Shown here: positions 1 through 30,340 of the stretch, piece by piece
Layout of the letters: each line of letters starts with the position of its first letter
Numbering within the stretch: the stretch's first letter is position 1
Virus record (IMG/VR): IMGVR_UViG_3300017776_000099
Location: 1-30,340 of that record
Direction: 5' to 3' (one strand)
DNA from: a virus
DNA: 30,340 nt
Notes under the pieces: model-generated
Seen by the model: the letters and a program-made list of their open reading frames with translations, nothing else
Databases searched by the model: none
Told to the model about the DNA's origin: nothing
Translations under genes and position numbers: made by a program

Positions 1-1
1 C

Positions 2-274
2 TCAGCTAAAGTAATACAGAAAACGTGGACTGTTATACACAGTGCTAATGCAGTAGAGATGAAAGTAGTAACTGATTGGTACCCTAAAAGCCAACGTATA
101 TCTAGTGGCATCTATTTAGGTAAACGTTCACTGCCTTACGGTGAAAGATTAGTAGCCAACGGAATCTTCAAGGTCAAAGGTCACAAGACTGTAGCCCTAG
201 TATCTCCCGATGGTAAACGTAACCCTGTCTATGTAGACATTAAAGATCTCGAGGTAATGCCAAATGGAATTTAA
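2..274 (+). CDS. Hypothetical protein, 5' end open at window edge
   Basis: I do not recognise this protein. The reading frame is open from base 2 and runs without a stop to 274, so the true start may lie left of the window. An internal ATG at 59 would give 71 residues but has only a weak AGAG upstream, and the residues before it look like ordinary coding sequence. The visible part is basic and rich in beta-prone residues (GIFKVKGHK, VALVSPDGKR), with no membrane segment or catalytic motif I can name. The next gene starts inside its last codons, so the two are probably translated together at the head of the amidoligase gene cluster. Confidence 0.6.
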   Translation, partial: SAKVIQKTWTVIHSANAVEMKVVTDWYPKSQRISSGIYLGKRSLPYGERLVANGIFKVKGHKTVALVSPDGKRNPVYVDIKDLEVMPNGI

Positions 275-446
275 TTTCTCTGATATATCTGATGATGGCC
301 TTAGGACTTCAGCTATCAACCGTTATGTAAAGCGTATCAACCAGTACAATGGCAGATGTCCTGCTGATGAGGTAGATGATTTACGTGTACGCATTGTAAA
401 GTTTTACTTACGAGTAGAAAAGGTGATAATCAAATGGAAGATCTGA
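264..446 (+). CDS. Small hypothetical protein (60 aa)
   Basis: A 60-residue protein of unknown function. The ATG at 264 is preceded by GAGGT at 251-255, a good ribosome binding site, and overlaps the end of the upstream gene by 11 bases. The protein is charged (many Arg, Lys and Asp) and probably helical, with no recognisable domain. Its last codons overlap the start of a 28-residue membrane peptide. This arrangement is typical of co-translated small phage genes. Confidence 0.6.
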   Translation: MEFNFSDISDDGLRTSAINRYVKRINQYNGRCPADEVDDLRVRIVKFYLRVEKVIIKWKI

Positions 447-520
447 CTTTGTTATTCATAGGCGCTGTAATTATTGCAGTAGGTATTTACTTTTATGTAC
501 CAGACCAAGGAGATGATTGA
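434..520 (+). CDS. 28-residue single-span membrane peptide
   Basis: A very short gene: ATG at 434, TGA at 518-520. The product has a short acidic start (MEDLT), one strongly hydrophobic stretch of about 18 residues (LLFIGAVIIAVGIYFYV), then an acidic tail (PDQGDD). This is the layout of a one-pass membrane microprotein. AAAAGGTG at 418-425 gives a ribosome binding site with 8-base spacing. Its stop shares one base with the ATG of the next gene (TGATG), and AAGGAGA for that next gene lies inside this frame. The arrangement supports real translation coupling. The function is unknown; a membrane anchor or accessory factor is possible but not shown. Confidence 0.6.
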   Translation: MEDLTLLFIGAVIIAVGIYFYVPDQGDD

Positions 521-1461
521 TGAGCGTATCATTTGAAGTGGAAACCAATACCAATAAAGTATTGAAGTTCATGTCCCGTGCTTGCTTTGCTGCTGTGAAC
601 CATGTGATTACACTTCGGGAGAACCAGCAAGGTGTTGGTATAAAAAGGATTACTTACAAACCTTTCTATCAAAACATATATGATAGAGACATAGACACTT
701 ACATTGATACCTATCATATGAATGATGATATGTCATGGGATCTAGCTAACAAGTGGTGGGATTACATGCTTAGCTTACCCTTCGTGTCAGAACTATTGCC
801 TAACAATCAATCACAACATATCAAAGCATACAAGCAAGGCTTCCAAGTAGATTGTGATGCTAACGCTGATAGAGTAATGCTAGTGTTGTTTCTCCTTAGG
901 CTCCCTCAGTTTTCATCTGGTATTGTAAGAAGCTGGGCAAGGCTTGTCTCTTATCACAAAGCTCACCCCGATACTGCATTTGTAGTAGCACTAGGGTTAA
1001 ACAACAGGATCGCTAACTGTAATTACACAGAAGGTGAAGAGCATACCGACCCCGAAACCTGCCTTACAGCAAAGATGGTAGACCGTATCTCTTCTCAGAC
1101 TTGTTCAGAGAACAGTGTCATATACAACGAGTACTTTACTATTCGTGGTGCAAAGATACTTCTGAACAGATTAACTTCTCAGGAACCTGATGAAAGTTTA
1201 TTCAATGGGAAGCAAGAATCCTTTTCAAGATGCAGTAAGTACCTAAGGTACGGTAAGACAGAGCCTAGAGCAATCGGTAGGTTATTAGTTAAGCACCCTT
1301 CAAAGTCTTATCGTCGTGGTAACTTTACCCTAAAGGTCATAAGAGATATACTCAAGATAGACCGAGTTGTTCGCTTTGATGACTGCTTGTACTTAAATCA
1401 GAATGAATGCAATATTAACCCAAGTCAAATGCAAGAGATTATATCTCTAATAGAATCTTAA
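520..1461 (+). CDS. Hypothetical protein (313 aa) leading the amidoligase cassette
   Basis: I do not recognise this protein. I chose ATG at 520 over TTG at 517 because AAGGAGA at 507-513 is well spaced and the ATG overlaps the preceding stop. The 313-residue product is soluble-looking, with no signal peptide or membrane span. It has scattered cysteines (around residues 23, 115, 169, 182 and 196) that do not form an obvious zinc-binding pair set. It ends 10 bases before the phiEco32-type amidoligase and lies in the same run of genes. By position it could be a partner, substrate or regulator of that pathway, but this is inference from location only. Confidence 0.75.
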   Translation: MSVSFEVETNTNKVLKFMSRACFAAVNHVITLRENQQGVGIKRITYKPFYQNIYDRDIDTYIDTYHMNDDMSWDLANKWWDYMLSLPFVSELLPNNQSQHIKAYKQGFQVDCDANADRVMLVLFLLRLPQFSSGIVRSWARLVSYHKAHPDTAFVVALGLNNRIANCNYTEGEEHTDPETCLTAKMVDRISSQTCSENSVIYNEYFTIRGAKILLNRLTSQEPDESLFNGKQESFSRCSKYLRYGKTEPRAIGRLLVKHPSKSYRRGNFTLKVIRDILKIDRVVRFDDCLYLNQNECNINPSQMQEIISLIES

Positions 1462-1471
1462 CGGAGAGTCT

Positions 1472-2278
1472 ATGTTATACGAATCTAAATTGGAAAATGT
1501 AACAGTAGGTGCAGACCCTGAGGTCTTCGTAGCAACAACAGAGGGTGACATCTCTTCTGTAATTGGTAAGCTAGGTGGTAGTAAAGCTCACCCCTTACCG
1601 GTAGCAGATGGTGCCTTGCAAGAGGACAATGTTCTTGCTGAGTTTAACATACGACCTGCAAAGAACAAGATAGAGTTCATGTACAATATGAATTCTGTTA
1701 TGTCATCTCTGAGAAAAGCCTTACAAAACAAAGGGTTACAACCAGTTGTAATTCCTAGTCATGTCTTTTCTAAAGGTAAACTTGAGAGCTATGGTCATCA
1801 AGCTATGGAGTTTGGCTGCAGCTCTGAATGGAATGCTTGGAGTCGTAAGGAAATGCCGAGGCCTAACGGGGCTAAGGTTAACTTAAGAACTGCTGGTGGT
1901 CACGTTCATGTTGGTTATGACAACCCTTGCAGGGGTAGTGCAGAGAGTCTAATCAAGATGCTTGACTTTACCCTTGGTGTCCCTTCAGTTCTTATAGACA
2001 ACGACAGTACAAGGCGTAAGCTGTACGGTAAGGCAGGTTCTATGAGGCATAAGCCTTACGGTGTTGAGTATCGTACCCTTAGTAACTTCTGGTTAAACTC
2101 AGATGAGCTAATGTCTTGGGTCTACGATACAACCCTTTGGTCCACTGATAACCTAGATAAACTTAAAGACTACTTAGAAGTATGTAACCCTAAGGATGTC
2201 CAGAAAGCTATCAACAAAAGTGATCAAGGGTTAGCATGGGAAATTGTTAGTGAATTAGAAATGGAGATACCTTTATGA
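1472..2278 (+). CDS. phiEco32-type COOH-NH2 ligase (amidoligase type 2)
   Basis: A 268-residue predicted ATP-dependent carboxylate-amine ligase of the glutamine-synthetase fold, of the phage phiEco32-like amidoligase type 2 family. Visible motifs in order: GADPEVF near residues 13-19 (metal-binding Glu17), EDN..AEFN near 51-59, the hallmark GGHVHVG at 142-148 (His144, His146), and EYR at 199-201 near the C-terminus. Such enzymes activate a carboxylate with ATP and join it to an amine, forming an amide or peptide bond. Substrates are unknown. GGAGAG at 1464-1469 supports the ATG at 1472. Its stop overlaps the start of the next gene (ATGA). The neighbouring amidoligase, amidotransferase, ATP-grasp and GGCT genes suggest one pathway. 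Confidence 0.85.
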   Translation: MLYESKLENVTVGADPEVFVATTEGDISSVIGKLGGSKAHPLPVADGALQEDNVLAEFNIRPAKNKIEFMYNMNSVMSSLRKALQNKGLQPVVIPSHVFSKGKLESYGHQAMEFGCSSEWNAWSRKEMPRPNGAKVNLRTAGGHVHVGYDNPCRGSAESLIKMLDFTLGVPSVLIDNDSTRRKLYGKAGSMRHKPYGVEYRTLSNFWLNSDELMSWVYDTTLWSTDNLDKLKDYLEVCNPKDVQKAINKSDQGLAWEIVSELEMEIPL

Positions 2279-2967
2279 CAGTGAGTATGTTTTCTGGTAT
2301 GAACCTTAGGGATATAGCTGCATCCTACGAGGGTACTGTAGTTCAACTTGATTCACCAGATGATGACGGCCTGTACCCTGTAAAGATAGTAGATGTAAGC
2401 AGAGAGAACTACAATATAGTTGTAAGGAAAGTATCAGGTGAGCAGATGGATGTACCTATCTTAGACAAAAGGTACAAGTTTTCAAATAAGTTCCCCACTC
2501 TTGGTATGATTAATGTAGCTGACCACGTATGCTATGTCAGTAGGAAAGCTCAACGTCAATGGAAGAAAGGCTTAAGGTTACACAATCTTTCAGTTAGAAC
2601 ATTTGACACAGACCTGTTACATCTTCTTAATGGAGAAGCCAATACAGATTATCGAGCATACACTGATGACTTAGAGTTTAAGCTGTACGATAACAAGTAC
2701 ACACCTTACTTTGAAGCCTTAGAGTCTGTTAATGATGGTGATAAAGTTGCAAGAGCTATCTCACCTGACTTCTGTGTAAGCAACAAATACAACTGTTCTA
2801 AGCCATTGCTATACTACAGAAGTAATATTGTAGGCGTAGTGAACGACTATACCGTGACTATCAGTGAACAGTTAGCTCACATAATTCCAATCCTAAAGAG
2901 GAACATACCAAATGGATACCGTTCAATCTATGTGGAGACTGAGCAAAATGTCTCCACCGCAAGCTAA
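2275..2967 (+). CDS. Hypothetical protein (230 aa) within the amidoligase cassette
   Basis: I do not recognise this protein. It starts at an ATG that overlaps the stop of the amidoligase (ATGA) and ends 56 bases inside the second amidoligase gene, so it is tightly embedded in the cassette. The 230 residues are mixed charged and hydrophobic. The N-terminal 60 residues (GTVVQLDSP...GLYPVKIVDVS) have the look of a small beta-barrel, but no motif is decisive. No membrane span or signal peptide is evident. It could be a carrier, acceptor or scaffold for the ligases; nothing in the sequence settles this. Confidence 0.75.
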   Translation: MTVSMFSGMNLRDIAASYEGTVVQLDSPDDDGLYPVKIVDVSRENYNIVVRKVSGEQMDVPILDKRYKFSNKFPTLGMINVADHVCYVSRKAQRQWKKGLRLHNLSVRTFDTDLLHLLNGEANTDYRAYTDDLEFKLYDNKYTPYFEALESVNDGDKVARAISPDFCVSNKYNCSKPLLYYRSNIVGVVNDYTVTISEQLAHIIPILKRNIPNGYRSIYVETEQNVSTAS

Positions 2968-3823
2968 CTTTGGAGAATTAGTTTGCAATACTAAGATAGG
3001 GTTAGAAGTAGAGGTAGAAGGTGTATCTCACCCTGAAAGAGTTCGTGGCTGGAAGGTGACAACCGATGGTTCACTTCGTAATGAAGGTGTTGAGTATGTA
3101 TTCAACGGGCCGATAGGTGGTGCACCTGCTTGTAAACGTATCTCTGATTTACATAATGCTATATCAAGCATGAGAAATGCTGACTTCTCTGTACGAACAT
3201 CTCTTCATGTTCATATGGATGTACGAGATTTATCTTGGGATCAAGTTATGCAAGTAGTTATTCTGTATGCTATGGTAGAGCCTTACCTGTTTAGTATCTG
3301 TGGTAATGAGAGAGAAGAAAGTATATACTCTCTGTCTTTATACCGAGGTAAGCAGCAGATACAAGACTTGTCTGAACTGCTAAGGCTAGGCCCGGGTGCT
3401 GTAAGTGAAGGTAGACTGACTAAGTATACAGCTCTTAACTTGTTATCCTTACCTACCTTTGGGTCCCTTGAGTTCCGTGGACATAAGGGCACTAGCAATA
3501 AACGTACTATCATTAACTGGGTTAACCACTTACTGTCTTTAAAGAAGTACGTGTTAGATCCTAACAAAAAGATTAATGATCTTCCAAAGATACTAAGCAC
3601 TGATGGTCACATCGCAATGCTTAGGGAAATCTTTAATGATAAGTTAGTAGTGGCTAACATTAAGCATGCTAACAGTGTACGTAGAAAGATCTATGAAGGT
3701 GTAAACGTAGGTGAGGACTTATTATTCTCAAGTGTTATGCGAGATACATCTCATAGAATTTTAACTAATAACCGAGGCCAAGGCCAAATGGATAAACTAA
3801 AGGACAAACTATGTGTGGATTAG
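2912..3823 (+). CDS. Amidoligase_2 family carboxylate-amine ligase
   Basis: A 303-residue second amidoligase, of the Amidoligase_2 group (glutamine-synthetase-like fold). Diagnostic elements in order: GLEVEVEG at 30-37 (Glu32, Glu34), DGSL...EYVF at 52-64, HVHMD at 99-103, and LEFRGH at 186-191. These correspond to the metal- and ATP-binding elements of the family. It probably forms an amide bond on a peptide or small molecule different from that of the first ligase. The chosen ATG at 2912 follows AAAGAGGA; ATGs at 2930 and 2948 are alternatives, and 2948 would start just before the conserved domain. It overlaps the genes on both sides, and its last 13 bases contain the start of the amidotransferase. 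Confidence 0.82.
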   Translation: MDTVQSMWRLSKMSPPQANFGELVCNTKIGLEVEVEGVSHPERVRGWKVTTDGSLRNEGVEYVFNGPIGGAPACKRISDLHNAISSMRNADFSVRTSLHVHMDVRDLSWDQVMQVVILYAMVEPYLFSICGNEREESIYSLSLYRGKQQIQDLSELLRLGPGAVSEGRLTKYTALNLLSLPTFGSLEFRGHKGTSNKRTIINWVNHLLSLKKYVLDPNKKINDLPKILSTDGHIAMLREIFNDKLVVANIKHANSVRRKIYEGVNVGEDLLFSSVMRDTSHRILTNNRGQGQMDKLKDKLCVD

Positions 3824-4959
3824 TAGGTGTTGTAGGTAATGATATTTCCTATGTAAGTAACAAAGTGTTTAAACAATTGCTGTACATCGATGCTCTTCGT
3901 GGGCCTCATAGTACTGGTATTGCTCGTAACAATGCTAAGAATAATGTATCAGTGTACAAACGTGCATTGAATTCTACAGATTTCTTACAGTTGGATACAA
4001 CAAAATCTTTCATTGGAGTTGACACTGACTTCCTTATGGGTCATAACAGGTACGCTACCCAAGGTGAAATCAATGATACAAATGCTCACCCTTTCACTTA
4101 CGGTAATGTAACCTTGTGCCACAACGGTACACTTACAGATCAATCTACCTTACCTGATTACAAGAACTTTGAAGTTGACAGCGAAAACATTGCGTATGCT
4201 ATGGGCTTAGCTGAAAACCCTAAAGATGTAATTAGCAAGTTGGTTGGTGCATTTGCATTGACATGGTACAATGATTACGAACTCAAGTATTATATTGTTC
4301 GTAACAAAGAAAGACCTATGTTTATTGCTAAAGAGAAAGGTAAAGACTTGTACTACTATGCATCTGAAGAACATATGCTTCACCTTGTTCTCAGTCGCAA
4401 TGGCATTAAGTATGAGATCAATGAGCTACCAGTAGGTAAACTTGTTTCGTTTGATCTAAGTAAGTCTGTAACCAAACTAAAGTTCACTGATGTTAAACTA
4501 GCAAAGCCAAAGCCCATCACTTACAATACGGGCACCTTCATAAACTATGGAAGAAATGTAGGTTCTTACCCTAGTAATACTACTTATAAGAAACCAAATC
4601 CTTTATCTCATTACAAGTTAAAGGTTGGAGATGAGGTTGAGTTCTATACTTCAGGGCTACCTGATGTACTACCAAGTAACATTACCGGTGTACTTAGGGG
4701 CATTAGTACTTGCAAGAAGCCCATGAAGATTAAGTGTTTCAATCAACCTAATGATTCTCTTGCAGGTTACTACACAGCTATAGTGACTTCTCTTATAAAT
4801 GAAAGCGGACATGATACTCTTATTGTATCTGAACCTTGGCTAGCAGAAGTTGTTATAGATGACGCAAACAATTCACATAGAACAGAAGTAGTGAATAACT
4901 TAGTTGCAAAAGATGAAGTAATGGCATCCACTCAAACCCAAGAGGTTATCAAGTTTTGA
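3811..4959 (+). CDS. Class II glutamine amidotransferase (Ntn glutaminase domain)
   Basis: A 382-residue protein whose first residues, MCGLVGVVG, give the N-terminal nucleophile Cys2 typical of class II amidotransferases after Met removal. Further family motifs follow: LRGPHSTGI at 29-37, GHNRYAT at 77-83, NAHPF at 91-95, HNG at 104-106 and VDSENIAY near 122-129. It should release ammonia from glutamine and pass it to an acceptor. The Ntn domain fills about residues 2-230. The remaining 150 residues form an extra C-terminal region (LKVGDEVEFY...) that I do not recognise. It is not a PurF, GlmS or AsnB synthase domain, so the acceptor is probably provided by a neighbouring ligase. Its start lies inside the preceding amidoligase gene. 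Confidence 0.88.
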   Translation: MCGLVGVVGNDISYVSNKVFKQLLYIDALRGPHSTGIARNNAKNNVSVYKRALNSTDFLQLDTTKSFIGVDTDFLMGHNRYATQGEINDTNAHPFTYGNVTLCHNGTLTDQSTLPDYKNFEVDSENIAYAMGLAENPKDVISKLVGAFALTWYNDYELKYYIVRNKERPMFIAKEKGKDLYYYASEEHMLHLVLSRNGIKYEINELPVGKLVSFDLSKSVTKLKFTDVKLAKPKPITYNTGTFINYGRNVGSYPSNTTYKKPNPLSHYKLKVGDEVEFYTSGLPDVLPSNITGVLRGISTCKKPMKIKCFNQPNDSLAGYYTAIVTSLINESGHDTLIVSEPWLAEVVIDDANNSHRTEVVNNLVAKDEVMASTQTQEVIKF

Positions 4960-6173
4960 ATAATGTATTTGTTGTGCCTTATAAAACAGAAAGTAGTTCA
5001 GCAAAGCAGCTGTCTTCTTTTCTAAAGTGTAAACGAATGAGACTAAACAACTCTACTCTTTCAGATAGAGAAGGTCTCAAGTTAATTAACTGGGGTAACT
5101 CTACTGTAAACCTATCCCACTTACCCAGTGCAAAAGTGTTTAACAAACCTGATAACATTAGACTTGCATCTCATAAGATAGAATTCTTTAGAAGAATATC
5201 TAAGTTTAATGAAGGTAGCTCAGTAATTGTTAACATACCAGACTGGACTACCTCTGTAAGAGAAGCTAGGAACTGGTACGCAGATGGTAACGATGTTGTT
5301 TGTCGTCATGTACTTCAGGGTCATTCAGGTGATGGGATAGAGCTTGTCAAGTTTGATGAAGATGTTACTGCAAGAGATGCTGTACCTAGGGCACCCTTGT
5401 ACACCAAGTACTCTAAGAAGAAAGACGAGTACCGTGTACATGTTGTAGCTGGTAAAGCAATCTTTGTACAACGCAAAGTAGTTCAACACTCTACAAGTTC
5501 TGCTAACTACCAGATACGAAACGTAGCTAATGGTTTTGTATTTGCAACTAGAGACTTGTCTCCTGACCCATCTGTTATTTCTTCAGCAGTGAACGCAATA
5601 AATGCTTTAGGTTTAGACTTTGGCGCAGCTGATGTAATGTGGAATGAAAGAAGAAAGACTGCAACTGTTATTGAAGTTAACACTGCTTGTGCTTTAGAGA
5701 GTAGAACTGGAGCTATAAGATACAAAGCTGCAATGCATAACTTACTAAACAATAATGAGCAAGTAAGTTGGGCAGAGCCTGCTCCAATGGAGTTTGTATC
5801 TGAAGAAGAAGCAAGTGAGACTAATCATCTTCGTGCTAATTTTGAAGAACAAATGAGCGTTTGGAGATCTGCATCTTATAATGAAGGCTGGCACCACCAT
5901 AATCACTTTAATGGGCAAGATGTAACATTAGATCCCTATCTGTATACCTTCCTAGTCTCAGCTGGAGAAGAAGGTGTAGGTGTTCAAGGCTTAGAGTCCC
6001 TTGCATTCTATTCAAACCAAGATAACCACCATGTAATTGAATTTGAAATACATGAAAAGAATGTCAGAGGTGCTAGCTTAGTAGCGTACCCCGGTGGTCA
6101 AGCAGATTTATCTTTCCATATAGAAGTGGAAGTCCCTTACAAGTACCTATCAATAGTGGAGCGTAGACTATAA
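4956..6173 (+). CDS. ATP-grasp ligase with His-rich C-terminal extension
   Basis: A 405-residue ATP-grasp protein. Recognisable parts: a glycine-rich ATP loop (VLQGHSGDGIELV, about 119-131), a central strand and lysine block (YTKYSKKKDEYRVHVV, 149-164), Asp226 in FGAADVMWNE, and the metal-binding VIEVNTA (Glu240, Asn242). The family activates a carboxylate as an acyl-phosphate and joins it to an amine or thiol. About 110 residues after the fold, from about 295, form an unusual C-terminal domain with HHHNH at 313-317. The start is TTG at 4956, overlapping the amidotransferase stop with AGAGG about 10 bases upstream; the next in-frame ATG, at 5037, comes late. The TTG start probably keeps output tied to the upstream gene. 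Confidence 0.82.
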   Translation: MNNVFVVPYKTESSSAKQLSSFLKCKRMRLNNSTLSDREGLKLINWGNSTVNLSHLPSAKVFNKPDNIRLASHKIEFFRRISKFNEGSSVIVNIPDWTTSVREARNWYADGNDVVCRHVLQGHSGDGIELVKFDEDVTARDAVPRAPLYTKYSKKKDEYRVHVVAGKAIFVQRKVVQHSTSSANYQIRNVANGFVFATRDLSPDPSVISSAVNAINALGLDFGAADVMWNERRKTATVIEVNTACALESRTGAIRYKAAMHNLLNNNEQVSWAEPAPMEFVSEEEASETNHLRANFEEQMSVWRSASYNEGWHHHNHFNGQDVTLDPYLYTFLVSAGEEGVGVQGLESLAFYSNQDNHHVIEFEIHEKNVRGASLVAYPGGQADLSFHIEVEVPYKYLSIVERRL

Positions 6174-6571
6174 TGTCAAATGAGTTGTATAAAGTAGCAG
6201 TGTATGGTACACTACGTCAAGGTAATGGTAACAACATACTATTATCTAACTCAAATTTCTTAGGTAAAGGAAAAACATTACCTAAGTTTGAAATGTTTTC
6301 TTTAGGTGGCTTCCCCGGTATCACTGAAGGCTCTACTCGTATTACAGTAGAGGTGTACGAGGTGGACTCAGATACCCTCTCTCGCCTTGATAGGCTTGAG
6401 GGGTACCGTGGTAAAGGTGAAAGCAACTTTTACGATAGGGAGGTTATCAGTACTCCCTATGGTAACGCTATGACTTATACCCTAAGGGACGAGAGATACT
6501 CCAGTCAAGAACGTATAGTAAGTGGTGATTGGGAGGATCGAAACAAGGTAAAATTAAAGGATCTTATATGA
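6173..6571 (+). CDS. Gamma-glutamylcyclotransferase-like protein (GGCT/AIG2 fold)
   Basis: A 132-residue protein with the GGCT signature VYGTLRQGNGN at residues 10-20 and the LDRLEGY segment at 72-78, whose Glu76 sits where the family's catalytic acid is found. The family converts gamma-glutamyl amines or peptides to 5-oxoproline plus the free amine. Next to two amidoligases, an ATP-grasp ligase and a glutaminase, it could remove a gamma-glutamyl handle or recycle a by-product. Its ATG shares one base with the stop of the ATP-grasp gene. The length is usual for the AIG2-like branch. Confidence 0.88.
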   Translation: MSNELYKVAVYGTLRQGNGNNILLSNSNFLGKGKTLPKFEMFSLGGFPGITEGSTRITVEVYEVDSDTLSRLDRLEGYRGKGESNFYDREVISTPYGNAMTYTLRDERYSSQERIVSGDWEDRNKVKLKDLI

Positions 6572-6792
6572 GATTGTATGCTTATGCAGAACCAAAGTAT
6601 ATTGATGGTCAAATAACAGATGATGTAAAGGTTATAACTGATCTCGGTATACTAATTGATGAATGGGAAAGCTATTCTCAGGTTGCACGACTAAGAAATC
6701 AAGACGTAACGGTCTTAGATTGTGTGGAAGACTGGGTAATAGATCACTACGCTTGGGATATTACATACCAAATGGAGGATACCATGACTTAG
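6568..6792 (+). CDS. Small hypothetical protein (74 aa), last gene of the amidoligase cluster
   Basis: A 74-residue acidic protein of unknown function. I chose ATG at 6568 because it overlaps the upstream stop (ATGA) and has AAAGG at 6556-6560. A longer frame from 6529 would run through the coding end of the GGCT gene. The protein has several Trp and Tyr residues but no named motif. After it comes a 67-base A+T-rich gap before the ssDNA-binding protein. I see no clear terminator there, so the transcript may continue. Confidence 0.65.
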   Translation: MRLYAYAEPKYIDGQITDDVKVITDLGILIDEWESYSQVARLRNQDVTVLDCVEDWVIDHYAWDITYQMEDTMT

Positions 6793-6859
6793 ATTAGCAT
6801 AAAGCAGTACAAATCATAAAGAAACAAAACTATTATTTAATTATTAAAGGTATATTTAT

Positions 6860-7327
6860 ATGTCAGCAGTTCTTGGAACCTCAATCATCCGTGATGTTAC
6901 ACTCAACTACGTTAAAGTAGATCCTGAAAATCCAACTGATCCTTTCGGTACCCTTCAATGGGAATGCCAGATCGTTGTACCTTCTGAACGTGCTTCAGAG
7001 CTAGAGGGATACGGTAGTGTGCGTCCAGTTAAGGATGATCCAAGCCGAATTGCTATCAACCTAAAGCGCAAAGCTGTTAGGAAAGATGGTGATGCCAACG
7101 ATCCAGTTCAACTGGTAGATGGTAAGAAGCAAAAGATTGACCCAAAGATTAAAGTTGGTAATGGATCTAAGGGTAATGTCAAAGTGTATCGACGAGAGTA
7201 CGATGTTGCTGGTCGTCAAGGTATCTCAACTATCCTTACTGCAATTCAGATCACTGATCTAATTGAGTACACTGGTTCAGTTGACTTCGATATCGATGAC
7301 TCAGAAGCTGACTCCTCTGAGTTCTAA
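6860..7327 (+). CDS. Phage single-stranded DNA-binding protein
   Basis: A 155-residue protein whose C-terminus is a strongly acidic tail ending in phenylalanine (DIDDSEADSSEF). This is the hallmark of phage and bacterial ssDNA-binding proteins, whose tails contact polymerase and primase-helicase. The body is beta-rich with a basic middle section (NLKRKAVRKDG, about 69-79), compatible with an OB fold. It fits the T7 gp2.5 or Enc34-type SSB role of coating ssDNA at the fork. It stands apart from the amidoligase cluster by 67 A+T-rich bases and is followed by the largest noncoding gap in the window, consistent with separate, high expression. The family call rests on the tail, composition and context. 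Confidence 0.72.
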   Translation: MSAVLGTSIIRDVTLNYVKVDPENPTDPFGTLQWECQIVVPSERASELEGYGSVRPVKDDPSRIAINLKRKAVRKDGDANDPVQLVDGKKQKIDPKIKVGNGSKGNVKVYRREYDVAGRQGISTILTAIQITDLIEYTGSVDFDIDDSEADSSEF

Positions 7328-7364
7328 ATGCTTATAGTTTAATGTTCTTATAACTTAAACTAAG

Positions 7365-7381
7365 TACCCAATAAGGGAATA
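7365..7381 (+). promoter_or_regulatory. Promoter-like repeat copy 1 (TACCNNATANGGGAATA)
   Basis: The 17-base site TACCCAATAAGGGAATA matches the site at 7534-7550 except at three positions. Its ATA-GGGA core resembles the start-site part of promoters used by T7-family RNA polymerases, one of which is encoded at 17.5 kb. It lies about 38 bases ahead of the stem-loop candidate. Assignment as a promoter is inference. Confidence 0.3.
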
Positions 7382-7418
7382 AGGATAAGGTAGTAAGTTA
7401 TTATTCTTATAGCATGCA

Positions 7419-7475
7419 CTATGTTGTTCTTGTTATGGCTTAGTATGTACAATCAACGGCCATAGAACCTCATAG
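7419..7475 (+). ncRNA. Candidate structured RNA: nested imperfect stem-loop
   Basis: Three stacked helices can form: CTATG 7419-7423 with CATAG 7471-7475, GTTC 7426-7429 with GAAC 7465-7468, and TATGGC 7434-7439 with GCCATA 7459-7464. They are separated by a 2x2 internal loop and a four-base bulge, with a 19-base apical loop. A strong terminator begins 15 bases later. No reading frame covers the region. It could be a small phage RNA or a structured 3' end of the ssDNA-binding protein transcript. Confidence 0.35.
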
Positions 7476-7489
7476 ATTAGACTCTAAAG

Positions 7490-7530
7490 AACCCTGCTCA
7501 ACTTCTAATAGGTTGGGTAGGGTTTCTTTT
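7490..7530 (+). terminator. Intrinsic terminator, 13-bp stem
   Basis: AACCCTGCTCAAC (7490-7502) pairs with GTTGGGTAGGGTT (7512-7524) over 13 base pairs, two of them G-T wobbles, around a nine-base loop. TCTTTT follows. This is a clear Rho-independent terminator for + strand transcripts coming from the ssDNA-binding protein gene or from within the noncoding region. Confidence 0.85.
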
Positions 7531-7533
7531 ATC

Positions 7534-7550
7534 TACCTTATACGGGAATA
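7534..7550 (+). promoter_or_regulatory. Promoter-like repeat copy 2
   Basis: TACCTTATACGGGAATA starts four bases after the terminator tail and repeats the site at 7365-7381 with three differences. A promoter directly after a terminator would restart transcription toward the gene at 7618. No host-type -35/-10 pair is evident, so phage polymerase use is the preferred but unproven reading. Confidence 0.3.
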
Positions 7551-7582
7551 CAGTGCGTTATAGAAGACTCTAGGGAATTAAG

Positions 7583-7599
7583 TACCTTATAGAGGGCAC
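7583..7599 (+). promoter_or_regulatory. Promoter-like repeat copy 3 (divergent)
   Basis: TACCTTATAGAGGGCAC shares the first nine bases with copy 2 and keeps a GGG shifted by one base. It ends 19 bases before the ATG at 7618. The overlapping AGGGCACCCT self-complementarity could instead make it an operator or a weak hairpin. Confidence 0.25.
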
Positions 7600-7617
7600 C
7601 CTAGAATGGAGGATATA

Positions 7618-8052
7618 ATGTCTACTGAAGAAAAAGTATTCACTCAAGATGATGTGAATGATGGTAAGAAAAAGATTCACCCTAATTCATTAGCAAACTT
7701 AAAGCCTAGGCATGACAAAGAGCATATGGCAATGATGAAACAAAAAGCTGATGAAGCTAGAATTAAGAATGACAAAATGAAAGAACAAATGCAAGACGTT
7801 CTGAAGCTTGTTAACAATCTGTCTGATAGCTTAATGGATTCTATCCCTAAGGGTTTAACTGTTATGAAACTAGCAATGCTTAAGTCTATATCGGAAGACG
7901 ATATGGTTGAAGCCTCTCGGCTAGCTGCTGTTGTAGCAGAGTATGAACAACCTAAGTTACAGCGATCAGAAACAATCAATACTAACTTTGATTACACTGA
8001 TCTTACTGATGAAGAGTTACAGAAAGAGATAGACCGATTGAGTGGTAGTTAA
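7618..8052 (+). CDS. Possible terminase small subunit (144 aa)
   Basis: A 144-residue, highly charged, helical protein. ATG at 7618 is preferred over the in-frame ATG at 7606 because GGAGGA at 7608-7613 precedes it. The N-terminal HPNSLANLKP segment, the long Lys/Glu-rich helix (about 34-70) and the C-terminal DYTDLTDEELQKEIDRL resemble small packaging (terminase) subunits of tailed phages, which bind the packaging site and recruit the large subunit. No large subunit lies in the window to support this, so it is tentative. The gene is the first after the noncoding control region and is followed directly by its own terminator, suggesting a single-gene unit. Confidence 0.7.
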   Translation: MSTEEKVFTQDDVNDGKKKIHPNSLANLKPRHDKEHMAMMKQKADEARIKNDKMKEQMQDVLKLVNNLSDSLMDSIPKGLTVMKLAMLKSISEDDMVEASRLAAVVAEYEQPKLQRSETINTNFDYTDLTDEELQKEIDRLSGS

Positions 8053-8054
8053 GC

Positions 8055-8077
8055 AGGGGCCTTGAGCCCCTATTTTT
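8055..8077 (+). terminator. Intrinsic terminator after the possible terminase small subunit
   Basis: AGGGGC (8055-8060) pairs with GCCCCT (8066-8071) around a five-base loop, followed by ATTTTT. It begins two bases after the stop codon at 8050-8052. Confidence 0.82.
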
Positions 8078-8128
8078 ATTGCAACCGACACCTTCACTTG
8101 CATTTTTAATTACAACAGGCAATTTATT

Positions 8129-8329
8129 ATGAGTATAGATAAACCATATATACAACTGATCTGCAACCCCTATGAGCATGAGTCATCTGTTAACACTCGT
8201 ATAACTATTGATGTGATGCAGAAAGATTTGACACGCGATGATGTGGTTGAAGTGTTAGAAGACTTTATGAAAGCAATGGGCTATAGTTTTAGTAGTAAAG
8301 AGTCCCTTTGTATTGAAGCATTTAAGTAA
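8129..8329 (+). CDS. Small hypothetical protein (66 aa)
   Basis: A 66-residue protein of unknown function, with a beta-rich first half and a helical second half (DDVVEVLEDFMKAMGY). The ribosome binding site is weak (AGG in ACAGGCAATT). Its first 12 coding bases, ATGAGTATAGAT, and the preceding ACAGGCA recur at the start of the gene at 8408, although the proteins then differ. It stands alone between two gaps of 76 and 78 bases that carry repeated ACCGACA elements. Confidence 0.6.
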   Translation: MSIDKPYIQLICNPYEHESSVNTRITIDVMQKDLTRDDVVEVLEDFMKAMGYSFSSKESLCIEAFK

Positions 8330-8352
8330 AAATAGTATTCACTTTTTTTCAG

Positions 8353-8390
8353 GCACCGACAACCGACACGGGCTTTCAAGCACCGACAAC
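8353..8390 (+). repeat. Short direct repeats GCACCGACAAC / ACCGACA
   Basis: GCACCGACAAC occurs at 8353-8363 and again at 8380-8390, 27 bases apart. The core ACCGACA also falls at 8362-8368 between them and at 8084-8090 in the previous gap. The copies lie on the same strand, next to the tract ACTTTTTTTC at 8341-8350. Regular spacing of short same-direction repeats beside a T-rich tract could mark a protein-binding site, such as an operator or replication iterons. Confidence 0.45.
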
Positions 8391-8407
8391 TGTGAGGACA
8401 CAGGCAT

Positions 8408-8614
8408 ATGAGTATAGATTTTTTAGGAAAGAAACTAACCGCAGAGTATCGAAACGGTACAGGCATTGACATTGAGTTCGTTGATAGCCGACCAGTATGG
8501 GCGTACACAGAAGATGAAGACTTAATTGCTTTACCTTTTGAGGGCGTAGTAGTACTGCTGCCTTTAGTTATGATAACTTGGGGTAACGTTTACGTGGAGA
8601 AAGAAGATGGGTAA
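8408..8614 (+). CDS. Small hypothetical protein (68 aa)
   Basis: A 68-residue protein of unknown function. GAGGA lies about 11 bases upstream of ATG 8408. The C-terminal half has a hydrophobic run (GVVVLLPLVMITWGNVYV) long enough to cross a membrane once, but it could equally be a beta core. The last codons overlap the start of the redoxin gene by 8 bases, so translation of the two is probably coupled. Confidence 0.6.
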   Translation: MSIDFLGKKLTAEYRNGTGIDIEFVDSRPVWAYTEDEDLIALPFEGVVVLLPLVMITWGNVYVEKEDG

Positions 8615-8879
8615 TAGACTGCTGCTAGTATCTGGCCCCGGATGCCCCGGATGTGTTCAGATTAAAGACAGGCTACAAGCCTTAGGTTTTTACGATAAAG
8701 TTATTTTAATGGACATAGCAACCGACAGAGGTAAAGACTATGCCATGCAAAATAATATAAGAAGTGTACCACTACTGATAAAAGAAGCTGCACCCGGGAC
8801 TATAGTAGATATCCTTAGTGGTGCTAACCATACCGATGCTGCAATTAAAGGTTTCATCAATGCTGGAGGAAACAAATAA
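8607..8879 (+). CDS. Glutaredoxin/thioredoxin-like protein with CPGC active site
   Basis: A 90-residue small redoxin. The N-terminal strand LLLVSGPGCPGC carries the CxxC pair (Cys13, Cys16), and the cis-proline segment RSVPLL is at 52-57. Both define the thioredoxin fold. The length matches compact glutaredoxin-like proteins. It can shuttle electrons to disulfides; the obvious client is the phage class II ribonucleotide reductase at 10.6 kb, which must be re-reduced after each turnover. GGAGA at 8596-8600 gives a sound ribosome binding site. CPGC is not the usual CPYC or CGPC, so donor specificity cannot be predicted. Confidence 0.82.
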   Translation: MGNRLLLVSGPGCPGCVQIKDRLQALGFYDKVILMDIATDRGKDYAMQNNIRSVPLLIKEAAPGTIVDILSGANHTDAAIKGFINAGGNK

Positions 8880-9055
8880 TGGCTAGTTATACAATACGAC
8901 TAAGAGATACAGAGGAAAATGACTCTGTTAAAGTAAGCTTTGAAGCTGAAGAGTTAGAGTTAGTAGATGAAGAGAGCAAAGCATTTCAACTATCTGCTTA
9001 TGTATTAGACTGTATTCAATCCTTGGAGGACTCTGCTAATCATGTCACACACTAA
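8879..9055 (+). CDS. Small acidic hypothetical protein (58 aa)
   Basis: A 58-residue gene that starts at an ATG sharing one base with the redoxin stop (TAATG), with a strong GGAGGA at 8865-8870. The product is acidic, beginning MASYTIRLRDTEEND and containing an EAEELELVDEES stretch. I see no known domain. It overlaps the next gene by 14 bases. The good ribosome binding site and the phased overlaps on both sides support it as real. Confidence 0.65.
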   Translation: MASYTIRLRDTEENDSVKVSFEAEELELVDEESKAFQLSAYVLDCIQSLEDSANHVTH

Positions 9056-9305
9056 CAAAACCCTAGAGACCCGTGGCTCACGTTACGGATCCTTTGAAAC
9101 TCAAAGTCAACTGTGTCAGAACTTAAAGGATGTAATGAAGTTAACTGCAGGGTGGAGTGCACTGGCTCCACATCAAAAGGAATCACTTGAAATGATCCAA
9201 CATAAGATTGCACGTATCCTTAACGGAGACCCTAACTATTCTGATAGTTGGCATGACATCTCTGGGTATGCAACCCTAGTAGAGAACATGTTGGAGTATA
9301 AATAA
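9042..9305 (+). CDS. Conserved phage protein (DUF6378-like), 87 aa
   Basis: An 87-residue protein with a pattern I recognise from many tailed phages: TRGSRYGSF near the start, then a mid-protein GW..L.P.Q, and the conserved block MIQHKIARILNGDPNYSDSW followed by HDISGYA. I link it to the DUF6378-type family, with moderate confidence in the family number. The biochemical role is not established. It sits between the redoxin group and ThyX, as such proteins often sit near nucleotide metabolism genes. GGAGGA at 9025-9030 precedes the start. Confidence 0.72.
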   Translation: MSHTNKTLETRGSRYGSFETQSQLCQNLKDVMKLTAGWSALAPHQKESLEMIQHKIARILNGDPNYSDSWHDISGYATLVENMLEYK

Positions 9306-9463
9306 TGTCCGGTAAGGGCTCAAGGCCCAGACCAATATCTGATAGGAGTAGCTATGAAAGTAATTTCGATGCTATCTTTAAAAAGGTATTTAAGGAAGAG
9401 ATAAAGAAACCTAAGGGAGCCTCCGGCTCCTCAAAGAAACATAAGGATAAGAATGATAGCTGA
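9305..9463 (+). CDS. Small basic phage protein (52 aa, GKGSRPRP)
   Basis: A 52-residue very basic protein starting MSGKGSRPRPISD and containing NFDAIFKKVF. Short proteins with this G-K-G-x-R-P-R-P start followed by a NxDxIF segment are frequent in tailed phages, but their function is unknown. ATG 9305 shares one base with the upstream stop, with GGAG at 9293-9296. Its end overlaps the ThyX start by 11 bases. The Lys-rich tail could bind nucleic acid, but that is speculation. Confidence 0.68.
   Translation: MSGKGSRPRPISDRSSYESNFDAIFKKVFKEEIKKPKGASGSSKKHKDKNDS
9416..9430 (+). promoter_or_regulatory. Compact hairpin with 3-base loop upstream of thyX
   Basis: GGAGCC and GGCTCC form a 6-bp stem around the three-base loop TCC, within the end of the 52-residue gene and 22 bases ahead of thyX. 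No T-run follows, so it is not a terminator. N4 virion RNA polymerase uses promoters of this form (5-7 bp stem, 3-base loop, purine at the loop centre on the template strand). Here the template-strand loop reads GGA. A role for the vRNAP-like protein is speculative. Confidence 0.22.
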
Positions 9464-10100
9464 ATATATAGAACATATGGGATCAGACCTTAGTGTTGTT
9501 AACTCTGCAAGGGTTAGCTTTGATAAGGAAAGTTCCTACAATTCTGAGGGTGAACTTAGTGGTAAGGATGTTAAACTAATTAACTACCTTGCAAGTCATA
9601 ATCATTGGACACCATTTAGTCACCCCCAAATAACAATAAGAGAAGAGGTTCCTATCTTTGTAGCCAGACAACGGTTTAAACATATGATAGGGTTTACTTA
9701 TAACGAGGTAAGTAGGAGGTATGTAAATGATGAACCGTCTTTCTATAAACCAGTATGGAGAAATAAGCCAGAGCATTCTATTAAGCAAGGGTCTTCTGGG
9801 CCTCACGCAGATCAAATTGATTTTAACAGAGAATACTCTTATGTTCTTGATGATTGCCTCGGGCTATACAAAAGCCTGTTGAAAAGAGGGGTAGCACCTG
9901 AGCAAGCACGTATGGTATTACCTCAGTCAATGATGACAAGCTACTATGTAACAGGATCATTAGCTGCATGGGCTCGTATGTATAAGCAAAGAATACATGA
10001 GACTTCGCAAGTAGAGATACAGATGCTAGCGAACTTAGTAGGTAATATAATTCAACCCCTGTATCCTATTAGTTGGAATGCATTAACATGCCGATCTTAA
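9453..10100 (+). CDS. thyX: Flavin-dependent thymidylate synthase ThyX
   Basis: A 215-residue ThyX, which makes dTMP from dUMP using methylene-tetrahydrofolate, FAD and NADPH. The family core is clear: HNHWTPFSHPQITIREEVPI, then FVARQRFKH and GFTYNEVSRRYV (NE at about 88-89, SRRY at about 91-94). This is a phage-type version of the ThyX signature RHRxxSxNExSxRY, in which the RHR/S part is diverged and appears one residue longer. The length is normal for the family. AAGGA at 9443-9447 supports ATG 9453. It belongs with the redoxin and ribonucleotide reductase as a dNTP supply module for replication. Confidence 0.92.
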   Translation: MIAEYIEHMGSDLSVVNSARVSFDKESSYNSEGELSGKDVKLINYLASHNHWTPFSHPQITIREEVPIFVARQRFKHMIGFTYNEVSRRYVNDEPSFYKPVWRNKPEHSIKQGSSGPHADQIDFNREYSYVLDDCLGLYKSLLKRGVAPEQARMVLPQSMMTSYYVTGSLAAWARMYKQRIHETSQVEIQMLANLVGNIIQPLYPISWNALTCRS

Positions 10101-10267
10101 TTATTAAATGTAACAACAGAGGTAAGTGGTACTCAGATCTTGTAGGTAAAGAAGTACCCTTGCTTGCTGTTGAGGAAAACGAATACATGAGCCGAGAACC
10201 TGAAGGCTATATTAATTTTATCTCTAAAGAAGATGGAGTCATAACCGATGGGTTTAAAGACTTGTAA
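10088..10267 (+). CDS. Small hypothetical protein (59 aa)
   Basis: A 59-residue protein of unknown function, starting MPILIIKCNNRGKWY with a GYINFISKEDG segment near the end. It resembles small phage proteins with a KWYxDxVGK-type motif. ATG 10088 is preferred over TTG at 10073, which would add five residues. It overlaps thyX by 13 bases and the endonuclease VII gene by 20, consistent with co-translation in the nucleotide and DNA processing cluster. Confidence 0.6.
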   Translation: MPILIIKCNNRGKWYSDLVGKEVPLLAVEENEYMSREPEGYINFISKEDGVITDGFKDL

Positions 10268-10622
10268 TAAATGTAGAGTAAAGAAGGATGAAGAAGAGTT
10301 CCCTATGGAAAGTGGTAGGGGTTACCGAAAGACCACTTGTAGATTATGTATTTGGTCTGTAAAGAAAGTACGTGATAACTTACGTAAAGAGGTAGAGCCA
10401 CCACCTGATGATTACCAATGCCCTATATGCCTGAGGAATGCTGAAGAAGCTGCAGGATGTGGAGGTGTAAACAAATCACCTTGGGCTTTAGACCATGACC
10501 ATTTAACCAGTAAGTTTAGAGGGTGGATATGCCACTCATGTAACAGGACGTTAGGTGGGCTGAAGGATGACTTCGGTGCACTAGATAGAATCAGAAATTA
10601 TTTAAAGAAGGGCAGAGAATGA
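10248..10622 (+). CDS. Recombination endonuclease VII-like (His-Me finger) nuclease
   Basis: A 124-residue protein with the endonuclease VII core LDHDHLTSKFRGWICHSCN (81-99), including the DHDH catalytic segment (82-85) and Asn99, as in T4 endonuclease VII. The structural zinc site is formed by Cys58, Cys61, Cys95 and Cys98. A second CxxC pair set at the N-terminus (Cys6/Cys9, Cys31/Cys34) adds another zinc finger, common in phage relatives. The enzyme resolves branched DNA such as Holliday junctions and replication intermediates before packaging, and so could replace the T7 endonuclease I role. GGAG at 10234-10237 precedes the start; the stop overlaps the reductase start (ATGA). Confidence 0.88.
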   Translation: MGLKTCNKCRVKKDEEEFPMESGRGYRKTTCRLCIWSVKKVRDNLRKEVEPPPDDYQCPICLRNAEEAAGCGGVNKSPWALDHDHLTSKFRGWICHSCNRTLGGLKDDFGALDRIRNYLKKGRE

Positions 10623-12472
10623 ACACATCTAACAAAATCTTATCCGATATAACAGTCTTCAGCAAGTATGCAAAGTATATCCCTGAGCTAGAACGTAGAG
10701 AAACTTGGGATGAATTGGTAACAAGAAACAAAGAAATGCACCAACGTAAGTACCCTAAGTTTGCAGAAGAGATTGAGACTGCTTATCAATTTGTATACGA
10801 TAAGAAAGTGTTACCGTCTATGAGAGCCTTGCAGTTTGGTGGGGCACCTATTGAGCTAGCTCCTAATCGTATTTACAACTGTGCTTACCTGCCAGTAGAA
10901 AGCCCAGAAGCTTTTGCAGAGACTATGTTCTTACTGCTAGGTGGTACTGGTGTAGGCTACTCAGTGCAACGGCATCATACCCGTAAGCTTCCAGAAGTAA
11001 CAGGGCCTAAGAAACGTAAGCGTAGGTTCCTAGTCTCTGATAACATTGAGGGTTGGGCTGATGCTGTAAAGGTCCTATGTGAATCTTACTTTAATAACAC
11101 CATGGATGTAGAGTTTGATTACCGTGACATCCGACCTAAGGGTGCTATGCTTATCACTACTGGTGGTAAAGCTCCCGGACCTCAGCCTCTTAAGGATTGT
11201 ATCCACAACCTAAGATCTATCTTTGATCAAGCTATTGGTCGTCAGCTATTAACTATTGAAGTGCATGACATGATGTGCTATATTGCTGATGCAGTATTGA
11301 CTGGTGGTATTCGTAGGGCAGCTATGATTTCTTTGTTCTCTATGGATGACAATGATATGCTGGCATGTAAGGCTGGTAACTGGTGGGAGAACAACCCGCA
11401 ACGTGCAAGGTCTAACAACTCTGCAGTTATGGTACGCCACCGCATTACCAAAGAAGCCTTTGAGAAACTATGGAAACGAGTAGAGTTGTCTGGCTCTGGT
11501 GAGCCCGGTATCTACTTCACTAATGATAAGGACTGGGGTACTAACCCTTGCTGTGAGATTGGCCTACGTCCCTATCAAATGTGTAACCTTACGGAACTTA
11601 ACGCATCTAACATTGTCTCACAAGAAGACCTGAATGAACGTGCCAGAGCAGCATCACTAATCGGTACACTACAAGCAGGTTATACAGACTTTCATTACCT
11701 TAGACCTGAGTGGCAAGAGACTTGTCAACGTGATGCCCTTATCGGTGTAGGACAGACAGGTATCGGATCAGGAAGGGTATTGAACTATGACTTGGAAGAA
11801 GCTGCGTTGGAAGTTGTCAACGAAAACAAAAGAGTTGCTAAAGAACTGGGAATCAACTCGGCTGCAAGATGCACTACAGTTAAGCCTAGTGGTACTAGCT
11901 CTTGTGTTCTTGGTAGTAGTAGCGGTATACATGCTTGGCATAATGATTACTATATTCGTCGTCAGAGGGTTGGAAAGAATGAGGCCCTATACCAGTACTT
12001 TGCAGAGCACCATCCAGAGCTGGTGGAAGACGAGTACTTCAACCCTACGGAGCAAGCTGTAATTGAGATACCACAAGAAGCACCTAAGGGTTCTATACTT
12101 AGAACTGAAAGCCCTGTACAACTACTGGATCGTGTACGAAAGTATAACGTAGAGTGGGTAGCACCGGGGCATATCGAAGGTCAGAACTCTCACAACGTAT
12201 CATGCACTATCTCATTGAAGGATGATGAGTGGGAGCTTGGTGGTGAGTGGATGTGGAAGAACCGTTATACCTTTAATGGTATTGCTGTGCTACCATACAA
12301 CGGTGGTACCTATGTGCAAGCACCCTTTGAGGATATCTCTGAGGAACGCTATCGTATCATGGAGTCTGCCCTAAGTAACATCGATCTAACTCAAGTGAAA
12401 GAAGTAGAGGATACAACAGATCTGTCAGGTGAAGCAGCCTGTGCTGGTGGAGCGTGTGAGATAACGTTCTAA
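10619..12472 (+). CDS. nrdJ: Adenosylcobalamin-dependent (class II) ribonucleotide reductase, monomeric type
   Basis: A 617-residue enzyme reducing ribonucleotides to deoxyribonucleotides. Key residues align with the Lactobacillus RTPR type: Cys88 in YNCAYL (first redox cysteine), NPCCE at 309-313 giving the thiyl cysteine Cys311 and catalytic Glu313, and Cys322 in MCNLTELN, which is 11 residues after Cys311 as in RTPR. The C-terminal shuttle pair is CAGGAC (Cys608, Cys613). It needs adenosylcobalamin but no oxygen and no separate radical subunit, so the host must make or import B12. It is somewhat shorter than the 739-residue RTPR. The neighbouring redoxin is a plausible reductant. It starts inside the endonuclease VII stop (ATGA). 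Confidence 0.93.
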   Translation: MNTSNKILSDITVFSKYAKYIPELERRETWDELVTRNKEMHQRKYPKFAEEIETAYQFVYDKKVLPSMRALQFGGAPIELAPNRIYNCAYLPVESPEAFAETMFLLLGGTGVGYSVQRHHTRKLPEVTGPKKRKRRFLVSDNIEGWADAVKVLCESYFNNTMDVEFDYRDIRPKGAMLITTGGKAPGPQPLKDCIHNLRSIFDQAIGRQLLTIEVHDMMCYIADAVLTGGIRRAAMISLFSMDDNDMLACKAGNWWENNPQRARSNNSAVMVRHRITKEAFEKLWKRVELSGSGEPGIYFTNDKDWGTNPCCEIGLRPYQMCNLTELNASNIVSQEDLNERARAASLIGTLQAGYTDFHYLRPEWQETCQRDALIGVGQTGIGSGRVLNYDLEEAALEVVNENKRVAKELGINSAARCTTVKPSGTSSCVLGSSSGIHAWHNDYYIRRQRVGKNEALYQYFAEHHPELVEDEYFNPTEQAVIEIPQEAPKGSILRTESPVQLLDRVRKYNVEWVAPGHIEGQNSHNVSCTISLKDDEWELGGEWMWKNRYTFNGIAVLPYNGGTYVQAPFEDISEERYRIMESALSNIDLTQVKEVEDTTDLSGEAACAGGACEITF

Positions 12473-12526
12473 CAAAAACTTAATCGACCTGAGTATAGTC
12501 ATTAAACTACTCGCAAAGGAAACCTT

Positions 12527-14359
12527 ATGAGTAAATATATATTCGACATAGAAACCAATGGACTATTCCCTGACAAAGTATGGATGCTAGTCGCACAAGA
12601 CTGTGAAACAGAAGAGGTCTTTAGTTACTCTGATTACGATGATGACCTACCATCCTTAGATGAGGGCCTAGTTAGACTAGGTAACGCTAAGATAATTGCA
12701 GGTCATAACATTATTGGCTTTGACTTACCTGTTATGAAAAGACTGCTAGGCTGGGAGCCTGCTGAAGGGACTAGGGTTTGGGATACCTTCCTTATGTCTC
12801 AGCTGTGCAAGTATCAACGAGGACATCTCCATGGGCTTAAGGGCTGGGGAGGGTTCTTTGACTATCCTAAGGGCGACCATGAGGACTGGGAGTGCTACAG
12901 TAAAGAGATGCTTGAGTATTGCATACGTGATGTAGAGCTAAACCTTAAGGTGTACAACCGTGTATCTAAGGAAGCATCTATACTGATTAAGCAGAACCCT
13001 AAGTTCTTAAACGCCCTTAACCTTGAGCATGACTTTGCTATGGTAAATGCAGAGATCACAGCTAATGGCTGGGCATTTGATATGGATAAAGCAGAAGCCT
13101 TGTATGAAGAGATACTGTACAAGATGGAGCACATCGAAGATGAGATCAACCCTCAGCTAGGTTTAGTTGCAGTGATGCGTGGTAACAAAGAAGTAGATCA
13201 GATAGTTAAGAAAGATGGGTCATACTACAAGCGTGTTATTGATTGGTTTGAATTAGAGCAAGACATCAAAGCATCTAATGGAGACATCTCTGGGCCATAC
13301 ACTCGTGTAGAGTTTAAGGAAGTTGATATCGGTCAGATGGCAGAGGTTAAGAAGTTCCTACTTGATAGGGGCTGGAAGCCTGATGACTGGACTGTAAAGA
13401 AGATCGATGGTCGATGGATTAAACAAAGCCCTAAGCTTACTGACAGCTCCTTGAAACCCTTGGGTGAACTAGGTAAATACATCAGTGACTACTACATGTT
13501 GCGTAACAGGCTAGCTACTGTAGAGGGTTGGATAGAAGAGGTTAAAGATGAAGACAAGTATAATGACAGTAGGCTGCATGGTTCTATGTTTACAATTGGT
13601 ACTCCATCGTTCAGGTGCAGACACCGAACTATTGTTAACATCCCCGGAGTCTATGCACCATACGGTAAAGAGTTACGTAGCCTACTAACATGCGAGAAAG
13701 GCATGAAGGTTATTGGTGCTGACTCTGCAGGTAATCAGTTCCGAGGTTTATGTCACTACATTAATGATGATAACTTTACCAATGAGGTAATCAATGGTGA
13801 CGTACATCAACGTAATGCTGACATACTAGGGATCTCAAGGCCACAAGCTAAGACATTTATCTATGCCTACTTGTTTGGTGCAGGGCATGCTAAGCTAGGT
13901 GAAGCTGTATCAGGTAAGAAGTCTGCTAAGATTGGTAAAGATGCTGATGCTAAGTTTAAGGCTACACTGCCGGGGCTTAAGGTTCTTAAGGATCAACTGG
14001 AAGATGAGTACCGAATGTCTCAACTAAAGACAGGGCAAGGTTTTATTATGGGTGCTGATGGTAGACGAGTAATGGTTGGGTCTGAACATCAGACTCTTAA
14101 CTACTTACTGCAGACACTAGAGGGTATCACCTGTAAAGCAGCCCTTGTGTACGCATCTAAAAAGATTAAAGAGCTAGGTCTATCTGCATACCCTACGTTG
14201 TTTTACCATGACGAGGTTGTGTTTGTGGCTAAGGAATCAGATGCAGAGAAGGTAAAAGAGATCTGTGTTGAAGCTTTCAAAGAAGCACCTAAATCTGTAG
14301 GTGTTATGTGTATGGATGGTGATGGACAAATTGGAGACAGCTATGCTGACGTTCACTAA
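12527..14359 (+). CDS. Family A DNA polymerase with 3'-5' exonuclease
   Basis: A 610-residue T7-type replicative polymerase. Exonuclease motifs: DIETNG (Asp7, Glu9), HNIIGFD (Asn61, Asp66), YCIRD (Tyr131, Asp135). Polymerase motif A is GADSAGNQFR with catalytic Asp399. Motif B is RPQAKTFIYAYLFGAG (Arg438, Lys442, Tyr446). Motif C is HDE at 561-563. Tyr446 matches T7 Tyr526. Gln404 replaces the glutamate that most family A enzymes have at the sugar steric-gate position (T7 Glu480). It is shorter than T7 gp5 (704 residues). AAAGGAA precedes the start after a 54-base gap holding an imperfect GAGTA/ACTACTC inverted repeat. Partners are probably the SSB, the primase-helicase and the 5'-3' exonuclease. 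Confidence 0.94.
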   Translation: MSKYIFDIETNGLFPDKVWMLVAQDCETEEVFSYSDYDDDLPSLDEGLVRLGNAKIIAGHNIIGFDLPVMKRLLGWEPAEGTRVWDTFLMSQLCKYQRGHLHGLKGWGGFFDYPKGDHEDWECYSKEMLEYCIRDVELNLKVYNRVSKEASILIKQNPKFLNALNLEHDFAMVNAEITANGWAFDMDKAEALYEEILYKMEHIEDEINPQLGLVAVMRGNKEVDQIVKKDGSYYKRVIDWFELEQDIKASNGDISGPYTRVEFKEVDIGQMAEVKKFLLDRGWKPDDWTVKKIDGRWIKQSPKLTDSSLKPLGELGKYISDYYMLRNRLATVEGWIEEVKDEDKYNDSRLHGSMFTIGTPSFRCRHRTIVNIPGVYAPYGKELRSLLTCEKGMKVIGADSAGNQFRGLCHYINDDNFTNEVINGDVHQRNADILGISRPQAKTFIYAYLFGAGHAKLGEAVSGKKSAKIGKDADAKFKATLPGLKVLKDQLEDEYRMSQLKTGQGFIMGADGRRVMVGSEHQTLNYLLQTLEGITCKAALVYASKKIKELGLSAYPTLFYHDEVVFVAKESDAEKVKEICVEAFKEAPKSVGVMCMDGDGQIGDSYADVH

Positions 14360-15110
14360 TACTGAGTACAAAGAAGAACCAGAGTTTGACAAATGTTTTA
14401 TTGATGCAGACTCAATGCTATACCGTATCGCAGCTACAACTAACTCAGACTCTCAGGCTCAAAGTACATTTGACTTGGCCCTGAAAGCTGTAATGCGAGA
14501 CACTAATAGTTCCAAAGGTTATGTTGCTGTAAAAGGTAAAGGTAATTTCAGGCATGATATTGCTGATGATTACAAAGCTAACCGGAACAAGTACGAGATG
14601 GATCCTAAGGTTAAGGCCTTACTCAACAACCTCTATGATTACTGCTGGTCAACAGACTGCGTACCTTCAGATGGTTGTGAGGCAGATGACTTAGTATCTA
14701 TCTGGGCTACCGAAGCTACCGAAGCTGGAGACTCATGGGTTATTGCTCACGTTGATAAAGACATTGACATGATCCCGGGTTGGCATTGGAACTTTAACAA
14801 ACAAAACCTATACCATATTGATGAAGATAAAGGTCACTACCTTCTGTGTAAACAGTTGCTAACTGGTGACTCTTCTGATAATATACAGGGCATTAAAGGT
14901 ATAGGGCCTAAGACTGCAGAGAAGATACTCGAAGGTGTAAGTACAGCTGAGATGATGGATGTAGTAAGATCTACTTGGCGAGACAAGCACCCAAGGGAAT
15001 GGAAAGAAAAGCTAGACCTATGCTTCAACTTAATCTATATGCGTAGATCCTTTGATGGCTTTGAGTCCTTGAAGCTTGATGAAGTGTTTGAAGGGAGTAG
15101 CTTACGATGA
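14343..15110 (+). CDS. 5'-3' exonuclease (FEN / T7 gp6-like)
   Basis: A 255-residue flap endonuclease-type 5'-3' exonuclease, used to remove RNA primers and degrade DNA for nucleotide recycling. Acidic metal sites in order: DADS (Asp21, Asp23), GCEADDL (Glu113, Asp115, Asp116), DKDIDM (Asp138, Asp140) and GDSSDN (Asp176, Asp179). The helix-hairpin-helix GIKGIGPKTAEKIL follows at 183-196. I chose ATG at 14343 with GGAG at 14333-14336; a GTG at 14301 would add 14 residues read from inside the polymerase gene. It overlaps the polymerase by 17 bases and the next gene by 4. Confidence 0.9.
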   Translation: MLTFTNTEYKEEPEFDKCFIDADSMLYRIAATTNSDSQAQSTFDLALKAVMRDTNSSKGYVAVKGKGNFRHDIADDYKANRNKYEMDPKVKALLNNLYDYCWSTDCVPSDGCEADDLVSIWATEATEAGDSWVIAHVDKDIDMIPGWHWNFNKQNLYHIDEDKGHYLLCKQLLTGDSSDNIQGIKGIGPKTAEKILEGVSTAEMMDVVRSTWRDKHPREWKEKLDLCFNLIYMRRSFDGFESLKLDEVFEGSSLR

Positions 15111-15832
15111 CTCTAGTAGTTGATCCACCTGAAGGATGGCGTTATGGATTCCCTAAGGCTATCCCTAAGGGTTATATGAAAATGTCATGGGACGACAAGA
15201 AGAAATGGTATATAGAGCAGGGATACCCTAAGTCAGAGATAGATAAGTATGGAGAGTTATTTGTTATATCCATGTGGGACAAAGAAGATGAAATGAGTGA
15301 ACAAGACTTAGGGCATTGGGAGTACTACGGTTCTCCCTTTGACCCTGATGATTACTTTGGATTTATATATTTAATAACATGTACTGACCCTGAGAATCCT
15401 AAAAGATACATAGGACGTAAACAGTTCCATCAGTATCGTAAAGGGAAAGACAGAGTAGTATCTAACTGGAAGACCTACAGCAGCTCGTCTAAGCATATTA
15501 ATACTATGGTAGAAGAGTTAGGTAGTGATAAGTTTAAGTATGAGATACTACAACTGTTTGAAACTAAGGGTGGGTTATCTGCTGGAGAAGTTAAGGTACA
15601 GTGGGAGCTTGATGTTCTAACTGAGAAGTACCCTGATGGTACACCTGTATATCTCAACAGACAGATTGGTGCAATTAAGTTTATACCTAAGGAAGAAGTT
15701 AATGAAGAAACAAGAGAACGATTATCCAGAATCGCCTCTGGAGTACGAGAAGAACGGAAGGACAAAGAAGGCCTCACGGATTCAGAGGAAGAAGGAATCA
15801 CAACAGAAGAGAAGAGTGATAAAGAATCTTAA
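15107..15832 (+). CDS. GIY-YIG-like putative endonuclease
   Basis: A 241-residue protein with a diverged GIY-YIG core: GFIYLI at 85-90, RYIGRKQF at 100-107, a YSSSSK segment, a conserved-type Glu (Glu161 or Glu167) and Asn184 in YLNRQIG. GIY-YIG nucleases cut DNA and occur in phages as homing enzymes or as nucleases for host DNA breakdown or packaging. The first 84 residues are an unrecognised N-terminal region rich in aromatic residues. The last 45 are strongly charged and may be disordered. It overlaps the exonuclease stop (ATGA) and precedes the primase-helicase. Its position inside the replication cluster could mean a real replication role or a homing insertion. Confidence 0.65.
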   Translation: MTLVVDPPEGWRYGFPKAIPKGYMKMSWDDKKKWYIEQGYPKSEIDKYGELFVISMWDKEDEMSEQDLGHWEYYGSPFDPDDYFGFIYLITCTDPENPKRYIGRKQFHQYRKGKDRVVSNWKTYSSSSKHINTMVEELGSDKFKYEILQLFETKGGLSAGEVKVQWELDVLTEKYPDGTPVYLNRQIGAIKFIPKEEVNEETRERLSRIASGVREERKDKEGLTDSEEEGITTEEKSDKES

Positions 15833-15850
15833 AGAAGAACGGTGGTCTTG

Positions 15851-17464
15851 ATGAAGAAAGATAGATTTGTTGGGCACGTAGCCTGTAAACATTGTGGTTC
15901 ATCCGATGGTGTCGGTATGTACTCCAATGGTATTGGTAAGTGTTTCGTCTGTGATAAAATTACATTTGATAAAGAAAGAGAAAATACAATGCAAGAATCA
16001 TATCAACCAAAGCAAACTGAAAACCTAGAAAGTATAAATGCATACGATACCCGTGGTGTACAAGAGCGTGGTATCACAAAGCAAGTAGCAGCACACTATG
16101 GTATGCGAGTAGCGTACAACCAAGATGGTACAATAGAAGCTCACTACTACCCATATACTAGGAAAGGTAAGACAGTTGCTTACAAGGTTAGGCAGTTACC
16201 TAAGGACTTTAGGGTCAAGGGTGATTTCTCTGAGATAGATTTATTCGGACAATCCACTTTCACCCAAGGTGGTAGATCATTAGTGATCACTGAGGGTGAG
16301 CTAGATGCAATGGCAGTGGCCCAATCAACTCTAACAAACGGGGGTAAGATATTCCCCGTAGTATCCCTACCATCTTCCAGTAACCTCAACCCGCTTATCA
16401 GTAATCGTGAGTGGGTACGATCATTCGATACAGTTGTATTAATGTTTGATCAAGATGAAGCTGGTGAGAAGGCAGTAGAAAATGCGGCTAAGATCATTGG
16501 CTGGGATAAGGTAAAGGTAGCTAGCCTACCTGAAAATGATCCATGTGAGACTTTAATTAAACATGGACACAAGGCTTTAGTAAATGCGTTCTGGTCTGCT
16601 CAGCCATATACACCGGCTGCAGTAGTACGAGGTGAAGCCATATGGGAAGAGTATGTAAAACGCAAAACAGTACAGTCAGTGCCATACCCTAGTTGCCTTA
16701 GCGGGTTGAACGATAAGCTAGGTGGTATGCGCCATGGAGAGATAACATTATTCACTTCAGGTACTGGCTCAGGCAAGTCTACTATGATTAAAGAAATTAT
16801 ACTACAGTTGAAGGAACAAACGGATGATAACATTGGGATGGTATCACTTGAGGAATCTATTGGTGACTCAGCCCAGAAGTTTATACAGATGTTTGTACCT
16901 GAAGACCCAACAGAAGAACAGGAGCGAGATGCATTTGATAAGGTGTTTGGAGACAACCGTCTCATTCTCCTTGATCATAACGGTGCTGTATCTGATTCTT
17001 CTCTTATAGATCAAATAGAGAACTTGTGTCTATTGGGTTGTAAGCATTTGGTGCTTGACCATATTACTATCGCTGTATCTGAGGGTACTGATGGTAAGAC
17101 TGGTAATGAAGCAATCGATGCTATTATGTCTGACCTGCTTAAGGTTGTAAAGAAACATGATGTCTGGTTGGGTATTATATCCCACCTACGTAAGTCTCAA
17201 GGTAAGTCCTTCGAAGAGGGACACCTTGCGTCTATTGATGACATCAAAGGTTCAGGTTCAATCAAGCAGATTAGCTTTGATATCGTTACATTTGCCCGTA
17301 ACTTAATAGCACAGAATGAAGATGAAAGAAACACCATACACCTCAGGGTACTCAAGTCCAGATTTACAGGGCTTACTGGGGATTGTGGTTCAGCATACTA
17401 TGATCAAAGAACGAAACGATTAAAAGGTCAAGTAGATTTCTTAGACTACAACGCAGGAGTGTAA
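15851..17464 (+). CDS. Bifunctional primase-helicase (T7 gp4-like)
   Basis: A 537-residue fusion. The N-terminal zinc ribbon CKHCGSSDG...CFVC (Cys12, Cys15, Cys31, Cys34) reads the priming site. A TOPRIM primase domain follows, with ITEGELD (Glu148) and MFDQDEAG (Asp200, Asp202). The RecA-like hexameric helicase has Walker A SGTGSGKST at 303-311 and Walker B HLVLDH at 399-404. It unwinds the fork and makes primers for the DNA polymerase. I chose ATG 15851; GTG 15842 would add three residues. A second in-frame ATG at 15989 lies just after the zinc ribbon, where T7 starts its short helicase-only form. The length is close to T7 gp4 (566). Confidence 0.93.
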   Translation: MKKDRFVGHVACKHCGSSDGVGMYSNGIGKCFVCDKITFDKERENTMQESYQPKQTENLESINAYDTRGVQERGITKQVAAHYGMRVAYNQDGTIEAHYYPYTRKGKTVAYKVRQLPKDFRVKGDFSEIDLFGQSTFTQGGRSLVITEGELDAMAVAQSTLTNGGKIFPVVSLPSSSNLNPLISNREWVRSFDTVVLMFDQDEAGEKAVENAAKIIGWDKVKVASLPENDPCETLIKHGHKALVNAFWSAQPYTPAAVVRGEAIWEEYVKRKTVQSVPYPSCLSGLNDKLGGMRHGEITLFTSGTGSGKSTMIKEIILQLKEQTDDNIGMVSLEESIGDSAQKFIQMFVPEDPTEEQERDAFDKVFGDNRLILLDHNGAVSDSSLIDQIENLCLLGCKHLVLDHITIAVSEGTDGKTGNEAIDAIMSDLLKVVKKHDVWLGIISHLRKSQGKSFEEGHLASIDDIKGSGSIKQISFDIVTFARNLIAQNEDERNTIHLRVLKSRFTGLTGDCGSAYYDQRTKRLKGQVDFLDYNAGV

Positions 17465-19561
17465 ATGGCTGGAGCTATACATGCAGTAGCAGAGTATATA
17501 AGAAGCAACAGAGAAGGTGCCCGGGGTAGGAATCACTCGGGCATCGAACTCTTAAACAGACATATGGACTATGGCTTAAAGTATGAAGAGCTTGTCATAT
17601 GTGCAGTACAAGCAGCCCAGAGTACGTTCCTTAGATCCCGTAATACTAGCAGTAAAAGCTTTAAACTAACAGCCACATCGACAGCCATAGGGTTAGCAGT
17701 GCTATCTCGTATGGGTATTAAGAATAGTTCTTACACAGAACTGTTTGCAGTAGGTGATCTGTTTATTGAAGCACTACTAAAGCTAAAGTACGTGGAGGTA
17801 GAGAGGGAGTACGAAGGCTATCGTGCACCATATGTTATATTCTTAACAGAAAACTGGGAAGACTTAGGTGAAATCCCTGAGGACTTTGAGAGAGCTACAC
17901 TAACTGGTACTAGCTTCCGAAGATTCCCGAAGATAACAGGGTTGAGGAACCCTATAACTAAGAGGCCGTATATCAAACGTATGACCTCTGAGAGAGACTT
18001 TAGCCAATGCCTTGACCAACCCTTTGTCAAAGCGTTAGACAAGCTACAGGGCGTTGCATGGCGGCTTAACGTGGACATCGTAAAGGCCCTTAGAAATAAC
18101 GTTAGTAAGTTCATAGATATGGACGATAAGTCTGACAAGGCTAGGTCTAAGCGTATTGAAATGAAGTTCATCCTCAACAAAGCAAGAGCTATTGGAAGTG
18201 AAACCTTTTACCAAGCAGTTGAGTGTGACTATAGGGGTAGGGTGTATTACACTGAGCCCTTTCTAAACTACCAAGGGTCCGACTTATCCAAAGGTTTGTT
18301 TGAGTTTAGTAACAGTAAACCTATGGATGACCGAGGGTTCTTTTGGTTATGTGTGCACACTGCTTGTTCATACAATCAAGATTACACAGTAGAGGAGCTA
18401 GATAACTTAACATGGTTAACCGAAGACTACAAGCATCACTTAGCAGAAGAAGACTTGGATACTATTTCAGTAGACAAAATGACACTAGAAGACAGGGCGT
18501 TGTGGACGATCAACAACAAGGAAGCCTTGATCAAAGATGCAGTAGAGATGAAGTTCAGGACAGAAGCAGAGAAGCCAATAACACTACTGGCATGCTGTCT
18601 TGATCTTAAGGGTTACGTAGAGGCCGAGGGAGTCTATCAATCAAGACTACCCATACCTGTAGACGGGAGTAACAATGGATGGCAGCATTTGGCTGCGATG
18701 TCTAAGGACAGTGAAGCAGGTGAGTTGGTCTCAATTGTTCCTCAAAGTATACAAAAGGACTTTTATGTACAGGTTGCGAAACGTTTGATAGGCAGAATGC
18801 CTGAGTGGTTTGATGGTAGAAACATACCAATGAAAGCCATTAGGAAAGGTATAGCTAAACGTGGGTCAATGACTAGGGCATATTCAGCAGGTCAAAAGAA
18901 GATTGCAGAGAATATGTTTTATGACTGTAAGACAGAGGGGTATCATAAGAAGTACAGGATAAGTAAAGATGATTGCGATAAGCTATCTAAGAATCTAATC
19001 CTTGCTATTAATGATACATGTGTAGGTCCCCTAAAGACCATGAAGTTTCTCCAAAAGATTACAGACTATGTACTAGAGAGTGGAGAGACATGCTTGCAGT
19101 GGACTACACCGTCAGGTTTCCCAGTGTTATACGAAGTGTGGAAGCAAAAGAACCTGACACTAAGAAGTACCATAGGTGGCCTAGGGCAGATAGGACATAG
19201 CATAAAGATACCTGTAATAACTAAAGAAGGTAATGCTATACCTTGCCGAAGGTCTTTTGCATCAGGCTGTTCACCAAACTTTGTACACTCTATGGATGCA
19301 GCACACATGGCTAAGGTTATCGAGTCATTCCCCGGGAGCTTTGGGGCAGTACATGATTCGTTCTCAACCCATGCGTGTGAGGTAGACAAGTTACTAGAGC
19401 ATACTAAGTGGCAGTTCGCTATGATGTACAACGTGGATAACTTCTTTGATCGAATAGAATCATTGCTCCTTGAGGGCCGTGAGGGTTACGCAGTAAAACA
19501 ACCAGAGATAGGTGATCTTAAAATAGAAGAAGTCATAAGTTCTGACTATTTCTTTTCTTAA
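17465..19561 (+). CDS. Single-subunit T7-like DNA-directed RNA polymerase
   Basis: A 698-residue phage RNA polymerase. Family elements in order: DYRGRVY (Asp255-Arg259), motif A PVDGSNNGWQH with catalytic Asp400, motif B from Arg459 to Tyr473 (Lys465 and Tyr473 spaced as in T7 Lys631 and Tyr639), SPNFVHSMD at 603-611, and motif C VHDSF with Asp631. The C-terminus YFFS echoes the aromatic end of T7 polymerase (FAFA). It is about 185 residues shorter than T7's, with losses in the N-terminal domain and between motifs A and C. The glycine after the motif B tyrosine is Ser474. AGGAG at 17455-17459 supports ATG 17465. It should transcribe middle or late phage genes. Confidence 0.95.
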   Translation: MAGAIHAVAEYIRSNREGARGRNHSGIELLNRHMDYGLKYEELVICAVQAAQSTFLRSRNTSSKSFKLTATSTAIGLAVLSRMGIKNSSYTELFAVGDLFIEALLKLKYVEVEREYEGYRAPYVIFLTENWEDLGEIPEDFERATLTGTSFRRFPKITGLRNPITKRPYIKRMTSERDFSQCLDQPFVKALDKLQGVAWRLNVDIVKALRNNVSKFIDMDDKSDKARSKRIEMKFILNKARAIGSETFYQAVECDYRGRVYYTEPFLNYQGSDLSKGLFEFSNSKPMDDRGFFWLCVHTACSYNQDYTVEELDNLTWLTEDYKHHLAEEDLDTISVDKMTLEDRALWTINNKEALIKDAVEMKFRTEAEKPITLLACCLDLKGYVEAEGVYQSRLPIPVDGSNNGWQHLAAMSKDSEAGELVSIVPQSIQKDFYVQVAKRLIGRMPEWFDGRNIPMKAIRKGIAKRGSMTRAYSAGQKKIAENMFYDCKTEGYHKKYRISKDDCDKLSKNLILAINDTCVGPLKTMKFLQKITDYVLESGETCLQWTTPSGFPVLYEVWKQKNLTLRSTIGGLGQIGHSIKIPVITKEGNAIPCRRSFASGCSPNFVHSMDAAHMAKVIESFPGSFGAVHDSFSTHACEVDKLLEHTKWQFAMMYNVDNFFDRIESLLLEGREGYAVKQPEIGDLKIEEVISSDYFFS

Positions 19562-19575
19562 TATAAGGATAAATA

Positions 19576-19794
19576 ATGAGTAATGATAAAGTAGTAACAA
19601 TGCCCGGAGTAGTTGATACAGATGTACCTGTAATAACTGCAGAAAGTTTTATAGTAGAGGAGTCCCTATTAGCAGACTTAGGCGATGTGCTTGAAAGTTA
19701 TAATGGTAGGATATCCAATGTCTCAATGCTCGGATGTTTAAACTTAATTACTATGACAGTAACCCTGAGTTCCCTAGGAGAAGACGATGAGTGA
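19576..19794 (+). CDS. Small hypothetical protein (72 aa)
   Basis: A 72-residue acidic protein of unknown function, with AAGGAT 7 bases before the ATG. It begins MSNDKVVTMPGVVDTDV and ends SSLGEDDE, with a moderately hydrophobic segment near its end (SMLGCLNLITMTVTL) too polar for a sure membrane call. It overlaps the MazG gene by 8 bases and follows the RNA polymerase by 14 bases, so it is probably part of the same transcript. A small polymerase-associated regulator is conceivable, but nothing shows it. Confidence 0.65.
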   Translation: MSNDKVVTMPGVVDTDVPVITAESFIVEESLLADLGDVLESYNGRISNVSMLGCLNLITMTVTLSSLGEDDE

Positions 19795-20116
19795 GTTTGA
19801 GATAACAGAAAGCTTAGAGAATAAGGTAGTTGATTGGGGGTACAGCAAAGGTATCCTTACTGATGCAGCCCCTGATACCTTTAGGCGTACTAAGCAGCTA
19901 GTAAAGACGGAAGAAGAAGTTAAGGAGCTAGCAGATGCTATTACCAGTAACAACAAAGAGGAGGCGGTAGATGCCATTGGGGACATACTTGTTACTCTCA
20001 TCATGCAGACACGCCTGTGGAATACTAATTTATACGAGTGCCTCGATCAAGCTTATGAGGTTATCAGCAAACGAACTGGACGAATGGTTGATGGCATATT
20101 CGTTAAGGATGAATAA
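19787..20116 (+). CDS. mazG: MazG-like nucleotide pyrophosphohydrolase
   Basis: A 109-residue all-helical protein with the MazG metal-binding pattern: EEEVKEL (Glu44, Glu47) on one helix and EEAVDAIGDILV (Glu59, Asp62, Asp66) on the next. Such enzymes cut NTPs or dNTPs to monophosphates plus pyrophosphate. In phages they are thought to clean the nucleotide pool or change host alarmone signalling. The single-domain length is typical of phage MazG. AGGAG precedes the ATG inside the upstream gene's end. It complements the reductase and ThyX in nucleotide supply. Confidence 0.85.
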   Translation: MSEFEITESLENKVVDWGYSKGILTDAAPDTFRRTKQLVKTEEEVKELADAITSNNKEEAVDAIGDILVTLIMQTRLWNTNLYECLDQAYEVISKRTGRMVDGIFVKDE

Positions 20117-20118
20117 TT

Positions 20119-20397
20119 ATGAGTGAAGTAAAAGAGTTACAATCATATAACATCATGCGCCATGAAGGTGTAGATGATATGGATTATGTACAAGAGTTAG
20201 AGCTAGACCCAAGTGTAGCGTATACACCTGAGATCAATGATGCAATTATTAAGAGCATAGCAACAGAGAACTACGCCTCTTACATTGCAGATGGTAAGAC
20301 CCCTGAGGAAGCTCAAGGTCTTACAGATAAGATGATTGCGTACGCTAAAGCGAACGTAAGGGAAGGCTTAGCTGAACTAGAAAAGAAAGGTTATTAA
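20119..20397 (+). CDS. Hypothetical protein (92 aa), last gene of the + strand set
   Basis: A 92-residue acidic, helical protein of unknown function, two bases after the MazG stop. It has a TPEINDAIIKSIATENYASY segment followed by TPEEAQGLTDKMI, with no catalytic motif I can name. No strong ribosome binding site is visible, so translation may depend on MazG. It is followed at once by the double terminator where the two gene sets converge. Confidence 0.65.
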   Translation: MSEVKELQSYNIMRHEGVDDMDYVQELELDPSVAYTPEINDAIIKSIATENYASYIADGKTPEEAQGLTDKMIAYAKANVREGLAELEKKGY

Positions 20398-20423
20398 AAA
20401 AAAGGACCCCAGTTAAGGGGTCC
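20396..20423 (-). terminator. Intrinsic terminator for the - strand genes
   Basis: GGACCCC (20404-20410) pairs with GGGGTCC (20417-20423) around AGTTAA. On the - strand the hairpin is followed by eight Us (A-run 20396-20403), making it a terminator for the large virion protein operon. The A-run includes the last two bases of the + strand stop codon. Confidence 0.85.
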
Positions 20424-20444
20424 AATGAATCTTCCATGATTCCT

Positions 20445-20474
20445 GAGGGGCCCTAACGGGCTCCTCTTTTTTTT
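20445..20474 (+). terminator. Intrinsic terminator for the + strand genes
   Basis: GAGGGGCCC (20445-20453) pairs with GGGCTCCTC (20458-20466), nine pairs with one G-T wobble, around the loop TAAC. It is followed by eight Ts at 20467-20474. It ends one base before the stop codon of the convergent - strand gene. Confidence 0.88.
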
Positions 20475-20475
20475 A

Positions 20476-23400
20476 TTATGAATCTAATACTGTTTTTGCT
20501 GTATCGGGTATACCAATGTCATCCATAGAGTACTGTAGGACTTCATGTCCATAGGCTTCCTTGTCAGCATTAACTTTCTTCCTGACTTCAGCTCTACCTT
20601 CTTTAGACTTTTTAGCTAATCCAGATAACTCTCTAGCTGTACGACTAAATGCCTCGGTCTCAAGAAATACTTGAGCGTAATGAAGTGATATATAGTTTCT
20701 TGATTTATTTGTCTGTGCTCCTTGATCAGAGTAATTAGCAGAAAGGTTTTCAATCATACCCTGTGCTAGCTTAGTATTCTCTGCGTCAAAAGAAGTGTAC
20801 TTTAGTACATTTATAATATGATCTGCAAGGGCTCCATGCTCCTGCTCATCAATTATACCTCCTTCTTGGGCTAAATCACCAAACACTTGCCTACCTTGTC
20901 TAACCTTTTTATTTAAACCTTCTACCATTTCATCAATGATAGTAGATTCACTTGTCATGTTAAACCATTGGTTATTTATAACAGAGCTTAACTTACCCAT
21001 TGACCTAAGGTCTGTAATAACAGCATCATAGACTGGGAGAACCCATGCATCTCCATTAGCTGTCTTATTCAAAGCATCCCAAGCAGGGCCGCTAAAGGTC
21101 TTAACTATAGCAGCACCATCAATACCTTGGGCAATGTTAGGAAGTACAGAGCCATGAGCAACACCACCAGTGATGCCCCTTCGTGAAGCTAACGGACTAA
21201 GAAAAGACTTCTTCTCCTCTACCCTCATAGGTCTTGGAGATTTAGTTTCTTTAATAAGAGTATTGTACCTCTTAGCCTCCTCAAGATTACCTTCAGCTTC
21301 AGCCTTAGCTTTTTGTTTTTCTAAAGCTTTTATTAAAGGCTTAGCTCTACCAGTGTCTTTGTCTCTGCGAGATGTTGCTTTAAGGTCAGTGGAACGTCCT
21401 GTTCTACGAGTTTCCTTACCAACAAACATAGACTCACCGCCTGCTGGGTTTTGTATAGACAGGAACTGATTATAAATACCAGCTAAGTCAACAGCTTCTT
21501 TACTTAAACGAGAGAAAGCCATTACATCGTTACCAAGAGTTGCTTTCAAGGCTTGCATCCTAATAGCGTCTAAGAAACTAGCACCCTTAGGTAACCCACC
21601 TTCACCAAAGAATCCTAAGATTTCTGCGTAAAGCTCAGGATCCCCTACAATAGTTTCGTAGATAGAACCAATTAGGTTTTTAGTTTCTTGACCATACGGG
21701 AAGGTTAGTATAGGAGCTTTAAGGAAAGTTGATTTGTTTTCTTTCTTGAGTGCTATCTCTAGTATTTCTCTAAGCTTAGGTATATCTGCTTCCGTATAAC
21801 CAAACTGTTCCATAATGTTCTTATCAAACATAGCCAAAGAAGACACTTCGTTACTCATGTTTAACCTAAGAGTTTCTGATAAAGTCCTACGAATATCCCC
21901 TGCGTAAGCCTCTGGAATAGTCAAAGCATTAGGTAAGTCTTTCCACATACCAAGTACTTCTTCAGAACCTTCAGCTCTAGTAACACCTATACGGGGTAGT
22001 TTATCGTACTGCCCTAGCATAACAAAGAAGCTAGAGAGCCCGTTAGATATACCATCAATCTCTACTCCATTTACAGAAGTATGGAAAGATGTACCATCTC
22101 GCATTGCTTGATCGTACTCAGACATAGCCATAAGATAATCTAAGTACTGTATTGCATGCTTGTGAGAGTCTTTAGACTCACCTATAGCTGTTAAAAAACC
22201 CATGAGTTCTTTATCATCTAACATAGCTTGCGGCAATGTACCCGTTAAACCTTCAAGGCCTTTAATGCCCTGAGGAGTAGAAGTGACTTGTCCTAAAGAA
22301 GCTACAGCACCGTCTTTGTCAAACATATTTAAGTACCCTTTTAGCCTACCACCCATTTTAACAATAGACTGGTATCTTGGAGTCTTATTCTTTATATGAA
22401 ACAAAGCATTTTTAACTGCTGTCTCTTTAACCTTACCACCACCGTCAAAGAAAATAGTGCTAGCTGACCATAAGAAGTTATCTTCTATCTCCCCGCCTCT
22501 CATAGGTTTAATCTCAACCTTAGCGCCAGACCCAATAGCATTCCGCATTAAGTGGCTGTTCTGAAAAGACAAGTACTGAGCAGTGGTTAGGCGAGTGCTA
22601 CCCTTCTGAGTTACATATGTATGGTAGAAAGGTTTGTCTCCGTTTCTGGCAATAAAGCTTAGGGTCTCTAAGTTCTTATTAGCATGTTGATAGTACAAGG
22701 CTTGGAGTTCGTTAGTGCCCCCTTCAAGAGGTGCACCTAACTTGTACTTTTCTTTAAGACTTTCCCTAAATTGAACTTCACCTTCAAGTTGAGATAACTT
22801 AATACTATCACCTACAGTTAATTCAGATTTAGATTTTAGGCTATCAATCTTAGATTGAGCAACTTGCATCTTAACATCTTGAGCCCTAGCAATAGATGTA
22901 ATTTTATTCATCCTATTAGAACCCATATCCATCATATTAAGAGTAAAGTTTGCTGACTCTAAGTTACCTTCTGGTTGCTTAACAGCAGTAGCGTAAGCGT
23001 GTACACCTAGCATTAGAGCTAAGGATCCCCGTCTACTGTCAATAACATTAGTAACATTACTAGCATTTACCTTAGCTTCAGCTAACGCTTTAGACTTAGG
23101 GCTAGGGATAACACCTGTTTCAGTTTTTAACAAGACACCCTCAAAAGGTATTGTACCTTTGTAGGGCTTTAAGGTAAGAAACTTAGCTTTAAAGTCAGGG
23201 ACCCTTACCCTTGACTCTTGAAGTTGAAGATAACCTTCAGGTGACAAAGCGTAAGATCTTGCAATGCCTTCACCTGTGCTTGTGTCGTAATTACCATCTA
23301 CTACAGTAACCATATGTGGAGCTAAAGTAGAATAGTAATCTAACATCATATCACCAATAGCTTCAAAAGTTTCTGGTGTAGTAGCCTGAAAGTCTTCCAT

Positions 23401-24459
23401 GTAGGTATCAGTAGGTTCACCAGCTAGGTATGCTTTTTCCCTGCGTACCGCTTGGAATAAAGACCTCCCTAATGAAGCTTTACCTGCTTGTTCCCTGTAA
23501 ACTTCAGCAGCTGTCGGGTCAACAGAATCTACGTCTATAGGTGGCTGATCCATCTCATTTGCAGAAGCAGCATCAGTATCCCTTTGAGTTGATACTAGCA
23601 TATCTTCTACAACTGCAGCTATAGTAGGTAAGTACTTTCTGTCTAAAACAAAAGGCTGTTGATTAGCTTCTTCGTAGTTAACCACTTTACCTTCTTCATT
23701 AAGTTTAATGGCAGTAGGGTCAAAGTTAGGGTTCTTCATACCAATACCAAGAACTTTATTTGATAGTAATATGTTAGACCTGTTAAGTTTTAAAGGAGCG
23801 CCTTTAGTGCTTACACGTAATGGTCTTTGACCTTTATCTTCTACATCAAAAGCTTCTTTATCTAGTATCTCAAGTCCTTCTTGAAACCCGGGATCTGATA
23901 CTTCTAATGCAGAGTCAAACTGAATTGCATCTGTAACGTCCATAGTAACAGGGTGAGCATACTCAGCAACAGTAGCCATACCTCTAAATCGATTATAGTT
24001 CGCATCACCAACCTGTTCGTGTAGATTTGAAAGATCCCTAGCAACCCCTGCGGCTTCCATGACAGAAGGTACTCTGATGTTCTCACGCTCTAGTTGTTGC
24101 TCAGGGGTTAACGCAAACTTTTCTTGGTTTTCTTGTGATACTTCTTGAGCCATAGGTTGTAGCTGTGGTTGCTCTTGCACCTCAGGGCTAGGTTCAGGTT
24201 GTGCTTGTGCAGCTAACTGAGATTCCTGAGGAGTAACCTGTATGTTTCTAAGGCCTTCTGCAATAGATTCAGATGGAAGTGCAATGGGTGGGCCGTCCTG
24301 TGGCCCTGTATCTTGTCCCTCTAATCCTAAAGTACCAGCTGTTTCTGCTTGGCCTAGCAAATCTGCTCTGATACTAGCTACCTTTGCCTCTTGAGCTGCT
24401 GCTTTTTCTTCATCTGTAAGTGGCGCTACTTGACCTGATAGTCTTGGACCTTTAGCCAT
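20476..24459 (-). CDS. Probable virion-packaged RNA polymerase (N4 vRNAP-like), 1327 aa
   Basis: A 1327-residue protein, last of the - strand set, downstream of the lysozyme-nuclease protein. I read it as a divergent single-subunit RNA polymerase because motifs fall in the right order. These are TQKGSTR near 617-623 then FQNSHLMR (632-639), recalling the TxxGR region; motif A VEIDGISNGLSS with Asp802 (T7 spacing DGxxxG); motif B FLKAPILTFPYG with Lys914 and Tyr922 (Kx7YG, as T7 Lys631/Tyr639 and N4 vRNAP); and motif C LPVYDAV with Asp1145. The arginine four residues before the motif B lysine is Ser910, and HD is YD. The first 120 residues are Gln/Pro/Glu-rich and probably flexible. N4 vRNAP (about 3500 residues) is injected to transcribe early genes. 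A structural-only protein is the alternative. Its start shares one base with the upstream stop. Confidence 0.72.
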   Translation of the reverse strand: MAKGPRLSGQVAPLTDEEKAAAQEAKVASIRADLLGQAETAGTLGLEGQDTGPQDGPPIALPSESIAEGLRNIQVTPQESQLAAQAQPEPSPEVQEQPQLQPMAQEVSQENQEKFALTPEQQLERENIRVPSVMEAAGVARDLSNLHEQVGDANYNRFRGMATVAEYAHPVTMDVTDAIQFDSALEVSDPGFQEGLEILDKEAFDVEDKGQRPLRVSTKGAPLKLNRSNILLSNKVLGIGMKNPNFDPTAIKLNEEGKVVNYEEANQQPFVLDRKYLPTIAAVVEDMLVSTQRDTDAASANEMDQPPIDVDSVDPTAAEVYREQAGKASLGRSLFQAVRREKAYLAGEPTDTYMEDFQATTPETFEAIGDMMLDYYSTLAPHMVTVVDGNYDTSTGEGIARSYALSPEGYLQLQESRVRVPDFKAKFLTLKPYKGTIPFEGVLLKTETGVIPSPKSKALAEAKVNASNVTNVIDSRRGSLALMLGVHAYATAVKQPEGNLESANFTLNMMDMGSNRMNKITSIARAQDVKMQVAQSKIDSLKSKSELTVGDSIKLSQLEGEVQFRESLKEKYKLGAPLEGGTNELQALYYQHANKNLETLSFIARNGDKPFYHTYVTQKGSTRLTTAQYLSFQNSHLMRNAIGSGAKVEIKPMRGGEIEDNFLWSASTIFFDGGGKVKETAVKNALFHIKNKTPRYQSIVKMGGRLKGYLNMFDKDGAVASLGQVTSTPQGIKGLEGLTGTLPQAMLDDKELMGFLTAIGESKDSHKHAIQYLDYLMAMSEYDQAMRDGTSFHTSVNGVEIDGISNGLSSFFVMLGQYDKLPRIGVTRAEGSEEVLGMWKDLPNALTIPEAYAGDIRRTLSETLRLNMSNEVSSLAMFDKNIMEQFGYTEADIPKLREILEIALKKENKSTFLKAPILTFPYGQETKNLIGSIYETIVGDPELYAEILGFFGEGGLPKGASFLDAIRMQALKATLGNDVMAFSRLSKEAVDLAGIYNQFLSIQNPAGGESMFVGKETRRTGRSTDLKATSRRDKDTGRAKPLIKALEKQKAKAEAEGNLEEAKRYNTLIKETKSPRPMRVEEKKSFLSPLASRRGITGGVAHGSVLPNIAQGIDGAAIVKTFSGPAWDALNKTANGDAWVLPVYDAVITDLRSMGKLSSVINNQWFNMTSESTIIDEMVEGLNKKVRQGRQVFGDLAQEGGIIDEQEHGALADHIINVLKYTSFDAENTKLAQGMIENLSANYSDQGAQTNKSRNYISLHYAQVFLETEAFSRTARELSGLAKKSKEGRAEVRKKVNADKEAYGHEVLQYSMDDIGIPDTAKTVLDS

Positions 24460-27400
24460 TATTTATCTCCTATTATCCAATTGTTCTGGACTAGTTCATC
24501 GTATATTCTGTGTTTAAGTGGTGAGAAAGGTGTCAAAGATAAGCCAGACTTAAGAGTCTTTCTTGTATCTTCCTCTAACGCACCCTTACCTAATCCATAT
24601 ATGTTTTCAACAATATTAGAAGCAGGGGCTTCTCCAGCTACTAAGTTCCAAGTGGACTCAACTACGCCTCTACTTCTGTTTTCGTATAAAGGAAATAAAT
24701 AGTTATTACTAATTACCCTTTCAGTTACCCCTAAGAGTCCTGAAGAATACAGGGCCCGTAGGTATTTCTCATTATCTGATAAGTAAGGTGATCCCTTTCC
24801 AAACTTAATAAGGTCTTTAAGGTACTGAGCAGCATAACCAAGCATAAGCATAGAAGCCATAGAAGCAAACATGGAATACTTCATTCCGGGAGTTGCCTTA
24901 CTAATAGTCTTGTACATTCTTGGTATGTGCACTGCTGTAAACTGAGATATAAAACCTTGAAACTGCATGAACATTGCAAAGTGTGGGTCACTATAGATCA
25001 ATGGTCTAGTCATAGCAGAAGGCATAGGTACCGCACCGTTAACAAAGTTAAGTAAGCCATTATCAAACTGTCTTTCCCATTGAGCAAGTATGTCCTTATT
25101 CTCAGGGTCAGCTTGTAGCTTATTAGACAAGTCAATCATAGTGTCTACTGGTATCCCAAACTCCTCAAGCATCTGACGAGCTTCAACTACTTCATTGGTC
25201 TGAACAAGACCTGCAGAGTGTATCTTATCTAAGTTGCTTATTAAGAAGTCATTAAAGAATGCAGCACGTAGTGTACGAGTAGCATTAGTTACGCTAGTTA
25301 AACCAATAATCTTAAAGAAGTTATCCATAAGGCTTTTAGTAAACTCACTAGTTTCAGATACACCAACTAGTGTTGCCTGACCTGTTTTCTGCTGAAGCAT
25401 ACCAATACGTTTCAAGAGTCCCCGGGGGTCCTCAATACCAACGTAACGTGCATCAGCACCTATCCTACCTTTACGAGACTTAATTGCAGTATCAAAGGTA
25501 CTACGCTTAGGTGCAAGACCAGTCATCCTACCAACTTCTGCAAAGTACTCAAACATTTCCCTGCCAAGTATCATACCTAGAGAGCCTATGTTTTTATTAA
25601 GTGCTTGTACATTAACGTTCATAGGTGTCAATGCAAACTCAACAAGGGACATAGGGGCCGCTAGGGGTAGCATAGTGAGTACACCAACTACCGTCATAAA
25701 CTTCTGAGCACCTCTTATCGACTCGTTCTCAATACGTCTGTAGTTACCTGAGTCAGCGTTAACAAGATCCCTTACATTCATCGCAAGATCTTCAACAATC
25801 TCTTGTGCATTAGGGTCACCCTTAGCACTCAGCTCATTGTAGACTTTAGTTAAAAGCTGATCCATCAGTTTATTGTTCTTACCTAGGTACTTCAGGGATG
25901 CCATGTATCTTGCAGAACCTTTCATGTTTTGCTCAAGGTTATCAAAGATATTATTCTGCAAGAAGCCATCAAAGGCTTTACTATCTGCAATGTCTAATGA
26001 TCTACGCTTAAAACCTGCAGGGTATAGCCCACCCCTAGTCAAATCAAATGCGTCCTCTAATGAGTTAGCATCTGGGTTATCTAGTATGGTGTCAGTGACT
26101 GCTTCCGCATTCTCTTTGCTAAGACCTTTCTCACTTTGCAGTAAAGAAATAAACCTTTGTTTATCTGCAGCTATCTTCTCTTTCAAGAAAGCTTTACTTC
26201 TGAAGATGTGATCCTGAAGCTTACCTATCAGGGGCTCACTAGTCTGCTGTTGCCTAGCTGTTATGTTTCTCCACATCATGTCATCGACAGTATAGAGATC
26301 CGTAACTACTTCCTTAAGAGCAGCAGAGTTAGCACTATATGCAGGGGGTAAATTATCCCAATCAATAGCTGCTATAACCTGTGCACCAGTCATATGCTCT
26401 TTATTCCCCTTACCCTTTTTCTTGGTAATAGGCATAATGATAGACCTATGGAAATCGTAAAGCAAAGCAGATACCTGCTCTCTCTTTCTTCCGTAACGAG
26501 AGGAGTCAGTAGTAAACTTATTTAGTATCTGGTCTATGGTACCGCCAGTAAGTGCACCTTCAAATGCAGTGTAACTTGCAACCTTATCAGATGTAAAAGT
26601 AAGGCCTCTTTGTACTGCGTTCTTAGTACCTCCAAGCATAGAGTATATTAGTCTAGCGGAAGGGCTCTTACCAAGAAGCTCCGTATCCATACGGGTATCT
26701 AGTGCAGTTCGTAATGCAGCTACAGGGTCCTTAAACATATCAGCTAATTTGTCTGACTTAGGTACAGCACTCCTACGCTCTGAACCTTTATCTGCAAGAT
26801 CTTCAAGCGACTGAGACACTGCACTGCCTTGCCTCATTATGTCGTATTGCTCTTCCTGAGTTAAGTTTGTAAAGTCTTCAGGTAAAGCTTGGGTATCCCT
26901 GCTTAAAGGTTCACCTTCTCTTTTGCTAACCTCTTTCCACTCGGCTTCAAGTGCTTCATCAAGGTCTCTTACTTTACCGTGAGTATTAACCTCTTCTTCT
27001 CTCCAAGAGTTAGCAGCTTCTTCGTACCGTTGATCATACTCTGACATAGCAACACTAGCGTCTTTCCATGCACCAGCTTCCCATACAGTTCCGGGAGCAG
27101 CAAAACCAGCACCCATAAGTCCACCAGCAATTGCAGCGTTAGTCAGTCTGTCTTGTAACTCATCAAAGTTCCAAGTTTTCTCTGACCCCATAACTACTGC
27201 AGTATATTGGGTAAGTTCCTGAAGCATCTCTGTGCTTCCCTCAAATGCTGCACCAGCTGTAAGACCTTTAGTAAACTGTTTAAGCAGTACACTCTTACGC
27301 AACTGTTGATCTACTTTCTCTTTGACACCTGCAGATAACCCAGCTATCTCACGCTTACTGCTTCTTGAAAGGGCAAGCTCAGCTTGGCTCCTAGTTAGTA

Positions 27401-29189
27401 CGCCTGTAGTAGCTGAATCACCTGCTTCCTTACCTAGTACAGATATGATACGTTGTAGTGATTCACCTTTAGCATTTTGAACAGCTTGAATAGCAGCATC
27501 CTTAGCCTCCCCAGTCATAAACTGAGAGGGTTTAATAAGACCTAAAGCACCTTTAAGACCAAAGACATCCAAGGATGCAGCGATAGCACCACCTGCAATA
27601 GCAGCAGTGTAGCTTTTATCTTCAAGCTCTCCGGGCATCTCATCAATGATAAGACCAGTGTACATCATTACAGGTGTAGAATAAGCAGCAGCTCCTACTA
27701 AACTAGCAGCACCTGCAAGCCCTCCAGTTAACAAAGCAGCAGCAGTGACACCCATAAAGGGTAAAGACATTGCAAGGTTAGCACCTAGGTACTCAGATAC
27801 CTCGTCTAAGCTAGTCCAGTCTACATCTTTGTAGTCTAAACGTACCTTAGGCATGTCTTTCAATCTGCTTTTACTGTAGTCAACCCGACCTTGCATGTAA
27901 GCTTCAGCTTCATCAAAGCCAGCTACGTCTAATCCCATAGAAGCTACTTGAAAGAAAGAGTTTCTAACCATTTCCAAAGCGTTATCAAAGGATTGAGAGT
28001 AGGGAACCTTAGATCTGTTATCAAATGTAGCATTCTTGTTACGTAACACCACACCTGAGAACAACTCAGGCATCAAAGCAAACTCTGCTTCGTTAAAAGC
28101 TAACTGTTTTGCTACGAATTGACCATTAGTAGGGGCATACTCTGCTGCTTTTATCATTTCAGCAGCTAATTCTATGTCAGTCTTAGGTTTTTTAGGGTCT
28201 CTAATAGCCCTTTCACCCATATTATAGACATAACGAGAGTATTCCTCCTCAGACATGGTTTCTTTTGACTTACCAATAAAGGTAGGCTTAGCAATACCAG
28301 CAGCAATAAGGAAATCTTTACCAGAGTTACCCTTATCATCTACAAAATCACCAATCTTTCTTTCATAACCAGCATCTTTATCAGTTAGCACAGGATTTGT
28401 AAAGCCATACTTGTTAAAGAGAGTGGATACCATACTCTTAGTTACTTCCCCACCCCCTTCACCACGTATAAAACCTTTATCCCGTAGTAACTTACTAGTC
28501 TCAGCTAAGTCAATACCGTCAAAACGATACTTTTCTCCGGTTTCTTTATTCTTAAAGGTGTCTCCATCTATAAGAGCAAAGCCTGAGGTTCCGATATTGA
28601 AATCGGTTTTAAAGGGAGCAGCCTCAGGTACTGCTTCACCCTTTACTGTTTCTCCAGAAGCAAACATAGAGACTGCATCGGAAACCCTTTGCATTCGTTT
28701 ATGAACTCCACTGTTAGCTTTTTTAGATTCCCTATACTCATCGTGATCTAAGAACTCTTGGGCAGCAGTATTATAGAAACCTTGATTAAATAACTTAAGG
28801 AACGTAGGGGATTGACCTAAGTCTCCCCTGTACTCTGCCTGTATTAGCTCTGCTTGTAGGTTATCTGGTAACTCTTGGAGATTAGGTATTCGTTGTTGAG
28901 TCCTGTCAACGTGATGTTGGAAAGCAGCTTCAAAGCCTTTCTCAATCCACTCACCTGTCTGCCCTACTCCTTGGGTAAGAACACCTTTAGTGTCTAAGTA
29001 AGGTGTAGCAACGTACCCTTCTTCCTCGACAACCCTTTGCTCAGCAAAAGTTAAGGGCCTCCCGAGGTTTTCGGATACCTTTGCTACAGCATCAGCCCCA
29101 TGGAATACTTTCTTTTCCGTAGGGGCCTCTGTGGTCGAGCCGGTTTCTAACTCTTCTTCGTCTTGGTTTTGATTTATAATGTCACTCAT
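24459..29189 (-). CDS. Internal/ejected virion protein with lysozyme and SNase-like domains, 1576 aa
   Basis: A 1576-residue multi-domain virion protein. Residues about 45-175 form a T4-type lysozyme (GH24) domain: Glu57, Asp66 and Thr72 have exactly the T4 spacing (11/20/26), with GVG at 74-76. Residues about 200-305 resemble staphylococcal nuclease: DGDT at 208-211, YRFDGIDLAE giving Arg222, Asp227 and Glu230 (nuclease Arg35, Asp40, Glu43), and Arg277 near the Arg87 position. Several hydrophobic stretches follow (about 468-515, 526-552, 640-710, 1165-1195, 1440-1460), suited to membrane insertion. By analogy with T7 gp16 it would be ejected to open peptidoglycan and form a DNA channel. AGGAG precedes the ATG. 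Confidence 0.82.
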   Translation of the reverse strand: MSDIINQNQDEEELETGSTTEAPTEKKVFHGADAVAKVSENLGRPLTFAEQRVVEEEGYVATPYLDTKGVLTQGVGQTGEWIEKGFEAAFQHHVDRTQQRIPNLQELPDNLQAELIQAEYRGDLGQSPTFLKLFNQGFYNTAAQEFLDHDEYRESKKANSGVHKRMQRVSDAVSMFASGETVKGEAVPEAAPFKTDFNIGTSGFALIDGDTFKNKETGEKYRFDGIDLAETSKLLRDKGFIRGEGGGEVTKSMVSTLFNKYGFTNPVLTDKDAGYERKIGDFVDDKGNSGKDFLIAAGIAKPTFIGKSKETMSEEEYSRYVYNMGERAIRDPKKPKTDIELAAEMIKAAEYAPTNGQFVAKQLAFNEAEFALMPELFSGVVLRNKNATFDNRSKVPYSQSFDNALEMVRNSFFQVASMGLDVAGFDEAEAYMQGRVDYSKSRLKDMPKVRLDYKDVDWTSLDEVSEYLGANLAMSLPFMGVTAAALLTGGLAGAASLVGAAAYSTPVMMYTGLIIDEMPGELEDKSYTAAIAGGAIAASLDVFGLKGALGLIKPSQFMTGEAKDAAIQAVQNAKGESLQRIISVLGKEAGDSATTGVLTRSQAELALSRSSKREIAGLSAGVKEKVDQQLRKSVLLKQFTKGLTAGAAFEGSTEMLQELTQYTAVVMGSEKTWNFDELQDRLTNAAIAGGLMGAGFAAPGTVWEAGAWKDASVAMSEYDQRYEEAANSWREEEVNTHGKVRDLDEALEAEWKEVSKREGEPLSRDTQALPEDFTNLTQEEQYDIMRQGSAVSQSLEDLADKGSERRSAVPKSDKLADMFKDPVAALRTALDTRMDTELLGKSPSARLIYSMLGGTKNAVQRGLTFTSDKVASYTAFEGALTGGTIDQILNKFTTDSSRYGRKREQVSALLYDFHRSIIMPITKKKGKGNKEHMTGAQVIAAIDWDNLPPAYSANSAALKEVVTDLYTVDDMMWRNITARQQQTSEPLIGKLQDHIFRSKAFLKEKIAADKQRFISLLQSEKGLSKENAEAVTDTILDNPDANSLEDAFDLTRGGLYPAGFKRRSLDIADSKAFDGFLQNNIFDNLEQNMKGSARYMASLKYLGKNNKLMDQLLTKVYNELSAKGDPNAQEIVEDLAMNVRDLVNADSGNYRRIENESIRGAQKFMTVVGVLTMLPLAAPMSLVEFALTPMNVNVQALNKNIGSLGMILGREMFEYFAEVGRMTGLAPKRSTFDTAIKSRKGRIGADARYVGIEDPRGLLKRIGMLQQKTGQATLVGVSETSEFTKSLMDNFFKIIGLTSVTNATRTLRAAFFNDFLISNLDKIHSAGLVQTNEVVEARQMLEEFGIPVDTMIDLSNKLQADPENKDILAQWERQFDNGLLNFVNGAVPMPSAMTRPLIYSDPHFAMFMQFQGFISQFTAVHIPRMYKTISKATPGMKYSMFASMASMLMLGYAAQYLKDLIKFGKGSPYLSDNEKYLRALYSSGLLGVTERVISNNYLFPLYENRSRGVVESTWNLVAGEAPASNIVENIYGLGKGALEEDTRKTLKSGLSLTPFSPLKHRIYDELVQNNWIIGDK

Positions 29190-29215
29190 AACCGACTATT
29201 CTCCTATTAACATAT

Positions 29216-30340
29216 TTATTTTTTAAGTTCAGCCATTAACTCTGCTATATCCTCATTGTCTGAAGCAAATGATTTTTCAACAAAAGCAAAGAACGGAGAT
29301 ACAAACTTAGACTTAACACCTTTACTAAATGAATCTTTAGACAATCCATTCATTCTGCTTTGGAAGCCTTTTTCATTAATGACTTTCTTACCATAGATAT
29401 CAGCCATCTTAGATAAAATAATTGGGGTACTTAATCCTAAGTCTTTAGCATAAGGGCTGTTTTCAATACCATTCATTATCATAGAAAGAGCATTGTTACC
29501 AACTTGCGCTTCTCCCTTTTCATCTGCAGGTATCTTAAAGTAAGGCTGAGGTATTCCGTTTGATGTTAAATCAAGCTTCATACGTTGAGCATCAAGGAAT
29601 CCAACTAAGTCTTTACTATCGACAGTCTGACCACTTTCAAAGGATTTAAGCCACTCTCTAATACCATTAACAGACGCTTGTTTAACAAACTCATCATTAG
29701 GGTCTACACCTGCTGGTAAGGTTGATAAGAATGTCATCAAAGGTTCTGATAGAATATTTGGATCAGTTGCAGCTTGCATCTGTGCAACTAAATCATCCAA
29801 CTGCTTAGACTCCATAGAAGAGTTACGGTTTTTTATTTGACCTATAACAGCAGTAGCCCTGTCTTGTGCAAACTGGAGGTACTTATCTTGAAGTTCAGCC
29901 ATAGTTTTACCAGCTTGAGGTTTAAACCTACCATCATCAAAAGTCCTTAGCTTAGATAAGTCAATAGGTTGCCCTGCTTCTACCCCAAAGACTGATGAGT
30001 TATCTGGGTAAAACAATGTACCATCTTTACTAGTTGAGCCTGTAAGATTAGTTTTAGTTTGACTATCATACACAGTAAACACTTTAGTAGGGTCTACCCT
30101 TTTATCTAGAATTAGTTTGGCTTGCTTTTCACCATAAAGTTTTTCTAATTCACGATCAGCTTTAGCTTGAGCAGCTTGCTTTTTCCATTCATTCTCAAGA
30201 ACAGCAGAGGCTAGGGTTACTCCATCATAGCCTAAGACTCTTGAGGCAGTGTAAGCAAATAAAGCTCTACGTAAAGACGGATCTTCAAACCCTTCTTTAG
30301 CAATGTCTTTAATGCCGTTCCATAGGCCTTTAAGGAATCC
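29216..30340 (-). CDS. Probable internal virion protein, 5' end beyond window
   Basis: The frame ending at 29216 stays open to the right edge of the window, so the gene continues beyond it. A GTG at 30080-30082 is internal, because the upstream codons read as normal protein (for example GFLKGLWNGIKDIAKEGFED at the edge). About 375 residues are visible. They are helical and charged, with long Ala/Gln/Lys-rich stretches (ENEWKKQAAQAKADRELEK) typical of internal core proteins. No enzymatic motif is seen. It lies 26 bases upstream of the lysozyme-nuclease protein in the same direction, consistent with an ejection-protein operon. The role is inferred from position and size. Confidence 0.72.
   Translation of the reverse strand, partial: GFLKGLWNGIKDIAKEGFEDPSLRRALFAYTASRVLGYDGVTLASAVLENEWKKQAAQAKADRELEKLYGEKQAKLILDKRVDPTKVFTVYDSQTKTNLTGSTSKDGTLFYPDNSSVFGVEAGQPIDLSKLRTFDDGRFKPQAGKTMAELQDKYLQFAQDRATAVIGQIKNRNSSMESKQLDDLVAQMQAATDPNILSEPLMTFLSTLPAGVDPNDEFVKQASVNGIREWLKSFESGQTVDSKDLVGFLDAQRMKLDLTSNGIPQPYFKIPADEKGEAQVGNNALSMIMNGIENSPYAKDLGLSTPIILSKMADIYGKKVINEKGFQSRMNGLSKDSFSKGVKSKFVSPFFAFVEKSFASDNEDIAELMAELKK

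Follow-up and report, generated by a model that had tools for sequence, protein, structure and literature searches.

The small polymerase gene and its neighbours

The window is the whole stretch of viral DNA that was analysed, 30,340 nucleotides in length (IMG/VR record IMGVR_UViG_3300017776_000099, positions 1 to 30,340). It encodes two RNA polymerases (RNAPs) and an ejection-type protein.

17465..19561, plus strand: canonical T7-like RNAP (698 aa), convergent with the virion-type RNAP gene; Pfam RNA_pol E=7e-51, PHROG 414 E=3e-107; 14 Cys
20476..24459, minus strand: small virion-type RNAP gene (1327 aa); open reading frame, 28-member family, hhalign to Schitoviridae virion RNAPs (vRNAPs), predicted structure
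24079..24459, minus strand: N-terminal low-complexity stretch rich in Q, A, E and P (residues 1-127), identified by composition
24459..29189, minus strand: upstream ejection protein (1576 aa); lysozyme-like N-terminus, PHROG 6958 (virion) in the C-terminal part; 0 Cys

The small RNAP open reading frame (20476-24459) begins with ATG and has no internal stop. It overlaps the ejection gene by 1 nt (TAATG) and is accompanied by an AGGAG ribosome-binding site. The sequence-only reading had placed a polymerase hidden in a large structural gene; instead, the polymerase has a gene of its own, which encodes little beyond the N4 mini-vRNAP domain. The 1327-aa protein is made up of an N-terminal low-complexity linker followed by the equivalent of the N4 mini-vRNAP module, and the N- and C-terminal domains of the giant enzyme are absent. 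Residues 1-127 are the probable counterpart of the ~100-residue linker between the N-terminal domain (NTD) and the RNAP of N4 (PMC12633501).

The proposed setting among virion genes is only partly visible in the window, as the ejection-type protein and one truncated open reading frame upstream, and is confirmed in a 54-kb relative. In that genome, the late operon runs TerL, portal, scaffold, major capsid protein (MCP), tail, ejection proteins and, last, the small RNAP gene. Its portal belongs to the same PHROG as that of N4 (PHROG 1216, 2e-71), whereas its MCP and TerL belong to PHROG 1328 and PHROG 2 (1357 and 38 in N4); the window is without these genes. As in N4, the RNAP gene closes the late operon, is convergent with replication genes and adjoins ejection genes.

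A family related to virion RNA polymerases

The family was found through the neighbours of the T7-like RNAP gene and is composed of 28 non-redundant members of 1155-1344 aa that share 20-75% identity. The 1327-aa sequence alone had no match in Pfam, PHROG 414 or 2206, PDB sequences (phmmer) or INPHARED (tblastn). Viral contigs searched with window-only patterns returned nothing, and the family profile had no relevant match among PDB sequences. Comparisons by hhalign against single sequences (N4, CRP-7 and the window RNAP) were uninformative, and became informative once profiles stood on both sides. The family profile then matched Schitoviridae vRNAPs with E=1.1e-16 over 473 columns and T7-type RNAPs with E=2.5e-6; the vRNAP and T7-type profiles match each other with E=4.5e-10. 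The small family profile gave no significant match to the ejection protein or to DNA polymerase, both taken as controls. An identity as DNA polymerase A was rejected for want of any profile relation, a weak control given that the T7-type profile fails to find DNA polymerase A too. PHROG 2206 (virion RNA polymerase) matches the small RNAP gene in 6/8 relative genomes and in 0/14 control genomes.

In a tree, the small family, the giant vRNAPs and the T7-type RNAPs each form one clade (support 100/99, 100/99 and 100/100, respectively), and these three groups, taken without an outgroup, leave the choice of sister pair to other evidence. Among cultured phages, searches of the phage collection with the 1327-aa protein and with four members of other clades found no relative, and no family members were found in cellular genomes or prophages.

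The members are about one-third the size of the giant vRNAPs (1155-1344 aa versus 2842-3820 aa), in line with the earlier proposal of a much smaller relative of N4 vRNAP. Unlike the giant enzymes, they have no fused N-terminal ejection domain and no C-terminal domain. An HExxH peptidase motif is present at ~1960-2400 in 9/9 giant vRNAPs, but in 0/28 members of the small family and in no ejection protein.

Active-site motifs

The three motifs first noticed in the translation, DG802-803xxxG, K914x7Y922G923 and YD1145AV, are present in the claimed order. Together with a palm block, they map as follows.

22543..22608, minus strand: palm block, R623 (T7 R425, N4 R424) and R639 (N4 R440), with the spacing of 16 seen in N4; invariant in 28/28, aligned with N4 and T7
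22039..22065, minus strand: motif A, VE800xD802GxxxG (Schitoviridae signature ExDGxxxG); D in 28/28, E in 26/28
21688..21726, minus strand: motif B/O helix, F912-L-K914-x-P-x-x-T919-x-x-Y922-G923-Q, K-4 Arg missing; K, P, T, Y and G in 28/28
21010..21036, minus strand: motif C, [IV][YF]D1145[AE]...D1150; both Asp in 28/28

R623, D802, K914, Y922 and D1145 are invariant in 28/28 members and align with N4 R424, D559, K670, Y678 and D951 (numbering verified on the N4 sequence), the catalytic set listed for N4 in PMC2784036. The window reads EIDGISNG at motif A, where the published Schitoviridae signature is ExDGxxxG (PMC10654107); in the 2/28 members that depart from it, E is replaced by A. The equivalents of motif B are KNPLTITIYG in N4 and KNPLMTSIYG in Vibrio phage JA-1, and K914 and Y922 fall on N4 K670 and Y678, so the Lys/Tyr spacing is that of N4, as had been proposed. 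At motif C, YD in place of HD had been thought a notable difference; it is not, since Schitoviridae vRNAPs carry FD, YD or HD, and N4 itself has FD (KIFDG).

The loss of the motif-B Arg (Ser in the window) is real and family-wide. The K-4 position is mostly A, D, S or K in the small family, Arg in 14/14 giant vRNAPs compared (R666 in N4) and Lys in 19/20 T7-type rows. This Arg is common to the giant vRNAPs, yet lies outside the published core catalytic set.

The idea of an unrelated internal virion protein with motifs matched by chance would gain from the looseness of the original pattern. Its three parts recur in 66/20,000 residue-shuffled versions of the 1327-aa protein (0.3%), which makes the motif observation by itself weak to moderate evidence. 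The strict form, ExDGxxxG ... KxPx5YG ... [HYF]D, occurs in 0/20,000 shuffles. The motif evidence is decisive because the residues are invariant in 28 relatives down to ~20% identity; with this family-wide invariance, the hhalign E=1e-16 and a structural Z of ~19, a chance match is already refuted.

The protein might instead keep the polymerase fold but be catalytically dead, its role confined to that of an ejection protein or an internal structural one. The lost motif-B Arg would fit such a role, as would the position of the gene beside ejection proteins that are Cys-free like its own product. A dead enzyme, however, would not be expected to hold all other catalytic residues invariant at only 20% identity, and dN/dS against the nearest relative is ~0.21 (0.18/0.86). 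This alternative is regarded as unlikely.

Predicted structure

An AlphaFold2 (AF2) model of a construct that excludes residues 1-127 (pLDDT 79, pTM 0.73) has the polymerase fold and superposes on N4 mini-vRNAP (3c46_A; Z 19.1, 740 residues aligned, rmsd 6.5, with ~13% identity in the structural alignment). The alignment pairs model residues from 23 on with mini-vRNAP from residue 89, and D1145 is predicted to sit at a beta-hairpin turn. T7 RNAP (Z 19.1) and yeast mitochondrial RNAP (Z 19.3) match equally well, and with these enzymes tied at Z ~19, the fold alone does not separate vRNAP from them.

This tie is what speaks for an ordinary T7-type phage RNAP that came to lie in the late region by chance. 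With T7 RNAP and the T7-type enzymes (PF00940), the small family shares the single-subunit fold and the catalytic residues. It differs from them in its Cys-free composition, its late-operon location and its weaker profile relation, the score to vRNAP being far above that to T7-type. Pfam RNA_pol (PF00940) matches 0/19 members at E<=0.1; ExDGxxxG, KxPxxT and R639 are common to the small family and vRNAP; and a true T7-type RNAP is encoded elsewhere in the same phage. A T7-type identity is thus very improbable. Likeness to N4 gp50 and the other Schitoviridae vRNAPs extends to the same fold over nearly the whole mini-vRNAP domain (PDB 2PO4, 3C46, 9PNQ), the same catalytic residues and spacing, the ExDGxxxG and KxP signatures and the lack of Cys. 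The gene product is therefore supported as a single-subunit RNAP of the N4 virion-RNAP type, as the sequence-only reading had held; the profile-profile comparison, the vRNAP family HMMs and the predicted structure bear this out.

The adjacent ejection gene

All 76 of 76 loci entries that have both the ejection and the small RNAP gene place them side by side on one strand, a count in which some entries are the same contig twice. Two segments of the ejection protein resemble the N-terminal part of giant vRNAPs.

28581..29108, minus strand: lysozyme-like domain, homologous to the giant vRNAP N-terminus of Vibrio phage 1.026.O
27066..27314, minus strand: EGxxExxQ segment, resembling N4 vRNAP NTD residues ~351-452 (hhalign E=4e-4)

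The lysozyme-like domain is 44% identical over 182 aa to residues 4-180 of this Vibrio phage 1.026.O giant vRNAP (E=5e-35). In the loci of relatives, the giant-vRNAP NTD profile matches the ejection gene family only (E 2e-6 to 5e-5), and positions 351-424 of PHROG 2206 match the ejection protein of one relative (E=5.9e-7). The profile of the giant-vRNAP C-terminal domain had no match, and no counterpart of the autoinhibitory, peptidase-bearing C-terminal domain of N4 was found. The membrane and ejection roles of the fused N-terminal domain of N4 are probably supplied here by the separate 1576-aa ejection protein.

Cysteine content and probable packaging

The 1327-aa RNAP has 0 Cys, as do 26/28 family members; the other two have 1. 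Cys is likewise absent from 21/21 ejection proteins and 9/9 giant vRNAPs, whereas the T7-like RNAPs of the same phages have 13-17. Lack of Cys is a published hallmark of injected vRNAPs (PMC2784036, PMC3715699). Packaging and injection of the small RNAP are well supported, though not proven, by the operon position, the absent Cys and the neighbouring ejection gene.

An active RNAP that is made late and transcribes late genes in the cell, unpackaged, would agree with the same observations in that the place in the operon and the absent Cys speak for packaging circumstantially. Near-zero Cys over 1150-1340 residues is, however, typical of proteins that cross the periplasm, and is not seen in the T7-like RNAP of the same phages. 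The RNAP gene also adjoins the ejection gene wherever a locus has both, and packaging in the virion is established for the giant vRNAPs, to which the small family is most closely related (PMC3715699). An unpackaged enzyme is accordingly improbable, marginally more so than a dead one.

In one relative, hairpins with 3-nt loops precede the first early gene, a region that the window is without. They are at most candidate N4-type hairpin promoters: a second relative does not conserve them, and across the genome 3-nt loops show no enrichment over 4-6-nt loops.

Possible counterparts in other phages

Roseobacter phage CRP-7 gp33 (QBQ72826.1, 'hypothetical protein') is 1235 aa, similar in length to the small family, and has 0 Cys. 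Its gene is the last of the late genes and converges on that of a T7-like RNAP 32% identical to the T7-like RNAP of the window, and the protein contains a VAIHDALITG stretch resembling motif C. Homology is not supported, there being no significant sequence relation to the small family, and gp33 is a positional lead only. The RNAP of the Poorviridae phage vB_PunP_Y3 (ORF30) is reported as an N4-type virion RNAP outside Schitoviridae (PMC11654794).

Proposed role and implications

Enzymes of the T7 type are produced inside the cell early in infection and are not known to be packaged. The preferred reading, held at a probability of roughly 0.87, is that the window encodes a small free-standing virion RNAP that acts before such an enzyme. 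The small RNAP would be made late and packaged alongside the ejection proteins. It would then be injected, before the DNA or together with it, and would transcribe the early genes with no need of host RNAP. Later genes would be handed over to the separate T7-like RNAP.

A published survey found N4-like virion RNAPs confined to N4-like phages and prophages, nearly always in fusion with a metallopeptidase (PMC5512222), and a later metagenome survey dropped vRNAP-like proteins of <2500 aa (PMC10654107). A small vRNAP family is what filters of this kind would miss. The vRNAP type itself was already known; what is new is a small stand-alone vRNAP, probably outside the classical Schitoviridae. This suggests that pre-packaged transcription is not limited to the N4 family and needs no giant protein. 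A broader picture is favoured with some reserve: a widespread marine lineage outside the classical Schitoviridae would inject a compact stand-alone vRNAP, with ejection and polymerase in adjacent genes, and follow a two-polymerase programme of injected vRNAP early and T7-like RNAP afterwards. Under this picture, the giant N4 vRNAP would have arisen later by fusion of an ejection protein with the small polymerase; alternatively, the marine lineage would be the product of a fission.

A natural vRNAP of ~1,200-1,300 residues would make it testable which parts of the giant enzyme packaging and injection need, and the small RNAP with its ejection gene provides a split-gene counterpart for thinking about how the giant protein arose. 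Biochemical work could also profit from a polymerase that is compact and Cys-free by nature. Using the family profile together with the lack of Cys offers a simple route to further injected polymerases now annotated as hypothetical.

Identification of the Small RNA Polymerase Family

Features of the window, an IMG/VR virus record of 30,340 bases, including the gene for the small RNA polymerase (small RNAP), are as follows.

20476-24459, minus strand: small RNAP open reading frame, 1327 amino acids
24459-29189, minus strand: ejection protein gene, 1576 amino acids, directly upstream of the small RNAP gene
29216-30340: truncated, Cys-free open reading frame
17465-19561, plus strand: T7-like RNAP, canonical, 698 amino acids
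10619-12472, plus strand: compact B12-dependent-type ribonucleotide reductase, 617 amino acids, replication region

The sequence-only reading proposed that the small RNAP frame encodes a protein with the single-subunit RNA polymerase motifs A, B and C, perhaps a small relative of the N4 virion RNA polymerase (vRNAP); both the frame and the motifs are present at those positions. The loose three-motif pattern appeared in 66 of 20,000 shuffles of the protein and its stricter vRNAP form in 0 of 20,000; by itself, the pattern is not overwhelming evidence for a polymerase. As a single query, the window's protein had no match in Pfam, PDB or INPHARED, and nothing in PHROG beyond one match at E=0.04. 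Relatives were gathered via two neighbours, the T7-like RNAP gene and the upstream ejection gene. Approximately 40 of the gathered loci hold a homologue adjoining one of these genes, and their alignment was used to reach more distant relatives, giving 28 non-redundant members with 20-75% identity to the window's protein. R623, R639, D802, G803, K914, P916, T919, Y922, G923, D1145 and D1150 are among the invariant residues. The dN/dS against the closest member is ~0.21.

Relationship to Virion RNA Polymerases

Two PHROG models recognise individual members: PHROG 2206, "virion RNA polymerase" (E as low as 2.3e-7), and PHROG 414, "RNA polymerase" (E as low as 8.7e-7, and 6.3e-8 for the top-scoring member of another search). 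Searched genome-wide, PHROG 2206 found the small RNAP gene in 6/8 relatives' genomes and had no match in 14 control genomes. The proposed relationship to the N4 vRNAP was upheld by profile-profile comparison. Against 14 Schitoviridae vRNAPs, the family profile scored Prob 98.8 and E=1.1e-16 over 473 columns, and each of the four catalytic blocks fell in register; against a diverse T7-type profile, E was 2.5e-6. The vRNAPs and T7-type enzymes matched each other at E=4.5e-10. The ejection protein and DNA polymerase, used as controls, showed no significant relation.

In a three-way alignment, T7 columns R425, D537, K631, Y639 and D812 are matched in 28/28 members. The N4 vRNAP catalytic set, R424, D559, K670, Y678 and D951 (PMC2784036), is complete in the small RNAP. 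R639 aligns with N4 R440, a column that is Arg in 14/14 giant vRNAPs and Lys in 19/20 T7-type rows, and ExDGxxxG and KxP are common to the small RNAP and the giant enzymes. These alignments show vRNAP kinship and a predicted intact active site.

An AF2 model covers residues 128-1327 (pLDDT 79.1, pTM 0.73). The top Foldseek matches are T7 RNAP and the N4 catalytic domain, mini-vRNAP (E ~5e-12). The polymerase fold anticipated from the motifs is shown by this structure prediction, which VIA-align superposed on mini-vRNAP with Z 19.1 over 740 residues. The Z values for T7 RNAP and yeast mitochondrial RNAP are 19.1 and 19.3, and because values <1 apart were counted as ties, the fold alone does not decide between N4 and T7 types. 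Model residues 23-1187 align onto chain residues 89-1064; thus, nearly the whole mini-vRNAP is represented. The model places D802 (model 675) on a short strand and D1145 (model 1018) at the turn of a beta-hairpin, and K914-Y922 lie within a helix; the D802-D1145 distance is implied by the superposition only.

Differences from the Giant Enzymes

Giant vRNAPs are 2842-3820 amino acids (PMC10654107), against 1155-1344 in this family. In the giant enzyme, a lipid-binding NTD is followed by a low-complexity linker of ~100 residues, then by the RNAP (1007-2101) and lastly by an autoinhibitory CTD (PMC12633501). The first ~127 residues of the small RNAP are Q/A/E/P-rich and the remainder is RNAP. A profile of the giant C-terminal domain found no match. 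The HExxH peptidase motif is present in 9/9 giant vRNAPs and 0/28 family members.

Two residue differences had been singled out. The Ser at the usual motif-B Arg position is real, and the Arg is missing across the whole family. A Tyr ahead of the motif-C Asp is nothing out of the ordinary, since giant vRNAPs carry F, Y or H there. The position of T7 R627 in motif B is Lys in 19/20 T7-type rows compared (mostly this lineage's T7-like RNAPs), and therefore the residue varies in more than one superfamily branch.

The Ejection Protein and a Possible Split Gene

The ejection and small RNAP genes overlap by 1 nt (TAATG), and are adjacent on the same strand in 76/76 locus entries with both (the entries include some contigs twice or more). 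The N-terminal lysozyme-like domain of the ejection protein has 44% identity over 182 residues (E=5e-35) to the extreme N-terminus of the Vibrio phage 1.026.O giant vRNAP. Among the relatives' loci, the sole match to a giant-vRNAP N-terminal-domain profile is the middle segment of the ejection protein (E 2e-6 to 5e-5), which in one relative also matches PHROG 2206 positions 351-424. The C-terminal part matches PHROG 6958, "virion structural protein". Two adjacent genes therefore match, in order, parts of the giant enzyme's N-terminal and RNAP sections. From this partial similarity, we infer that they may be a split, or pre-fusion, form of the giant vRNAP; caution is warranted, as lysozyme domains are mobile and the NTD-like segment is short.

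Homologues of the lysozyme domain occur at the N-terminus of certain giant vRNAPs (Vibrio Nahantvirus) and among the small endolysin or internal-protein genes of Alteromonas Foturvirus phages.

Gene Order and Cysteine Content

The late operon of a 54-kb relative (G001) encodes TerL, portal, scaffold, MCP, tail fibre, a DNA-ejection protein, an 875-aa protein, a 1579-aa ejection protein and, last, the small RNAP. In N4, too, the vRNAP gene closes the late operon, converging with the replication genes. Gene order shows a predicted late/ejection-operon location for the small RNAP gene.

The 875-aa protein (L046 7347-9974; G001 40718-43345), just upstream of the ejection protein, is Cys-free, has no PHROG match and is probably another internal or ejection protein. 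The truncated frame at 29216-30340 lies at the equivalent position in the window and probably corresponds to this protein.

Absence of Cys is a recognised trait of injected vRNAPs (PMC2784036, PMC3715699). The small RNAP has no Cys in 26/28 members and one in the other two; the count is zero in 21/21 ejection family proteins and 9/9 giant vRNAPs. In the same phages, the T7-like RNAPs contain 13-17 Cys and the DNA polymerases 6-12. At the T7-like RNAP's rate, the probability of zero Cys in 1327 residues is ~3e-12. Several other late proteins, e.g., portal and MCP, contain Cys, so its absence is not merely an operon-wide property. Short of proteomics, this composition is the strongest support for putative packaging and injection.

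Comparison with Other Phages

N4-like RNAPs were described only in N4-like phages and prophages, almost always peptidase-fused (Iyer et al. 2017, PMC5512222), and Ma et al. 2023 dropped everything <2500 aa (PMC10654107). An N4-type RNAP outside Schitoviridae is reported for Poorviridae phage vB_PunP_Y3 (PMC11654794). The putative vRNAP of StenR_269 was assigned from size, helix content and Cys absence alone (PMC10747016). A literature search of incomplete coverage found no description of a stand-alone vRNAP of this size; priority is not proven. The portal of the 54-kb relative belongs to the N4 portal family, but its MCP and TerL fall outside the corresponding N4 families, and thus this is not a plain Schitoviridae lineage.

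The cultured Roseobacter phage CRP-7 is organised in the same way, and the small RNAP position is taken by a Cys-free hypothetical protein:

L113 17859-21566 (record MK613349): CRP-7 gp33, 1235 amino acids, 0 Cys, positional counterpart of the small RNAP

Stretches of gp33 resemble the R block (QKGTTR) and motifs A (EADARQSNAG), B (YARGLVVAGLYG) and C (VAIHDALITG). It has no significant sequence score against the small RNAP family, and its homology is unproven. The CRP-7 authors mentioned the T7-like RNAP alone and reported that the phage lacked synteny with known ones (PMC6918029).

Promoters and Proposed Transcription Program

CRP-7 also provides the best annotated relative (32%) of the window's T7-like RNAP, which is ~185 aa shorter than T7's RNAP. 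With this enzyme beside the small RNAP, the phage has two single-subunit RNAPs.

N4-like hairpin promoters were sought in the relatives and were not established. In the 54-kb relative, the first early gene (L138, ~35028-35513, with the genome oriented like the window) looks, by eye, like a T7 gp2.5-type SSB. A hairpin with a 7-bp stem and 3-nt loop, TACACTAACCTAGTGTA, precedes it and is not conserved in a second relative, G002. The block CTAGTGTAATT..AACCAAG is kept between the two genomes, perhaps as a promoter or operator.

In the proposed working, the small RNAP would be packaged alongside the ejection proteins, threaded down the tail and then refolded in the cytoplasm. It would transcribe the early genes, so that the replication proteins would be made along with the separate T7-like RNAP, which would then take over transcription.
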